Origin: Agrobacterium vitis
GTDB taxonomy: Bacteria > Pseudomonadota > Alphaproteobacteria > Rhizobiales > Rhizobiaceae
Direction of reading: 5' to 3'
NCBI RefSeq assembly: GCF_014926405.1
Contig: NZ_JACXXJ020000003.1
Location: 1,409,001 to 1,473,000, forward strand
Length of the DNA: 64,000 nt
Made by a program: the position numbers and the translations under genes. Shown here one piece after another: positions 1-64,000 of the stretch; position 1 is the first letter of the stretch; every line of letters begins with the position of its first letter. Below the pieces are notes generated by a model. The model was given only the letters and a program-made list of their open reading frames with translations, did no database searches and was not told the DNA's origin.

Positions 1-1825
<1,825 letters not shown>

Positions 1826-2347
1826 AGCTGGTACCTCAATGAAACGCTAGGGAGTGCGCGACGGTGTTGGATAAAGTGCGGGACGGCCTTGAGCGCAAAC
1901 GACGAGATTGATGAGGCACTTGCTTCCTTCGGCGCCGCTGGCGATGTCGGTGAGAACGACGAAACCGCGGGCAAGTGCCCAGCACAAGTGAGACAAAGCC
2001 CATAATGCTCCTGCCGGTTATGCGAGGCTAAGAGAGCGCCGTGTGGCAACTTTGGAGCACGGGAGTATGCGTTCTGATGTGTAGTGGCCCAAGCTCGGCG
2101 TACCGACCAGCATGAACTGCCGAAGGCTATTCCTTCGGACGCGCGGTCCGCGCGTCCGCCTATGGGTCACCATTGTCTCGAAGCAAGCAATCGTCCGTGT
2201 TTCTTTCATTGCTAAAGACTTTCCGAATTTGCCGCCGGCATAACGAAGGGTAGCCGGCGACCGTCCGTAGATAGAGCGGAAGAACCATTGCGGTTGCGGT
2301 CTGGAGACAGAGATCGGTATGGTTAATGTCTTCCACGCTCATGCGAG
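1826..2347. other. Gene-free stretch between chemoreceptor remnant and MFS gene
   Basis: I find no convincing gene in these 522 bases. Short open frames have no ribosome site and no recognisable family. Two adjacent hairpins at 2121-2157 are the only clear structure. Confidence 0.5.
2121..2157. other. Two adjacent hairpins
   Basis: The first hairpin pairs CGAAGG with CCTTCG around a 5-base loop (2121-2137). The second is a GC-rich 9-bp perfect stem (GGACGCGCG with its complement) around GTC at 2137-2157. They share the base at 2137. There is no T-run, so a classical rho-independent terminator is not supported. They lie about 190 bases beyond the 3' end of the MFS gene and may end its transcript or be a protein site. 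Confidence 0.4.
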
Positions 2348-3709
2348 CTATTTGCTTCTATACCGATTGCCTGCCTGCTCCTCTGGCATGTCTGCGCCCT
2401 CGGGAAGGATTGGAAATTTCGGCATCGCGTAAGTGAGGGCAGCTATGGCCAATGTCATCGCAATAAGCGTTATCAGCAACGTGCCGCTCCCAAATTGTTC
2501 GCGCAAGATCTGGGCGAGAGTGGGAGCGGCCCCTGCGATTACGGCACTCAGTCCCATGTTCAGTGCGAGAGCTTGGGCAAAAAGGCCCTTTCCAAAATAG
2601 CGGAGCATCAAAAGCGGGGGGACAATGAGTTCCGCGCCGAATGGCATCCCGATCAGGAACATGGCCACGAGCAGAGCCCAGAACACATTCTGCGTTGTTG
2701 CGACGATAGCCAATCCGATGACGACGTTGACAAATAGGACAGCGATCACTCGCGGCGATGCCGCTCGGTCCAGCATGGGTCCAATGAAGATCAGCCCGAT
2801 GACGGAGCCCACTTTTGCCGCCGACAACGACAGCGAGATTTGTCCGATAGTGTAACCAGATTCGCTCAGCAGAGACTCAGCGATGTTGAAGACGACAACG
2901 GTAGGCGCGAGCAACATCGCGTTGATTAGGATCGACGCAAGGAGAACTGGTCTGCGCAGCAATCCCCACATTGACTTTCGGGGGGCGCGCTCCTGATTAA
3001 TTTCGCTGGCGTCTTGGTTTGTTGTAATGCCAACGGCAGTTCCACGCGTATCGTTGGTCGGTGTTGTCAGAAAGAACAGTTGCATCGGCAGGGCGACGAT
3101 TATGTAGCAAAGCCCGATCGATACGAAGAGGGCGCGCCAGCCTATTGTGGCGGCTGTCTCGGCGAGGATGGGCGGCAACAAGACACTAACAAGGCTAGTC
3201 AAGGAACCAACGATTGCAAAAGCAGCACCACTATGAACGGGCATCCACCCGGCTACCGCTCTGAAAGCAACGGAGAAAACAAGGATGAAGCTGCAGCCTA
3301 CGGACAACGTTAGTGCGATGAGGATCACTGTGAAGTTGCCTGGCAATACAGCAACCGCAGCAGTGCTCAGCCCGTAAAGAACTCCGAAGATCGCCCCAGC
3401 GGTGCGAAGCCCGGAGCGCCCGACCAAATAACCACCCAGCGGTAACAGCAGTGCAGGCGCGATAATTATCGGAAGCGTAAATGCCGCTACCGCATGCGAT
3501 AGTGGCCAGTCGAACCCCGCTGAAACTGGCCCCACGGTGAAGGCCACAGCGGATTGGTAAACGGTGCTGCTGAAGAATACGACAGCGATCGCTGCCAGCA
3601 GCGTAGTCCATGCCTTCTTGGGATAGGTACGCATTATAGCTAGATATTGTCTGAACGAAGCGGGGGGGATGTTCGGAGTAAGAGCAGAAAGCGTAGAAGT
3701 TTGCGACAT
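2348..3709 (-). CDS. MFS transporter
   Basis: A 453-residue multi-pass inner-membrane carrier of the major facilitator superfamily, with about 12 hydrophobic segments and a hydrophilic central loop near residues 215-250. The motif GGYLVGRSGLRTAG after the second helix corresponds to the MFS loop 2-3 signature. I chose the ATG at 3709 because GGAGGAAC sits just upstream; a longer frame to 3817 lacks a site. It lies downstream of, and in the same direction as, the monooxygenase at 3974-5242, so a role in moving that pathway's substrate is likely. The nearest types are aromatic-acid or monocarboxylate carriers, but the substrate is not readable. Confidence 0.85.
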   Translation of the reverse strand: MSQTSTLSALTPNIPPASFRQYLAIMRTYPKKAWTTLLAAIAVVFFSSTVYQSAVAFTVGPVSAGFDWPLSHAVAAFTLPIIIAPALLLPLGGYLVGRSGLRTAGAIFGVLYGLSTAAVAVLPGNFTVILIALTLSVGCSFILVFSVAFRAVAGWMPVHSGAAFAIVGSLTSLVSVLLPPILAETAATIGWRALFVSIGLCYIIVALPMQLFFLTTPTNDTRGTAVGITTNQDASEINQERAPRKSMWGLLRRPVLLASILINAMLLAPTVVVFNIAESLLSESGYTIGQISLSLSAAKVGSVIGLIFIGPMLDRAASPRVIAVLFVNVVIGLAIVATTQNVFWALLVAMFLIGMPFGAELIVPPLLMLRYFGKGLFAQALALNMGLSAVIAGAAPTLAQILREQFGSGTLLITLIAMTLAIAALTYAMPKFPILPEGADMPEEQAGNRYRSK

Positions 3710-3973
3710 TTTCGTTGTTCCTCCGGATTTGACAGACTGTGTTGGTCTTTTTGTCAGAATTGTCGGTTGAGTATTGTGGACGTGGGGCTCGATTGACCGA
3801 CCCCATTCTGGAGCCAAAATTGGTTTCGTTGCTTTTTGTAGGCATCCGCCTGATCCGTCCTCCTCGGATCAAAGCGCCCTACATTGAACGTTCCGATTAA
3901 ACCGGCCGGTCGTTTCACGGGTACCGACGCTGCTGCGGTCAGGAAAGACAGGCCCGATAGCTGGTGGCAAAAA

Positions 3974-5242
3974 TCATGTCGGATTCCGAAAAGCACCGAG
4001 AGCGACGGCGCCGTAACGCTGAGCGGTCGAATTATATTGGCTACCGCGGTGAGTGCGGTAAATCGCGATGTCGCGCAGGTACCGCTGCATGGGCTGATTC
4101 GCCATGGACGCGGAGGTCCCGGCCGAGCGGAACAAGATATCAACGGCGTCACACGCCAACTCTCCGGCTTCGAGAATCATGCCGGCGAAAGTATTGTCGG
4201 CCTTGACGTCAAATTGCCGGCTGCCGGTTACCGCGTCGCGGCTCAAGGCGCTCATAGCCTCAGCTGTGTGCAATACGATAGCTTCGGCAGCATCAGCTTT
4301 CATCTTTGCAGCACCAAAATCACGCTGATAAAACGGATCTTGGAACCGCAGTCCGCTTGTCCCCGGTGTCAAGGGAGCTTTGGTCTTGGCCAGTGCCTCA
4401 TATTCGTCCAATGCTGCGCGTGCAGCACCGACGACGGTAACCACAAGTTCGAGTTGAGCAAAGGACACGGAGGGACCGCCGGCGTAGATCGGGTTATCGT
4501 GTAGACGCGCACCCGGAACGCTCCCCACCGGAGCCGGATCGGGCCCGAACCTGGCGACCTGATGGTCGGCGACGACAAGATCTTCAACAATAACGGAATT
4601 GGATCCGCTAGCCCGCATACCGAATACCCGATCGGCGCCCCAGTCATCACTGACTTTGAACTTGCCGGCGGGTATCAGCACGTGGAGCATTGCCGAAAAG
4701 TCGGCGACACGCGCTGGCGCGTCGGAGGCCGGCGCTTTGAGAGCCTGCTCGTCGACAGCGCGCACAGTGACGGTGGCATGGGTGGCGTAAGCAACACCGG
4801 ATTGATAGGGCGAGCGGGCATTGACCAACCAGCCGCCTTCAACGCGCTGCGCTGTACCGCTGGGATTGACCCCGTGTGAAGCGCGAAAGTAGCCGCTGCC
4901 ATTGTGGAATGCCTCGCGCTGGCCTTGTTCTGGCCAGTGCGTTGCAGTGGTCAACGCGTGACCTTGCCCCAAACACAGGCACCAAGCGGTACCGGGGTCT
5001 CCGCGGCCGATCTCGATCATGATCTTTGCAAATGTGCGCAGGTCGGTCTCCAACCCACCATAGCGGGTCGGGGTAAGGAGATTGTAGAAGCCGGATTTCA
5101 GGAAAGTTTGGTGCAGTTCAGGGGTATAGCGACCGAGACGTTCAGCTGCGCCGGCTTGGGCGCGTATCTGGTCCTTCAAACCGCAGGCCCGCAGGATCAG
5201 TTGATTTGATGCCTCCTTTTCAGGGAAGGTCTGGATGGTCAT
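3974..5242 (-). CDS. Acyl-CoA dehydrogenase-fold flavin monooxygenase (first of three)
   Basis: A 422-residue protein of the acyl-CoA dehydrogenase superfamily, in the branch of two-component flavin hydroxylases (HpaB/HsaA-like). That branch takes reduced flavin from a separate reductase and hydroxylates aromatic compounds. Visible landmarks are LLTPTRYGGLE near residue 57, RVEGGWLVNARSPYQSG near 140 and a C-terminal QPMQRYLRDIAIYRTH. The start at 5242 follows AGGAGAACAAGAG; a frame reaching 5377 overlaps the dehydrogenase gene and lacks support. It is 37 bases downstream of the dehydrogenase gene, hence probably the same transcript. No reductase is adjacent; those at 27257 or 38026 could serve. 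The exact substrate is unknown. Confidence 0.85.
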   Translation of the reverse strand: MTIQTFPEKEASNQLILRACGLKDQIRAQAGAAERLGRYTPELHQTFLKSGFYNLLTPTRYGGLETDLRTFAKIMIEIGRGDPGTAWCLCLGQGHALTTATHWPEQGQREAFHNGSGYFRASHGVNPSGTAQRVEGGWLVNARSPYQSGVAYATHATVTVRAVDEQALKAPASDAPARVADFSAMLHVLIPAGKFKVSDDWGADRVFGMRASGSNSVIVEDLVVADHQVARFGPDPAPVGSVPGARLHDNPIYAGGPSVSFAQLELVVTVVGAARAALDEYEALAKTKAPLTPGTSGLRFQDPFYQRDFGAAKMKADAAEAIVLHTAEAMSALSRDAVTGSRQFDVKADNTFAGMILEAGELACDAVDILFRSAGTSASMANQPMQRYLRDIAIYRTHRGSQYNSTAQRYGAVALGAFRNPT

Positions 5243-5279
5243 CTCTCTTGTTCTCCTAATGATGCGCCAGCAGTGGCGA

Positions 5280-6446
5280 CTAGATGCCTGGCAGCACAGT
5301 GGCGCCAAGAACGGCTCGGTTAGATACATCGCGCAGAGCCTGGCCAGTCTCGCCAAGGCCATAGCTGCGCTGGGCAAGCGAGCTGAGATCGAGCTGGCCT
5401 CGTTCCGCGAGCCGTATCAGCCATGGAAGATCACGTCGCATTATGAGGGAGCCTTGTTGGCAGACGTGGATCACTTTACCACCGAGGGCAAATGGTGCCG
5501 CCGGAAAGCTGACCATCGCGCCGGGGCGGATATCTATGCCCGCGAGCACGACATGTCCGGCCGAGCGCGCCATTGCCCAAGCTTGTTCGACTGCACGAGC
5601 ATCGGTCGCCGCTTCGAAGACGTAGTCGGCGCCACGGCCCTGCATCTCGCCTCCGGCATCGCCGGATAATTCCTGCACCGCGGCAACAGGATCGGTTTCG
5701 CGGGGATCAATGATATCCGTGGCGCCGCACCGCAGGGCCGCCTGGCGCCGCTGTGCCAACGGCTCAACGGCGATGATCCGTGAAGCACCAGCCAGCCGGG
5801 CAGCCATGATGTAAGACAGGCCAACCGGTCCGCATCCAATAACGGCGACGATGCTTCCCGCCTGGATAGGTGCGGTGACCAAGGCAGCGCCTACTCCAGT
5901 ACTCACAGGGTTGCTGATCAATGCCAGCTGTTCTAGTGGCAGATCGCTGAAGATCGTCGTGACCTGGGTCTCGCGAGTGACGGCCAGTTCAGCGAAGCTG
6001 CCAACATACGAGTTGCCGTGCACTTCTCCGCCTGCATCGGAGCATGCGATGGGAGGACTCACCATTGTATTTTGAGCGCATTGATCCATTCGCCCCCGCC
6101 GGCAAAAGTGACACTGGCCACAATTAGCGGAACTCGTCACGAGGACGCGATCGCCTACTTTGACACCACCGACAGCCGAGCCAACGTGTTCAACCAGCCC
6201 CACCGCCGCATGACCGTGGATTATGTTAGCCGGAAGCCGCGGCAATGTAGGCAGGACTGATGAAGCTCCATCAGCGACTTTGTCGGCGGTTCCGGGGGGT
6301 GGCGGCGCATCAATCGACAGCACATCTGCGCTGCCGACATTCGTTGCTTGGACCCTGACAACCACTTCTTGTGGGCGCAGCGGCAAAAGTTCCAGAGTCT
6401 CCAGCTGCTCGCCGGACTCTTTGCACATCATAGCCTGGAAACGCAT
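5280..6446 (-). CDS. Medium-chain (zinc-type) alcohol dehydrogenase lacking catalytic zinc ligands
   Basis: A 388-residue MDR-superfamily oxidoreductase. The structural-zinc loop C-x2-C-x2-C-x7-C (CGQCHFCRRGRMDQC) is complete near residue 112. The nucleotide fold VIGCGPVGLS is clear near 205, followed by an acidic residue (AVEP) that suggests NAD preference. The catalytic zinc site is not normal: the usual GVCHTD reads NVGSAD, GHE reads GHA, and the Cys before the STG turn is Asn (SNPVSTG). GGGAGGAG precedes the ATG at 6446. It appears to be the first intact gene of a minus-strand unit with the monooxygenase downstream. It may be a zinc-independent reductase; the substrate is unknown. Confidence 0.85.
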   Translation of the reverse strand: MRFQAMMCKESGEQLETLELLPLRPQEVVVRVQATNVGSADVLSIDAPPPPGTADKVADGASSVLPTLPRLPANIIHGHAAVGLVEHVGSAVGGVKVGDRVLVTSSANCGQCHFCRRGRMDQCAQNTMVSPPIACSDAGGEVHGNSYVGSFAELAVTRETQVTTIFSDLPLEQLALISNPVSTGVGAALVTAPIQAGSIVAVIGCGPVGLSYIMAARLAGASRIIAVEPLAQRRQAALRCGATDIIDPRETDPVAAVQELSGDAGGEMQGRGADYVFEAATDARAVEQAWAMARSAGHVVLAGIDIRPGAMVSFPAAPFALGGKVIHVCQQGSLIMRRDLPWLIRLAERGQLDLSSLAQRSYGLGETGQALRDVSNRAVLGATVLPGI

Positions 6447-6559
6447 ATCTCCTCCCTAGACGAGCGTCCAATAAACGGTACGGTGGTGACTTGTCCTCCT
6501 GACAGCCAGATCCACTCCCTCGACGCTTTCAGATTATTACTCGGAAATCTTGGAGTGGC

Positions 6560-6874
6560 TTATAGTGAATGCAATGAGTCGCCCTTGAGTGTGACGGAGT
6601 TCCGAGGCCGTCGGCTCAGAGCGAGGCGGCTCCGAATTGGTGGCAATGCGGCGTCACGAGCAACCTTAGATACTTCTCCAGTCGAAGCGGCGGCGGCGAG
6701 ACGGCGCAAAAATTGCGCAGATGTTCCCTCAGCCCAATTGAATGGGAGATTAACAAGCCCTGACTCGCGGAGCCGGAGAGGCTCCTCAGCCCACAACACC
6801 AAGACAATCATTTGCTGCCGGAAAAATCGGTCTGTTACGGCCGTTGCCCGGGGATTTGCTAAGAACACTACCAC
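6560..6874 (-). CDS. Hypothetical protein, possible remnant of the unit's first gene
   Basis: An open frame of 104 codons begins with GTG at 6874, preceded at good spacing by GGGAGGAG (6883-6890). That site and the bases after it closely match the leader of the gene at 7519. The predicted protein matches no family I know and has no domain or membrane segment I can name. The leader may once have served a longer gene, now deleted or decayed, upstream of the dehydrogenase. The reading frame itself could be accidental. Confidence 0.3.
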   Translation of the reverse strand: MVVFLANPRATAVTDRFFRQQMIVLVLWAEEPLRLRESGLVNLPFNWAEGTSAQFLRRLAAAASTGEVSKVARDAALPPIRSRLALSRRPRNSVTLKGDSLHSL

Positions 6875-6922
6875 GAGACTTTCTCCTCCCAGCCGTCGTG
6901 ACACGATGGACAAAACGCCGTA

Positions 6923-6937
6923 TTCCATCTAACGGAA
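6923..6937 (-). promoter_or_regulatory. IclR-type operator candidate, left copy
   Basis: Reads TTCCATCTAACGGAA on the plus strand (TTCCGTTAGATGGAA on the minus). It is an imperfect inverted repeat with the arm spacing of IclR-family boxes. It lies 33 bases upstream of the ribosome site at 6883-6890, and its twin is at 7478-7492. The IclR assignment is inference from shape only; no IclR gene is in the window. Confidence 0.45.
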
Positions 6938-7477
6938 CATTATTTCATCGAAGGGAATGATTTCGCAAATGAGATCCAATGTCAAGGGTAAGCACGCGTA
7001 ATGGGAGAGAGGCCTAGGATTTCGATTCCCCCTATTAAGCTCCCGGCACCCTCCGACAAAACGAGCAATTTATGTGATACAAATAGATCCATTCACAGTT
7101 GGTTCGCCCCTGGTGGGAAATCTGTCCCATTCCCAAAATCGACCTCGTTATTACAATCTCTGTGCCGAGCATCAGTGTAGCGGAATGCGGCGACTACAGT
7201 GCCCAGCGGTTGATTCCAGCTCAAGACGAGCGCTGCCTTCGAAAACAAGCGACAGAGAGCTCGCCCCGATAAGCCTATGAAAAGCCAGACAAGCACCGCA
7301 CAGTCTTCGCGGGCTGCCTCCCCGTCATTGGGTCGTGAAGAACCTAGGTCCCGTCCCCGACAACACGCAACTACTCTTTGCTTCGTCTACCGTGTTATCG
7401 GGAGCAAGAACACATCGGAAATTATCAGAAATACCCCACTTGACCGATGAGGGCCTGCGCCATACTATGGAACTATA

Positions 7478-7492
7478 TTCCGTCACGCGGAA
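7478..7492 (+). promoter_or_regulatory. IclR-type operator candidate, right copy
   Basis: TTCCGTCACGCGGAA, a palindrome whose arms extend to TATTCCG and CGGAATA with a 5-base centre. It is 26 bases upstream of the gene at 7519. The box, the following TA and the GGGAGGAGAAA leader mirror the arrangement on the opposite strand near 6883-6937, suggesting that one regulator governs both divergent units. Confidence 0.5.
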
Positions 7493-7518
7493 TAACAGGC
7501 AACACTTGGGAGGAGAAA

Positions 7519-8157
7519 ATGGTGCAAATCGCCTTAATCGGAGCCGGACGAATGGGACAGGCTATTGCTCGGCTGGCATCCGCTGCTGGCCATGAAGTGA
7601 TTCTGTCAAATTCTCGGGGACCAGATACGCTCTTAGATCTCGCTCAAGATCTTGGCCCTAAGGTTTCGGCTGCCAATGTCAGTGATGCAATCAAAGCAGC
7701 CGATCTGGTCATTCTTGCGACGCCGTGGGGTAAGACCAAGGATGCCGTCTCGACCATCAAAGATTGGAACGGCAAAATCGTTGTCGACACGACGAATAAC
7801 CGGGCCGGACCGCAAATTTTCGACATTGGCGGCATTCCATCAAGCATGGTTGTCGCCGGTTACCTACCCGGCGCGCGCGTAGTGAAGGCCTTTAATCACA
7901 ATGCGATTCATGTCTTTGCTGAAGCCTTGGAAAGCAAAAGTGAAGCCAATGCGCTTTATGTTTCAGGGGACGACGCTCAGGCCAAGAAGGTCGTGGCCGA
8001 GTTTATCTCCAGCATCGGCGGCGAACCGATCGACGCTGGAGATTTGGGCACCGGTGCCCGCCTTTACGGGACTGGTGGCGTTCTCCCGGGTAATCCGCTT
8101 GAAATGCTGCGCCCCGCGGAAGCCAGAGCTAAACTGACAGAGGCTATGGGCAAATGA
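7519..8157 (+). CDS. F420-dependent NADP reductase-like NAD(P)-binding oxidoreductase
   Basis: A 212-residue cytoplasmic protein with an N-terminal Rossmann fold (IALIGAGRMGQAIARLA at residues 4-20), then SNSRGP, where Ser/Arg suits the phosphate of NADP. The middle motifs ILATPWG and VVKAFNHN are typical of the F420-dependent NADP oxidoreductase family; in bacteria without F420, members often act on flavins or other carbonyl/imine substrates. The ATG at 7519 follows GGGAGGAGAAA; an upstream frame to 7447 has no site. Its stop overlaps the next start (ATGA at 8154-8157), so it is translationally coupled to the monooxygenase, for which it may act as reductase partner. That role is inferred. 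Confidence 0.8.
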   Translation: MVQIALIGAGRMGQAIARLASAAGHEVILSNSRGPDTLLDLAQDLGPKVSAANVSDAIKAADLVILATPWGKTKDAVSTIKDWNGKIVVDTTNNRAGPQIFDIGGIPSSMVVAGYLPGARVVKAFNHNAIHVFAEALESKSEANALYVSGDDAQAKKVVAEFISSIGGEPIDAGDLGTGARLYGTGGVLPGNPLEMLRPAEARAKLTEAMGK

Positions 8158-9449
8158 GTATCACAGCGGATTGGTCGATCGACTGGCGGCTGAATGAAAG
8201 TGCGGACTTTCGGCAAGCAACCGATGCAATCTTAACAAAGGCGTGGGACCTCGCTCCGAAACTTAGGGAAAGAGCACGCGAGACCGAATTGCTTCGTCGT
8301 ATGCCCGAGCAAACGATGGCTGACGCGAAAGACCTCTGGAACATGTTGGTTCCCAAGCGCTGGGGTGGATTGGGATTGGGCTCTCGGGCCATATGCGAAA
8401 CCGCGCGAATACTCGCACATGGCGACGCATCGAGCGCCTGGGCGCTCTCTTTTCTCATTGAACACAGCCACATGGCTTGTCACCTCCCATGGGAGGCGCA
8501 GGAAGAATTGTTCGCCGATCGATCCTTCATTCTCGCCTCTGCTCCGCTTAGCCCCGGTGGGAACGCATTAAAGGTCGATGGAGGTTATCAACTAAGCGGC
8601 ACGTTTAGATATGCGTCCGGCATAGGGAATTCAGACTGGACCTTTGCAACGGCTTTTGTCGACGAGAATGGCGTGGATGTTCCTTACACGTTTCTAGTGC
8701 CGCTCAACAACGCGAGTGTCACGGTAAATGACGATTGGCACATGTCTGGCATGGCTGCAACATCGAGTGCCTCGGTCACAGTTGATCACCTGTTCATACC
8801 CAAACAATATGCTATCAATACCGAAATATTCGACTCCGCTGACCTCCATCCAGGGGCTCGCCACGAGGAGGCTTTCCTGCGGTATCCACCGCTAGGCTCA
8901 ATTCGGATCATGGTGGCGGCTGTTTCGCTGGGCTCGGCGGAGGCGTGCATAGATCTCGCCCGAGAACGCATGGCGCAATCGAAGATGTTCAATATACGTC
9001 GATTGGATCTACCCCTGGTAAGGGTACGCTGGGCGACGGCATTTCAGAAAGTGCGAGCCGCGCGGCTCATCTATCGCGATCTTGTCGAGCGGATGATCAA
9101 ACAGTGCGAAGCGGTCGAGACCTGGACGGAGGAATTCACGGGGCAAGCTGAACTCGATCTCGTGACCATCGTGCAACTCTCCAAAGAGGCGGTATTTATG
9201 GGCACCGAGGGCTTGGGGTCGTCGGTCTTCAAGTTGGATGATCCGGTCCAGCGCTATCGTCGCGACGTAGATGTCATGTCTAGCCATCTCTTCCAGGAAT
9301 ATGACTTCGTCGCAGAGCGGGCAAGCCGGGTTCTTCTGGGATTGGGATACCTCCCGACAGACCCCTATCCGACCCGACCACCCAAGGTCAGTCATCACAA
9401 CGAGCTGGAAAGGTTTGCCTCGATCAAGAAGACACGGTCGTCAGGGTGA
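8154..9449 (+). CDS. Acyl-CoA dehydrogenase-fold flavin monooxygenase (second of three)
   Basis: A 431-residue paralogue of the proteins at 3974 and 38613. Landmarks are MLVPKRWGGLGLG near residue 62, VDGGYQLSGTFRYASG near 140 and DPVQRYRRDVDVMSSH near 362. The reaction expected for this branch is hydroxylation using flavin hydroquinone delivered by a separate reductase. It starts within the stop of the gene at 7519 (4-base overlap), so the two form one operon. The shared operator design suggests co-regulation with the divergent monooxygenase unit. Catabolism of a cyclic substrate is the likely role; the substrate is not known. Confidence 0.85.
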   Translation: MSITADWSIDWRLNESADFRQATDAILTKAWDLAPKLRERARETELLRRMPEQTMADAKDLWNMLVPKRWGGLGLGSRAICETARILAHGDASSAWALSFLIEHSHMACHLPWEAQEELFADRSFILASAPLSPGGNALKVDGGYQLSGTFRYASGIGNSDWTFATAFVDENGVDVPYTFLVPLNNASVTVNDDWHMSGMAATSSASVTVDHLFIPKQYAINTEIFDSADLHPGARHEEAFLRYPPLGSIRIMVAAVSLGSAEACIDLARERMAQSKMFNIRRLDLPLVRVRWATAFQKVRAARLIYRDLVERMIKQCEAVETWTEEFTGQAELDLVTIVQLSKEAVFMGTEGLGSSVFKLDDPVQRYRRDVDVMSSHLFQEYDFVAERASRVLLGLGYLPTDPYPTRPPKVSHHNELERFASIKKTRSSG

Positions 9450-10003
9450 CGTGCCTCTGCGAAGCTATTGATAGATAGCTCAGGTAATCGCCAACGCTGC
9501 TTTCAGTGCGTTGAACAGGCAACTAGGCGACCAGGGGTGGCAAGCCAACCGATTGTGCTTCCGGACCTGTGCCTATTCGGCGGCGGTTGAATTTCCTGGC
9601 AAGGTGGCTGCGGCATCCTGAGTCGTCGCAGCCGCGTTTGGTTCATCCTACAGTTGCGAACGCCGGCACTTGAATGGCTGAACACGGACGAAACTATCGT
9701 GAAATAAATCAGGTGGAACGACAACTACCCAGGTCTATTACGATCCACCTGAAGCTATTCTTATGCTGACAGCAGGTTCTTTTGTCACGGCGGACAATTT
9801 TCCTTAGTTTCGGGGAGCAAGCCCAAGGTCAGTCCTGTTTCCCTTATTGAGGTGAAGGACAAATCTGATCTATCGGCTCAGGAAGCACATGAACGACTGG
9901 TAGCGGGGCTGACAGCAACGCTGCTTCTCGAGTTTTACAGCATCAGTTCGGTTGTATTTCAAAGACAATCCCGAAAGAGACACGCTGGGAGGAGAACACA
10001 GCG
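9450..10003. other. Gene-free stretch before the TonB-type receptor
   Basis: No gene can be supported in these 554 bases. They hold an inverted repeat with 9-bp arms (TCAGGTGGA at 9709-9717, TCCACCTGA at 9744-9752) and a weaker stem pairing GGCTGCG with CGCAGCC near 9608-9635. The promoter for the receptor should lie toward the right end, but no clear -35/-10 pair stands out. Confidence 0.45.
9709..9752. repeat. Inverted repeat, 9-bp arms
   Basis: TCAGGTGGA and its exact complement TCCACCTGA are separated by 26 bases. The distance is long for a terminator and the loop is not T-rich. It could be an operator pair upstream of the receptor at 10004 or a relic of an inserted element. Confidence 0.35.
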
Positions 10004-12274
10004 ATGCGCAGAGTAAATCGTGCCCTTGCAAGTGTGGGGACATGCGGGCTGACGCTAATTGCCATTAGCAACATCGTATGTGCTCAGGACTCATCAAAAA
10101 GAACGGATAGGATTGCCCAAGCAAAGCAGGGCAATGTCCCGCTGTCCGAAAGCAAGAATTGTCCTAGCTCGAAAACCCAAAAGCCTGGCGCCCCCGCTAC
10201 GGATGGGTGCCCATCCAACTTCGCCGCGGAGGAAAGCACACCTGCGCAGGGTCCTGGTGGCTTCGGCGGACCGCCGCAAACAGGCGCACTTCCCCCGCCA
10301 CCACGTCGCATGACAATTTCGCCGCAGACTTTTGATGCTGGGCCACCGCTCGCAGGTCCAGCGGCGATCAACGGCGTTGGTCCCATATTCATACTGCCAC
10401 CAGGGTTGGTCGGGGATCTGAAGCCTGGACAAACTCTGCTCGGGTTTAGTGATGTCGCTAAACTTCCTCCAAGTCCCGATGGTTTCACCCATAAAGGTAT
10501 CGAGATCGGTGCGATGGGCGGCTCCTTCGGCCGGTATCGTTCGACCCTTCAGATCGGCCAGTCGAACGACAACTTTGCAGCCTATCTCGCCGGAAGCAAG
10601 ATCAAGGATCCGGGATGGCGGGATCACGCAAACAGCGATCTCGAGGAGCTATATGGCGATTTAGGTTGGCGGGACGGTACTTCCAGTTTGCATCTGACCT
10701 TTAGTCAATCAAACAGTAGTTCCGCGGGTGGGCCCACTCCCATCGAATTACTTGCGAATGATCGCGGAAGTTCTTGGCTGTGGCCAAACGACAGGTCCGA
10801 TGAGACCCGTAAAATCGAACTTTCGGGCGAGCATCAGACAGACAATGGGTGGACGTTAAGCGGCAAGACTTATTACGGATATACCTCTCGTCAGGCACGG
10901 CAAACCGAAGGTGCGCTTGGTTTGCCGTGTGCAGACGACCCTTCCACTCTTTGCGGCGTTTCGGGTGCCTATTTGGACACCAACGGAAGTCGATATCCGC
11001 TATATGCGACTTCGGGTCGATATGGATTTTTCAATGAACTCGAAGATAAAACGAATGCTTACGGGGTTTCGTTCAAGGCGCAGACCGAAAACCCGCTGTT
11101 CGATCGTCCGAACAATTTCGTCATCGGCGCCTCATTCGATGCATCGGATACTTCCGCATCAGTTTCTCGAACTTTGGGGGAGTTGACAACCGATCTGGGC
11201 TTCACAAACCGGCAGAACACCTACCAGTATACCTCGGTGAAATCAGAGGCCAAATACTTCTCTCTTTATATGGCCGACCAGCTTTCAGTGACTGATCGCC
11301 TTACGGTGGGTGCCACACTTCGATACAACCTTTCCAACATCGAACGGTATGACGGATCAAGCACAAACATTTCCTACGACTACAGCTTGAACGATAATCG
11401 AACCTTCCAAAGCCTCAATCCATCACTTGGGTTGACCTATAAGGTCACTCCGGATTTGGTTGGCTATGCCGGTTGGAATCGTGAAAATCGTGCTCCGACG
11501 CCCTTTGGCACGATGTGCGCCAACGTCGAATCGGCTTGTGCTTTCAGCAACTATTTCATTGCGGATGAACCTTTGGACCAAGTGCGGTACGACAATCTCG
11601 AAATTGGCCTGCGTGGACAGAATACACTATCCGGAGAAGCGACGCTTTCGTGGAATATCCGTCTGTTCTCCAAGCATGCCGACAATGACCTATGGCTCGT
11701 GCAACGCGAAGAACGGCCAATGTTCACCAATGTAGGAGAAACATGGCGGCGAGGCATTCAGCTTGGCGCAGCGTTGCAATCCGGTCCATGGAACGTCGGA
11801 TTAGATTATATCCTTCAAAAGTCGACTTTCGAGGAGGAGTTCTCGTTTTATAGTCCAGAAAACCCTGCGGCTGACGCGTCCCGAAATATCACCGTTCCTC
11901 CCGGTTCCGAGATGCCGAATATCCCGAACCAAGTTTTGAATTTCAGTGTTGATTATGCCCTGAACGAGCGGTTGAACGTGGGAGGCATCGTTACAGCGGT
12001 TGCAGGGACTTACGCGTTCAATGATGAGAACAATCAATTACAAAAGTCGGATCCATATGCTGTTTTTTCGATCAATGCGCGCTATAAGGTTAGCGATCAC
12101 TTTGAGTTATTTGGGCTCGTCTCAAACGTCTTTGACACGCAGTATGACACAATAGGCGCGTTGCTGCCGGTCAGTAGAGTGGAGGTTAGCTCGGTACCAG
12201 GTGCATCGAACCCCATCAGCTATATTCCAGGGGATCCGCGGACCTTCTATGTCGGAATGCGGGCAACCTTCTGA
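10004..12274 (+). CDS. TonB-dependent receptor-like outer-membrane protein without a visible plug domain
   Basis: A 756-residue protein with a signal peptide (cut near ISNIVCA-Q, residue 27) and a long beta-barrel ending in aromatic FYVGMRATF, as outer-membrane barrels do. GGAGGAG precedes the ATG. The barrel seems to begin near residue 161 (FTHKGIEIGAMGGSFGRYRS), a segment that in TonB receptors directly follows the plug. The roughly 130 residues before it are rich in Pro and Gly (ALPPPPRR, GPGGFGGPP) with a Cys pair at 53 and 69. They show none of the plug signatures (PGV, IRG, RIEVLRGP, GGVINI). The role is presumably uptake of the local operon's substrate; gating would be abnormal. Confidence 0.8.
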   Translation: MRRVNRALASVGTCGLTLIAISNIVCAQDSSKRTDRIAQAKQGNVPLSESKNCPSSKTQKPGAPATDGCPSNFAAEESTPAQGPGGFGGPPQTGALPPPPRRMTISPQTFDAGPPLAGPAAINGVGPIFILPPGLVGDLKPGQTLLGFSDVAKLPPSPDGFTHKGIEIGAMGGSFGRYRSTLQIGQSNDNFAAYLAGSKIKDPGWRDHANSDLEELYGDLGWRDGTSSLHLTFSQSNSSSAGGPTPIELLANDRGSSWLWPNDRSDETRKIELSGEHQTDNGWTLSGKTYYGYTSRQARQTEGALGLPCADDPSTLCGVSGAYLDTNGSRYPLYATSGRYGFFNELEDKTNAYGVSFKAQTENPLFDRPNNFVIGASFDASDTSASVSRTLGELTTDLGFTNRQNTYQYTSVKSEAKYFSLYMADQLSVTDRLTVGATLRYNLSNIERYDGSSTNISYDYSLNDNRTFQSLNPSLGLTYKVTPDLVGYAGWNRENRAPTPFGTMCANVESACAFSNYFIADEPLDQVRYDNLEIGLRGQNTLSGEATLSWNIRLFSKHADNDLWLVQREERPMFTNVGETWRRGIQLGAALQSGPWNVGLDYILQKSTFEEEFSFYSPENPAADASRNITVPPGSEMPNIPNQVLNFSVDYALNERLNVGGIVTAVAGTYAFNDENNQLQKSDPYAVFSINARYKVSDHFELFGLVSNVFDTQYDTIGALLPVSRVEVSSVPGASNPISYIPGDPRTFYVGMRATF

Positions 12275-12288
12275 AAGGAGAGAGCGAG

Positions 12289-12351
12289 ATGCCGGCACCA
12301 CGGCGGCACTTGTTTATAGCGCTGTGTATTTCGGCCCTTCAAATGGCGTGA
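12289..12351 (+). pseudogene. 5' stub of a secreted-protein gene interrupted by an insertion sequence
   Basis: A strong AAAGGAGAG site is followed by ATG at 12289 and 20 codons, MPAPRRHLFIALCISALQMA, which read as the start of a signal peptide (basic start, hydrophobic core). A TGA then appears at or just inside insertion-sequence DNA. It lies 14 bases after the receptor stop, so the lost gene was the next member of that operon and was probably exported. Its body is not in the window. Confidence 0.55.
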
Positions 12352-12410
12352 TCATGGTCCTTTAGGTCATAGCTGTTGGTTGCCACGCGGAACTGAGGCG
12401 GTTTTGGAGT

Positions 12411-12735
12411 GAACCCCCTCGGGCTGGACCAGCGAGGAGCTTCAAACTAAGCCGCCTGCTGGGCGAGTTGGGTTTCAAACTCCGCTGGCGGTCTGTAGCC
12501 ATGGGCCGAGTGCCGCCGCTTGGCATTGTAGACATCTTCAATGAACCTGGGCAATCGCTCGGCCACGTCCGCGAAGGTTTCGTAGCCAGCGGGGTAGAGG
12601 TCCTCCACTTTCAGGGTCTTCATGAAGCTCTCCGCCTGCGCATTGTGATATCGGTTGCCGACGGCGCTCATCGAACCCTGCAGGTCCGCGGCATCGAGCG
12701 CCCGTCGATAGGTTTCACTTGCGTATTGGGCAGAT
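12411..12735 (-). mobile_element. IS3-family element, 3' remnant of the transposase gene
   Basis: The minus strand encodes the last 95 or so residues of an IS3-family OrfB integrase, from [18 protein letters not shown] to the stop at 12447, including [18 protein letters not shown] with the final catalytic Glu of the DDE triad. The beginning of the gene and orfA are missing. The fragment is cut on its upstream side by the IS30 copy near 12730. A likely terminal repeat (TGAACCCCCTCGGG) is at 12411. The element cannot move by itself. Its arrival probably truncated the gene at 12289. Confidence 0.8.
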
Positions 12736-14005
12736 TCAACCGGTCGCTGCAACACCTTCGCTCATATCCGATTTAAGCAGGCCGTCCAGCGCTTCTGCCG
12801 GCGTGCGATAACCCAGCGACTTGCGAGGCCTGCTATTAAGGGCATGCGCCACAGCACTAAGCTCATCGGCTCCGTGCTGGCTTAAATCTGTACCTTCGGA
12901 AAGTACTGACGTAACAAACCGTCGGTGTTTTCGTTGCTTCCACGGTGCCAGGGGCTTTGAGAGTCACAGAAGTAGATATCCAGGCCAGTGTCAATCCCAA
13001 GCTGTGCGTGCTGCGACATTTCTGTGCCTTGGTCCCAGGTCAGGGATCGGCGTAGATGCGCCGGAAGTTCCATGATGGTCTCAGCGATCGCATCACGAAC
13101 CGCTCCAGCACCGTGTCCAGCGAGTGCAGGACCGTTCTTGACGGATTTTTCGATTCCGTGACCTTCCATGCGTGGCAGGTGCAGGAGCATTGTGAACCGT
13201 GTCGTGCGTTCGACCAGAGTGCCGATCGCGGAGCTGCCGAGACCGAGAATGAGATCACCTTCCCGGTGACCGGGCGCAGCTCTGTCGCCGATCTCCGCGG
13301 GACGGTCGCTGATCATCGGTGCATCACCAAGAAAGGACTTACCACGGCTACGAGTCCGTTCGCGAGGCAACCTCAGCGCTCGACCGGAACGCAAGCAGGC
13401 CATAGTTCACGCTTCAGAGCGCCTCGACCTCGAATGTAAAGCGTCTGATAGATGGCTTCGTGGCTGATGCGCATCGTCATGTCCTCGGGGAAAGTCAAGT
13501 CTCAGACGCCCCGCAATCTGTTCTGGACTCCAGGCTTTGGACCAGCGTCGGCTTTGCCGATGAACGGCCTGTCGTCCTTTCCATACCACGGCAGGTCCAT
13601 CAAACGCGATGCCATGGGGTGTGGCAATGAGGCCGTCGAGCCGGTCCTGTACTAGTCGCGAAGGGCAATATTGGCTGCCAGTTTCGCCACCTTCGGCCGT
13701 CGAGCCGCTCGATCAGCATGCCACTATGCAGTAATCGCACGACAGTCGAAGTCGCCGCCGCGCGTCGCTGAATTCAGCCTGATCTCGCGCGAGATTGTGC
13801 TCGGTGATCGTCCCAGCTTACGTGCGATGGCACGGATTCCAGCACCTCGGGCGCATTTTTCCAAAGCAATTTCCTCACGCTCTCTGAGCGTCAGGCTGCG
13901 GTTCCTGAGTGGTATTGCCGAGGGTGAAAGATGTGTGGCAGGCAGACCGCCTGAACTCCGAAACCACCGGTTCCTGTCAAGCGAAGCGAAGAATTGATCG
14001 ATCAT
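12736..14005 (-). pseudogene. IS30-family transposase, multiply frameshifted
   Basis: The protein can be rebuilt from pieces in several frames. The N-terminus is at 14005 with helix-turn-helix LTLREREEIALEKCARGAG and GRSPSTISREI (to 13724). A middle part with SRRWSKAWSPEQIAGRLR lies near 13530. A C-terminal part (12882-13403) contains the three acidic catalytic positions in GDLILG, TWDQGTEM and NENTDG. A final piece (SLGYRTPAEALDGLL) ends at TGA 12738-12736. At least four frame breaks make it inactive. Total length fits a normal IS30 transposase gene, so nothing large is deleted. It sits directly against the IS3 remnant. Confidence 0.85.
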
Positions 14006-14203
14006 TTTGCACCCCCGTCTGACAGTGATGGCGGAGCATCTCCCGCTGTCGCCGGCGATCGGCTGGCGCGGTGTTTTTTCACTAGCCGGGTTACTGTCCT
14101 GTGCCCGCTGGCCAGCGTTGCGGCTGTGGGGATGATGCCTTCGTGAAACGATCATGGAAGGCGGCGCGCGGTGCTACGTCGGGATCGGCGACGGAGGCTG
14201 GAA

Positions 14204-15030
14204 ATGGACTATTACTCGGGACTGGACGTATCGCTGGAGGCGACCAGCGTGTGCGTGGTGAATGGCGAGGGCAAGGCCCGTCCGGGAGGCAAAGCTGCCG
14301 TCCGACCCGGATGCGATCGAGTTGTTTTTGGCCGAATGGGGCGTCCACCTGAAACGTGTCGGGCTGGAAGCTTTTTCGTTCAGCGCCTGGCTGCATACGG
14401 CCCTCGACGACAAGGGCCTGCCGGTCGTGTGCATCGAGACGCGCCACACCAAGGCGGCGCTGAACGCCATGCTGAACAAGACCGACCGCAACGACGCGCG
14501 CGGCATCGCGCAGCTGATGCGCACCGGCTGGTTCCGGCCCGTGCATGTGGAATCCGAAGCTGCGCAGGCGCTGCGCGTGCTCCTGGCCAGCCGCAAGGCG
14601 CTGCTCGGCAAGATGATCGACATGGAGAACATGATCCGCGGCCTGATCCGGCCGTTCGGACCGAAGGTCGGACAGGTTTCGACAGGCCGGTTCGATGCCC
14701 GCGTGCGCGAGCTGGTCGCCGGCATGGCCGAGCTGGAACAGATCGTCGAGCCGCTGCTGGCGGCCCGGGCGGAGATGTGCCTCCAGTTCGCGCGGATGCA
14801 TCGCATGGCGCTGGCGGCAGCGCGCAACGACAAGGCGGTGCGGCGACTGATGACGGTGCCCGGCGTCGGCGCGATCGTGGCGCTGACCTTCCGCGCCACC
14901 GTCGACGATCCCGGCCGTTTCAAAAAGTCCGTGACCGTTGGCGCCCACTTCGGGCTGACGCCGCGACGATGCCAGTCCGGCGAGACCGACTGGTCGGGAC
15001 GCATCTCCAAATGCGGCAACGAAATGATCA
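14204..15030 (+). pseudogene. IS110-family transposase, frameshifted and truncated
   Basis: The DEDD transposase begins at 14204 (MDYYSGLDVSLEATSVCVV, with the first catalytic Asp). It changes frame near 14285 and continues with KTDRNDARGIAQLMRTGW and the transposase_20 domain (VPGVGAIVALTFRATVDDP, AHFGLTPRR, GRISKCGNEM). After GNEMI at about 15030 the family sequence stops, so roughly the last 60-70 residues are gone and unrelated kinase sequence follows. Upstream bases 14090-14203 look like the element's own left region. Long open frames on the opposite strand here are shadows. Confidence 0.85.
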
Positions 15031-15459
15031 CATCCAACGCGTCGGGTATTAGCTGGCTTGCGGATGTAGTCGTTGCCAACGACATCGAATTTGCGTGCCT
15101 GGTTGGTGTCAAGAATCTGGATTCGAGACATGCGAAGCTTTGCTTAAACGACTTCACGAAAATACAGGTCAGGCGCTCGTCGTGACACTCGGCGCCAATG
15201 GCGTAATTGCTATCCGGCAAGGCCGGATCCATCGGGCCAACGGATTGAACATTCTTCCCGTGGATACCGTTGGTGCGGGGACACCTTTTGCTGATACTTG
15301 GTAGCTGGGTTGGACGAACAACTTGATTTCGATCATGCCTTGTGCCGGGCCGCCGCCGCGGCTTCTCTCGCCTGTCTCGCTTCTGGCGCACAGTCTTCGA
15401 TACCCGACGCAGCGAGAGTTGCCGCGGAGCATCGAGTGCGCAGCAACCCTACTCGCTGA
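15031..15459 (+). pseudogene. PfkB/ribokinase-family sugar kinase, C-terminal remnant
   Basis: The C-terminal half of a carbohydrate kinase can be followed through three frames. ISWLADVVVANDIEFACLVG comes first, then ALLKRLHENTG and LVVTLGANGVIAIRQGRIH with DTVGAGTPFAD, a damaged form of the family signature DTVGAGDTF that carries the catalytic Asp. Last comes GLDEQLDFDHALCRAAAAAS to TGA 15457-15459. The N-terminus is missing at the IS110 junction. The gene is certainly dead; its original sugar is unknown. Confidence 0.75.
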
Positions 15460-15825
15460 CGATCCAGTGAAAATCAACAGAACCATCCTGCACAGATCCC
15501 CAGAATGATCCCTGATGGCTGTGGCACGCGGTGAGGACATTGCTACGTTCGACTGAACCCCCGCCAAATTTCCCGCTCAACCTAGAGTCTAAATGAAGGT
15601 AGAAATCGCCCAGCGCAAGAACTATTCATCAGTTTATCGCGCGACAAACATTGTTCGAGATCAACAGACCGCGTTTAGGATCCTAACCTGCCAGTGGAAG
15701 GCGAAGCCACAGCGTGATCGCACGGTCTCCGTCTTCTCCTCTAGATTAGGCCGTCGTGATTGAACCACGACCACCACAGGTAGTTGAAACGACTGACCAT
15801 AGTCAGTTCTGAAGTCTAAGTTGAT
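15460..15825. other. Gene-free stretch between kinase remnant and ABC importer
   Basis: I see no gene, repeat or convincing regulatory site in these 366 bases. They follow a decayed gene on the left and the convergent 3' end of the ABC operon on the right, and may be residual noncoding debris. Confidence 0.45.
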
Positions 15826-16593
15826 TCAGTGTCTCTGTTGCCAGCGCAGCAGGCGCCGCTCTATCGTGGCGAAAATCACCGATGTCAGATAACCAAGCCC
15901 GCCGAGCACAATAATCCCTGCATAGAGATCTGGCGCGCGAAAGGCCCGAGCCGCGAGCAGAATCCAGCTACCCAGACCTTCCTGACTGGCTAGCATTTCA
16001 CCGACAACCGAGAGGATCAGCGCCACGGTCAGGCCAAGCCGCATTCCGGCAAGGATATCCGGCATCGAACTTGGCAGCGCGATTTTGAAGATGACCTCTC
16101 CACGCGACATCCTGAACATCCGCGAAACTTCGTAAAGCCGGGGCTCGACTGCAGAGAACCCATGAATCGTGGCCAGAAGCATAGGCCAGATTGCTCCGAA
16201 GGCGATGACAGCCAGCACCATGGTTTCGCTGAGGCCGAGTAGCGCTATCGCCAAGGGCACGACGGCCGAAGCCGGCAACGGACGCAGAAACTCGACACCG
16301 GGTCCCAAATATTCGCGAATGCGTGGCGAGATACCGATGAAGGCGCCAATCGCGATGCCCAAGAGTGATGCGAGCAGCCAACCATACAGCATTCGCCGCA
16401 CTGTTCCGAGCGTATTGTCAATCAAAACACCGCTTTCCACGCCGCGAAGTAGCGCGTTCCAAGCGCTGGCTGGTCCGGGAAGGAAGACGGGTGACACAAG
16501 GCGTTGAGCGGTGATCCACTGCCATAGCAGAACGAGAAGCGCGCCGACGCAAACGCTGACAGCGAGCCAAATTATGCGTTCCGACCGGGTCAT
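15826..16593 (-). CDS. ABC transporter permease (SsuC/TauC type)
   Basis: A 255-residue inner-membrane permease of the BPD-transporter class used for nitrate, sulfonates, taurine and diverse aromatics or pyrimidines. It has about six hydrophobic segments, and the cytoplasmic coupling loop with the EAA-type motif (ALPSSMPDILAGMRLGLTVA) near residue 165 contacts the ATPase. I start it at 16593, where ATG overlaps the TGA of the preceding permease (ATGA). A longer frame to 16686 would overlap that gene by about 100 bases. It is the last gene of a four-gene importer operon. Confidence 0.88.
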   Translation of the reverse strand: MTRSERIIWLAVSVCVGALLVLLWQWITAQRLVSPVFLPGPASAWNALLRGVESGVLIDNTLGTVRRMLYGWLLASLLGIAIGAFIGISPRIREYLGPGVEFLRPLPASAVVPLAIALLGLSETMVLAVIAFGAIWPMLLATIHGFSAVEPRLYEVSRMFRMSRGEVIFKIALPSSMPDILAGMRLGLTVALILSVVGEMLASQEGLGSWILLAARAFRAPDLYAGIIVLGGLGYLTSVIFATIERRLLRWQQRH

Positions 16594-17378
16594 GCGGTGC
16601 CCTCGACAAGTGCTGCAGGCCCGAACAGAGTTCGCTGGATCATCAGAAGTATGGCGCCGAGTGCCCAGCCAACAATGCCGATCCACACCAGAAGCGCCAA
16701 GGCATCATCTGGTCGCAGCGACTGTTGTGCGTTCATGATCGCATACCCCAATCCAAGCGTGTTGATGCTGATCTCGACGGTGACCGCGACGATGAGAGAA
16801 ATGCCCACCCCCAGCCGCAACGCCACGAAAATTCGGGGAAGGGCAGCAGGCAGGATGATTTTTGTAATTCTATCGATCAGTCCGAATCGCAGCACGCGTG
16901 CGACATCGTTGAGCTTCGGTTCAATCCCCGCGACGGCGCTCCGCGTCAGAATGAGCGCGGGCCAGAGAGTTGCGAAGGCGACGATCGAGTACTCTAGCCT
17001 GTATCCGAAACCGAACACCAGAAGCCCGATTGGCATCAGGGCGATCGGAGGCACGGGACGTATTGCCTCTACGCTGACTTCGAACATCCGATCGAACACC
17101 GGCAAGACCGCGAATAATATGCCGAGGATCATCCCGAGCGAAAATCCGATCGCAAGGCCGGCTAAGGCTGCGGTCAGGGTCTGAACGGTAGCAAGAAGGA
17201 TCGTGCCATCGACGAGTTGCCTCCAAAGCGCAACGAAGATTGCGCTCGGGGCTGCCAAGCTGTCGCTTTGAAGATGCGATACCTGTGCGCCGACTTCGGC
17301 GAGCAGCACCAAGGCGATCGGTAGAACGAAGCCACGCCAGCGGATTTTTCGCGCGCCAGTTTTGTCCGGCCCACTCAT
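16590..17378 (-). CDS. ABC transporter permease (SsuC/TauC type), second subunit
   Basis: A 262-residue permease, paralogous to its downstream neighbour, with hydrophobic helices and the coupling motif ALPRIFVALRLGVGISLIVA near residue 180. Two different permeases imply a heterodimeric channel with the ATPase at 17375. The start ATG at 17378 overlaps the ATPase stop by four bases and its own stop overlaps the next start in the same way, so all three are translationally coupled. Confidence 0.88.
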   Translation of the reverse strand: MSGPDKTGARKIRWRGFVLPIALVLLAEVGAQVSHLQSDSLAAPSAIFVALWRQLVDGTILLATVQTLTAALAGLAIGFSLGMILGILFAVLPVFDRMFEVSVEAIRPVPPIALMPIGLLVFGFGYRLEYSIVAFATLWPALILTRSAVAGIEPKLNDVARVLRFGLIDRITKIILPAALPRIFVALRLGVGISLIVAVTVEISINTLGLGYAIMNAQQSLRPDDALALLVWIGIVGWALGAILLMIQRTLFGPAALVEGTA

Positions 17379-18214
17379 CTTTTTTCCGCCTCCGCGATGA
17401 AATCGAAGAGCTGGCGGCGCATATGCAGGAATTGCGGCAGCTCCCGCGTCGTGAGCTGGTTGCGCGGCCGCGGCAGATCGACATTGATGGAGAGCGCCGT
17501 GCGTCCCGGATACGGGAGTAGGCCAATCACCCGATCGCCGAGGTAGATTGCCTCTTCAAGATCGTGAGTGACGAAGAATACCGTAGCTCCCGATTGGGCG
17601 ACGAGGGAAAGGACTTCGTCCTGCAAGTGCTGCCGCGTCATCGCATCGAGCGCTCCGAAAGGCTCGTCCATCAACAGAACGGCCGGCTGCTGAGCGAGAC
17701 AACGAGCGATCTGCAGGCGCTGCTGCATCCCGCCGGACATTTGAGCCGGAAATTTCTCGGCTTGCCCAGCCAGTCCAACCTTAGCGAGAAGCGCATTGAT
17801 GCGATCAGGTCTTTCAGCCTTCGGAACACCGAGCGATTCCAGCGCCAGCGAAACGTTTCCGGCGGCAGTGCGCCACGGAAGCAGTGCCTTTCCGTAATCC
17901 TGGAAGACGAATGCGATATCCGGTCGTGGCTCCGTAACCTTTTGTCCGTCTATCGAGACAGTGCCGGTTGTGGGTTGATGAAGGCCGGAGAGAAGGCGCA
18001 GCAATGTCGTCTTACCGCAGCCCGACGGGCCTACAACACAAACGAATTCTCCCCTGCGAATGTCGAGATTGATGTCTCGCAGGATTTCATATCCACCCAG
18101 TGAGAGACCCACACCGGACAACTTCAAGAGTGACGAGTTGCCGACTGCCCGGTTTTTCAGTTGTGAAAGATATTTATCCGGGTCTGCTGATACCACTTTG
18201 TCTCTCCCGTGCAT
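17375..18214 (-). CDS. ABC transporter ATP-binding protein (SsuB/TauB type)
   Basis: A 279-residue ATPase that powers the two permeases. Visible are Walker A (GPSGCGKTTLL), the Q-loop (FVFQDYGKALLPW), the signature MSGGMQQRLQIARCLA, Walker B (VLLMDEPFGALD) and the switch His (VFFVTHDLEEA). The start is uncertain: the ATG at 18214 has a weak site, while a GTG at 18196 follows GGGAGAG at good distance. The periplasmic receptor is encoded just upstream in the same direction (18352), giving a complete importer. Confidence 0.9.
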   Translation of the reverse strand: MHGRDKVVSADPDKYLSQLKNRAVGNSSLLKLSGVGLSLGGYEILRDINLDIRRGEFVCVVGPSGCGKTTLLRLLSGLHQPTTGTVSIDGQKVTEPRPDIAFVFQDYGKALLPWRTAAGNVSLALESLGVPKAERPDRINALLAKVGLAGQAEKFPAQMSGGMQQRLQIARCLAQQPAVLLMDEPFGALDAMTRQHLQDEVLSLVAQSGATVFFVTHDLEEAIYLGDRVIGLLPYPGRTALSINVDLPRPRNQLTTRELPQFLHMRRQLFDFIAEAEKR

Positions 18215-18351
18215 TGACCACCATCATTATAATAGGCACAGCGTCCTGCAGACGCCCCTCCTCAGAACTGAAGAGAGCAGACCGAGTGGCCCAGACGATC
18301 TGCGCGCGTGTCGTTCGGCTCACATGGAGCTGACGGCAGACACTATGCCAT

Positions 18352-19296
18352 TTATGGCCAGATCACATCGGCAACGGCAATTTTCGAAATCCGGCCTTGG
18401 CGCTTCATCTCGGCCATCCACCAGTTGAAACCGACCTCGCTGATCTCGGGGCTGAGCGTCGGCAGACCGAAATTGGCGAGAACCTCCGGCGTCAGCTTGA
18501 GATATTTGCCGATGCTCGCGCGAAGTTGCGTCGGGTCGGCCTGCCCCTTCGAGACACCCTCCTTCATGGACTTGCGGAAAGCGGCGAGCAATTCGCTATT
18601 GTTCTGCGCCCATTCGCGCTTGGTAACGTAGAGATTGAGAGGCAGGTTGTCGGGAAGTTCAGCGGGGAGAAGCGCCAGAATTTCGCCAACGCCGGAGTTG
18701 ATGATGTTGGTCATGAACGGGATGGATGAGATGGCCGCATCCAGAGTTCCGGCTTTGATCTGGTCGAGTTGTGTCGGGAACGTTGCTTCGACGATCTTGA
18801 CCTTCTTGACGTCTATCCCCTTTTGACTGAGCCAGGCACGCAGAATGACGTCGAACACCGCGCCAAGGCCGGGCACGCCAATGGTTTTGCCAGCCAAATC
18901 TTCAACCCTGCTCACTCCACCGCCCTTGCGGACCACGATGCCGTAATCAGGCTTGTTCTTGTTGCTGACGGCGGCACCGCCGACAATCACGATATCAAGC
19001 CCGTTCTCTGCCGCCTGCAGAATGGTTGAAACCGTGCAGACACCGATATCAATAGATCCTGCGAGCAATGCTGGCGGCACGTTCGGATCAAGGCCAATCA
19101 GAAGGTGTTCGTAACTGATGCCGTTCGCTGCGAAAATCCCCGTATCGGCAGCAACAAAGCAGCCGGCGGGACCGGGTTGAGGTGTACTTCCCAGTCTGAT
19201 GGTCGTTGCCGCCGAAGCCGGTGATCCAAATCCAAGTGCCATCGCTCCCCCGCCCAGGAAAGCCATAAAATCTCTTCGAAGCACATTCTGAAACAT
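18352..19296 (-). CDS. ABC transporter substrate-binding protein with Tat-type signal
   Basis: A 314-residue periplasmic receptor of the NMT1/SsuA family. The leader contains RRDFMAFLGGGAMALG, a twin-arginine pattern, and ends near SPASA-A (residue 29). The mature part has the two-lobe features GIFAANGI, LLAGSIDIGV and DLAGKTIGVPG. GGGAGGATTAA precedes the ATG at 19296. It heads the operon 19296-15826, divergent from the catabolic operon at 19509. The importer may therefore supply that pathway's substrate. The ligand cannot be deduced. Confidence 0.88.
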   Translation of the reverse strand: MFQNVLRRDFMAFLGGGAMALGFGSPASAATTIRLGSTPQPGPAGCFVAADTGIFAANGISYEHLLIGLDPNVPPALLAGSIDIGVCTVSTILQAAENGLDIVIVGGAAVSNKNKPDYGIVVRKGGGVSRVEDLAGKTIGVPGLGAVFDVILRAWLSQKGIDVKKVKIVEATFPTQLDQIKAGTLDAAISSIPFMTNIINSGVGEILALLPAELPDNLPLNLYVTKREWAQNNSELLAAFRKSMKEGVSKGQADPTQLRASIGKYLKLTPEVLANFGLPTLSPEISEVGFNWWMAEMKRQGRISKIAVADVIWP

Positions 19297-19508
19297 TTAA
19301 TCCTCCCAAATCGCGCTCAGGGCGCCACCTACTGACTTCTCAGGTCTCGGCGCAGGATCGGCTCTTATGGTCGTTGCGACGTCGCAATCCCTGCTCCGAC
19401 GAGGGAGATCGCACAAATAGATATAATTAGCAAGAAAAAATATTTTCTGTGGACAGGTCGCCATAGCTTCCGCTACAAGAGCGCCACATGACACTGAAGG
19501 GAGAGAAG
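19297..19508. promoter_or_regulatory. Divergent promoter region of ABC importer and catabolic operon
   Basis: The 212 bases between the receptor gene and the FAH gene hold an AT-rich core around 19410-19450 with the palindrome AAAATATTTT at 19437-19446. That is a natural place for a shared regulator. No exact -35/-10 pairs are assigned. Confidence 0.5.
19437..19446. promoter_or_regulatory. Candidate GntR operator, AAAATATTTT (importer/FAH promoter)
   Basis: A 10-bp perfect palindrome in the wider context GAAAAAATATTTTCTGTG. A nearly identical stretch, GAAAAAAATATTTTATTGTG, lies just before the GntR gene at 26432. The repeat at both ends of the operon suggests that the GntR protein controls the operon and itself. 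AT-rich sequence could also arise by chance. Confidence 0.4.
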
Positions 19509-20363
19509 ATGCGCTTCATAGCTTTTAAGGAAGATGGCAAGTTAGGTATGGCCGTTAGTCAGGACGGTAAGACATGGAAAGGTCTGAAAGTCGGCGACCC
19601 CGGTTATCCAGGCAATCTTGAGGAGATTTTGCGGGCGGGCGAGATCGTCGAAGCTGGCAAGGTGCTTCTGCAAGGACGCTCGGTTGATCTTGCCGAGATC
19701 GAATTTTTGCCGCCGGTTTCGAATGCATCGAAAGTCATCTGCGTTGGTCTGAACTACGCGGACCATGCTGCCGAGGGTGGTTCGAAAGTGCCGGACTATC
19801 CGACTGTCTTCGCCCGCTTCAACTCCAGCCTGATTGGCCATGGTGCGCCTCTTGTGTGCCCGAAGGTGTCCGAACAGTTCGATTACGAAGCTGAGATGGT
19901 CGCCATCATCGGAAAGGGCGGCCGTGCGATATCGGAAGCCGAGGCCCTCTCGCACGTTGCCGGTTACTCCGTCTTCAACGACGGTTCGGTACGCGATTAT
20001 CAGCTTCGCACACCGCAATGGACGATCGGTAAGAATTTCGACGGAACCGGAGCATTCGGACCGGCCTTCGTGACTGCTGACGAACTCGAGCCCGGCGCGA
20101 CCGGTCTGCGCATCCAGACCAGGCTGAACGGCCGTGTCCTACAGGATGCCTCGACGAGCGACCTCGTTTTCAGCGTGGCGCGTCTTGTCTCCCTCATCAG
20201 CGCGGCCATGACCCTTGAACCGGGCGATGTCATCGTCACCGGCACTCCTGCGGGCGTCGGCCTTGGCCACAAACCCCCGATCTTCATGAAGGAAGGCGAT
20301 GTCTGCGAGATCGAAATCGAAAAGATCGGTCTTCTGAGCAATCCGGTCGTCAAGGAAAAGTGA
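19509..20363 (+). CDS. Fumarylacetoacetate hydrolase-family protein (FAH)
   Basis: A 284-residue cytoplasmic enzyme of the FAH/HpcE superfamily, which hydrolyses, decarboxylates or hydrates 2-oxo or diketo acids such as ring-cleavage products. The motifs VICVGLNYADHAAEG, DYEAEMVAIIGKGGR (two metal-binding acidic residues), NDGSVRDYQ (third acidic ligand) and LEPGDVIVTGTPAGVG are all intact. I take the ATG at 19509, which follows AGGGAGAG, rather than 19488. It opens the plus-strand operon and is 36 bases before the dioxygenase, consistent with acting on its product. Confidence 0.88.
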   Translation: MRFIAFKEDGKLGMAVSQDGKTWKGLKVGDPGYPGNLEEILRAGEIVEAGKVLLQGRSVDLAEIEFLPPVSNASKVICVGLNYADHAAEGGSKVPDYPTVFARFNSSLIGHGAPLVCPKVSEQFDYEAEMVAIIGKGGRAISEAEALSHVAGYSVFNDGSVRDYQLRTPQWTIGKNFDGTGAFGPAFVTADELEPGATGLRIQTRLNGRVLQDASTSDLVFSVARLVSLISAAMTLEPGDVIVTGTPAGVGLGHKPPIFMKEGDVCEIEIEKIGLLSNPVVKEK

Positions 20364-20399
20364 GGCGGACGGTTCGGGCATCGCAAGCGGAGGAATAAG

Positions 20400-21290
20400 A
20401 TGACTTACATGATACGACAGATGGGCCACGTGGCCTTCTACTCACCCGATCCGGAGAATGCCGCCCAGGATCTCGTCGAAATCGTCGGGATGAGGATTAC
20501 CGAGCGCGACGGCGACACGGTCTATCTGTCCAGCAATGACCGTCACCATGAGATCAGCTTCACCAAGGGTGGATCGGGCACCGCGATCGCGATCGGCCTC
20601 GAAGCCGTCTCAGTCGAGGCCGTCGATGAAGTGAAGCGACGTGCCCAATCCGACGGTCTGGAGATCATCGACGACAAGCCCCTCGGAAAACATTACGACA
20701 AGGCCGTCCGGCTGGTCGCTCCGGGTGGCGCTGTCCTGGAAATACATACTCCGATCGCTCGCAACCAGCCCCGGCGTTATAATGGTGTCGGCGCCAATCC
20801 CAAGCGTATCGAACATGCCAATGCATTCGCGCCCAACGTTGCGGCATTCGGAGACTTCGTCGAAAAGGTCCTGGGCATGAAGTTGTCGGATCGCACCGCC
20901 GATGACAAGTTGCGATGGTACCGCGCCGAGGACGGCTTCCATCATGCGATCGCGATGGGGACGGGAGACAGCGTCCTGCATCATTACGCGTTTGACCACT
21001 TTGCAGTGGAAGACCTCGTCAAGATCGCCGACACGCTCTCGCTCAAGGGCAGAGCTATGGCCTGGGGGCCAGGACGTCATGGGGCCGGCGAAAACATCTT
21101 CACTTACTACGCCGATCCGCACGGCTGCATCGTCGAGAATTCGGTGCAGATGGCACATATCGATAACGATGCTGTGTACCAGCCCGGCAATTGGGATGCA
21201 TCCGAAGGTTTGAATGGCCGCTGGATCAATCTCTGGGGAACTCCGCCGACCCCGGCATTCCTCGTACCCGGAATTCCGTTCGCACGCTGA
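20400..21290 (+). CDS. Extradiol-type ring-cleavage dioxygenase (VOC superfamily), copy 1
   Basis: A 296-residue two-domain vicinal-oxygen-chelate protein like catechol 2,3-dioxygenases. The iron triad is readable in domain 2: His in RIEHANAFAP, His in LHHYAFDHF and Glu in GCIVENSVQM. The second-shell residues of the family (FTYYADPHG) are present. It would open a catechol-like ring next to the hydroxyls using Fe(II) and O2; the substrate is not known. GGAGGAATAAG precedes the ATG. A close paralogue, about two-thirds identical by eye, is at 43971-44870 in the other catabolic operon. Confidence 0.85.
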   Translation: MTYMIRQMGHVAFYSPDPENAAQDLVEIVGMRITERDGDTVYLSSNDRHHEISFTKGGSGTAIAIGLEAVSVEAVDEVKRRAQSDGLEIIDDKPLGKHYDKAVRLVAPGGAVLEIHTPIARNQPRRYNGVGANPKRIEHANAFAPNVAAFGDFVEKVLGMKLSDRTADDKLRWYRAEDGFHHAIAMGTGDSVLHHYAFDHFAVEDLVKIADTLSLKGRAMAWGPGRHGAGENIFTYYADPHGCIVENSVQMAHIDNDAVYQPGNWDASEGLNGRWINLWGTPPTPAFLVPGIPFAR

Positions 21291-21299
21291 GAAGATGCG

Positions 21300-21328
21300 C
21301 CTCCCGGCATGGCTTGAATGCCGGGAGG
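21300..21328 (+). terminator. Terminator-like hairpin after the dioxygenase gene
   Basis: An 11-bp perfect GC-rich stem (CCTCCCGGCAT with its complement ATGCCGGGAGG) around a 7-base loop begins nine bases after the dioxygenase stop. It lacks a T-run, so it may act as a processing or attenuation structure that reduces expression of the genes from 21449 onward rather than fully ending the transcript. Confidence 0.55.
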
Positions 21329-21448
21329 CCGTTTGAAGACGAAGATTGTAGTTTTGAACCGATGGGCGGTGTCGCGCCCATCGGAACGTTAGCTGATTGC
21401 CGCGAAGACGACGTCGTAGTTGGCGCAACAGGTCAGGGAGGACAGGTC

Positions 21449-22423
21449 GTGAGGATTGGAGTGACCGGAGCCGGCGGTTTTGTCGGTACTGCGCTGATCC
21501 ATCGCCTTGTAGCGAAGGACATTGGTTGCGGATTTGCAAATCCGACCATCGTCGCGATTGATGCAATGTTGCCTGCCGATCTGCCAACGACGGTTGAACG
21601 CGCGGAAGGCGATCTGTGTGATCCCTCATTTCGACAGCAGCTTTTTGCCGAACCATTCGATGTTCTGTTCCATCTGGCAGCCGTTCCGGGTGGCGCCGCC
21701 GAGCGAGATTATTCTGCCGGGTGGAATCTCAACGTAGAAGCTGCCGTCGCGATGCTGGAATTGCTCGCGCAGCAGAAAACGCCAGCCAGACTGGTCTTCG
21801 CATCGTCGATCGGGGTGTTTGGCGTGCCGCTGCCGAAGACGTCGGTAGATGACGAGACGCTGCCTCTGCCTTCAATGAGCTATGGCACGCAGAAGCTTAT
21901 CCTGGAGGCATTGATTGCGGATTATGCCCGGCGGAAGCTCGTTGACGGTATTGCTGTTCGGCTGCCAGGAATCTTGGCGCGTCCACGCGTCAAGGGCGGA
22001 CATCTCTCTGCTTATATGAGTGACATCCTTCATTCTCTTCGCGCAGGCGAATCCTTTACATGTCCAGTTTCAGAGGATTCATCCTCGTGGTTCATGTCGC
22101 GGTACCGATGTGTCGAAAACCTGGTCCATGCGGCTGCACTACCGAGCTTTTCTCTCGGCCCACGCCGCGCCTTCAACCTTCCGGCCCTACGCCTGACAAT
22201 GACAGAACTGGTCGACGGTGCCGCTGTTCATTTTGGCTCGCGAGTCCGTTCGCTTGTTTCTTACGAACCGGATGCGGCGCTTCAGGCCCAGTTCGGATCC
22301 TATCCGCCGCTTGTGACGGCAATCGCCGACAGGCTCGGTTTCAAACATGACGGCAGTGCGGCGGTGCTGGTCGCGGAAGCGTTGGGCCTCGACCCGGTCG
22401 AAATCGGCGTGGGTGCGGCATGA
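21449..22423 (+). CDS. NAD-dependent epimerase/dehydratase-family protein
   Basis: A 324-residue extended SDR. The Rossmann motif GVTGAGGFVGTAL lies at residues 4-16, the VFASSIG strand carries a catalytic Ser, and SYGTQK gives the Tyr-x3-Lys pair. The C-terminal substrate domain includes VRLPGILARPRVKGG, resembling D-erythronate dehydrogenase-type members that oxidise sugar acids. I choose the GTG at 21449 because GGGAGGA sits 8 bases upstream; earlier in-frame ATGs read through the hairpin region. Its stop overlaps the next ATG (22420), so it is coupled to the SDR. The substrate is not assigned. Confidence 0.82.
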   Translation: MRIGVTGAGGFVGTALIHRLVAKDIGCGFANPTIVAIDAMLPADLPTTVERAEGDLCDPSFRQQLFAEPFDVLFHLAAVPGGAAERDYSAGWNLNVEAAVAMLELLAQQKTPARLVFASSIGVFGVPLPKTSVDDETLPLPSMSYGTQKLILEALIADYARRKLVDGIAVRLPGILARPRVKGGHLSAYMSDILHSLRAGESFTCPVSEDSSSWFMSRYRCVENLVHAAALPSFSLGPRRAFNLPALRLTMTELVDGAAVHFGSRVRSLVSYEPDAALQAQFGSYPPLVTAIADRLGFKHDGSAAVLVAEALGLDPVEIGVGAA

Positions 22424-23199
22424 GTGCTGCTTTGACGCTGCCCATTTCCCCCGGCTTCCGCCTCGACGGACGCCATGCTCTGGTGACGGGCGCAGGCCGC
22501 GGGCTTGGTCTCGCAGCGGCGACGGCACTGGCCGAGGCCGGGGCTGCGGTGACACTTGCGGCGCGGACGCTCGCGGAGATCGAAGACGCAGCCAGGGCCC
22601 TTCGCGACCGAGGTCTGAAGGCTTCGGCCCATGCCGTGGATGTCACCGATACCCAGGCGATAGCCGCGCTGATGGTAGGCGCCGACGCGCCGTTCGACAT
22701 CCTCGTCAACAATGCCGGCACCAACAAGCCTGGACCGTTCGTCGAGGTGACGGAGGCGAACTACGACCTCGTCATGGGTTTGAACGTCCGCTCAGCCTTC
22801 TTCACGTCGCAGGCCTTCGCGCGGCGGCTGATCGTGGAGAACCGGCCGGGCGTCATCATCAACATGACCTCGCAGATGGGGCATGTGGGCGCTGCTAGAC
22901 GGACGATCTATTGCGCGTCGAAGCATGCGCTCGAAGGCCTGACGAAGGCGCTCGCCGTCGAGCTTGCGGAGCATGGCATCCGCGTCAACAGCGTGGCGCC
23001 GACCTTTATCGAAACCCCGATGACGAAGCCCTTTTTCGAAGACGAGGAATTCCGGCGGCAGACACTCTCGAAGATCAAGCTCGGGCGCATCGGCAGGGTC
23101 GAGGATATCATGGGCGCGATCGTCTACCTGGCCTCCGATGCGGCGGCCCTGGTGACGGGAACGTCCCTTCTGGTGGATGGCGGCTGGACCGCCGAATGA
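22420..23199 (+). CDS. Short-chain dehydrogenase/reductase (SDR)
   Basis: A 259-residue classical SDR that should interconvert a hydroxyl and a ketone with NAD(P). TGAGRGLG binds the cofactor, NNAG is present, and the catalytic set is Ser in MTSQMG with Tyr-Cys-Ala-Ser-Lys (YCASK). The tail [14 protein letters not shown] is typical. It overlaps the previous gene by four bases and is followed 34 bases later by the HisD-like gene. The three dehydrogenases in a row suggest successive oxidation steps on a polyhydroxylated or alicyclic intermediate. Confidence 0.88.
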
Positions 23200-23233
23200 T
23201 GAGTGCCGCGTTTTGCGGCTGAGTGAGGAAACG

Positions 23234-24520
23234 ATGATCCGGTACCTGAAAAAGGGCGGCAATGCCGCCGAATCCGCCGAGGCCGACCGCAAGGTCCGCC
23301 AGACCGTCGAGGCGATCCTGGAGGACGTGACCACCCGCGGCGACGCGGCGGTCCGCGACCTTTCGGTGAAGTTCGACAAGTGGTCGCCCGAGAGCTTCCG
23401 CCTGACGAAAGAAGAAATCGATGCGCTGATCGCCAGCGTACCGGTCGGCGTCATCGACGACATCAAGTTCGCGCAGGCGCAGATTCGTCGGTTTGCCGAA
23501 GCCCAACTCGCCTCGATGAAAGAGATCGAGGTGGAGACGCTGCCGGGCATCCGGCTCGGCCACCGCCACGTGCCGATGGAAAGCGTCGGCTGCTATATTC
23601 CCGGCGGCCGCTACCCGATGGTGGCCTCGGCCCATATGAGCGTGCTGACCGCCAAGGTCGCGGGCGTGAAACGCGTCATCGCCTGCACGCCGCCCTTGAA
23701 CGGTGCTGCGCCGGCCGCGACCATCGCCGCCATGGCGCTTGCCGGCGCCGACGAGATCTACGTGCTCGGCGGCATCCAGGCCGTCGCAGCCATGGGTATC
23801 GGCACCGAGACGATCAAACCCGTCGACATGCTGGTCGGCCCCGGCAACGCCTTCGTCGCCGAAGCCAAGCGACAGCTCTACGGCAAGGTCGGCATCGACC
23901 TCTTCGCCGGCCCGACCGAGACGCTTGTGATTGCAGACGATACCGTCGATGCCGAGATCTGCGCGACCGACCTTCTCGGCCAGGCCGAACATGGCCCGAC
24001 CTCTCCGGCCGTGCTGCTCACCACCTCGCAACGCATCGCCGACCAGATCGAAGATCAGATCCAGCGGCAGCTTTCCCGCCTTCCGACCGCCGATATCGCC
24101 TCGGTCTCCTGGCGCGACTATGGCGAGGTCATCCTGTGCGATACGGACGAGGAACTGCTTTCCGAAGCCGATCGCATCGCCTCGGAACATGTGCAGGTGA
24201 TGACCGCCAACCCGCGCTGGTTCCTGGAGAATATGCGCAATTACGGCGCGCTGTTCCTCGGCCCGCGCACCAACGTTGCTTATGGTGACAAGGTGATCGG
24301 CACCAACCACACGCTGCCGACCAAGCGCGCGGCGCGCTACACCGGCGGCCTGTGGGTCGGCAAGTTCCTGAAGACCTGCACCTATCAGGAGGTGACGACG
24401 GATGCCGCCTCCGCACTGATCGGCGACTATTGCTCGCGGCTCTGCGCCATCGAAAACTTTGCCGGCCACAAGGAACAGGCCGACATCCGCGTGCGCCGCT
24501 ATGGCGGCAAGAATGCCTGA
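23234..24520 (+). CDS. Histidinol dehydrogenase-family protein (HisD paralogue)
   Basis: A 428-residue zinc dehydrogenase. The HisD metal and catalytic sites are intact: GQAEHG supplies Gln and His, SEHVQV the Glu-His pair, GDKVIGTNH the Asp, and NFAGHKEQ the final His; [12 protein letters not shown] is also present. The family makes histidine in biosynthesis, but paralogues oxidise other alcohols to acids (for example sulfopropanediol dehydrogenase, HpsN). Its place between an SDR and an FAH hydrolase, with no other his gene near, supports a catabolic role. GAGGAAACG precedes the ATG at 23234. The substrate is unknown. Confidence 0.85.
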
Positions 24521-24541
24521 GTATTCGGAAGGGAGGAAGAC

Positions 24542-25534
24542 ATGAAGCTTGCGACAATTCCGAACGGCACCCGAGATGGCGAACTGGTGGTCGTCTCGGC
24601 CGATCTTTCCCGGGCGGTCTCCGCCCGTGAGATCGCGCCGAACCTTTTGACCGCCTTCGAGGACTGGTCATCCGCCGAACCGAAACTCAGGGCACTTGCC
24701 AAGGACTTGGCCGAAGACCTCGCCAAAAACACCTTCGCCTTCGACCAGGCGACGGCGCTTTCGCCGCTGCCGCGGTCCTTCCAGTGGATCGACGGTTCCT
24801 GCTTCAAGAACCATCTCTATCTGATGGCGAAGGCGACGGGCCGTGATCCCGAGATCGAGATGAACTCGCCCTTTCCGCTGATGTACCAGGGCATGTCGGA
24901 CGACTTCTACCGTCCGCATGGCGATATCCCGTTGCCGCGCGAGGAGGACAATATCGACTTCGAGGCGGAAGTCGGGATCGTGCTGGACGAGGTGCCGATG
25001 GGCACGACGGCCGCAGAAGCTCCGCAATACGTCAGGCTGATCCTGCTGATCAACGACGTCTCCTGCCGCGTCTATGTGAAGCGGGAGATTACCGTCGGCT
25101 TCGGCTGGATGAACGCCAAGCCGTCGACCGCCTTCTCGCCGGTTGCCGTGACGCCCGATGAATTGGGTGCGGCATGGACCGGGAAGGTGGAACTGCCGAT
25201 CCGGGTGGACTGGAACGGCATCCGGTTCGGCGAACCGAACGGCCGGGAAATGTCCTACACGTTCTACGAACTGATCGAACACGCTGCCCGCACCCGCAAG
25301 CTTGCCGCCGGCACGATCTTCGGTTCCGGCACGATCTCCAACGCCGACTACAGGAATGTCGGCTCCGCCTGCATCGCCGAGCGTCGCTCGATCGAAATGC
25401 TCGAACATGGCGAACACCGGACCGGCTTCATGAAGTTCGGTGATACCGTCCGAATCGAGATGTTCGACAAGGACGGCATCTCCATCTTCGGAGCTATCGA
25501 ACAGACGGTCACCAAGTACGAAAAGGTGGCGTGA
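24542..25534 (+). CDS. Fumarylacetoacetase-like hydrolase (FAH superfamily)
   Basis: A 330-residue enzyme of the bacterial fumarylacetoacetase-like branch, which has an extra N-terminal domain (MKLATIPNGTRDGELVVVS). The catalytic C-terminal part shows DFEAEVGIVLDEVPMG with metal-binding Glu residues, LINDVSCR with the third acidic residue, FGWMNAKPSTAFSPVAV and AAGTIFGSGTISN. The family cleaves a C-C bond in a 1,3-diketo acid. GGGAGGAAGAC precedes the ATG. It is a different subfamily from the FAH proteins at 19509 and 48561, so it likely acts at another step. The SDR gene follows within two bases. Confidence 0.86.
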   Translation: MKLATIPNGTRDGELVVVSADLSRAVSAREIAPNLLTAFEDWSSAEPKLRALAKDLAEDLAKNTFAFDQATALSPLPRSFQWIDGSCFKNHLYLMAKATGRDPEIEMNSPFPLMYQGMSDDFYRPHGDIPLPREEDNIDFEAEVGIVLDEVPMGTTAAEAPQYVRLILLINDVSCRVYVKREITVGFGWMNAKPSTAFSPVAVTPDELGAAWTGKVELPIRVDWNGIRFGEPNGREMSYTFYELIEHAARTRKLAAGTIFGSGTISNADYRNVGSACIAERRSIEMLEHGEHRTGFMKFGDTVRIEMFDKDGISIFGAIEQTVTKYEKVA

Positions 25535-25535
25535 T

Positions 25536-26312
25536 ATGGCTGTAGCAAACGAACTTTTCGACCTGACGGGAAAGGTCGCCCTCGTCACCGGAGCTCATCG
25601 CGGGATTGGCTTTGCGATAGCCGAGGAGCTGGCAAAAGCCGGCGCGCGGGTTGCGATCTGCAGCAACGATCAGCAGGCTGTCGCACAAGCAGCGAACACG
25701 CTTCGCGAAAGAGGCCATGACGTCCGTGGTTTCTGCTGCGACGTGTCCTCCAATCCCGCACTGGATGATCTGGTGTCGGCGACGCGGAAGGCTTTCGGCC
25801 GGATCGACATCCTCGTCTGCAACGCCGGGATCGCACCCCATTTCGGGCCGATGGCAACCGCCAGCGACGAAGAGTACGACGCGACGATGCGGGTAAACCT
25901 CTACAGCGCCATGCAGCTTGCCAACTGCGTCATTCCGGAGATGGTGGAGCGCCAGGACGGCGTGGTGATCTTCACCTCAAGCATTGCTGGACTGCGTGGT
26001 AATGGAAAACTCGGCGTTTATGCTCTGTCCAAAGCCGCAATCGCCCAGCTTGCGCGCAATCTCGCCGTGGAGCATGGACCGGACAATGTCAGGGTCAACG
26101 CTATTTCTCCCGGACTTACCAAAACCGAGTTCGCCACCCCCATCCTCAGCAACGAAGAGGGGCTTAAGGTGAGGCTCGGGAAAACGCCATTGCGTCGAGC
26201 TGCAGACCCCCGGGAGATTGCCGGTGCCGCGGTGTTTTTATCTGCGGCGGCAGGCGGATTCATAACAGGGCATAATCTGGTCATTGACGGGGGAACAATG
26301 ATTTCGGATTGA
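25536..26312 (+). CDS. Short-chain dehydrogenase/reductase (SDR), second in operon
   Basis: A 258-residue classical SDR. TGAHRGIG binds the cofactor and CNAG replaces the usual NNAG. Catalysis uses Ser in FTSSIAG and the Tyr-Ala-Leu-Ser-Lys motif. The C-terminal ITGHNLVIDGGTMISD closes the fold. The ATG at 25536 overlaps nothing and starts one base after the hydrolase stop, so coupling is tight. It is only modestly similar to the SDR at 22420 and may act on a separate step. Confidence 0.87.
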   Translation: MAVANELFDLTGKVALVTGAHRGIGFAIAEELAKAGARVAICSNDQQAVAQAANTLRERGHDVRGFCCDVSSNPALDDLVSATRKAFGRIDILVCNAGIAPHFGPMATASDEEYDATMRVNLYSAMQLANCVIPEMVERQDGVVIFTSSIAGLRGNGKLGVYALSKAAIAQLARNLAVEHGPDNVRVNAISPGLTKTEFATPILSNEEGLKVRLGKTPLRRAADPREIAGAAVFLSAAAGGFITGHNLVIDGGTMISD

Positions 26313-26391
26313 TTCGAAAACATGCGACTGAATCGACAATAGAAAAGGCGAGGGCACCAAATATTCGACACAAAAGTATTTTTTTTTGAAA

Positions 26392-26401
26392 AAAATATTT
26401 T
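26392..26401. promoter_or_regulatory. Candidate GntR operator, AAAATATTTT (autoregulation)
   Basis: The same palindrome as at 19437-19446, set in a very AT-rich stretch (26375-26405), 30 bases before the GntR start. It is positioned to overlap that gene's promoter. Confidence 0.4.
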
Positions 26402-26431
26402 ATTGTGCCATCAAGGTGGCGGAGGATCTAA

Positions 26432-27094
26432 ATGGTCAATACAAGTCGCATTGTTCAAGCTTACGATACGCTGAAGCAGAGCATTCTGAACGGCTCCTTC
26501 CGACCTCGGACAAGGCTGCGCATCGAACATCTCTCGGAAAAGTTCGATGTAGGGCCTGGAGCGATCCGTGAGGCGCTGTCTCGGCTGACCTCGGAAGGCA
26601 TGGTCGTGGCGGAGCCGCAACGCGGGTTTCTGGTTGCGCCGATCTCGAAGTCGGATCTTCAGGATCTGACCACAGTCCGGATAGAAATCGAGGTGAAATG
26701 CCTTCGCCGTTCGATCGAGCTGGGAGACGTCGCTTGGGAGACGCAGGTTTTGTCTGCAAACCACCTTATGGCAAGGACTCCCGAATATACGGATAACGGC
26801 GAAAGCCACCCGGACTGGGCGGTTGTTCATACCAATTTTCATGACGCGCTTGTCGCTGCATGCGGAAGTCCCTGGCGGCTGAAGCTTCGCGGCCAGCTTT
26901 TCCTTCAAGCCGAACGCTACCGCCGCCTGTCAGTACCTCATGCACGGTTGGAGCGTGATGTTGCCGGCGAGCATCGGATGCTGGCAGAGGCGACGCTTGC
27001 CCGGGATGCTGATACTGCGATGAAGCTGGTGGAAGAGCACTTCCAGAAGACGGCCGATCTGCTGTTGGCTTCCGATGCCCCATTCGATGACTGA
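26432..27094 (+). CDS. GntR-family transcriptional regulator (FadR/FCD subgroup)
   Basis: A 220-residue DNA-binding regulator. Residues 8-75 form the winged helix (AYDTLKQSILNGSF, FDVGPGAIREALSRLTSEG). The rest is an all-helical FCD ligand domain with metal-binding His/Asp positions (HTNFHDALVAACG, EHRMLAEA). Such proteins usually repress a neighbouring catabolic operon until a metabolite binds. It lies directly after that operon, and the AAAATATTTT motif occurs both before it and before the first operon gene. The ATG at 26432 has only a moderate site (GGCGGAGGA). Confidence 0.88.
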   Translation: MVNTSRIVQAYDTLKQSILNGSFRPRTRLRIEHLSEKFDVGPGAIREALSRLTSEGMVVAEPQRGFLVAPISKSDLQDLTTVRIEIEVKCLRRSIELGDVAWETQVLSANHLMARTPEYTDNGESHPDWAVVHTNFHDALVAACGSPWRLKLRGQLFLQAERYRRLSVPHARLERDVAGEHRMLAEATLARDADTAMKLVEEHFQKTADLLLASDAPFDD

Positions 27095-27256
27095 GACACC
27101 CGACGATCATTTTTGGTCCGCGGTATCCCGGAAACCTTTCGAGGCAATATCCGAATTTCGGCTTCATCCCGTCGGCTTTGCCGGATGGGCCTCTGACGAC
27201 TTTTACCCAGGATTGCCGCCACGCGCGCGAAACCCCATCAATTACGGAGATCAAAG

Positions 27257-27820
27257 ATGCCAAAGCTTCTCGTTATCGCCTGCAGCACACGCCCAACCCG
27301 CGTCGGCTTTCCAATTGCCGAATGGACAGTCGAGCGCGCGCGACTTGATGGAAGGTTCGAGGTCGAGCTCGCCGATCTACGTGAGCTCAATCTGCCGAAC
27401 TACGACGAACCGCACCATCCGCGCCTTCATCAGTACCAGCACGAGCATACCAAGAAATGGAGCGCAGTCGTGGAGCGTGCAGATGCGGTCGTTTTCGTGA
27501 CGCCGGAATACAATCACAGCTTTCCCGGGGCCCTTAAGAACGCGATCGATTATCTCCATGACGAATGGAAGTTCAAGCCTGCTGCTTTCGTCAGTTATGG
27601 CGGTATCGCTGCCGGAACGCGTTCGGTCCAGGCGCTGAAGCCGGTGATAGATTGCCTGCGTATGATCCCGGTCTTCGAAGGGATCAACATCGCCTTCGTG
27701 CACGAGCTTCTCAAGGACGGAAAGTTTGCCGCAACTCAGCCGCATGAGGTCGCAGCCACATCGATGTTTGACACCTTGTTTTTCTGGTCGGGACGTAACA
27801 GCGAACTGTATGTGCATTGA
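27257..27820 (+). CDS. NADPH-dependent FMN reductase
   Basis: A 187-residue flavodoxin-like reductase. The FMN loop ACSTRPTRVG lies near residues 8-17, and TPEYNHSFPGALKNAIDYL near 80-98 is the family signature. It reduces FMN or quinones with NAD(P)H. In this setting it could supply reduced flavin to the acyl-CoA-dehydrogenase-like monooxygenases, or protect against quinones formed from catechols. It stands 162 bases after the GntR gene; whether they share a transcript is unclear. An ATCAAAG stretch before the ATG gives a weak site. Confidence 0.88.
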   Translation: MPKLLVIACSTRPTRVGFPIAEWTVERARLDGRFEVELADLRELNLPNYDEPHHPRLHQYQHEHTKKWSAVVERADAVVFVTPEYNHSFPGALKNAIDYLHDEWKFKPAAFVSYGGIAAGTRSVQALKPVIDCLRMIPVFEGINIAFVHELLKDGKFAATQPHEVAATSMFDTLFFWSGRNSELYVH

Positions 27821-28108
27821 AGGCCTCAGTGTAAACCCGGCCCAAACTGTCGTTGCGGTTCGCAAATTCGCTTGCTTGGCCGGATCGCACCAAGCCGATT
27901 CAGAAAAACTCCGGGAACGCTTTTCATATCACACTCTCTGCTTCTTGTGAGATAAGAAGCGCTGGCTCGGGTAGCGGCGCTTGCCGGCGATGGGGGATGG
28001 ACCGTAGAACGCGAGGCACCATTTTAAGGAATGCCGGGCCGGGTTAGAGCGTCCCAGGGTATCGCTTGCCCACTCCGTGATCGGACTGTCTCCATCTCCG
28101 CTTCAATC
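27821..28108. other. Convergent intergenic region
   Basis: About 290 bases between the reductase and the 3' end of the broken kinase gene, which point toward each other. No gene or clear terminator is visible. Confidence 0.4.
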
Positions 28109-29352
28109 TCACCGCCATTCCAAATTTCGACCGGCCTGCTTGGGAATCTCAAGCACCACTGCCAGCCCGCCACCGGCCGCTGTCGATGCCGAGACACGGC
28201 CGCCATGCTGCTCGACCGCGTGCTTTGTGATGGCGAGGCCCAGGCCAAAGGCGTTTGACGCCGTGTCGCTTCCGCGCGCAAACGGCTGGAATATCCAGTC
28301 GACTTGAGGCGCAGGCAGACCTGGCCCCATGAATAATCTCCGAGCGAATGGAAACGCGAGAGTTGTTGGGGGAATATTTCAGGGCGTTGCGGATGACATT
28401 CGCGAAGGCGCGATAGATTAGCTCCCCGTTGACCTCGGCGATGAAGGTGGCGGAGCCGTCATGGGACACCGCGCCTGTCCCTCCAAAGCCGCGTCTTCGA
28501 TGATCCCATTCAGCAGATCCATCAGATCGAGAGTTTGAACGACGTTGCTACCGGAGCCGGCGGTCAATCGCGCGAGGGTGAGGATCTCGCCAACCATCCC
28601 GTCGATGCGCTCAATCTCACCGCCCATGCGGTCCATCATTATCTCAAGCTTCGAAGGATTCTGCCGCAGCACCCCAATGGCCGCCTGAAGGCGGGACAGC
28701 GGCAAGCGCAGTTCATGGGACACGTCGTGAAACGGGCGTTGTTGGACCTCCTGAAGTTCCTGCAGGCGCGCGGCACTGGCGTCGAAGTCATGAGCCAGAG
28801 CGGTTACCTCGTCCTTCCGACCGTCCATTTTGTCACCGATGCGGACGTTGAACCGGCCATAGGCGAGAGCGCTCAGGCCGTGACGGAGGTGGGCGACAGG
28901 ACGAATGAGATAGCGAGCGAGCCAGATGGCGGAGATCGCGCTTGCGATCAGGGCCGATGCCAAGGGCACCAGCTTCGGCCAGGTCTCCGCGACAACTCCT
29001 GGTTCCTGCGCGATGACCGTCGCGCGGTAGCAAGCGTCACCGACAACGACGTTGCGCATGTTCGTTGTACCGACATCCGGGCAAGCAGTCGCCGGACCGA
29101 TGTCCGATATGGAAAGGTCGACGGGCTGGTGCACCGCCCTTGCGGCTCGCGCAAACGATTTGGCAGCTTCCCCCTTCTAGCGCCAGCAACTGTTGCGCTA
29201 CGTCAAGCGCGAAAACCCGCTGCTGGCGGGCCGATGTCCTGAGAGAGCGGGCCGACATCGAGTAGAGCGCCGATTGCAAACAAACCTGCGATTGATGCAG
29301 CCATCATCAACCATGTGATGGTGAAGAACTTCCAGAACAGGGCACGCATCAT
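28109..29352 (-). pseudogene. Sensor histidine kinase, multiply frameshifted
   Basis: The gene starts at 29352 by ATGA overlap with the response regulator stop and encodes a membrane anchor (WKFFTITWLMMAASIAGLFA). TGA follows after 49 codons (29205-29203). In other frames come a sensor region, a second membrane helix, HAMP and the H-box FHDVSHELRLPLSRLQ (28418-29134), then the N-box RAFANVIRNALKYSP near 28400, and finally FGLGLAITKHAVEQHGG with the ATP lid to 28109. At least three frame changes separate these parts. As read, no functional kinase can be made, which leaves the response regulator at 29349 without its partner. Confidence 0.88.
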
Positions 29353-30026
29353 CCATCTTGCAGGAGTAGATAGCCCTGTCCCCGCACCGTTTCTATCCAG
29401 GATTGGCCGTCATCCCTGGTGCCGAGCTTCTGGCGGACGCTGCTCAGGTGAACGTCGATCCGCCGGTCGAACGGCGTCAGGGGGCGTCCGAAGGCGTGCT
29501 TTGATATTTCCTGCTTGGAGACGAGCTGACCGGCACGGGCAAGCACCTCGAACTCAGTGCCTGTCAGTCCCAGACGCTTTCCGCGCCATTCCGCCGTCCT
29601 GTTTCCCGGATGGATGGCCAATTCTCCAGCCCGGAGCGCGTCCTGCGAGATGCCGGCGCCAGAGGAGCCGGCCCGGCGCAATATGGCCTTCAGCCTTGCC
29701 GCGAGCTCGCCGGGGGAGCATGGCTTTGGCACATAATCGTCGGCGCCGAGATTGAGCCCGGCGATGCGGTCCACGTCGTCGCCCCGGACCGTCAGCATAA
29801 GAACGGGCACTTTGCTCACTCGCCTGATCCGTTGCAGGAAGTCGATGCCATTCATGTGTGGCATCATGATGTCGAGAACAATGATGTCGGCGGCGCCTGA
29901 TGCGGCCTGAACGATCGCGGCGCGCCCGTCCTGCGCGGTCGCGACGTCGAAGCCCTCTTCGGAGAGATACTCCTTGAGAAGCGTTGTGAGATCGGCGTCG
30001 TCGTCGATGAGAAGAGCCTTTGCCAT
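29349..30026 (-). CDS. OmpR-family response regulator
   Basis: A 225-residue two-component regulator. The receiver domain has the acidic pair in IDDDADL, the phosphorylated Asp in IIVLDIMMP and the Lys in YVPKPCSPG. The output domain is a winged helix ending in RRIDVHLSSVRQKLG and VRGQGYLL. It is complete and divergent from the RND efflux operon at 30178, resembling the usual regulator-plus-pump layout. Its kinase is a pseudogene, so control may depend on cross-talk, small phosphodonors or unphosphorylated binding. Confidence 0.9.
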   Translation of the reverse strand: MAKALLIDDDADLTTLLKEYLSEEGFDVATAQDGRAAIVQAASGAADIIVLDIMMPHMNGIDFLQRIRRVSKVPVLMLTVRGDDVDRIAGLNLGADDYVPKPCSPGELAARLKAILRRAGSSGAGISQDALRAGELAIHPGNRTAEWRGKRLGLTGTEFEVLARAGQLVSKQEISKHAFGRPLTPFDRRIDVHLSSVRQKLGTRDDGQSWIETVRGQGYLLLQDG

Positions 30027-30177
30027 TTGGAAAGCATATCACTCGTTCACAGGGGGCAGCCATACAGGACAAACCCCTGTCGGACAGTGCATTTTACTTA
30101 TCTTAACATCGGCTTGACAGCACTTGACGTTCGATCCGCTACGGACAGGGAAATTCCTCGCTAGTCCGGGCAGGTCA
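30027..30177. promoter_or_regulatory. Divergent promoter of regulator and efflux operon
   Basis: This 151-base gap holds TTGACA at 30114-30119, a good -35 for the pump operon, though the -10 is poor. The response regulator probably binds here; no perfect direct repeats are obvious. Confidence 0.4.
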
Positions 30178-31626
30178 ATGAAAATCGCATTCAGAAAAAG
30201 ATCCAACCCGCCTTTGGCGGTCACGCTCTGCCTGCTCCTGTCCGGTTGCGCGACATTCGCGGAGCTTCAACCATCCGACGTCAAGGTAGCGAATGTCTGG
30301 CATGCCACCCTGCCGCATGGCGGCAATGCATCAAGCCTCTTGTCGTGGTGGTCGACCTTCAACGACCCGTCGCTGACAGCACTCATCGGCTACGCCCAGG
30401 AGGAGAATCCGAGCCTTGCCTCGGCCACCGCCGAGATCGACAAGGCGCGCGCAACGCTGGCTTCCGCGCGATCGAGTCTGTTTCCCGGACTGGACGGCTC
30501 GGCCTCGGTCACACGGTCCGGCACTGATGGTGACGCTGCCAACCGTATTACCGCCTCGACAGCGTCAAGCGGCGGCCTGGACGCTTCGTGGGAAATCGAT
30601 CTGTTCGGTAAAACGCGGCAAACGAGCGAAGCAGCGCGTGTTCGGGTCGATAAGCAGATCGCCAACTGGCACGACGCACGGGTCTCTCTCGCCGCCGAGG
30701 TGGCCGACTACTATGTCCAGTACAAGGCCTGTCGGCAGCTCGAGAATGTCTACAGCGTCGAACTCGCCTCGCAACGGGAAACGATCCGTGCTACGGAAAC
30801 GGCTGCGACATCGGGCTTCACCTCCACCGCCGATCTCGCTCTGGCGCGGGCGAGTGCCGCCTCATCCTCCTCGACACTGACGGCGCAAAAGGCCGAATGC
30901 GAGGTCCTGGTCAAGTCACTGGCGGAGGTCACCGGTGGTGACGAGGCAAGGGTCCGGCAATTGCTGGCCAAAGGCAAGGCTGGCATCCCGGCGCCGAAGA
31001 CCTTCAAACCCGCGGCAGTGCCGGCAGAAGCGTTGCGGCAACGTCCGGACATCGGGGCACTCGAACTGGAACTGGCCGCGTCCATTGCCGATGTAGGCGC
31101 GGCAAAGGCAGATCTCTATCCAAGCCTGAGCCTTGGCGGTTCCGTGACGGTCAGCAGCTCGACATTGACCGGTGGATCCCTGCCCTGGTCCTTCGGCCCG
31201 GCGCTGACCATTCCCCTGCTGGACGGCGGATCACGACGCGCTGCCGTCAGGAGCGCAATCGCCGATTACGACACAGCGGTCGCCAACTACAAGTCCGGCG
31301 TGCTGAGCGCTGTTTCCGAGGTGGAAATCGCGCTCGTTCGGGTCGACAGCACTCGCAGGCGGATCGGCGACGCGAGCAGTGCAGCCCGCAATTACCGCAG
31401 TTACTTTACCTCCATCGACTCAAACTGGCGCGCAGGCGGTGCCAGCCTGCTGGATCGGGAGGAGGCCCGGCGGTCGGCGCAGTCTGCGGAAATCTCGCTC
31501 ATCGAAATCCGGCGCGATGCGGTGCGCTACTGGATTGCCCTCTACAAGGCGCTGGGCGGAGGCTGGAACGCCGATGCCGTTACCCCGGCGCAGCGCCAAA
31601 CGAAATCACAAGGAAATTCTCTCTGA
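30178..31626 (+). CDS. Outer-membrane efflux lipoprotein (OprM/NodT family)
   Basis: A 482-residue outer-membrane channel, the TolC-like exit duct of an RND pump. The start at 30178 gives a lipoprotein signal with lipobox LSGC (Cys 24); a longer frame to 30124 would bury it. Two repeats of the OEP domain follow, with long helices rich in Ala and with DASWEIDLFGKTR near residue 140, a strongly conserved family motif. It overlaps the adaptor gene by one base (TGATG) and is the first gene of the three-gene pump. Confidence 0.9.
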   Translation: MKIAFRKRSNPPLAVTLCLLLSGCATFAELQPSDVKVANVWHATLPHGGNASSLLSWWSTFNDPSLTALIGYAQEENPSLASATAEIDKARATLASARSSLFPGLDGSASVTRSGTDGDAANRITASTASSGGLDASWEIDLFGKTRQTSEAARVRVDKQIANWHDARVSLAAEVADYYVQYKACRQLENVYSVELASQRETIRATETAATSGFTSTADLALARASAASSSSTLTAQKAECEVLVKSLAEVTGGDEARVRQLLAKGKAGIPAPKTFKPAAVPAEALRQRPDIGALELELAASIADVGAAKADLYPSLSLGGSVTVSSSTLTGGSLPWSFGPALTIPLLDGGSRRAAVRSAIADYDTAVANYKSGVLSAVSEVEIALVRVDSTRRRIGDASSAARNYRSYFTSIDSNWRAGGASLLDREEARRSAQSAEISLIEIRRDAVRYWIALYKALGGGWNADAVTPAQRQTKSQGNSL

Positions 31627-32699
31627 TGCGAATAGCCCCTTATTTTGTTGTCCTCCTCACGGGGGCAAGCCTCGCATTCTCTGGTCAATCTTCACGCGCG
31701 CAGCAAGAAGAAGCTGCGGCCCTCACCGTAGCCGTCGTGAAGCCGTCTGAGCGCCAGTGGGCGGAGACCGTGCCGGCGAGCGGCTGGCTGAAGCCATGGC
31801 ACGAGGCGATCATCGCATCGGAAATCAGTGGGCTTCGCATCACCGATGTTCTTGTCGATGTCGGCTCGGTGGTCGCGAAGGGTCAGCCGCTTGTTCAGCT
31901 GGCGGACGAAACCGTGCTTGCGGATTTGCGCAAAGAGGAGGCGTCGGTTGAGACCGCCAAGGCAGACCTCGCCAAAGCGAAGGCCAATGCCGACCGCGCG
32001 CGGCAGGTGCGGGGAAGCGGCGCGCTTTCGGATGAGAAGGTCACGGAATACCTGATCGCCGAGCAGACAGCCGAAGCGAGCCTCAAGTCGGCCGAAGCCA
32101 CGCTGGACAGCCAGAAGATCAAGGTCAGCCAGACCAAGATCGTCGCGATCGATGACGGGCTGATCACATCCCGCTCCGCCCAACTCGGCGCGGTGGTTTC
32201 CTCCGGTACGGAGCTGTTTCGCATGGTCCGGCAAAACCGTGTGGAGTGGCAGGCCGAGGTCTCCGCCCGGCACTATCCTCACATCAAGGAGGGCCTTGCT
32301 GCCGCGATTGCCGGTCCCGGCGGCAGGCGCATCGAGGGCAAGGTCAGGCTGGTCGGACCGACGGTCAGCACCGATACGGGTCGCGCGATCGTTTATGTCA
32401 CGCTGCCACCGGAGGATCATCCTCCTGTCGGCATCTATGTCACCGGACAGATCGAGCTGCAGTCGACAAGCGCCCTCACGGTGCCCGAGACCGCGCTCGT
32501 GTTCCGCGACGGCATCAACTACGTCTTTACGGTCGATAAGGATCGGCGCGCCTCTCGCGTGCGCGTCGAGACCGGACGCCGCAATGGGGGCGAGGTGGAG
32601 ATCCTGTCGGGAATCGATCGATCAACCTCAGTTGTAAAATCCGGTGGCGCATTCCTTTCGGACAAAGCGCTGGTGCGGGTTGAAGGAGATGCGCAATGA
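31626..32699 (+). CDS. RND efflux periplasmic adaptor (MFP) subunit
   Basis: A 357-residue membrane-fusion protein that links pump and channel. It has an N-terminal signal (MRIAPYFVVLLTGASLAFSG), then split lipoyl halves (VLVDVGSVVAKGQPLVQLAD and the later IDDGLITSRSAQLG) around an alpha-helical coiled hairpin at about residues 98-165. A beta-barrel with LTVPETALVF follows. Translation is coupled to both neighbours: its start overlaps the channel gene by one base and its stop overlaps the pump ATG by four. Confidence 0.9.
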   Translation: MRIAPYFVVLLTGASLAFSGQSSRAQQEEAAALTVAVVKPSERQWAETVPASGWLKPWHEAIIASEISGLRITDVLVDVGSVVAKGQPLVQLADETVLADLRKEEASVETAKADLAKAKANADRARQVRGSGALSDEKVTEYLIAEQTAEASLKSAEATLDSQKIKVSQTKIVAIDDGLITSRSAQLGAVVSSGTELFRMVRQNRVEWQAEVSARHYPHIKEGLAAAIAGPGGRRIEGKVRLVGPTVSTDTGRAIVYVTLPPEDHPPVGIYVTGQIELQSTSALTVPETALVFRDGINYVFTVDKDRRASRVRVETGRRNGGEVEILSGIDRSTSVVKSGGAFLSDKALVRVEGDAQ

Positions 32700-35600
32700 A
32701 CTTCTCCGCCTGGTCGATCCGCAATCCCGTTCCCGCCATTCTGTTGTTTGCTCTCCTGACGGTGGGCGGCCTGCTCGCCTTCGAGCGGCTTGCGGTCCAG
32801 AACTTTCCGGACATGGACCTGCCGACGGTCAAGATTACAGCGACGCTTGAAGGCGCCGCGCCGTCGCAACTGGAGACCGAGGTCGCCCGCAAGATCGAGG
32901 ACAATCTCGCCTCGCTCAGCCTTCTCGATCATATCACGACGACCATCACGGACGGATCGGTGTCGATCAGCGTCTCCTTCAAGCTGGAGAAGGACAGCGA
33001 GGAGGCTCTCAACGAAGTTCGCAACGCGGTGGACAGCACCACCGATCTTCCTGCAGCCATGGAGTCTCCGAGCGTGACGAAAGTCACGGTGCAGAGTTCT
33101 CCGCTGATCACCTATGCCGTGCGCTCGACGCGCTTCAACGAAACGGAGCTGTCCTGGTTCGTCGATAACGACATGACCAAGGCGCTTCTTTCTGTATCCG
33201 GGGTCGGCGAGGTCGGCCGCATAGGCGGCATCGACCGCGAAGTGCATGTCGATCTCAACCCGCAGATCATGGGATCGCTGGGGATTACGGCCGCGACGGT
33301 CTCTTCCCGACTGAAGTCCGTTCAGGCCGACAGCTCGGGCGGTCGTGGCGAAGTTGGCGGCAGCAGGCAATCGATCCGCACGCTGGGGGCCGTCGCCTCG
33401 GTGGAGGATCTTAAGGCGCTCGCGATCCCGCTTCCGAGCGGGGAACTGGTGCGCCTCGACGAAGTCGGCACGGTAACGGACAGTTTCTCCGACCGCTCCT
33501 CGCTCGCCTATCTTGACGGTCAGCCGGTGATCGGCGTTCAGGTCAAGCGCTCGAACGGCTTTTCGGACACGGGCGTCGCAGCCGACATCCAGGCCGCGAT
33601 GAAGATGTTCGCGGCCGCCAATCCCGATGTGGAGATCGTCCAGGCCTACAGCACAGTCGGGCCGATCATAGAGAATTACGACGGCTCCATGCACATGCTC
33701 TATGAGGGCGCGATTCTCGCTGTTGTGGTCGTCTGGCTGTTCCTGCGTGACTGGCGGGCGACCTTCCTGTCCGCCGTGGCTTTGCCCCTGTCGGTCATCC
33801 CGACCTTTCTGGCGATGTACTTCGCTGATTTCAGCCTGAATACCGTGACGCTGCTCGCGCTCTCCCTGGTGGTCGGCATCCTTGTCGACGACGCCATCGT
33901 CGAGGTCGAAAACATCGCCCGTCATCTCAACATGGGAAAATCGCCGATGGACGCGGCGCTGGAGGCCGCCGACGAGATCGGCCTTGCTGTCATCGCCACG
34001 ACCTTCACCCTCGTCGCCGTGTTCCTGCCGACCGCGTTCATGAGTGGCATTCCCGGCCTCATCTTCCGGCAGTTCGGGATCACCGCGGCCGTCGCGGTGC
34101 TGGCCTCGTTGCTGGTCGCACGTCTGCTGACGCCAATGATGGCCGCCTACATGATGAAAGCGCATCCGACGGAAGAGAAGGATGGCCGTATCATGCGCGC
34201 CTACCTGGCCGTTGTAAAAGCCTGCCTCGGCCACCGGAAGCTGACGATTTTCGGCGTCTGCGTTTTCCTCGGCCTCTCAGTTTCGGCCATCCCTCTTCTC
34301 AAATCAGGATTCCTGCCGGCGTCGGACGACGCACAGACGAAAGTCACGCTCACACTGCAGCCGGGAAGCACTATAGAGCAGACAGACGCCGTGACGCGCC
34401 AGGCCGCGGGCATCATCGCGAAGCTGTCGGACGTGACCCGTGTGTTCTCCTCGGTCGGCACCGCCTCCTCGGGAGGCGGCCTGGAGTCCTCAACAACAAA
34501 TGACGTCACTTCAGCAACACTCGTCGTTGATCTGACACCGATCGGAGATCGTGATCGCAAGCAGTCAGAGATCGAAAACGCCATCCGGCAGGCGCTTGCC
34601 GTGCTGCCGGGCGTGAGGGTCGAAGTCGGTTCGGGAGGCAACGGAACCACGCTCGAGATCACGCTTGCCAGTGACGACTCCAATGTGCTCGATCAAGCCG
34701 GCAGCGCGCTTGAGGAGCAGTTGCGCACTCTCAAGGGCATTGGCGCCGTTACCTCCAGTGCCTCACTCCAGGCCCCGGAGATCCAGATCGTCCCCGATTT
34801 TACGCGCGCCGCAGCACTTGGCGTGACGTCGGAGTCGATTTCCGAGGCGGTGCGCGTCGCGACCAATGGCGACTACTCTTCTTCGATGGCAAAGCTCAAT
34901 CTGCCGCAACGCCAGGTATCGATCCGCGTGCGGCTCGATCCCGGGAACCGCACGACCCTGGACGACATCGCCAATCTCCGCGTCAGCGGGACCAACGGCA
35001 GCGTCGATCTCGGTTCCATCGCCGAAATTGGCATCGGCGGCAGCCCGTCGGAAATCAACCGCATCGACCGCTCCCGCAACATCACCCTTTCCGTCGAGCT
35101 GAACGGCCGGATTCTTGGCGACGTTAACCGAGAAGCCCAGGAACTACTCGCACTGAAGAACCTTCCGCAGGGCGTCCACCTTGTCGAACAGGGAGAACTG
35201 CAGCGCAGCTCTGAATTGTTTGAAAGCTTCGGCATTGCCATGGCCATTGGCGTGTTCTGCATTTACGCCGTGCTGGTTCTTCTCTTCCACGATTTCCTGC
35301 AACCACTCACAATCCTCATGGCGTTGCCGCTGTCGCTCGGCGGAGCACTTCTGCCGCTCATTGTCACCGGTACAAGCTTCTCGATGCCAGCGGTGATTGG
35401 ACTGCTCATGCTGATGGGCGTCGTAACGAAGAATTCCATCTTGCTTGTTGAGTATGCCATCATGTCGAGACGCGGTGGCATGTCGCGATTTGATGCTCTG
35501 GTGGATGCGTGCCACAAGCGAGCGCGGCCGATCATCATGACCACGATCGCCATGGGATGCGGCATGCTGCCCGTGGCACTGAGCCTCACCGGCGGCGATG

Positions 35601-35782
35601 GAAGTTTCAGGCAGCCTATGGCAATCGTCGTGATCGGCGGGCTACTAACCTCGACGTTCCTCAGCCTCCTCGTTATCCCGGTCATCTTCACCTTCATCGA
35701 TGACTTTCTCGAGCTGCTCAAGCGGCCGTTTCGTGGGAGGCAGGCGAAAGAGACGCAGCCAATGCCGGCGGAGGCTGGCTGA
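32696..35782 (+). CDS. RND-family efflux transporter, inner-membrane pump
   Basis: A 1028-residue AcrB-like proton-driven pump (HAE-1/hydrophobe type). TM1 is near residues 11-30 and a large periplasmic porter domain follows. The TM4 proton-relay pair reads VVGILVDDAIVEVENI. A second half repeats the fold, with TM helices near ILMALPLSLGGALLP and GVVTKNSILLVEYAI. Length matches the family and the frame is unbroken. With the channel and adaptor it forms a full tripartite exporter, probably for drugs, phytochemicals or toxic aromatics of the adjacent pathways. Confidence 0.93.
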   Translation: MNFSAWSIRNPVPAILLFALLTVGGLLAFERLAVQNFPDMDLPTVKITATLEGAAPSQLETEVARKIEDNLASLSLLDHITTTITDGSVSISVSFKLEKDSEEALNEVRNAVDSTTDLPAAMESPSVTKVTVQSSPLITYAVRSTRFNETELSWFVDNDMTKALLSVSGVGEVGRIGGIDREVHVDLNPQIMGSLGITAATVSSRLKSVQADSSGGRGEVGGSRQSIRTLGAVASVEDLKALAIPLPSGELVRLDEVGTVTDSFSDRSSLAYLDGQPVIGVQVKRSNGFSDTGVAADIQAAMKMFAAANPDVEIVQAYSTVGPIIENYDGSMHMLYEGAILAVVVVWLFLRDWRATFLSAVALPLSVIPTFLAMYFADFSLNTVTLLALSLVVGILVDDAIVEVENIARHLNMGKSPMDAALEAADEIGLAVIATTFTLVAVFLPTAFMSGIPGLIFRQFGITAAVAVLASLLVARLLTPMMAAYMMKAHPTEEKDGRIMRAYLAVVKACLGHRKLTIFGVCVFLGLSVSAIPLLKSGFLPASDDAQTKVTLTLQPGSTIEQTDAVTRQAAGIIAKLSDVTRVFSSVGTASSGGGLESSTTNDVTSATLVVDLTPIGDRDRKQSEIENAIRQALAVLPGVRVEVGSGGNGTTLEITLASDDSNVLDQAGSALEEQLRTLKGIGAVTSSASLQAPEIQIVPDFTRAAALGVTSESISEAVRVATNGDYSSSMAKLNLPQRQVSIRVRLDPGNRTTLDDIANLRVSGTNGSVDLGSIAEIGIGGSPSEINRIDRSRNITLSVELNGRILGDVNREAQELLALKNLPQGVHLVEQGELQRSSELFESFGIAMAIGVFCIYAVLVLLFHDFLQPLTILMALPLSLGGALLPLIVTGTSFSMPAVIGLLMLMGVVTKNSILLVEYAIMSRRGGMSRFDALVDACHKRARPIIMTTIAMGCGMLPVALSLTGGDGSFRQPMAIVVIGGLLTSTFLSLLVIPVIFTFIDDFLELLKRPFRGRQAKETQPMPAEAG

Positions 35783-36151
35783 CGCCTCCGCGGTGGGAGC
35801 ATGAAATGTGCGAGGACACGTCAACATGGACGATCATCGGATGCGAAGCCGGTTGGCGCAACATCTTGCAGCCCATCTGATGGCGCTGGTGCGGCTCATA
35901 CTCGCACAGGCGATTCAGACGATCGCAGTTCTCCTGCTTCGGAGCCTGAGCGCCACTGTGCTCAATGGGAGCATTCTCGCCGGAAGTTCATGGGAGCGGA
36001 TCATTGAGTGGGGTAGCAGGTTTCTCAGTAAGGATGCCGAATGGATCGACGTTTCGCCTTCGCGTGGTTTGCATTTAAGCGTTCGACGCCAGCAGCTTTG
36101 GCTGAACCGGCGCGCGTTGATAGCTCACTTTCACGCTCAGGTACGCGAAGG
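35783..36151. other. Gene-free stretch between pump and patatin gene
   Basis: These 369 bases contain overlapping open frames without ribosome sites or recognisable families. I support no gene or structure here. Confidence 0.4.
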
Positions 36152-37307
36152 ATGCGCAAGCCAGGGAACAGTGTGCTTTCATTCATCCTTGTCGTTGTGC
36201 TCTGCATCCCTGTGTACGGCTGCGTGACGACAACCCGGGCAGTCTATTCGGCCAGCGAAGCGGCAGTTGCCGAAGTCGATGGCTTCGACAACATCCGTGC
36301 TTATGCCGATGCCCCGGATAGCAGCATTAGAGACCAGACACAGTGGTTGCCCCGCACGACCGGCAGGAACCTCAACGTTCTCTGCGTCTCGGGGGAGGTT
36401 CGGGAGGGGCATTTACGGTTGGCTCCTGTCCGCCTGGAGCGATCAACATACACGGCCAGTATTCGATGTTGTCACAGGTGTCAGCACAGGTGCGCTGATA
36501 GCACCTTACGCATTTCTCGGCTCCGCATACGACAAGTCGCTCGCCGGCCTTTACACCGGTGGTCAGGCGAGAGAGCTCGTGGACATGAGGTGGATGGGAA
36601 CCGGTCTTTTTGGAACAAGCCTTCTCAAGGGGGAGCGCTTGCGGCAGATGGTTTCCAACTACATAACAAATGATATCCTGCAAAAGGTTGCAGCTGAGCA
36701 CCGCCGCGGAAGACGGCTGTTCGTTCTGACGACCAATCTCGATTCCCAGCGGGGCGTGCTCTGGAACATGGGCGCTATTGCAAACAGCGGCCGGCCCGAT
36801 GCGCTGGCGCTTTTTCGGGATGTCCTGATCGCCTCCGCCAGCATACCGGGCGTCTTTCCAGCGGTGACAATCAAGGCGAAATCCGGGGCCAGGCAGATCG
36901 AGGAGCTGCATTCCGATGGCGGCTCATCCATGCAATTCTTTGGATTGCCTGACGCGGTGCTCGCCTCGCCAGGCAAACCACCACCTCTCAACAATCGCCA
37001 TCCCGAAATGTACGTGATCGTGAACAACGCCCTCATGCCGGAGTTCGCCGAGACGAAGAATTCGACGATCTCGGTGGCCGGACGGTCCTACGCAACGATG
37101 GTTAAATCTCAGACCAAACAGGCTTTGCTTGCCCTCTATAACCATAGTCAAAGAACCGGCAGTCGATTGAGGATCGCATGGATCGACAAACAGATTCCCT
37201 ATTCGATGCTCGATCCCTTCAATACCGACTATATGCGAGCTGTCTATGCGGACGGATACAATCAGACCAAGGTCGGTATGATATGGAAGAACGCGCCAGT
37301 CTTTTGA
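36152..37307 (+). pseudogene. Patatin-like phospholipase lipoprotein, frameshifted
   Basis: The first part starts at 36152 with a lipoprotein signal (MRKPGNSVLSFILVVVLCIP, lipobox VYGC) and runs to LNVLCVSG near 36395. The oxyanion glycine loop (normally SGGGxxGA) falls exactly in a G-rich stretch where the frame changes, probably twice, within about 30 bases. From about 36410 another frame continues with LLSAWSDQ, FDVVTGVSTGAL (nucleophile Ser in GVSTG) and HSDGGSSMQF (catalytic Asp) to 37307. Everything except the glycine loop looks healthy, so a single recent event or a sequencing error in the G-run is possible. Confidence 0.75.
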
Positions 37308-37340
37308 GCCAGGCGTTGCAGCAAGCGGCGGGGGTCTGTT

Positions 37341-37868
37341 TCAGGAAGGCAGAAGAGAAATCAACTTCGCCAACGCCGCAACCAAATCGCGCCGTTCGGA
37401 GAATTCAAGAGCACGAATGCCCTGGAGCAGATGAGACGACTTCGCAACTTCTTCCCTCGTCCTGTTCAAAAGTTCCCGACCTGCCTCCGTAATTTCAACG
37501 TAGATCGTTCGCTTATCTGAAGGATGCGGTACCCGTTTAAGGCACTTTCGCTGCTCCAGTTTGGTTAGCCGCCCCGTGATGGCGCCAGTCGTCACCATGC
37601 AGAGTTCCGCAAGATCGCTCGGTCGAACAGGGCGGTCCTCCGGACGCTGAGCGAGATGGGTCAGAACATCGATATCACCCACTCCAAGACCAAAAGGCGT
37701 GAGAATTGCCTGGAGAGATTCCTGATCCAGCTGATAAAGGTGCCGTATCCTCATAGCAATCGCAATCGGAGAGCTGTCTTCGCCGGGGAAATCAATTTCC
37801 CACTGTCGAACAAGTTCCTCGAACACCTTTTGGGTTTGAGATACAACGCGATCGCTACTATCTAACAT
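37341..37868 (-). CDS. MarR-family transcriptional regulator
   Basis: A 175-residue dimeric winged-helix regulator. The DNA-binding part (PSDLAELCMVTTGAITGRLTK) is at about residues 82-102, with the wing PHPSDKRTIYVEIT. MarR proteins often bind phenolic ligands and leave DNA on binding. It is divergent from the flavin reductase operon at 38026, with an 18-bp palindrome between the two starts, making it the likely repressor of that operon and of itself. It converges with the patatin gene at its 3' end, 33 bases apart. Confidence 0.9.
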   Translation of the reverse strand: MLDSSDRVVSQTQKVFEELVRQWEIDFPGEDSSPIAIAMRIRHLYQLDQESLQAILTPFGLGVGDIDVLTHLAQRPEDRPVRPSDLAELCMVTTGAITGRLTKLEQRKCLKRVPHPSDKRTIYVEITEAGRELLNRTREEVAKSSHLLQGIRALEFSERRDLVAALAKLISLLPS

Positions 37869-37982
37869 GTCTAAATCCGATTCATGCGGCCTAGCCTTTA
37901 CTTACCAAAGCCGGGCATGATGCGCAAAGGGTCCACGCGTAGCCGCGTCCATCACTAATCGCATATGACGCTTGACAGACGA

Positions 37983-38000
37983 TATCTTAGATCTAAGATA
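37983..38000. promoter_or_regulatory. MarR operator candidate, perfect 18-bp palindrome
   Basis: TATCTTAGATCTAAGATA is a perfect palindrome, 25 bases before the flavin reductase start and 114 bases before the MarR start. Its length, symmetry and AT-rich arms match MarR-family sites, and its position would block the operon promoter. Confidence 0.7.
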
Positions 38001-38025
38001 CCTCTAAACGATATGGGAGGTATCG

Positions 38026-38571
38026 ATGAAAATAAATGCTGCTGCTGCGCCGCCGCTTCCTTATTCGCCACAGGTACAAGCTTACCCCAGCCGGAACGAG
38101 TTGAAGGACGTCTTTGGTCGTCTCCCGTCCGGAGTGGTAATCGTCACAAGTATCGCCGAAGATCAACTCACGGGCGCGACTGTCAGCTCCTTCAGTTCGC
38201 TATCATTTGACCCACCTTTGGTCGTCTTCGGCCTCGCACAAAAGTCAAAGACGCTCCAGGCGATTTTGCACTCGAGGAAGTTTGCTGCTCACATCGTTTC
38301 CGAGCCCAACCGCGAGCTCGCCCTCCGGTTTTCATCGGACGGGCATGACAAATTCGAAGGGTTGGTCTGCACGCTATCTCGCTACGGAGTTCCGGTCCTT
38401 CCCGGGTTCGATGCGTCCATCGAGTGCTCCTTGGACGGTACGCATATCATCGGAGATCACCAACTCCTGATCGGCGGGGTTCTTGCCACCTCGACCAATG
38501 ATGAAGTCAGCGCGCCGGTGGCGTGGTTTCGCAGAGACTTTCATTCATGTGTACCCTTTGCCGCCCCGTGA
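38026..38571 (+). CDS. Flavin reductase (HpaC-like), monooxygenase partner
   Basis: A 181-residue flavin:NAD(P)H reductase of the small-component family. The fold is visible in FGRLPSGVVIVTS, GATVSSFSSLSFDPPLVVFGL and HIVSEPNRELALRFS, and the His-rich tail HQLLIGGVLATS closes the barrel. GGGAGGTATCG precedes the ATG. It is the first gene of the operon and is followed at once by the large oxygenase component (38613). The pair forms a two-component flavin hydroxylase, with the reductase delivering free reduced flavin. Confidence 0.9.
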   Translation: MKINAAAAPPLPYSPQVQAYPSRNELKDVFGRLPSGVVIVTSIAEDQLTGATVSSFSSLSFDPPLVVFGLAQKSKTLQAILHSRKFAAHIVSEPNRELALRFSSDGHDKFEGLVCTLSRYGVPVLPGFDASIECSLDGTHIIGDHQLLIGGVLATSTNDEVSAPVAWFRRDFHSCVPFAAP

Positions 38572-38612
38572 ACACAGGGCACCATCAGCACCAAAAAACA
38601 AGGAATTATAGC

Positions 38613-39911
38613 GTGGACATGAACTTGAAGCTGTTTAAGGAGTCGGCCACGAACGTGCTTGAATCGCCTTACTCCAGTGAGATCGGACGCGGCGTTCGGG
38701 AAAAAGCCGCTAAACTCGTTCCCCTGTTGCGCAAGAATGCGTTGGAGGGCGAAAAGCTCGGCGCCTTGAGCCGCGAAAGCCTTCAAGCGCTTAACGATAT
38801 CGGCGCGTTTCGGCTTACGCTTCCGACCGATTTCGGAGGTTATGCGCTCGGAGCGCGTGACGTGGTCGAGATTGTCAGCGAAATCGGTCGCGGCGACGGT
38901 GCCGCGGGGTGGATGGTGTTCGTCGCGGGGGGCTTGCGCAATATCATCTCCTTTCCGGACGACGCGGTCCGGGAAATCTTCGACGGGGGACAGAATTGGG
39001 TCGGACCGCTTGCCGCCGGAGCCTCAATCTTCGCGACCAAGGTTGGTTCTGCTCGCCGCGTCGAAGGGGGCTGGATGCTCAGTGGATCGTGGCACTTCGG
39101 CAGCGGCTGCAAGCATGCAAAATGGATCGCCGTTGGCGTCGATTACGAGCGTGCCCCGGGAGAGATGAGCCGTGCAATGGCCATCCTTCAAGCTGACCAG
39201 GTAGAGATCGTCGACAATTGGCACGTGATGGGATTGAAGGCGACATCATCGAACAGTCTCACAGTAAAGGAAGAGCAATTCGTTCCCGATCGACGCTTCA
39301 TGGACATGCGTGATTTCCCGATAAGGATGGACGAAACGCGCCGGCGTTACAGCGGCCTCGCCAGCAAATTCGATGCGCGTGGCCTGATGCTTCTCACCAA
39401 CCTTACTCACATGGCGATTGTCCTTGGGATGGCTCGAGGCGCATTCGAATGCTACGTCGAGATGGCCAAGAAGCAGCAACCCTTCAATCTGCCTTATGCA
39501 AAAGTTGCTGAAATGGCCTCGACGCAGGTCTGCGCGGCGAAGGCCTATGCCATGATCAAGATGGCGGAGGCGGTTGCCGATCGCAGCGCCGACATTCTCG
39601 ATCGCCATGCACTCGAAGGCATCGAGATCACTCGCGACCAGGAACAGGCAATGATGATGGAGTCCGTCTACGCGACAAACTCCCTCGATGCCGTCCTCAG
39701 CATGCTTCAACTCAGTATCGGGTCGGCGACCGCGAGCGAAAACAATCCAGTGCAGCGCTTTGCCCGCGATGTACGCGTCGCTCTGCTGCATGGTGCGGTT
39801 CGTCTCGACCCGACGGCAGAAATTTTCGGGAGGCACCTTATGGGAATTGAACCATTCCCGATGTTCGCGGGTGGTCTTCCAGACCGGTCGCCACCCGCAT
39901 CGGCCGCATGA
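38613..39911 (+). CDS. Acyl-CoA dehydrogenase-fold flavin monooxygenase (third), oxygenase component
   Basis: A 432-residue protein with the same landmarks as its two paralogues: LTLPTDFGGYALG near residue 70, RRVEGGWMLSGSWHFGSG near 150 and NPVQRFARDVRVALLHG at the C-terminus. The start is a GTG at 38613, because AGGA stands 8 bases before it; an ATG two codons later is too far from the site, and the frame upstream overlaps the reductase. With the reductase it should hydroxylate a phenolic or other ring, giving the substrate for later steps. It is the only one of the three paralogues with an adjacent HpaC-like reductase. Confidence 0.88.
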   Translation: MDMNLKLFKESATNVLESPYSSEIGRGVREKAAKLVPLLRKNALEGEKLGALSRESLQALNDIGAFRLTLPTDFGGYALGARDVVEIVSEIGRGDGAAGWMVFVAGGLRNIISFPDDAVREIFDGGQNWVGPLAAGASIFATKVGSARRVEGGWMLSGSWHFGSGCKHAKWIAVGVDYERAPGEMSRAMAILQADQVEIVDNWHVMGLKATSSNSLTVKEEQFVPDRRFMDMRDFPIRMDETRRRYSGLASKFDARGLMLLTNLTHMAIVLGMARGAFECYVEMAKKQQPFNLPYAKVAEMASTQVCAAKAYAMIKMAEAVADRSADILDRHALEGIEITRDQEQAMMMESVYATNSLDAVLSMLQLSIGSATASENNPVQRFARDVRVALLHGAVRLDPTAEIFGRHLMGIEPFPMFAGGLPDRSPPASAA

Positions 39912-39967
39912 ATCAGGGGCTTGTGCGGTAGGAGGCCGCGCAAGAAGCAACTCGGGAGGAGAGAGTT

Positions 39968-41289
39968 TTGGAACAGGGAGTAAGAGCGCACGCGGTCGGC
40001 AGGCCAGTGGCGGTGCGTGGATTTGAATACAGCGCGGAGGCTTGGAGGGTTCTCGGGGCGCTTTGGCTGGTAGTGCTCCTGGTTGTGGCGGTGCCTAGCG
40101 CCGGCATCTCCGTAATCAACGCTCAGATGATAGAAGATCTCAATCTCGATCGTTCAGTCTTCGGTTTGGGCTTCGGCGTGTTCGTCTTGATGATGGGCCT
40201 CCAGGGTCCTGTCGTGGCGATACTGATGAGGAAATTCGGATATCAGCGCACAGTCACGTTTGGCTGTTTCGTTCTGCTTGTCGGATCTGTTTCCATGGCG
40301 TCCGTCGTGAACACCGGCTGGCAGTATGTCATCGCCTTCGGGTTAGTCGTCGGGACCGGTGTATGCGTCGCTGGCATGTTGCCTGCGCAAGCGGCTATTG
40401 CGCGGTGGTTTCACGTCCGCCGCGCCTTGGCAGTCTCGGTCGTGCTTTCGGCCATCGAGTTTGGTGGGTTCCTGTCGCCACCGGCCCTTGACCGCTTGCT
40501 GGCGGTTTCGGGCAACAACTGGCGCCTCGGCTGGTGGGTGATCGCAGGCCTCGCCTCCGTCGCCTTGCTTACCGTCCGGTTCGCCCTGAACGAACGCGAT
40601 ATTGAGCGGCTCGTAGTTGAAAACCCTACGATTTCTCAAGCGGAGGGGAGACTGCTGTTTTCAAGAGCCAGATCTACTGGACTCTGAAGGAGGCGGTAAA
40701 AAGCAGATCCTATTGGCTCATCCTCGCTTATATGAGCGTTGCTGGAGTGGCGTGGGTATTTCTGATGGCGCACGGGGTCGTCCACCTGCAGGACGTTGGC
40801 TACACGTCAGCGGACGCGGCTATGGCCATGGCGATCACGATCGTCGCCTCCTTCGTCGGCAATATGACGGCAGGATTTTTGGGTGATCGCATATCGCCGG
40901 CAATCATTGCCGCAGCCAGTATGGTGCTCGTCACCCTTGGCTTCTATCTGCTGAGGCAACCGCAGGGCTTTGCGGGGATACTGCTTTACGCCGTGCCTGC
41001 GAGGATCGGTTACGGTGCTTCGCAAGTCTGCATTATGGCGCTTTTGGGAAACTACTTCGGGCGAGAAGCCTTCCCGTCGATGTTCGGTTCGATGATGCCG
41101 GTATCCACGTTCTGCGCAGCATCGGGAGCGGCCGGCGCCGGAGCGATTTTCGACCAGACCGGATCTTACGCGCTGATGTTCAACATCATTATCGGCCTCT
41201 GCATCATTGGCGCACTCGCCGTGCTGCTCGCCTCGCCGCCCAGACTGAACAGAATTGAAGAATATCCTGCCGGGGGAGCAGGCCGATGA
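39968..41289 (+). pseudogene. MFS transporter split by one frameshift
   Basis: A 12-helix carrier read in two frames. The first half (39968-40687) starts at TTG, 7 bases after GGAGGA, and holds helices 1-6 with MMGLQGPVVAILMRKFGYQR. Near 40660 the frame changes and the second half continues (VFKSQIYWTLKEAVKSRSYW, then GDRISPAIIAAASM) to 41289. The break lies in the central cytoplasmic loop, the one place where two half-transporters could in principle be made separately; an ATG at 40732 could start the second half. A porin gene follows 30 bases later. Confidence 0.8.
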
Positions 41290-41318
41290 AAGCATCAACT
41301 TACATATGGGAGGGGAAA

Positions 41319-42698
41319 ATGCGCGTCCGACTTGGCTATGCCGCCTCGATTGTTCTTGTGACTGCAGCTACTGCTTGTGCAGATGATAACGGCCTTGCCA
41401 TCGCGGTGCCGCCAGTTAATCCGGTCGGCAGCGTCCAGGAACCCGTATTCGTTGGACCATTGTCGGAAACCGGCAAATGGCTTCACGACAACGGAGTCGA
41501 TATTCAACTTGATTATGTGAACATCTATCAGAATGCACCGTCCTTTGGATTCGAAGGAGGCTCCTCCGCAAATTACGGAATGTTCGTCTTCGGAGCCACG
41601 GGCAACCTGACGCCTGACCTGAGGATCAAATGGGTCGAGACAATCAACTACCCATCGTACAACACTGACAATTATCTCTTCGATCTGTCGAACGCATTTT
41701 TTCCGGTGCCTGTTGTGGATTCACGGACTGATCTGACGCGCCTGACGATCGAAGCCGATTTCCTTGATGACAGGCTTCAGATCGAGGCGGGCAGAATGGG
41801 ACTCGGAAAAGACTTCATGACGCGGGGCTTTTGCGGGGGGCTCGGATGTCTGAACTCGACGCTGGCGACAACTCTCAATATGCCGGGGGAATCGCTTTCA
41901 GTTTGGGGTGCGCGCGCAGGCTATCATTTCACGCCCAATACCGCGATCGGTTTCGGGGTCGTTGAGGACAATCCAGACAACTGGCAGGAGGGAAATGGCT
42001 GGGACTGGGGCAAGGGTGATGCCGAGGGCGTAATTGCGATCGCGAACCTCACGCACCAGGAGTCGTTTTTCGATAATCCGAATCCGTTGAAATTTGAGGT
42101 TGGCGCCTACTATCGCTCCACGCGTTATGAGGATGCTCTCTACAATTCCGGTTGGGGTAACCCGACCTTTGGGCCGGCACCCACGATCGTCGAGCACGAA
42201 GGCACGACCGGCGTTTACGGGCAGGTCCGCAAAGTCGTCTGGAGCGCGCCAGGTGCTGGGCCCGTTCCAGAGAACATCGCGCTCTATGGCGGATTGTTTC
42301 ACACCTTCGGCGACGGTCAGGCCTATCCGTGGGAGGCCTATGCGGGGATCGAATATTCGGGCTTCTGGGCGGAAAATCCCGTCGCCACGATTGGCGCTTC
42401 GGTGCATTACATCGGGCTCAGCGAGAAGCGTGCGCAATACGAGAGAAACGCGCGACTATTCTTTTCCGGCATCGACGAGAAGCAGCCGCGGGATACGTTC
42501 ATGTTCGACGTCCATGGAAGCGTTGGACTTTTCGAGCGCGGTGTTCTCGATCTCGGCGCCGCCTATATCGTCAACCCCAACACGTCTGTGCTCGCAGATT
42601 ATTCCTCCGGCCGGCAGAAGGACGGCTTTGTCTTCTATGCCACCCTTGCCTTCGACATCAGCGGCGGCCTCGGACTCTCCCCGTTGCGCCGGCCGTGA
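41319..42698 (+). CDS. Outer-membrane porin (OprB-like)
   Basis: A 459-residue beta-barrel of the carbohydrate-selective porin (OprB) type. I use the ATG at 41319 after GGGAGGGG, which gives a clean signal peptide (MRVRLGYAASIVLVTAATACA); an ATG at 41286 would overlap the preceding gene. The family pattern is visible in LDYVNIYQNAPSFGFEGGSS, IEAGRMGLGKDFM and KFEVGAYYRST, and the protein ends in alternating beta strands. It should let small polar solutes cross the outer membrane, feeding the MFS carrier and the pathway encoded around it. Confidence 0.82.
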   Translation: MRVRLGYAASIVLVTAATACADDNGLAIAVPPVNPVGSVQEPVFVGPLSETGKWLHDNGVDIQLDYVNIYQNAPSFGFEGGSSANYGMFVFGATGNLTPDLRIKWVETINYPSYNTDNYLFDLSNAFFPVPVVDSRTDLTRLTIEADFLDDRLQIEAGRMGLGKDFMTRGFCGGLGCLNSTLATTLNMPGESLSVWGARAGYHFTPNTAIGFGVVEDNPDNWQEGNGWDWGKGDAEGVIAIANLTHQESFFDNPNPLKFEVGAYYRSTRYEDALYNSGWGNPTFGPAPTIVEHEGTTGVYGQVRKVVWSAPGAGPVPENIALYGGLFHTFGDGQAYPWEAYAGIEYSGFWAENPVATIGASVHYIGLSEKRAQYERNARLFFSGIDEKQPRDTFMFDVHGSVGLFERGVLDLGAAYIVNPNTSVLADYSSGRQKDGFVFYATLAFDISGGLGLSPLRRP

Positions 42699-42730
42699 GG
42701 ACGTCGTTGCGGACCACAAAGGACAATGTC

Positions 42731-43138
42731 ATGGAACATGAAAACAAAGAACAGCTGGAACGCAACAAGCATCTGGTTCGGGAATTCTATCGTCGGGTCT
42801 TCGATGGTCAGAACCCTGATGCCGCGAAGGACTTCGTGACTGAGGACTACCGCCAGCACTGCGACCATATACCCAGCGGTCTGTCTGGGCTCGAAGGTTT
42901 CGTGAGGACGATTTTCCCGAATGGGCCGGTGCCAGAACCCGCCGAGATGCTTATTCCTCCGGCATTCATCGTCGCCGAAGGAGACATGGTTGTTGTCGCT
43001 GCCTGTTTACCTCAACCTGAACCGGACGGCAGCGGCAAAACCTACGATTATTTCATTTTCGATGCCTTCCGCGTTCGTGGCGATAGGCTTTCCGAGCACT
43101 GGAGCAGTGTGAACAAGATCGCACCCCCCAAGCATTGA
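42731..43138 (+). CDS. SnoaL-like polyketide cyclase/NTF2-fold protein
   Basis: A 135-residue small alpha+beta barrel protein. NKHLVREFYRRVFDGQ and DFVTEDYRQHCDHIPSG are typical of SnoaL-like proteins, whose pocket binds ring compounds and may catalyse aldol, cyclisation or isomerisation steps. His residues in the middle may be catalytic. The ATG at 42731 lies 32 bases after the porin stop. In this operon it may act on an unstable ring-derived intermediate, but the family is too diverse to give a reaction. Confidence 0.75.
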   Translation: MEHENKEQLERNKHLVREFYRRVFDGQNPDAAKDFVTEDYRQHCDHIPSGLSGLEGFVRTIFPNGPVPEPAEMLIPPAFIVAEGDMVVVAACLPQPEPDGSGKTYDYFIFDAFRVRGDRLSEHWSSVNKIAPPKH

Positions 43139-43175
43139 TACCATGCACAACAGCCTCGATTGGGAGTAGCAACAT

Positions 43176-43778
43176 ATGAAGCTTTACCAAGTCCCCGGAA
43201 CCTGCTCGACCGCATCACGGATCGTTCTGGAGGAGGTAGCCATTCCGGTCGATCTCGTGGACGTCGATCTGCAGACCAAGAACCTGCGGGACGGAACGAG
43301 CTATCTCGACGTCAATCCCATAGGACAGGTTCCGGCGCTCCTTCTCGACAGCGGCGAGGTCCTTACCGAAGGCGCGGTGATCATGCAGTATGTCGCCGAC
43401 CAGGCACCGGCTTCCGGGCTTTTGCCGCCACCGGGCGATTTCAACCGCTATCGTGTGCTCGAATGGACGAACTACATCGCAACCGAGTTGCACAAGACCT
43501 TCTCGCCGCTCAATCGGCCCAACACGCCGGTGGAATATCGCGACTTGACCAAAACGACCTTCCTGCCCCGGGTTTTCGGTGTCATCGACACTCGTCTCGC
43601 CAGTAGCCCTTATCTGGCCGGGGAAGCGTTCACGATCGCCGACGCCTACGCGTTTGTGGTGCTGGGCTGGGCGAAGAGAGCCGAACTCGATCTCTCGGCC
43701 TGGCCGGCAATCGTCGCTTATTTGAAGCGCATCGGCGAGCGTCCCTCCGTCAGAAAGGTACTGAACGCGGCGACCTGA
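43176..43778 (+). CDS. Glutathione S-transferase (beta-like class)
   Basis: A 200-residue cytosolic GST. The N-terminal thioredoxin-like domain (MKLYQVPGTCSTASRIVLEE) has a Cys at position 10, as in bacterial beta-class enzymes, and the cis-Pro motif GQVPAL. The C-terminal helical domain has FTIADAYAFVVLGW. In aromatic operons GSTs isomerise ring-cleavage products or dechlorinate; here an isomerase role is plausible. GGGAG precedes the ATG by about a dozen bases. It belongs to the same series of plus-strand genes, but a hairpin follows it. Confidence 0.86.
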   Translation: MKLYQVPGTCSTASRIVLEEVAIPVDLVDVDLQTKNLRDGTSYLDVNPIGQVPALLLDSGEVLTEGAVIMQYVADQAPASGLLPPPGDFNRYRVLEWTNYIATELHKTFSPLNRPNTPVEYRDLTKTTFLPRVFGVIDTRLASSPYLAGEAFTIADAYAFVVLGWAKRAELDLSAWPAIVAYLKRIGERPSVRKVLNAAT

Positions 43779-43799
43779 GGCCCGACAAAATTCCGGGCG

Positions 43800-43817
43800 G
43801 CGAGCCGCGTGGCTCGC
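43800..43817 (+). other. Intergenic hairpin after the GST gene
   Basis: GCGAGCC pairs with GGCTCGC around a 4-base loop in a 190-base gap before the second dioxygenase gene. There is no T-run. It may mark a processing site or partial terminator between two sub-operons. Confidence 0.35.
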
Positions 43818-43970
43818 GACCCGCCTACATGCAGACCGAACCTGCGTGTCCGAACATCTCCGGCAAGGTTGTGGTCTCCGCATAGCAGGGTGGGGGAGGG
43901 GTGTCTTGCGGACTCGAACGCGAAGAAGCACCACGGGAAAAAATTCATTCATTCAAGAGAAGGAACCGGA

Positions 43971-44870
43971 ATGACATACCTAATTCGACAGATGGGACAT
44001 GTGGTCATCTCTTCGCCCGATCCGGTCGGCGCTGCCAAGGACCTTTGTGACGTCGTCGGTCTTCGCATCACCGAGCAGGAAGATGACACGGTTTATCTCT
44101 CAAGCAACGACCGCCACCACGAAGTGACCTACGTCAAGGGGGACGGCAAGGCGGTGGCCTGCGGGCTGGAGGCCGCCAGCGCCGACGCGGTCGACGAAGT
44201 CAAGCGGAGAGCCCTGTCCGATGGCCTCACCGTGCTCGACGACACACCGCTCGGCAAGCACTACGATAAGGCCGTTCGCCTGATCGCGCCGGGAGGCAGT
44301 ATCTTCGAGGTGCATACGCCGATCACTCGCAATCAGCCACGTCGTTATAACTATTCGACGCCCGGTGCACGGCCCCGCCGCATCGAACATATCAACTCAT
44401 TTGCGCCGGATACCCAGGCCTTCGGCGAGTTTTGCGAGAAGGTGCTTGGCATGAAGCTGTCGGACCAGACCGGAGAAGATGGCCTGCGTTGGTACCGAGC
44501 CGAGGACGGATTTCACCACACCATCGCCATGGGGCCGGGGGAGAGCGGCCTTCACCATTACGCCTTCGATCTCCACTCGCTCGAGGATCTGGCGGCAATC
44601 GCCGACAATCTCACCCTTAAGGACAGGGCGCTGGTCTGGGGCCCGGGGCGGCACGGCGCCGGCGGCAACATCTTCACCTACTACGCCGACCCGCATGGCT
44701 GCCTGGTCGAAAATTCGATTGAGCTGGACCGTATCGATAATGACGCAACCTACGAGCCACGCACCTGGGACATTTCCGAAGGTCTGGCCGGTCGCTGGCT
44801 CAATCTGTGGGGCACACCTCCCACACCGGAGTTCCTACGTCCGGGCATCGCCTTCGACCCGGATTTCTGA
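43971..44870 (+). CDS. Extradiol-type ring-cleavage dioxygenase (VOC superfamily), copy 2
   Basis: A 299-residue paralogue of the protein at 20400. The iron triad is kept: His in RIEHINSFAP, His in LHHYAFDLH and Glu in GCLVENSIEL. Also kept are VYLSSNDRHHE, GKHYDKAVRL and FTYYADPHG, stretches identical or nearly so in both copies. I start it at 43971 (after AAGGAACCGG); a frame reaching 43809 has no site. It stands 58 bases before the MhpA-like hydroxylase, whose catechol-type product it would cleave. Confidence 0.86.
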   Translation: MTYLIRQMGHVVISSPDPVGAAKDLCDVVGLRITEQEDDTVYLSSNDRHHEVTYVKGDGKAVACGLEAASADAVDEVKRRALSDGLTVLDDTPLGKHYDKAVRLIAPGGSIFEVHTPITRNQPRRYNYSTPGARPRRIEHINSFAPDTQAFGEFCEKVLGMKLSDQTGEDGLRWYRAEDGFHHTIAMGPGESGLHHYAFDLHSLEDLAAIADNLTLKDRALVWGPGRHGAGGNIFTYYADPHGCLVENSIELDRIDNDATYEPRTWDISEGLAGRWLNLWGTPPTPEFLRPGIAFDPDF

Positions 44871-44928
44871 GCGTCCGGCTTTCAGAAGCGGTCGCCGGTT
44901 GTTCATGCGCGGTTGAGGGAGGAAAGTC

Positions 44929-46485
44929 ATGACAGAATACGATGTCATCATTATCGGCTATGGACCGACAGGCAAGGTACTTGCCCGGCAGCTTGTCGAC
45001 GTCGGGCACACTGTGGCGGTCGTGGAGCGCTGGCCGCAGACCTATCCGTTGCCGCGTGCGATCGGCTACGACCACGAGATAAAGCGCATTTTCCACGCTC
45101 TTGGCATAGCCAGCGAAGTCGCCGCCATCTCCCGGGAGATGGGTCATTACGTCTGGTACAATGAAGACTGGAAAGCGCTGATCGATATCGACGAGACCCG
45201 GGAATCGATCTCCGGCGGCCCGACCGGATATACGTTCAACCAGCCCGACCTTGAACAGATCCTTCATGAGGATCTTCTGCACCGCGACGGGATCTCCTAT
45301 CACCTCGGCATGGAGGCCGTCGCAGCACACGACGCAGAAGATCATATTGTGGTCGAGCTGGCCCGCTTCGACGCGCAGACCCTGACCATCGATCATTCAG
45401 AAACACTAACGCTGACCGGCAGCTATCTGGTTGGCTGCGACGGAGCCAACAGCTTCGTACGCAAGATGATGGATGTATCCGTCATCGACCATGGGTTCGA
45501 CGAATCCTGGCTCGTCGTCGACGTTAGGCCACACGATCTGGATAAGCTTTCGATTCCCAATGCGGCCCAGTGGTGCAACCCGGCACGCCCCACCACGATC
45601 GTGCCAAGCGGGGTGCGCAACAGACGCTGGGAATTCATGCTTCGCTCCGACGAATCGCCCACGCAGATGTGCGAAGCCGACAAGGTTTGGGAACTTTTAT
45701 CCCCGTGGCTTTCACAAGAAGACGGCGAGCTCATCCGCAGCGCGAGCTATCGATTCCGCTCGCTGGTTGCGGGTGGCTGGCGGAAGGGCCGGATGCTGAT
45801 TGCCGGTGATGCCGCCCATCTCATGCCACCCTTCATGGGCCAAGGCATGTGCGCCGGGCTGCGCGACGTCTGGAATCTCGGTTGGAAGCTCAATCGGGTC
45901 CTCGACGGTTCCGCGCCAGAAAACCTGCTCGACACCTACGAAGCCGAGCGTTCTCCCCACGTGGACGCCGTCATCAGAATCTCGATGGCGATGGGACAGG
46001 TGATTTGCGTCCCCAATCCCGAAGCAGCTCGCCGCAGGGATGAGGCCTTTTTTGCCGGAAACCTGCCGCCACCGCCGGCTTTCCCGCCGTTGTCCGGTGG
46101 CATCATAGCGCGAGACGGTGATGGTAAGCCCATCGGCGGTGCCGGTGAACTTCTCCCGCATGATGATCTGGCGCGCGGCGGGATTCGGGTTCGTCTCGAT
46201 GATCTGGTCGGCCGGGATTTGGTACTGGTCACACGCATTGCGGTCGATGACGGGCGACTGGAAAGACTTGGCATCCGCCAAGTCTTTCTCGGCGAAGCCG
46301 GCTGGCGGGATGTCAACGGGCGCCTCGCACGTTGGCTCGACAGCCGTGGTGCTGTCGCCTACCTCGCGCGACCTGATTTTTACGCTTTCGGCACTGCTGC
46401 CAATACCGATGAGGTCGACACCTTGCTTGAGACCTTTGAATGCATGGTGGGGGGAAGAGAGCATGTTCTCAATGAAATCGCATAG
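44929..46485 (+). CDS. FAD-dependent aromatic-ring hydroxylase (MhpA-like)
   Basis: A 518-residue class A flavin monooxygenase using NAD(P)H. The ADP-binding fold IIIGYGPTGKVLARQL is at residues 7-22, the DG motif in LVGCDGANSFVRK near 170, and the GD motif in LIAGDAAHLMPPFMGQGM near 290. A C-terminal thioredoxin-like domain follows. The closest known role is hydroxylation of 3-(3-hydroxyphenyl)propanoate or related phenols to a catechol. The next gene starts 22 bases inside this one, so translation is coupled. It may perform the second hydroxylation, after the flavin-dependent pair at 38026-39911. Confidence 0.88.
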   Translation: MTEYDVIIIGYGPTGKVLARQLVDVGHTVAVVERWPQTYPLPRAIGYDHEIKRIFHALGIASEVAAISREMGHYVWYNEDWKALIDIDETRESISGGPTGYTFNQPDLEQILHEDLLHRDGISYHLGMEAVAAHDAEDHIVVELARFDAQTLTIDHSETLTLTGSYLVGCDGANSFVRKMMDVSVIDHGFDESWLVVDVRPHDLDKLSIPNAAQWCNPARPTTIVPSGVRNRRWEFMLRSDESPTQMCEADKVWELLSPWLSQEDGELIRSASYRFRSLVAGGWRKGRMLIAGDAAHLMPPFMGQGMCAGLRDVWNLGWKLNRVLDGSAPENLLDTYEAERSPHVDAVIRISMAMGQVICVPNPEAARRRDEAFFAGNLPPPPAFPPLSGGIIARDGDGKPIGGAGELLPHDDLARGGIRVRLDDLVGRDLVLVTRIAVDDGRLERLGIRQVFLGEAGWRDVNGRLARWLDSRGAVAYLARPDFYAFGTAANTDEVDTLLETFECMVGGREHVLNEIA

Positions 46486-47617
46486 CGCCACCATCGCGCT
46501 GATATTTGGTCATATCGCCGGGATGATCGATCTTGCGGGCTTGCCGGTCTGGGTCGGGACGCTCTCGGCCGGCTTCGGGTTCGGAAACACGCATGCCGGC
46601 GGACTGGTTACCGCATTCCTGCTCGGCGTCGTGCTGGCAAGCCTCTGGGTAGCGCGCATGTTCCACAAACTCCCCGGCCATTTGCTGGCGCCGGGTGGCT
46701 ACGGCGCAAGTGCAGTCTGCTTCGTTTTGATGTCGCAGCTTCCGCCGGAGTTTGGAACCTTCCTCGCCCTGCATACACTCGCCGGTATGGCCACGGGAGC
46801 GGCGCTTTCGTCAACGCATGGAACAATGGGACGGACGGCAAATCCTTTGCGGATCTTTGCGCTCTGCTCGGCCGGATTCGGCGTCTTCGCGCTCGTATTC
46901 CTCGGGACCGCGCCAGCGGTGATCGCCCAAAGCGGGCCTCCAACCTTTTTTATGATCCTTGCCGCGATCATGGGAACGGCGGCGCTTGTGACGTCGATGT
47001 TCTTCCCCAAGCAGCAGGCGGGGACGGACGTCCAGCACTATACGGCCGCTCGCATCCCTGCCACCGCTTGGCTTGTAACCATTGGAGTGATGCTGATGAA
47101 CTTCGTCCAGGCCCTGACCTTTTCCTATGTGGAAAGGATCGGCATGGCGAGGGGCTACGGCGAGGGAGAGGTTCAGACAGTCCTCCTGTCGATCGGGATC
47201 GTCAATATGTTCCCGGGATTGATCGCCGCTGCTCTCCAGAAGCGGTTACCGCCGCTTGTAGTTGGCATTGCCGGCGCCGCCGTTCAGGCTCTTCTTTCCG
47301 TTCTCATCACCGGGTCGAACGATTTCCTGCTGTATGCGGTGCCATCGCTCTTCTTCGCTGCGGTTATGATCTTCACCCACACCTTTCTGTTTGGCTTCCT
47401 CGCCAAGGTCGATCCCTCCGCTCGGGCTGCGGCCGCGACGCCTGCGATGACGATGGCGGGCTCTGCGATCGCGCCTCTCCTCGGTGGCGTCCTGTCGGAT
47501 GTGATCGGCTACCATGCCATTGGCCTAACGGCCGCCGTGGTCGCCTGCGTGACCGTGGCGCTGTTCGCCCGGGCCCATCTGTCCACGCGCGTGATCCAGC
47601 AGGCCGGGACAACGTGA
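46463..47617 (+). CDS. MFS transporter
   Basis: A 384-residue inner-membrane carrier with about 11-12 hydrophobic segments. Short loops with Gly and Pro patterns (VARMFHKLPGHLLAPGG, GLIAAALQKRLPPLV) fit an MFS protein, although it is shorter than usual and its signatures are weak. I start it at ATG 46463 after GGGGAAGAG; a second ATG (46472) is possible. It overlaps the hydroxylase by 22 bases. It may replace the function of the broken carrier at 39968 or move a different compound. Confidence 0.72.
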   Translation: MFSMKSHSATIALIFGHIAGMIDLAGLPVWVGTLSAGFGFGNTHAGGLVTAFLLGVVLASLWVARMFHKLPGHLLAPGGYGASAVCFVLMSQLPPEFGTFLALHTLAGMATGAALSSTHGTMGRTANPLRIFALCSAGFGVFALVFLGTAPAVIAQSGPPTFFMILAAIMGTAALVTSMFFPKQQAGTDVQHYTAARIPATAWLVTIGVMLMNFVQALTFSYVERIGMARGYGEGEVQTVLLSIGIVNMFPGLIAAALQKRLPPLVVGIAGAAVQALLSVLITGSNDFLLYAVPSLFFAAVMIFTHTFLFGFLAKVDPSARAAAATPAMTMAGSAIAPLLGGVLSDVIGYHAIGLTAAVVACVTVALFARAHLSTRVIQQAGTT

Positions 47618-47653
47618 CATTTACTGACTAGACGCTTTCAAGGAGATCAAAAC

Positions 47654-48547
47654 ATGGGCTTCACACCAAACCCCGATCATCGCTACCGAATGCCTGCGGT
47701 TTTCGGGCCGGCGGTAGGTCCCCGCCAAAGGCCAGGCGGCGGCATGTGGTCACCGGAAGAAACCGGCACGATGAATGCGGAGTGGATGGCGATCACATAT
47801 CGCACCGACCCCGAGAAGCTGGCGGCTCTTCTTCCACCCGGCATGAGCTTGCGGGGCGAACCACTGCTCAGCGTTTCCTGCGCCTGGTTCAAAAACCTCT
47901 ACTGGCTCGCCGGCCGAGGTTACGGCATTCTGTCGCTTGATTTTCCGGTTGCTTATCAGGGCAAAACCGAGACCCTTGATGGCTCTTTCTGCCCGGTGAT
48001 CTGGGAGGGCCAACCTGAGGCGATCCTGACCGGCCGCGACGAGATGGGCTTCCCGAAACTCTTTTGCGACATGCCCGAAATTGCCTGGGATCGCAAAAAG
48101 GGTACGGCTTCTTGCGAGACGTCCTGGTTCGGCTTCAAGTTCTTCGATATCGCGCTCACGGATATGGTCGAAGATGATGCACCACCGAGCCTGCCCGGTT
48201 CGGGCGGTGGCGCGGCCATGTACTATAAATATGTGCCCCGCACGAACCCGCGGAAGGGGGGTGGCGCCGACGTCGCCTATGTCACCACACCGGCGCCGCG
48301 GCCAGGCGAAGGCCGTCCCGACGCCATCAGTTTCGAGGGCTACGACTTCAAGCGGTGGAGGGCCAACGGCAGCTTCAATTGGCACCGCGCCACGTTCGAG
48401 CAGCTCCCGACGACCTTTCACATCGTCAACACCATTGCAGACCTCCCATGTCTCGAAATCGTCAGAACCGAGATGGTCGCCTTTTCGGGCCCTGGCATCG
48501 GTGTATCCGTAAACAGCATCCGGCCGGTCGAACCGGCGACTGAGTAA
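47654..48547 (+). CDS. Acetoacetate decarboxylase-family protein
   Basis: A 297-residue protein of the ADC fold. The catalytic Lys is probably in DEMGFPKLF near residue 138, where the fold places the Schiff-base residue; WMAITYRTDPEKLAALLPPG and SLDFPVAYQGK are typical. Many ADC-like proteins in catabolic clusters act as aldolases, dehydratases or hydratases rather than decarboxylases, so the reaction is open. AAGGAG precedes the ATG at good distance. It stands 13 bases before the FAH gene, suggesting consecutive steps on the ring-cleavage product. Confidence 0.82.
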   Translation: MGFTPNPDHRYRMPAVFGPAVGPRQRPGGGMWSPEETGTMNAEWMAITYRTDPEKLAALLPPGMSLRGEPLLSVSCAWFKNLYWLAGRGYGILSLDFPVAYQGKTETLDGSFCPVIWEGQPEAILTGRDEMGFPKLFCDMPEIAWDRKKGTASCETSWFGFKFFDIALTDMVEDDAPPSLPGSGGGAAMYYKYVPRTNPRKGGGADVAYVTTPAPRPGEGRPDAISFEGYDFKRWRANGSFNWHRATFEQLPTTFHIVNTIADLPCLEIVRTEMVAFSGPGIGVSVNSIRPVEPATE

Positions 48548-48560
48548 ACAGGAAAAAGAT

Positions 48561-49409
48561 ATGAAACTTGCCAGATTTGCGGTCGAAGGAAAAATCAGGC
48601 TCGGGAGGGTCGAAGGCGACTATGTCTTCGATCTCACGAATGTCGCGCCAGACCTGAATGGCTCCATGAAGCTCTTGATCGAAAGGTTGCACGAACTGCG
48701 ATCTGCCATTCAGTCCGTGAATGCGCCCTGTTTCCAGCTATCCGAAGTACGTTTGCTTGCGCCGATCGATGATCCCCGCAAGTTTCTGGCCATCGGGATG
48801 AACTACAAGGCTCATGCGGAGGAGGCTGCCGCCGCGGGGATTCCGACACCGAAGTCGCAACTCTGGTTCAACAAGCAGGTCACCTGCATCAATGGACCCT
48901 TCGACGACGTCGTGATCCCGAACGTCTCCGGAAAAGTCGACTACGAGGCAGAACTGGGTTTCGTCATCGGAAGACGGTGCCGGCATGTCAGCCGCGAGGA
49001 CGCCCGATCCGTTATTGCTGGCTATTTCGTCGCAAACGACGTCACGGCACGTGACTGGCAGTTCCGCTCGCCCACCTATACACTCGGCAAGAGCTTTGAC
49101 ACGCATGGTCCGATCGGTCCATGGATCACCACCGACGATGAGATCGCTGATCCTCACGGTTTGACCCTTACCCTCTCCCTCAATGGTGAAGAGCGCCAGC
49201 GGACGTCGACCGGCGACATGATCTACAACATCTGGGATCAAATCGCCTACCTCTCAACCGTTATGACCCTCGAACCGGGCGATATCATCGCAACCGGAAC
49301 GCCGTCGAACGTAGGAATTGCGACAGAAACGTTCATGAAGCCGGGGGACGTCGTGCGGGTGGAGGTCAGCGGCCTCGGTGCAATCGAAAACCACTTTGTC
49401 GCCGAATGA
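48561..49409 (+). CDS. Fumarylacetoacetate hydrolase-family protein (FAH), lower pathway
   Basis: A 282-residue FAH/HpcE-type enzyme. FLAIGMNYKAHAEEA, the metal ligands in DYEAELGFVIGRR and NDVTARDWQ, and LEPGDIIATGTPSNVG are intact. It belongs to the same subfamily as the gene at 19509, which also stands beside a VOC dioxygenase. Both may hydrolyse or tautomerise the product of their neighbour. The ATG follows AGGAAAAAG; the aldehyde dehydrogenase gene starts 12 bases after its stop. Confidence 0.88.
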   Translation: MKLARFAVEGKIRLGRVEGDYVFDLTNVAPDLNGSMKLLIERLHELRSAIQSVNAPCFQLSEVRLLAPIDDPRKFLAIGMNYKAHAEEAAAAGIPTPKSQLWFNKQVTCINGPFDDVVIPNVSGKVDYEAELGFVIGRRCRHVSREDARSVIAGYFVANDVTARDWQFRSPTYTLGKSFDTHGPIGPWITTDDEIADPHGLTLTLSLNGEERQRTSTGDMIYNIWDQIAYLSTVMTLEPGDIIATGTPSNVGIATETFMKPGDVVRVEVSGLGAIENHFVAE

Positions 49410-49420
49410 GGAGAAACGAC

Positions 49421-50866
49421 ATGAACGTAGATCTTTTGATTTCCGGAAGCAGCGTGCTCGCGTCACAAAACAAGACGTTCCAGCGGTTTAACCCCTATAA
49501 TAACGAGGTCGCTTCAGTTGTAGCCGCCGGCTCACCGGAAGACGCGATCGCCGCGGTGCGCGCTGCACACCGGGCCTTTCCCGCTTGGTCTGCAAAAGGT
49601 CCGCATGAGCGACGAAAGCTCCTTCTCAAGGCGGCGGACCTTATGGAGCAGCGCTCCGGTGATTTCATCGCGGCTACGACTGAGGAAACAGGTGCGACTG
49701 GACCTTGGGGCTCCTTCAACGTTGGAGTTGCTGCGAAGATGCTGCGAGAGGCGGCATCAATGACGACCCAGGTTACCGGGGAAATCATCCCCAGCGAGAA
49801 GCCCGGCAGCATGGCAATGGCTGTCCGCCAGGCCGTTGGTGTGTGTGTTGGCATCGCTCCCTGGAATGCCCCGGTCATTCTCGGTACGCGCGCAATCGCC
49901 ACGCCTTTGGCCTGCGGCAATACGGTGGTGCTCAAGGCATCCGAGATGTGCCCCCGAACCCATCGGATGATTGGCGAGGTGCTGAATGACGCAGGAATTC
50001 CTGCAGGTGTTGTGAATGTCATAACGAATGCTCCCGAGGATGCCGCCCGCGTCGTCGAAGCGCTTGTTCGGGCGCCGGAGGTGAAGAGGGTGAATTTCAC
50101 CGGTTCGACGCGCGTCGGCCGGATCATCGCAAAGCTGTGCGCGGAGGAGCTCAAGCCTTGCTTGCTGGAACTTGGTGGCAAAGCACCATTCATTGTCCTC
50201 GACGATGCTGATGTCGAGAGCGCGGTCAACGGTGCGGCATTCGGGGCTTTCATGAACATGGGCCAGATATGCATGTCGACGGAGCGCATCATCGTCGTCG
50301 AAAGCATAGCTGACCAGTTTACGAAGGCGCTTGCTGAGAAGGCCGGTAAACTGCCTGCGGGTGACCCCAGCGGCCCGAATGTTCTCGGGGCATTGGTGAG
50401 TCTCGAGGCTGCGTTGAAGATGGACGCAATCATTGCGGACGCCTTGGACAAGGGCGCTCAGATCGTTGCCGGCGGCAGACGGAATGGCGCCGTGGTCGAA
50501 GCAACAGTCCTCGATCATGTCACCCCGGCGATGCGGATATATAGCGAGGAGTCCTTTGGACCCGTCAAACCGATCATCCGTGTGAAGGATGCGGAGGAAG
50601 CTGTCGCAATCGCAAACGACACTGAATATGGTCTTGCCGCTTCGCTTTATACGAACGATGTCACGGCCGGCTTGAGACTCGCGGCGCGGATAAAATCCGG
50701 CATTTGCCATATCAACGGACCGACAGTTGCCGATGAGCCGCAGATGCCTTTCGGGGGCGTCAAGGAATCAGGCTGGGGACGGTTCGGTGGCAAAGCCGCG
50801 ATCTCGGAGTTCACCGACCTTCGGTGGATCACCATCGAAGATCCGAAGCAAGGCTATCCATTCTGA
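49421..50866 (+). CDS. NAD(P)-dependent aldehyde dehydrogenase
   Basis: A 481-residue ALDH-superfamily enzyme oxidising an aldehyde to an acid. The glycine motif is in [10 protein letters not shown], the general-base Glu in [16 protein letters not shown] and the catalytic Cys in [12 protein letters not shown]; the C-terminal [13 protein letters not shown] is also typical. I choose the ATG at 49421 after GAGGAG; an ATG at 49406 overlaps the FAH stop and lacks a site. It resembles vanillin or salicylaldehyde dehydrogenases. The C3 or C4 aldehyde released from the cleaved ring is a likely substrate. Confidence 0.9.
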
Positions 50867-51051
50867 TTGAACCAGACTGCATTCCACCTGTTTGCTCGGG
50901 CCGGCGCCTGGCCCGCATCGCGCAGGCTGTCGGACTATTTGCCGGCCGACCGGGACGGCTTGGCGGCCGAGACCTCGCTGAGCCGGACCCAAGCCACCCG
51001 CTATTGACGTTGTTTCGGTCGCAAAGGTGCCGCCGAGAACCGGAGAGGGAG

Positions 51052-51770
51052 ATGAAAAAAGTCGTTGCAAATCCACAGGAAGCTCTGACCGAGATATTGT
51101 TCGATGGAATGACAATTATGGCCTGCGGCTTCGGTGTCTGCGGTATTCCCACCGTCCTTATCGAGGCAATCCGTCAATCGGGCGTGAAGGACCTCACAGT
51201 TATCTCGAACAATGCCGGCATCGACAATTTCGGACTGGGCATCCTGCTGGAAAGCCGTCAAATCCGAAAGATGATCTCCTCCTATGTCGGGGAGAACAAG
51301 CTGTTTGCCGCACAGTTCCTGTCTGGCGCACTCGAACTGGAATTTAACCCGCACGGAACATTAGCCGAACGGATTCGAGCAGGCGGTGCCGGAATTCCTG
51401 GGTTCTACACGAAGACAGGCGTTCGGACGGTCGTTGCTGAGGGCAAGGAAACGCGAATGTTCGGCGACGGCGAGTATATTTTTTGGGGACCAGCCTGACC
51501 GCGGACCTCGCTATCTTCCATGCGTTTAAAGGGGACACTGAGGGTAACCTCGTCTATCGAAAAACCGTGAGAAATTTCAATCCGGTGATGGCGATCGCGG
51601 CTAAAATGACCATTGCCCAGGTTGAGCACCTTGTGCCCGCGGGGATCATTGATCCTGACGGCGTCCATACATCCGGCATCTACGTACGGAGGATACTGCA
51701 GGTGCCGAATCCTGAAAAGCGGATCGAGCAACGGACGGTTCGGCCCAAACCACACCAGGCGCTTGCCTGA
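51052..51770 (+). pseudogene. 3-oxoacid CoA-transferase subunit A, frameshifted
   Basis: Subunit A of a SCOT-type transferase, which would activate an acid with CoA from succinyl-CoA. The ATG at 51052 follows GGAGAGGGAG. The frame runs with [20 protein letters not shown] and [20 protein letters not shown] to a stop at 51498. One shift in the run ATTTTTTGGGG near 51478-51490 restores the family sequence ([33 protein letters not shown]) to 51770. A homopolymer slip is the simplest cause. Subunit B next door is also broken. Confidence 0.85.
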
Positions 51771-52451
51771 GATAGCGTGGTCCAGCGAACAGATGGCTGC
51801 GCGAGCCGCGCGTGAGCTAAAAAGGCGGCTTCTACGTGAATTTGATAATCTGTATACCCACTCGTGGCAAACTTCATACCCCAAGGCATGCAGGTGACGC
51901 TCCAGAGCGAGAACCGAATGCTTGGGATGGGGCCATTTCCCATCGACGGAGAAGAAGATGCCGATTTGATCAATGCCGGCAAGCAAACCATCACAGAGGC
52001 GCCGAACACCAGTTACTTTTCGTCAGCGGAGAGCTTTGCAATGATCCGGGGCGGTTATATCGACCCGTCCATTCTTGGCGCGATGCAAGTTTCCGAACAG
52101 GGCGATCTGGCCGATTGGATGATTCCGGGAAAGATGGTGAAAGGCATGGGTGGCGCCATGGATCTCGTTGCCGGCGTTGAGCGCGTGATCGTATCAATGG
52201 AACACCAGGCTGGTGGCGAGCCCAAGCTACTCGGTGAGTGCACGCTACCACTCACAGGGCGTCGGGTTGCCGATCTGGTTATCACTGATCTCGGCGTGTT
52301 CGAAATCGATCGAAAGGGTAAAACGGGGATGTGCCTGATCGAATTGGCACAAGATGTGTCCTTGGCCGAAATCCGATCGAAGACGCCCGCGTCGTTCGGC
52401 GTCCGCCTTACTCCAGAAAGTCCGTTTAGTCTGTTCGGTCGGAACTCGTGA
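51763..52451 (+). pseudogene. 3-oxoacid CoA-transferase subunit B, frameshifted
   Basis: The N-terminus (EIAWSSEQMAARAARELK) can start at TTG 51763 overlapping the subunit A stop. A shift at the A-run near 51818 leads to GGFYVNLIICIPT, and a second near 51860 to VANFIPQGMQVTLQSENRML. From 51864 the frame is open to 52451 (MIPGKMVKGMGGAMDLVAGV). The catalytic Glu of the SENG motif is kept, but the following Gly is Arg, a further sign of relaxed selection. The two lesions here plus one in subunit A make this transferase very probably inactive. Confidence 0.83.
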
Positions 52452-52805
52452 AAAGCTCTACTCGGCACTACCGCAACACGCACCCAGGTCATGTTTTGGC
52501 CAAAGAGTTGAACGGTGCCGACTGTGAACGAGCCGACCGGCACGGAGATCCTTCGCTGCCTCGTCCGCGACAAATACAGGTCGCAAGTCGGAGGAGCGAT
52601 CACGACAACTCACTTAAGCGCGACACGAGCCTCGTCACCGGCCTCAGACTTGGCTAGGGCCGATTGACGTTCATGACCGAGCGCTCCGCGTCTTGAGGTA
52701 GAGCCATGCGGACATTCGTCGCTGTGCGCATGGCTTCGGCCGGCTGTGTTAGCACAGTTTTATCTTTTCGATGCGAAGCTGTACCACGGACGAATGGGGG
52801 TATTC
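52452..52805. other. Gene-free stretch before the chemoreceptor
   Basis: No gene is supported in these 354 bases, though short frames exist. The start of the chemoreceptor transcript should lie toward 52700-52800. Confidence 0.4.
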
Positions 52806-55031
52806 ATGCTGTCGATCAGGAACGTTCTCACAACGGTGTTTTTGCTGTTCAGCCTGGCGCTGTGTATTCTTTGCGGCGGCGCGCTGAACGCTTCCTATTC
52901 CAGTTTCCGCACCTACAGCACCGTATCTGCCTACACGGCCGTCAACCGCGCCGTTTTCGATGTCCTTCTTGGTTACCGGCTGGAGCGTGGCCACAGCGTG
53001 ACGGTTCTCGAAGCGACAATCGAGCAGGGACGCGCTCGGCTTCAGGATGTCCCTGTCGACCGGGCGATGGTCGATCAAGGCATGGCGGATCTTAGAAAGG
53101 TCGAAGCGGGCATACAATCCGCCGAACTGGCCGGTTCCTTGAAGAGGATCAATGATTTCTATAAGGAGAACGAGACGCTCCGCAAACGGGCCGACGCACA
53201 GTTTTCCACCGAACTCGCCCTGCGGGATCAGGCTGTAGGCAAGGCCTATACGAGCTTCGGCCAAGAATTCCTGAAGGAACTTGAAGCTGCCTCTGCCATC
53301 ACGGAGAGTAATATCCGCTCGCTCGACAACATGCTTGTCGATCTGTTGCAGATCCGCGCCGGCGCATGGGCCACCCGCGCAGCCGTCGGTGCGGCTTCCA
53401 TCGTTCTGAACAAGGCGGCTACCACTCAACAGCCTCTCGCTTCAGACGATCTTGTAACGTTGATGACGCAGAATGGCCGGTCCTTCGCGAATTGGGATCA
53501 AGTTCGCAATCTTGTCGATCATCCCACAACCGACCGATCGCTGAAGGACAGCTTCAACACGGCGGACAACACCTACTTCAAGGGCCCTCTATGGGACCTT
53601 CGCAACTCGATGCATGCGGATCTCTTCAACGGCCGCGGTGCAAAAGTCGCCCTGAAGGACTGGCTGCCTGCGAGCAGCAAGGGTCAGGCCAGCGTGGCGG
53701 ACGTCGCCCTGGTTGCGATGAAACTCCTCGATGAGAAGGCCCAGGGTCTGGCTCAATCCGCTCTCATGGGTGTCGCACTATACTTGGCCATCCTTCTGGG
53801 CGCGATCGGCATGACGATCGTGGGAATGTTCATCGTCATCCGGCGCGTGGCCATCCCTATCACGCGCCTGACCGAATGCATGAATAGCCTTGCGCAGGGA
53901 AATCGCGACGTGATCGTTCCCGGCGGAAAAAGGACCGACGAGATCGGCGGCATGGCGCGATCGGTCGAGGTGTTCCGGCGAGCCGCCATCAGAAACTCGG
54001 AACTGGAAGCGGAAGCCATCGAGAACAACCGCAAAGCGGAGGCCGAACGTCTGGCAATCGAGGAACGCGCCGCGGCCGAAGCGGAAATCCGCCTCAACAA
54101 GGCCACCGGTGCGCTGGCCGCGGGGCTCAGAAAATTAGCCTCGGGCGATATGCTGTGCGAAATCAACGAGGAATTTGCGCCCCAGTTCGAAGCGCTGAGA
54201 CAGGATTTCAACTCGTCCGTTGCTCAACTGAGGGAGGTGTTGCTGGCTGTTGCCGATTCGTCCGGCAACGTCCATGGAGGTTCCGGCGAAATCTCTAACG
54301 CATCAAGCGATCTTGCGAAGCGAACGGAAAGCCAGGCGGCTTCGCTGGAGGAAACGGCGGCCGCGCTGGAAGAGATTACAGTGAACGTCCAGACGACGTC
54401 CGTTCGCACTGCCGAGGCTCGCGATCTTGTCCAGGGCGCGCGGAAAAAGGCCGATCATTCGGGCGAAGTGGTTGGAAACGCCGTCGATGCCATGGGGCGG
54501 ATCGAGCAGTCTTCGAGGCAGATCATCCAAATCATCAGCGTCATCGACGAGATCGCCTTTCAGACCAATCTCCTTGCCTTGAATGCCGGGGTAGAAGCTG
54601 CCCGGGCCGGGGAGGCGGGAAAGGGCTTCGCCGTCGTTGCGCAGGAGGTTCGTGAACTCGCTCAGCGTTCGGCGCGTGCAGCCAAGGAAATTAAGACGCT
54701 CATCACGAATTCCGAAATAGCCGTTTCGGAAGGCGTGAAACTTGTCGGCGACACGGGCAGAGGGCTTGCCGATATCGTTGATCTCATCCAAGCGATAAAC
54801 CAGCATATGGACGCCATAAGCACTGCCGCGAGGGAACAGGCCTCAGGATTGAAGGAGGTCAACTCCGCCGTGAATCACATGGATCAGGCAACGCAGCAGA
54901 ACGCAGCCATGGTCGAAGAGATGAACGCCGCAAGCCTCGGCCTTGCGCAAGAATCAGAGAAACTCACGCAGTTGCTTTCAACATTCCGCACCTCCGGGGG
55001 CTCTGCCGAAAGAACACGTCGGGCGGCGTAA
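52806..55031 (+). CDS. Methyl-accepting chemotaxis protein (intact)
   Basis: A 741-residue transmembrane chemoreceptor. TM1 (VFLLFSLALCILCGGALNA) is near residues 11-30, followed by a helical periplasmic sensor of about 300 residues, then TM2 (LGAIGMTIVGMFIVI) near 330-345. HAMP and a long coiled coil come next, with the tip [20 protein letters not shown] near 580 and no C-terminal receptor-binding pentapeptide. The ATG at 52806 follows a GGGGGT stretch; earlier ATGs have no site. It would link chemotaxis to a chemical in the environment, plausibly a substrate of the adjacent operon. It is the same type as the broken gene at 1-1825. Confidence 0.9.
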   Translation: MLSIRNVLTTVFLLFSLALCILCGGALNASYSSFRTYSTVSAYTAVNRAVFDVLLGYRLERGHSVTVLEATIEQGRARLQDVPVDRAMVDQGMADLRKVEAGIQSAELAGSLKRINDFYKENETLRKRADAQFSTELALRDQAVGKAYTSFGQEFLKELEAASAITESNIRSLDNMLVDLLQIRAGAWATRAAVGAASIVLNKAATTQQPLASDDLVTLMTQNGRSFANWDQVRNLVDHPTTDRSLKDSFNTADNTYFKGPLWDLRNSMHADLFNGRGAKVALKDWLPASSKGQASVADVALVAMKLLDEKAQGLAQSALMGVALYLAILLGAIGMTIVGMFIVIRRVAIPITRLTECMNSLAQGNRDVIVPGGKRTDEIGGMARSVEVFRRAAIRNSELEAEAIENNRKAEAERLAIEERAAAEAEIRLNKATGALAAGLRKLASGDMLCEINEEFAPQFEALRQDFNSSVAQLREVLLAVADSSGNVHGGSGEISNASSDLAKRTESQAASLEETAAALEEITVNVQTTSVRTAEARDLVQGARKKADHSGEVVGNAVDAMGRIEQSSRQIIQIISVIDEIAFQTNLLALNAGVEAARAGEAGKGFAVVAQEVRELAQRSARAAKEIKTLITNSEIAVSEGVKLVGDTGRGLADIVDLIQAINQHMDAISTAAREQASGLKEVNSAVNHMDQATQQNAAMVEEMNAASLGLAQESEKLTQLLSTFRTSGGSAERTRRAA

Positions 55032-55210
55032 GTTCTCGGCTACGATTGCGGGACCCCATACCGAGAACGCGAGCGTGATTTTGGTTCCGAAGCGCCGGGC
55101 CTTGTGGTTCCCGCTCCAAACCTATTGGACCGGTAGGAGTTCTGTGGGCCCTTAAATCGGGTAATCTCTTTTGATGGCCGAGCTCGCAAATCTAACACAT
55201 TGCAGCTGAG
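55032..55210. other. Convergent intergenic region
   Basis: About 180 bases between the chemoreceptor and the Bug-family gene, which point toward each other. I see no gene and no clear terminator. Confidence 0.35.
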
Positions 55211-56215
55211 CTAGTTTTGTTGTTCAGGTTTCAGGAATTTCGACCAGGCAGCGATCTCTCTATTTACCAGGTCCTGCATGTAATCGCCAGACCGGTGATC
55301 GTCGGGCGGCAGGCTTGCTCCGATCGTACCCAGCTTTTCACGGACATTGTTTTGCGCCAGAGAATTCTGCAGAGCCGCGTTTAAGGTTTTCACGACTGCC
55401 TCTGGGGTGCCGACTGGAACAAAAAGGCCCGTCCAAGTTTCCGTCAGAAACTCGGGCAGTCCTGCTTCGGCACTGGTGGGAGCATCCGGAAGGACGGGGG
55501 AACGCTTTTGTGCGGCAATCGCCAATATGCGAATGCTTCCTGCCTTTGCTATAGGTGCCGCCGAGGCCAACAGGTCGCATCCTCCGGCTATTCTTCCTCC
55601 AAGCACATCGGTGATCGTCTGCCCGAACCCCTTATACGCGATGAGGTTGGGCTCTACGCCAATGAGCTTGAACAACATCACACACGCGACGTGGGAAGCA
55701 GCTCCGATACCGCCATGTCCCATGGCCGGCGCGCCTTTCGCGCTTTTCGCGTGATCGATGAATTCCTCCAGGTTCTTTGCCGGGAAATCCTTGCCGACGT
55801 AGATGACGTTCGGGCTGGTAGAGACCAGCCCAAGATATTTGAGATCCTTGCGTGGATCGTACTGCAGCGATCGATTGATCGTCACCGCCGCCGCCAGCGT
55901 CCCCATGTGCCCGAGCCCAATCGTGTAGCCGTCCGGTTCGGCCTTTGCAACCCGCGCCGTCCCGATCGCTCCGCCCGCACCGCCAACGTTCTCGACGAGA
56001 ACATTCTGGCCGAGATGCCTTGACATTGCTTCTGCGATCACGCGTCCCGTCGCGTCTGCCGCGCCCCCGGCATTGAAGGGTACCACCATAGTGATCGGCT
56101 TCTCCGGGAAGTTTTGAGCACTGACGGCGGTGCTGTTCGCAATGCAGCCCAGCATCGAGAACGCGGTAAAACACAACATCTTGGGCAATATTTTGCTATT
56201 CAGCGTGTTGAGCAT
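55211..56215 (-). CDS. Tripartite tricarboxylate transporter receptor (Bug/TctC family)
   Basis: A 334-residue periplasmic solute receptor. The signal peptide ends near TAVSAQ-N, and the mature start FPEKPITMVVPFNAGGAADA is the family hallmark, followed by VENVGGAGGAIGTARVAKA and PDGYTIGLGHMG. Its ligands are carboxylates, often aromatic or dicarboxylic acids. No TctA/TctB membrane genes are present, so it would rely on partners elsewhere, as many Bug proteins do. GGAGAGGAG-type bases precede the ATG. It lies 43 bases after the amidohydrolase remnant and was probably co-transcribed with it. Confidence 0.9.
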   Translation of the reverse strand: MLNTLNSKILPKMLCFTAFSMLGCIANSTAVSAQNFPEKPITMVVPFNAGGAADATGRVIAEAMSRHLGQNVLVENVGGAGGAIGTARVAKAEPDGYTIGLGHMGTLAAAVTINRSLQYDPRKDLKYLGLVSTSPNVIYVGKDFPAKNLEEFIDHAKSAKGAPAMGHGGIGAASHVACVMLFKLIGVEPNLIAYKGFGQTITDVLGGRIAGGCDLLASAAPIAKAGSIRILAIAAQKRSPVLPDAPTSAEAGLPEFLTETWTGLFVPVGTPEAVVKTLNAALQNSLAQNNVREKLGTIGASLPPDDHRSGDYMQDLVNREIAAWSKFLKPEQQN

Positions 56216-56258
56216 AGTTTTCTCCTCTCCAAAACGTCACTTTCGCGTGCTCGGGTCA

Positions 56259-56650
56259 TCAACGAATACGTGTGGGAAACCCGTAGAGATTGGCGGGATT
56301 TTTCCACATGATATCTTCGATCGTATGCGGCGAGCCGACGGCTTCAACAAATCGCTCCACAAGACCCGAACAAGATAACGGGCGCCACGGGAGGGGACAT
56401 CCGGCCCGAAGTGGCTTTCATGCGGAGGGGGGTGTGGCCAGTCACTACCCCATACGCATCGGCTGGGACAGCGATCAATCAAGGCTGAAAGCCAGTCCGG
56501 ATCTGGTTCGATATTCAACGGCCGATCCGGCCTTCTATAAGGCGACGACAGTTTCACCCAGATGTGTTCTGCTTCAAGAAGGCGCAGCAATGCCCTTCCC
56601 TTTTCATCTGATGGACGGGCCTGCCCGTAAAGACCATAATGATCGATGAC
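56259..56650 (-). pseudogene. Amidohydrolase (PDC hydrolase-like), C-terminal remnant
   Basis: The fragment reads VIDHYGLYGQARPSDEKGRA then IWVKLSSPYRR and CVWGSDWPHPPPH, typical of the amidohydrolase_2 family that includes 2-pyrone-4,6-dicarboxylate hydrolase. The frame then changes, and the real tail (LVERFVEAVGSPHTIEDIMW, then NPANLYGFPTRIR) ends at TGA 56261-56259. The N-terminal part is gone: family sequence stops exactly where the IS21 end begins at 56651. It is dead by truncation and frameshift. Confidence 0.82.
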
Positions 56651-56663
56651 TGTCGGAATGCAA

Positions 56664-56756
56664 ATTCCGAGACAATCCGCCCCCTGATTCCGAAATGATC
56701 TCGCCCCTCCATTCCGAGAAATAGTCGCCCCCTTGTTCCGAGATGATGCCGCCCCC
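56664..56756. repeat. IS21 left-end array of four 23-24-bp repeats
   Basis: Units resembling ATTCCGAGA-N-AT-N-CGCCCCC begin at 56664, 56687, 56711 and 56735, that is, every 23-24 bases. Multiple end repeats are the IstA binding sites of IS21 elements. There are no unique spacers, so this is not a CRISPR. The element's outer end is probably TGTCGGAATG at 56651. Confidence 0.7.
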
Positions 56757-56830
56757 TTTGGCAGGGATGTGGTGTGGGAGTTCTGCCGGTGTGAAGTTCC
56801 TTCCGTCGATGTTGACGAGGAAGGAACGGG

Positions 56831-57400
56831 ATGCCTGCGGAGAGACTGGAATGGCGCGTCCGGCGTGCCGGGCTGGATTATCACGTCGAGATCGAACGGC
56901 ATTATTATTCGGTTCCCTATCGCTTTGCCCGCGAGCAAGTAGAGGCGCGCATCACCGCCAATACGATCGAGATATTCCACAAGGGCGCGCGGATTGCCGC
57001 TCACCGCCGCTCGAGCGGTAACGGCAAGCACACGACCATCCCCGATCATATGCCCTCGGCGCATCGTCGGTTCGCCGACTGGACGATCGAACGCATTCGA
57101 CGCGAAGCCTCAGCCATGGGGCCGGATGTCGACCTGTTGTGCGAGCGCATCCTTGCCGACCGGCCGCATCCCGAGCAGGGCTTTCGCGCCTGCCTTGGGA
57201 TTATCCGCCTTAACAAGAGCTTCGGCCGCGACAGGGTCAATGCCGCTTGCGCCCGAGCGCTGGAGATCGGGGCCCGGACCTATGGTTCGGTGCGCTCCAT
57301 CCTCGACAACGACCTCGACCGGACGGCGAGCTCGAATAGATCCGCCTCGCACGAACCGATCCACCACGAGAACATCCGCGGACCTCGCTATTACCACTAA
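56831..57400 (+). pseudogene. istA: IS21 transposase IstA, C-terminal third
   Basis: A 189-residue fragment from PAERLEWRVRRAGLDYHVEI to NIRGPRYYH, with HYYSVPYRFAREQVEAR and PEQGFRACLGIIRLNKSFG. A full IstA has about 500 residues including a DDE catalytic core and a helix-turn-helix; both are missing here. The terminal repeats lie almost directly before it, so an internal deletion joined the left end to the last third of istA. It ends 12 bases before istB, as in intact elements. Confidence 0.8.
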
Positions 57401-57412
57401 GGAGAACGAAGA

Positions 57413-58064
57413 ATGCTTGCTCATCCAACACTTGATCGACTGAACGCCATGGGCTTGGCCGGCATGGCCAAAGCCTTCGGCGAACTCGTCGCCAACGGCG
57501 AGGCCGAACATCTCTCGCATGCCGAATGGCTCGGATTGCTGCTCGAGCGGGAATGGAGTTCCCGTTACGACCGCAAACTTGCGGCGCGTCTCAGGTTCGC
57601 CAAGCTTCGTCATCAGGCGACCCCGGAAGATGTCGATTATCGCGCCGACCGCGGCCTCGACCGTGCGCTCTTCATGAAGCTGCTCGGGGGCGACTGGATC
57701 GGTGCTCACGACAATCTGGCCATATGCGGACCCTCGGGCGTCGGAAAGAGCTGGCTGGCTTGCGCTCTCGGTCAGAAGGCTTGCCGTGACGATCGTTCCG
57801 TTCTCTATCAGCGGGTCCCACGACTCTTTGCCCAGCTCGCGCTCGCCCGCGGCGACGGCCGATACGCTCGTCTGCAACGCACCCTGGGTCATGTCCAGCT
57901 CCTGATATTGGACGACTGGGGCCTCGAGCCGCTCAACGAGCAAGCCCGTCACGATCTGCTGGAAATCCTCGAGGACCGCTACGGCCGTCGTTCGACGATC
58001 ATCACCAGCCAACTCCCCATATCCGCCTGGCACGGTGTCATCGGTGAGCCAAGCATCGCAGACT
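57413..58064 (+). pseudogene. istB: IS21 helper ATPase IstB, 3'-truncated
   Basis: The AAA+ helper of IS21 transposition, recognisable by LDRLNAMGLAGMAKAF, Walker A (GPSGVGKSW), Walker B (LLILDDWGLE) and SQLPISAWHGVIGEPSIAD. After that motif the family sequence (normally an ILDRLVH-type tail) is replaced by cassette DNA near 58064, although the frame stays open to 58108. About 25-30 residues are missing. AAGGAGAACGAAG gives a good site before the ATG. Confidence 0.85.
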
Positions 58065-58082
58065 GCCGCTATTATCGACGGG

Positions 58083-58565
58083 GTGGTGCATTATGTAACC
58101 ATCATTGACCCGCGCCACGGCCTTGCGGGTCAGCGTCTTGAGCTGGTGTCAGTCCAATCCGGACGCGGGCTGGCATTTGTTGTTGTGCGATTACCTGACG
58201 GACGCCGCCGTTCCATTCGCCGGTCGGTCACCGACCTTGTAACCGCTTCGCCTGACGCGCGGAGCGAGTTGGAGTCGGCGCCTCGCATCAGCGTTCGAAC
58301 CCTGCTCACATTGATGCGCCATTTAGACAGCATGGTAACCTCCCGTTCCAAGGAGGTGATTCGCGATGACCGTGCAATCGAATCCGTACCGGTATCGTGT
58401 AGCGTCTCAGTCCCTCGTAAAGCTTCTGACCCCCAATACGACACTCCCGCATCCGTGGCCCGATCTGCCGCCAGAAACGCAGAAACAAATCGCTCAAAAG
58501 TTTGCACCCCTGTTGATGCGGATGCGGTCGATCCGCTCGTCGGCAAAGGTGGATCGACATGCTGA
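58083..58565 (+). CDS. DUF5372-like protein of the recombinase cassette
   Basis: The core VVHYVTIIDPRHGLAGQRLELVSVQ, then RLPDGRRRSIRRSVTDL, resembles DUF5372 proteins, small beta-rich proteins of unknown function often found just upstream of large serine recombinases. I take the GTG at 58083, because the frame upstream of it belongs to istB. The frame stays open to 58565 and overlaps the next small gene by 200 bases in another frame, so the last 65 or so residues may be an accidental extension of a normal protein of about 95 residues. Confidence 0.5.
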   Translation: MVHYVTIIDPRHGLAGQRLELVSVQSGRGLAFVVVRLPDGRRRSIRRSVTDLVTASPDARSELESAPRISVRTLLTLMRHLDSMVTSRSKEVIRDDRAIESVPVSCSVSVPRKASDPQYDTPASVARSAARNAETNRSKVCTPVDADAVDPLVGKGGSTC

Positions 58566-58578
58566 GAGCGACGAATAG
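58366..58578 (+). CDS. Small cassette protein, 70 residues, unknown function
   Basis: MTVQSNPYRYRVASQSLVKL starts at 58366, preceded by AAGGAGGTGA, the best ribosome site in the window, at ideal spacing. The protein is basic and Pro-rich (TLPHPWPDLPPETQKQIAQK) with no family I recognise. It overlaps the recombinase start by 20 bases. The strong site argues that this small gene is translated at high level and matters for the cassette, perhaps as a control or directionality factor; that role is a guess. Confidence 0.6.
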   Translation: MTVQSNPYRYRVASQSLVKLLTPNTTLPHPWPDLPPETQKQIAQKFAPLLMRMRSIRSSAKVDRHAESDE

Positions 58579-60664
58579 CCCGGACGAGCGTATCACTGCC
58601 GAGCATCGCGGCAAGCTCGCCTACATTTATGTCCGCCAGTCTTCTGTAAATCAGGTGCGGCATCATCAGGAAAGCACGCAGCTTCAGTATCGTCTCGTCG
58701 AGCGTGCCGTCGGCCTTGGCTGGCCACATGAACGCGTGCACGTCATAGATGACGATCTGGGCAAATCCGGTTCGGGCAGCGTTGAGCGAGAGGGCTTCAA
58801 GAAGTTGATCGCGGAGATCGGGCTGGGCAATGCTGGGCTTGTCATCAGCCTCGACGCCTCCCGGCTCGCCCGCAACAATCGTGATTGGCATCAACTCCTT
58901 GATCTGTGCGCATTGTTCGGCGTTATTATCGCCGACGGAGAACGGCTCTACGACCCTTGCGCTTACCACGACCGCCTGTTGCTCGGCCTATCTGGCATCA
59001 TGAGCGAAGCGGAGCTGCACCAGATCAGGCAGCGCCTTCATCAGGGTGAGCGCCAGAAAGCGGCACGCGGCGAATTGCGGCTTTGCCTTCCTGCTGGATT
59101 GGCTCATGACCGCTCGGGCCAGATCACTCTCAATCCCGACGAGGAAGTGCAGGCAAGGCTCGACCTCGTCTTCGGCAAGTTCCGCGAATTAGGAAGCGCG
59201 CGGGCTGTGATGCGCTATCTGCGAAAGGAGAATTTGCCGCTACCAATACGCCCGCTGCGTGGTCCGGCGCCGCACGAAGTCGTGTGGCAAGAGGCCACCA
59301 ACCCACGCGTGCTCAGCATTCTCCATAATCCCGGCTATGCTGGAGCCTATGTCTATGGTCGGCGGCGGCAAACTGGCGGGCGCATTCGTCAGGACGTGTA
59401 TCGGCCGCGGACGGCCAAGGTGCCCATCGAAGACTGGGAGGTCTGTTTGCAAGCTGCCCATCCTGGTTACATCGGCTGGGAGGAGTTCATGGACAACCAA
59501 CGACGACTGGAGAACAACATCAACCACTACGAAGCCGGCCATACGGGAGCGCCACGCAAGGGCGCCGCACTGCTGCAGGGCATCGCTGTTTGCGGGCGGT
59601 GCGGTCGGCGGATGAGTTTGCGCTATAGCGGCCCTGCAGGGAACTATCCCGTTTACACATGCCGTGCCGATCGCGGTCACGACGGAGGGCCGTTATGTCA
59701 GGAGGTACGCGCTCTGCCCGTCGACGCACGCATCGAAGGCATTCTACTCGAGGCTCTGGCCCCGGACAGGATCGCTATTGCCATCGCCGCACTGGGTCAG
59801 ATCGAAGAGGAAGCACACCAGCTTGAGCGTCAATGGGCATTGCGGCGTGAACGGGCGCGCTACGAGGCGGAAAGAGCCCGACGCCAATACGACGCAGTCG
59901 AACCCGAGAACCGCCTGGTGGCCCGGTCGCTGGAGCGAGCATGGGAAGAGAAGCTACGTGCAGCCGAGGCCATCGAGCAGGACTATGAACGGTGGCGCTC
60001 CGACGAGCCCCTCGTCCTGAGCGAGGCAGATCGCGACGGGTTACTGGCGCTCGGGGAGAACCTGCCTGGCATTTGGCGTGCCCCATCGACCACGGCGGCC
60101 GAGCGAAAGAGCATCCTGCGCCTCATCATCTGCGAGGTCGTTCTCGACCAGAAACGGCTGCAAGGACAGGTCTGGATCAAGATCCTGTGGCAAACGGGAG
60201 CGACAAGCGAGCACTCTGTCCAAAGGCACGTTCATACCTATGGCGACTATATCGATGTCGATAAATTACGAGCGCGCGTGGCGGAGCTGAACGCTGCTGG
60301 CAAAATGGATAAGGAAATCGCCTCATCGCTAAACTCGGAAGGCTTTCTTGCGGCACGGAATTGCGCCTTCAAGGGTGAGAATGTCTGGCTCTTGCGCAGG
60401 CGTTGGGGCATTCCAACCGTCAAAATCAACGGCACGAGCTCCAATCCCGTCAGGTGGCCGGACGGAACCTACTCCGTTCAAGGGGCAGCCGCGGCCTTGG
60501 GCATCACACCACAGGTCATCTTCGATTATCTCGCCCGCGGATGGCTCAAGGGACACCAACACGCCAAGGGCCAGCCATGGCAGATCGAATTGACGCAGGA
60601 CCAGATCGACATCCTGCGCGCTCGCGCTCAACGCAATAGACGATCGAGGAAACAGGCATCATGA
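58559..60664 (+). CDS. Large serine recombinase
   Basis: A 701-residue site-specific recombinase. The N-terminal resolvase domain has [11 protein letters not shown] with nucleophile Ser 28 and [15 protein letters not shown] with catalytic Arg residues. A recombinase domain follows ([39 protein letters not shown]). The zinc ribbon C-x2-C (CGRCGRRM) pairs with Cys residues in [15 protein letters not shown], and a coiled coil lies at about residues 420-475. A C-terminal helix-turn-helix-like part follows. It is complete and probably active. It uses short att-like sites; those were not located exactly. The stop codon lies within the right istB fragment. Confidence 0.9.
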
Positions 60665-60824
60665 AATCATTGGTGACGCCAAGATGACGACCGCTCTACT
60701 CGATCGTTTGACCCATCGTTGCCATATCCTGGAAACCGGGAACGACAGCTTCCGCTTCAAAGCCAGCTCGGCCGCAGCAGCACACAAGAGAGGAGAAAAA
60801 GCCAATCCCTTGACCAAAGCCTGA
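60657..60824 (+). pseudogene. IstB C-terminal tail of a second IS21 subtype
   Basis: The frame [20 protein letters not shown], then [15 protein letters not shown], is the typical end of an IstB of the [11 protein letters not shown] subtype, ending at TGA 60824. It differs from the truncated istB at 57413, whose subtype ends with a different tail. It begins at the same conserved H-x-x-IG(D/E) motif at which the left istB is broken off, overlapping the recombinase stop. Confidence 0.75.
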
Positions 60825-60846
60825 TCAGAAAACCATATTCAGAGGT

Positions 60847-60890
60847 GGCTCACTTCTCGGTGGAAAAACCGGCTCAGTTCCGCGTGGAAA
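60847..60890. repeat. IS21 right-end repeats
   Basis: Two 20-bp copies, GGCTCACTTCTCGGTGGAAA at 60847 and GGCTCAGTTCCGCGTGGAAA at 60871, identical at 16 of 20 positions and 24 bases apart. They match the terminal-repeat style of the second IS21 subtype and are unlike the left-end array, supporting a chimeric origin. Confidence 0.65.
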
Positions 60891-61107
60891 CCAACAATAG
60901 GCGGTTTCAACGATATGACGGCGTTTTTCGGCAGCGTCGGCGCGCAGTGGCATGGCAAAACCTAAGTGATACAGATCAGTATCACTTGCGCAGAACCTGA
61001 GCATTGGTCAATGTGCGATCGCGAGGATTTCGCTCCTACCCACTTCCGCATGGGGAAAAACCGCGTATTCTGAAAGCCCGTAAGCAATCAAGACTTTCGG
61101 GGGTTCC

Positions 61108-61722
61108 ATGGATATTTCGACCTTATTCGCGTTCGCAGCGGCCTTCTTCGTGTTTGCCGCCAGTCCCGGCCCGGACAATATGACGATCGTCGCTCGTACG
61201 ATTTCACAAGGCGCGGCCTCTGGCATTGCCTACGGGGCAGGAACTGTCGTCGGCATCCTGCTTTTCCTGGCGCTGGCCGCGTTCGGCCTCTCGATCATTG
61301 CCGCCGAAATGGGGATCGTCATGGCAATCCTGCGCTATGTCGGCGCGGCCTGTCTGATCTGGATGGGCATCAAGCTTTGGACGGTCGAACCTACCGTGCC
61401 AGAGCTGCAACCTGTTTCCGAGCGGCGTGGACTACTGGCGGTCTTCGCGACCGGTATTGCCCTCAACCTCGGCAATCCGAAAATGCCGCTGTTCTACGTG
61501 GCGCTGCTACCGAACGTGGTCGGCTCGTCCCTGGCCCCCGGCGACATCGGGGCTCTGGCGGCTGTCATCCTCGCTGTCGAGATAGTTGTAATCGGAGGGC
61601 ATGTTACCCTCGCCGGCAGAGCTCGCAAGCTTCTCCGGACGCCAACCGTAGTCCGCCGCGTGAACCGGACAGCCGGGGGAGTCATGGTAGGTGTTGGCGT
61701 TGCGGTTGTAGCGTCGAGGTAG
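61108..61722 (+). CDS. LysE/RhtB-family amino-acid exporter
   Basis: A 204-residue inner-membrane protein with five or six hydrophobic helices. FAASPGPDNMTIVARTISQG near residues 14-33 is the family signature, followed by ASGIAYGAGTVVG, and IALNLGNPKMPLFYVALLP near residue 120 is the second conserved block. It should export amino acids or small metabolites such as homoserine lactones. It stands alone between mobile elements, with a promoter presumably in 60900-61107. It is complete and unbroken. Confidence 0.88.
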   Translation: MDISTLFAFAAAFFVFAASPGPDNMTIVARTISQGAASGIAYGAGTVVGILLFLALAAFGLSIIAAEMGIVMAILRYVGAACLIWMGIKLWTVEPTVPELQPVSERRGLLAVFATGIALNLGNPKMPLFYVALLPNVVGSSLAPGDIGALAAVILAVEIVVIGGHVTLAGRARKLLRTPTVVRRVNRTAGGVMVGVGVAVVASR

Positions 61723-61746
61723 ACCGACAAATTGTCGCAAAAGTTG

Positions 61747-61784
61747 GTCGCAAAACTCAGACTTCTACGTCTGAGTTTTGCGAC
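61747..61784. other. Perfect 16-bp hairpin with flanking TGTCGCAAA copies
   Basis: GTCGCAAAACTCAGAC and its exact complement flank a 6-base loop (TTCTAC). TGTCGCAAA occurs on the left at 61733-61741 and again on the right at 61819-61827, and its reverse at 61777-61785. The density of one motif in both orientations suggests binding sites of a recombinase or transposase, such as an element end. It also begins 25 bases after the LysE stop and could end that transcript. Confidence 0.55.
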
Positions 61785-61995
61785 AGAAATTTCCCTTAAA
61801 ATTCAGGGGCCGTCGATCTGTCGCAAATGTTCGGCAGACCGTCCCAAAACTCTGCGGATAGCTAATTATCTGTACCTGTTGGCGCGGGGCGCTATGGAAC
61901 GCAAAATCTCATAATCTCGATCCCGAGAGAGGAATGCGAAGCGTTTCCCCGGTATGTCGGACTTTCTGAGTTCAAAATTGACGAATATCGGCCCC

Positions 61996-63403
61996 TCACG
62001 CCGGAACAGCGGCGATGAGGCCGGGAACGCCGACGAGAGTGATGGCTCTTCTAATATTATAGGCATCATAAAAGCACCGTGGCACATCCATTGCTTTATC
62101 GTTGGGAATGGATGCTCGACGCTTTCACGTCGCCGGTCGAGAACGTTAGGTCTCGCCGTCAAGCGTGCCGCCATGCGATCAAGGACGGCCTCGTTCTCAA
62201 GTCGGGAGACGCGGCGATAGGGGTTGTTCGTGCAGCGTGGCTTTAGGGCGCAGCCCTTGCAAGCGTCCCTGTTGCAATAGTCGAACTTCACGTTCTCGCG
62301 TGACTTGCTCTCGTAGCGTGGGTAGAGAACCTGCTCGGCCGGGCAGATATAGACATCCTTGTGCGGGTCGTAGCGGAACGCCTCCTTGGTGAAGAAGCCC
62401 TCGCGTGCGGCCGGTCCGCGGATCGGCTTGGGAATATAGGCACTGATGCCGGCCTTCTCACAAGCCTCGATGTCCTCGATCTTGAAGTAGCCGCGATCGG
62501 CCACCGCCTCTATTTTGTCAACGCCGAGCGTTTCCATGGCAGCTTCGACCGTCGTCGCCAACAAACCTATGTCGAGGACCTGGTTGCACACTTCCTGTTC
62601 GACGATCAGCTTGTGCTTCACATCCACGGCAAGCTGGATATTGTAGCCGACGCCGACCTTCGTCATGCGGGCCATGGCGCGAGCTTCCGGATCTGTCACC
62701 GAGATCTGGTCCTCGCCGGTTTTGTCTAGTTCATCCAGTAGCGCCTTATGGCGATCGCGCTTGCCTTTGATGGCCGCGATCTTCTCCGCAAGTTTGCCAT
62801 CGCCGCGACCAGATCCATTGCCCAGCTTCTTTTCGTCGATGTCACTTTCATCGAGCCACTTCATGTAATCGAAAAGCTTCTCGTCGGCCTCGGTGATGAA
62901 CTTGGTCACTGCGCCACGGGTGAAGTTGCGATCCTTGTTGTTGACCGCTTTGATCCTCGTGCCATCGACCGCCAGAAGTTCTTTTCCGAACAAGTCGAGC
63001 TGCGGCATAGGATGACGAATTCCCGGAAGACCTGCCGGAATGCGGACCAGTTGATCCTGCGGAAGGCGGCGATGCTGCGAAAATCCGGCTTCAGGTGGCG
63101 CAGAAGCCAAATCACCTCGATGTTGCGATGAGCCTCGGCCTCCAGCCTCCGGCTCGACCGCACCCTATTGAGATAGCCGTAGATGTATATTTTAAGCAAA
63201 TCCGACGGATCGTATCCAGGACGGCCGGTGTCTTTCGCCGCCACCCGCACAAACCCGGCGGCAACAAGATCCAGCCCTTCAACGAACGCCTCGATGAAGC
63301 GAACCGGGTTATCGGGACCAATATAATCCTCAACTGCTTCCGGTAGAAGCAGCATCTGCGAGCGATCAACTCCTGATAAATGTGCCATGGCAAATTCTAT
63401 CAT
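61996..63403 (-). pseudogene. IS1182-family transposase, frameshifted with internal deletion
   Basis: The N-terminus (LSGVDRSQMLLLPEAVEDYI; YDPSDLLKIYIYGYLNRVRS) starts at 63403 or 63388. Near 63005 the frame changes to QLDLFGKELLAVDGTRIKAV, with the first catalytic Asp, and continues through VADRGYFK and the zinc-like Cys cluster CNRDACKGCALKPRC. After HGAFMM, about 15 residues are lost together with the frame, and the tail (AYNIRRAITLVGVPGLIAAV) resumes to TGA 61998-61996. One frameshift plus one small deletion make it inactive. It lies upstream of the Nudix gene and opposite in direction. Confidence 0.85.
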
Positions 63404-63451
63404 GGCCCGCTACTCTGAGGAATCCCCGATGGCGGCCTTGGAGACAATTGC

Positions 63452-64000
63452 GTGTTTGAAGACCAGTCATTTAGCATCAAGGTTGATCAGATCGAATGCC
63501 ACGTATTCGGTATCTTTCAGCTTTCCGAGACTGTCGAGGAAACAAGGAAGGCAAGTTGGGAAGCTCTTCTCATAAAGAACCCCGCCGCCTTCGACGGAGC
63601 TTTGCTACGTATGGCGGATCATCGAATTGATGACGGCAGGTTAATTGTCGCTGCAAATAGCACGTCGTTTTCTGCCTATGTGGCAACACGTCATCCCGGA
63701 TTTGGTGACAAGTATCCGCACGCGGCCCGAGCTGATCCGCTCGGAATGACTGCTGTTGTCTTGACAGCAGACGATTGTATCATCGTCACCAAGAGAAGCC
63801 TCATGGCGGATCAAAATCCTGGGGGGCTCTATTTTATCGGAGGATATGCCGAACCCTGTAAAGGCTCCGACACGGTCGATCTTTTCGAGGAAGCTGCTCG
63901 CGAGATCGCAGAGGAAATTGCTGTACTTGATCTTACCCGATCTGCATCGTTCGCAATTGGCCTCGCTTATGATCCCGTATTCTGCCACCCAGAACTATTC
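63452..64000 (+). CDS. Nudix hydrolase-like protein, partial at window end
   Basis: An open frame of 183 codons runs from GTG 63452 to the last base. Just upstream a GGAG site stands at 63440-63443, and the frame is closed by TGA at 63416. Residues near 120-155 (GGLYFIGGYAEPCKG followed by FEEAAREIAEEI) give a Nudix box of the form Gx5Ex7REUxEE with slight spacing changes, as in NUDT22/UDP-sugar-type relatives. The preceding ADPLGMTAVVLTADDCIIVT is the usual first strand. It would hydrolyse a nucleoside-diphosphate derivative. The C-terminus lies outside the window. Confidence 0.6.
   Translation, partial: MFEDQSFSIKVDQIECHVFGIFQLSETVEETRKASWEALLIKNPAAFDGALLRMADHRIDDGRLIVAANSTSFSAYVATRHPGFGDKYPHAARADPLGMTAVVLTADDCIIVTKRSLMADQNPGGLYFIGGYAEPCKGSDTVDLFEEAAREIAEEIAVLDLTRSASFAIGLAYDPVFCHPELF

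Follow-up and report, generated by a model that had tools for sequence, protein, structure and literature searches.

Organization of the cassette and its recombinase

A cassette encoding a large serine recombinase lies between parts of two different istB genes in the 64,000-nucleotide stretch analysed here (the window), which is located on a 1.59-Mb contig. The following features were assigned:

56831..57400, + strand: 3′ part of the istA gene of the left IS21 (Pfam Mu-transpos_C_2), with an internal deletion relative to T60/94 and NCPPB 3554 (blastn gap versus L148 and L009)
57413..58047, + strand: istB 5′ part (..SQLPISAWHGVIG then break) with the GA core at its end, within an open reading frame spanning 57413-58105 (Pfam IstB_IS21, PF01695, E 3.1e-58)
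58046..58047, + strand: left core dinucleotide GA (attL); GA alone is common to attL, attR and the uninterrupted allele at the junction
58048..60674, + strand: element between the cores, 2627 bp, also 2627 bp in L009, L034 and L148
58083..58565, + strand: DUF5372 open reading frame, with in-element GTG codons at 58083 and 58086 and a frame open from 58035
58366..58578, + strand: 70-aa open reading frame of no known family
58559..60664, + strand: 701-aa large serine recombinase (Pfam Resolvase, Recombinase, Zn_ribbon_recom), with its stop codon within the right attP arm
60236..60661, + strand: recombinase residues 560-701, forming a C-terminal extension that combines a helix-turn-helix region with a possible MerR/Xis-type winged helix (weak scores)
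60655..60674, + strand: right attP arm, a mimic of istB ..HEIIG
60675..60676, + strand: right core dinucleotide GA (attR); again GA alone is common at the junction
60675..60824, + strand: 3′ part of the second istB subtype (PF01695 model positions 199-237, E 1.7e-10, match start 60657)
60825..60896, no strand assigned: remainder of the right IS21, probably as far as its right end; for each of L105, L106 and L108, the blastn homology stops at 60896

Reading frames and Pfam matches on either side, together with the different natural partners of the two fragments, bear out the initial annotation in so far as it placed the cassette between pieces of two istB subtypes. The cassette has homologues in other genomes, and across 47 loci in which both ends could be placed the element measures 2549-2837 bp. 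The DUF5372 protein (PF17342, E 4.2e-6, 27.1 bits against a cut-off of 25) was matched by phmmer in all 47 of these elements, and the 70-aa protein, for which neither Pfam nor NCBIfam returned a match, in 43 of them. The window and named Agrobacterium vitis strains encode identical recombinases. The window genome holds one copy of the element, besides nine full-length and one 5′-truncated istB genes of another subtype, all apparently unoccupied.

The recombinase contains the Resolvase, recombinase and zinc-ribbon domains by Pfam, with the catalytic domain at the N-terminus (residues 21-172). Residues 6-549 match known serine integrases structurally and have the serine-integrase fold; whole-chain TM-scores are low (at most 0.25 by query length) for this flexible multi-domain protein. 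Weak scores suggest a MerR/Xis-type fold for the C-terminal extension, a domain that is not clearly an excisionase. Two other classes of element were ruled out. The TnpA proteins of IS607-family transposons, small serine recombinases, are reported to carry an N-terminal DNA-binding domain, whereas the 701-aa protein found here has its catalytic domain at the N-terminus, and no IS607 model matched it at E 0.01. An integrative conjugative element or prophage is incompatible with the gene content, as no conjugation or phage genes lie between the ends, where three open reading frames were considered in 2.6 kb.

Crossover at a two-base core

The exact ends of the element were defined by aligning an occupied with an empty istB site, as the initial annotation had proposed. 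In CG118 (L034), an identical element (2627/2627 bases) resides in an istB gene with two matching halves, and its flanks agree with the uninterrupted gene of L106 at 272/308 and 193/200 bases. The junctions read TTCGGC GA CGCC for attB, TTCGGC GA GCC for attL and TTGGT GA CGCC for attR. Element and target thus share exactly two bases, GA, and the crossover corresponds to a 2-bp core with no longer target duplication. Since only GA is common to the three sites, the left-hand PSIAD and the right-hand HHEIIG residues, which had been read as istB, are element sequence, and the PF01695 match starting at 60657 therefore includes the element-encoded HHEIIG. Of the proposal that both breaks fall at an H-x-x-IG(D/E) motif, the step from IG to D/E holds, but the crossover is the GA of the D/E codon, and the HHEIIG in front of it on the right comes from the element. 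The element arms resemble the istB 5′ half-site at 7.7 (right) and 7.0 (left) of 15 bases on average over 38 distinct loci, against 3.7-3.9 of 15 for random 15-mers; the corresponding values for the istB 3′ half-site are 5.3 and 6.3 of 15. By this measure, the ends of the element mimic istB.

A chimeric istB pair at the window site

The two istB fragments in the window belong to different genes. An intact istB of S. meliloti GR4, which has its own tail DPTYADAILDRLVHNAHRI and continues with DPTYADAILDRLVHN, shares 97.2% identity over 211 aa with the left half. For the right half, uninterrupted counterparts exist among istB genes of the same genus, with DNA identities of 95.6% and 96.8% to those in L105 and L106. 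Among the uninterrupted istB genes checked, SQLPVSAWHGVIG heads pair with DPTYADAILDRLVHN tails and NLSFSEW or NLAFGEW heads with another tail, and none carries both tail types in a single gene, an arrangement that would have spoken against the initial annotation. CG118 provides the informative counterpart, having the element and right flank of the window together with a matching left istB half. From the left core to the window end the two sequences are 99.95% identical, whereas to the left of the core blastn found no match over 60 bases. The NCPPB 3554 genome contains the left region of the window at 100%. CG118 has nothing closer to it than paralogues of ~70% identity, apart from 64 bases at the junction; conversely, the left region of CG118 does not occur at high identity in the window genome. 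The same chimera is found in NCPPB 3554 (L009) and in a closed plasmid of T60/94 (L148), and so an assembly artefact was rejected as its source.

Judged by reading, five of 43 two-ended loci are chimeric, comprising L009 and L148, which represent the event seen in the window, and L051, L040 and L045, and amounting to four events. L051 joins two subtypes, and in L040 and L045 the joined halves point in opposite directions. The likeliest history for the window would be recombination between two copies of the element residing in two IS21 elements, as initially suggested, and the matching left half in CG118 and the different natural tail of the window's left half both support it. The recombinase itself might instead have made the chimera, by acting on attL or attR and another attB or attL rather than through homologous recombination, an explanation that fits the position of the flank switch at the left core and the unusual junctions of L040, L045 and L051. 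We regard this as a tentative alternative, since an exchange anywhere within two identical 2.6-kb copies yields the same product, and none of the 13 istB matches in the window genome is the reciprocal product.

The element targets a conserved step of istB

A scan of genome contigs for the recombinase yielded 77 distinct loci, mainly in rhizobia and other Alphaproteobacteria, to which 15 copies from plasmids were added. From these 92 loci we excluded eight that are distant or fragmentary (L050, L068, L073, L074, L076, L078, L083, L085) and kept 84, including L084 despite its 35% identity in the best segment. At least one end could be tested in 83 loci, giving 130 ends; the left ends of 21 loci (19 + 2) were placed by strings read by eye instead of a regular expression. 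The istB profile adjoins the core at 116 of the 130 ends, which are partly non-independent (the insertion of the window recurs as L009 and L148, and L019/L020 and L061/L075 each form a pair). The break falls at profile positions 210-232, mostly exactly at 223/224, which is the IG then D/E step. At random positions of the same loci, istB was adjoining in only 4 of 3000 cases, and chance was rejected as the source of the adjacency. In 43 loci istB lies on both sides, and in 41 loci the sites were read codon by codon in several subtypes, among them SQLPV..WHEVIG|DPT, NLSFSEW..VFG|DAK, NRSVGEW..VFG|DPV and QPFGEW..VFP|DPA. Towards the outside of these 41 sites, TGG at -20 and GC at +17/18 are recurrent. 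Searching genomes for the 701-aa recombinase and inspecting its flanks, as the initial annotation advised, hence gives strong support to its idea of a cassette directed at a conserved site in istB.

The 14 ends without istB fall into several kinds. L014.L abuts a frame-shifted istB, L030.R a tandem copy and L079.L a short istB-like remnant recognized by eye, while L061.R and L075.R represent one insertion that has lost its left end. The remaining ends, from members of the same clade, lie elsewhere: L063 splits an IS630 transposase seen on both sides; L060 misses istB at both ends and splits IS630 by reading alone; L044 misses it at both ends and splits an IS5-type transposase, detected on one side by profile and on the other by reading; L058 misses it at both ends, without a Pfam match there; and L062.L abuts a HerA-like gene. 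Specialization on istB was consequently upheld for most ends of the clade but not as an exclusive property (L063, L044, L058 and L062 lie elsewhere), and homologous cassettes in unrelated targets, which the initial annotation had named as a refutation, do occur in a few cases, though most of the other identified targets are mobile-element genes.

These observations bear on two alternatives. The recombinase could have a broad specificity for short GA/TC-centred motifs, with istB being overrepresented only through the abundance of IS21 and the tolerated loss of the gene. The few copies in other genes (L044, L058, L060, L062, L063) and the multi-targeting serine recombinases reported by Durrant et al. 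2022 (PMC10083194) speak for it; we nevertheless consider it unlikely, given that 116 of 130 ends fall at one step of one gene family and that distant clades are largely confined to one other gene each. The idea that certain IS21 elements carry the cassette along as a passenger, its istB location being inherited and not targeted, draws on the element and right flank shared by the A. vitis copies (window, L009, L034, L148), but was rejected as highly improbable because identical copies occupy three different istB genes of one genome, one clade occurs in several istB subtypes, in either orientation and flanked by halves that match each other, and near neighbours on the recombinase tree occupy different subtypes.

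Core dinucleotide and orientation

The orientation of the element follows the core. All 46 ends with a GA (43) or AA (3) core lie in the sense direction of istB, and 68 of 70 ends with a TC, CT or TT core lie antisense; in five istB loci, one end has AA, CT or TT as its core. Both exceptions (L040.R and L045.L) concern an istB subtype that carries TC at this place on its own sense strand, as intact LGSERLTG genes of this subtype show. With both exceptions explained by the target's own core, the counts show that the core dinucleotide sets the orientation. Ghosh and co-workers are said to have found in 2003 that the orientation of Bxb1 is fixed in this way. On a quick recombinase tree of 52 rows, GA and TC were exchanged at least five times. 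L010, for example, has a TC core among GA relatives and sits antisense, and L048 has a GA core among TC relatives and sits sense. Such lineage swaps are in effect natural experiments on a Bxb1-like orientation rule.

Evidence for recent movement and a proposed mechanism

In M. sophorae, three copies identical over 2624/2624 bases occupy three istB genes. In R. altiplani, the same recombinase gene recurs without a difference over 2,103 bases on nine contigs whose flanks differ. A right flank is present on five of these contigs and a left flank on four, indicating at least five copies, although the identical genes lie at contig ends in repeats, where the assembler may merge copies. L030 additionally displays a right-end/left-end, attP-like junction between one copy and an adjoining copy of 83% identity. 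These arrangements suggest that the element moves, or has moved recently.

We propose that the cassette is a compact mobile element that inserts into istB by site-specific recombination of the large-serine-recombinase type, a reading to which we assign a probability of roughly 0.93; target, core, orientation rule, identical copies at several sites and chimera are read from sequence, and activity, the circular intermediate, the directionality factor and the effect on IS21 are inferred. The element is probably autonomous. Its attP, composed of the right arm, the 2-bp core and the left arm, would recombine with an attB in the istB of IS21, namely the conserved codon stretch W..(V/I)(F/I)(G/P/A)-(D/E), and cutting at the GA of the D/E codon would split the helper gene. 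The core dinucleotide decides the orientation, and some lineages with a GA/TC exchange sit reversed. Splitting istB should disable the host IS21, which would otherwise offer a dispersed landing site dispensable to the cell. Excision to a circle would probably need a directionality factor, for which the MerR/Xis-type domain at the C-terminus of the recombinase is a candidate, with the DUF5372 and 70-aa proteins as possible alternatives. The copy in the window would then have lost its matching left flank through recombination between two copies in different IS21 copies. As many relatives split genes of other jumping genes, the element has the look of a parasite living on parasites.

Mobile-element genes split by distant relatives

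We extended the analysis to further relatives, mostly 30-43% identical where figures were stated. This set comprised 51 loci, of which seven repeat places already counted, 14 were left out when the recombinase motif was missed by the ORF finder (L143-L146, L149, L153, L186, L187, L190-L192, L201, L203, L204) and 30 were examined (L150 via its annotation). In 13 of the 30, the element splits a mobile-element gene that is seen from both sides, one of the two sides resting on a reading of the translation in L074, L131, L132, L134, L135 and L138. The split genes are as follows:

IS66 TnpC: L074, L132, L133, L134, L135, L138, L184
IS66 TnpB: L130
IS21 IstA, at about residue 254: L150
group II intron reverse transcriptase, at residue 147/148 in two different introns: L152, L196
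IstB, at the Walker A region: L181
tyrosine recombinase: L131

L134 and L135 do not differ at any of the 4,962 bases compared and hence represent one event, giving 12 events in total. Evidence from one side was obtained for six further loci, five with an IS3-type (rve) transposase (L073, L136, L137, L139, L140) and one with istB (L180), the latter falling in the istB clade of the recombinase tree. The remaining 11 of the 30 are without an identified mobile-element target or lie elsewhere (L078, L129, L141, L142, L151, L182, L183, L185, L189, L193, L202); the genes next to L182 and L202 are those of a nucleoside hydrolase and a peptidase, so that the preference for mobile-element targets is not universal. 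On a quick tree of 45 recombinases, built without the repeats and without L060 (broken frame), L189 and L193, clades correspond for the most part to targets, namely istB, IS66 TnpC (its main group), IS3 and group II intron reverse transcriptase, with L184 standing apart from the other TnpC elements.

The initial view of a mobile element parasitic on other mobile elements is thereby supported and widened. We think it likely that the relatives form a large and old hyperparasitic family, in which a self-contained MerR/Xis-fused integrase would recognize subclade-specific conserved codon stretches, would have been retargeted many times and would restrain its host elements.

Relation to known systems

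The element shares with large serine integrases such as PhiC31, Bxb1, SPbeta YokA and the Listeria integrase the three domains, the 2-bp core, the core-fixed orientation and the fold match over residues 6-549. It differs from those of phages and integrative elements in measuring 2.6 kb without phage or conjugation genes, in occurring in several copies per genome, in having targets mostly within the genes of other mobile elements and in its C-terminal MerR/Xis-type extension. A second parallel is the group II intron RmInt1, which homes into ISRm2011-2 of Sinorhizobium meliloti and, through poor splicing, blocks the spread of that insertion sequence (PMC5894124). Both are rhizobial mobile elements homing into an insertion sequence, but RmInt1 is a retroelement with splicing, whereas the present element relies on a DNA recombinase and has no known way of removing the insert from mRNA. 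Individual insertion sequences of the IS110/IS1111 type, which have a seekRNA, each choose their own site (PMC11187229); these employ an RNA-guided DEDD transposase, in contrast to the serine recombinase found here, which presumably reads DNA arms. Integrase targets were surveyed by Durrant et al. 2022 (PMC10083194), in the main text of which the terms 'IS21' and 'insertion sequence' are absent, and the supplementary tables may include such elements. Large serine recombinases and elements homing into insertion sequences are each of a known kind. For their combination, tiny serine-integrase elements that form a family specialised on transposition genes, we found no earlier account in the open-licence literature searched.

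The comparison suggests that serine integrases may act on insertion sequences as RmInt1-type introns do, by homing into dispersed, multi-copy transposition genes that the cell can dispense with. Within the family, natural attB/attP pairs number in the dozens, natural core swaps come with a flipped orientation, and clades differ in their targets, which makes site recognition by serine integrases, and its change, directly testable. It may also keep its host elements in check: IS21, IS66, IS3 and group II introns could be subject to a layer of control that current annotation conceals as a 'recombinase family protein' beside a broken transposition gene. In the hyperparasitic reading, the genes in which single subclades would have specialised on a strongly conserved codon stretch are IS21 istB and istA, IS66 tnpC and tnpB, and those for an IS3-type transposase, IS630, a tyrosine recombinase and a group II intron reverse transcriptase.

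Damage to the left IS21

Besides the istB gene interrupted by the recombinase element, the IS21 adjoining the element on its left carries a defective istA. Sequence comparison with T60/94 (L148) and NCPPB 3554 (L009), two strains having the same insertion, revealed that approximately 978 bp of istA retained in both are missing from the window, with a 14-bp direct repeat (56849-56862) marking the break point. The left IS21 is thus damaged in both of its genes. Immediately ahead of istA, a TTCCGAGA..GCCCCC-like repeat was seen by eye to recur several times at 56660-56780, its copies perhaps representing the terminal repeats of this IS21. Near it, a minus-strand ORF (56237-56680) resembles, as judged by eye, the C-terminal part of an amidohydrolase, and may be the gene that the left IS21 interrupted. 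Elsewhere in the window, a minus-strand transposase (61866-63403) appears as two overlapping frames of 414 and 165 residues and is perhaps frameshifted.

Core difference between element ends

At three loci with related recombinases (L016, L021 and L026), the attL core reads AA. Whereas L016 is available without its right flank, the attR core of L021 and L026 is GA, a difference between the two ends that is possibly the trace of a mismatched core during integration.

Intact and split target genes

In a Sphingobium locus (L164, 187-954 and 1448-2050), the interrupted istB adjoins an intact annotated istB, indicating that host and victim elements coexist. In Sinorhizobium meliloti GR4 (L150, 1763-5062), a distant recombinase relative splits istA and leaves the neighbouring istB intact; by sequence comparison, this istB is close to the left istB half of the window. 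Group II intron maturases are themselves split by a distant clade of these recombinases, and genes for such maturases also lie near istB-targeting elements on two rhizobial plasmids (L147, 5606-6865; L157, 526-1776).
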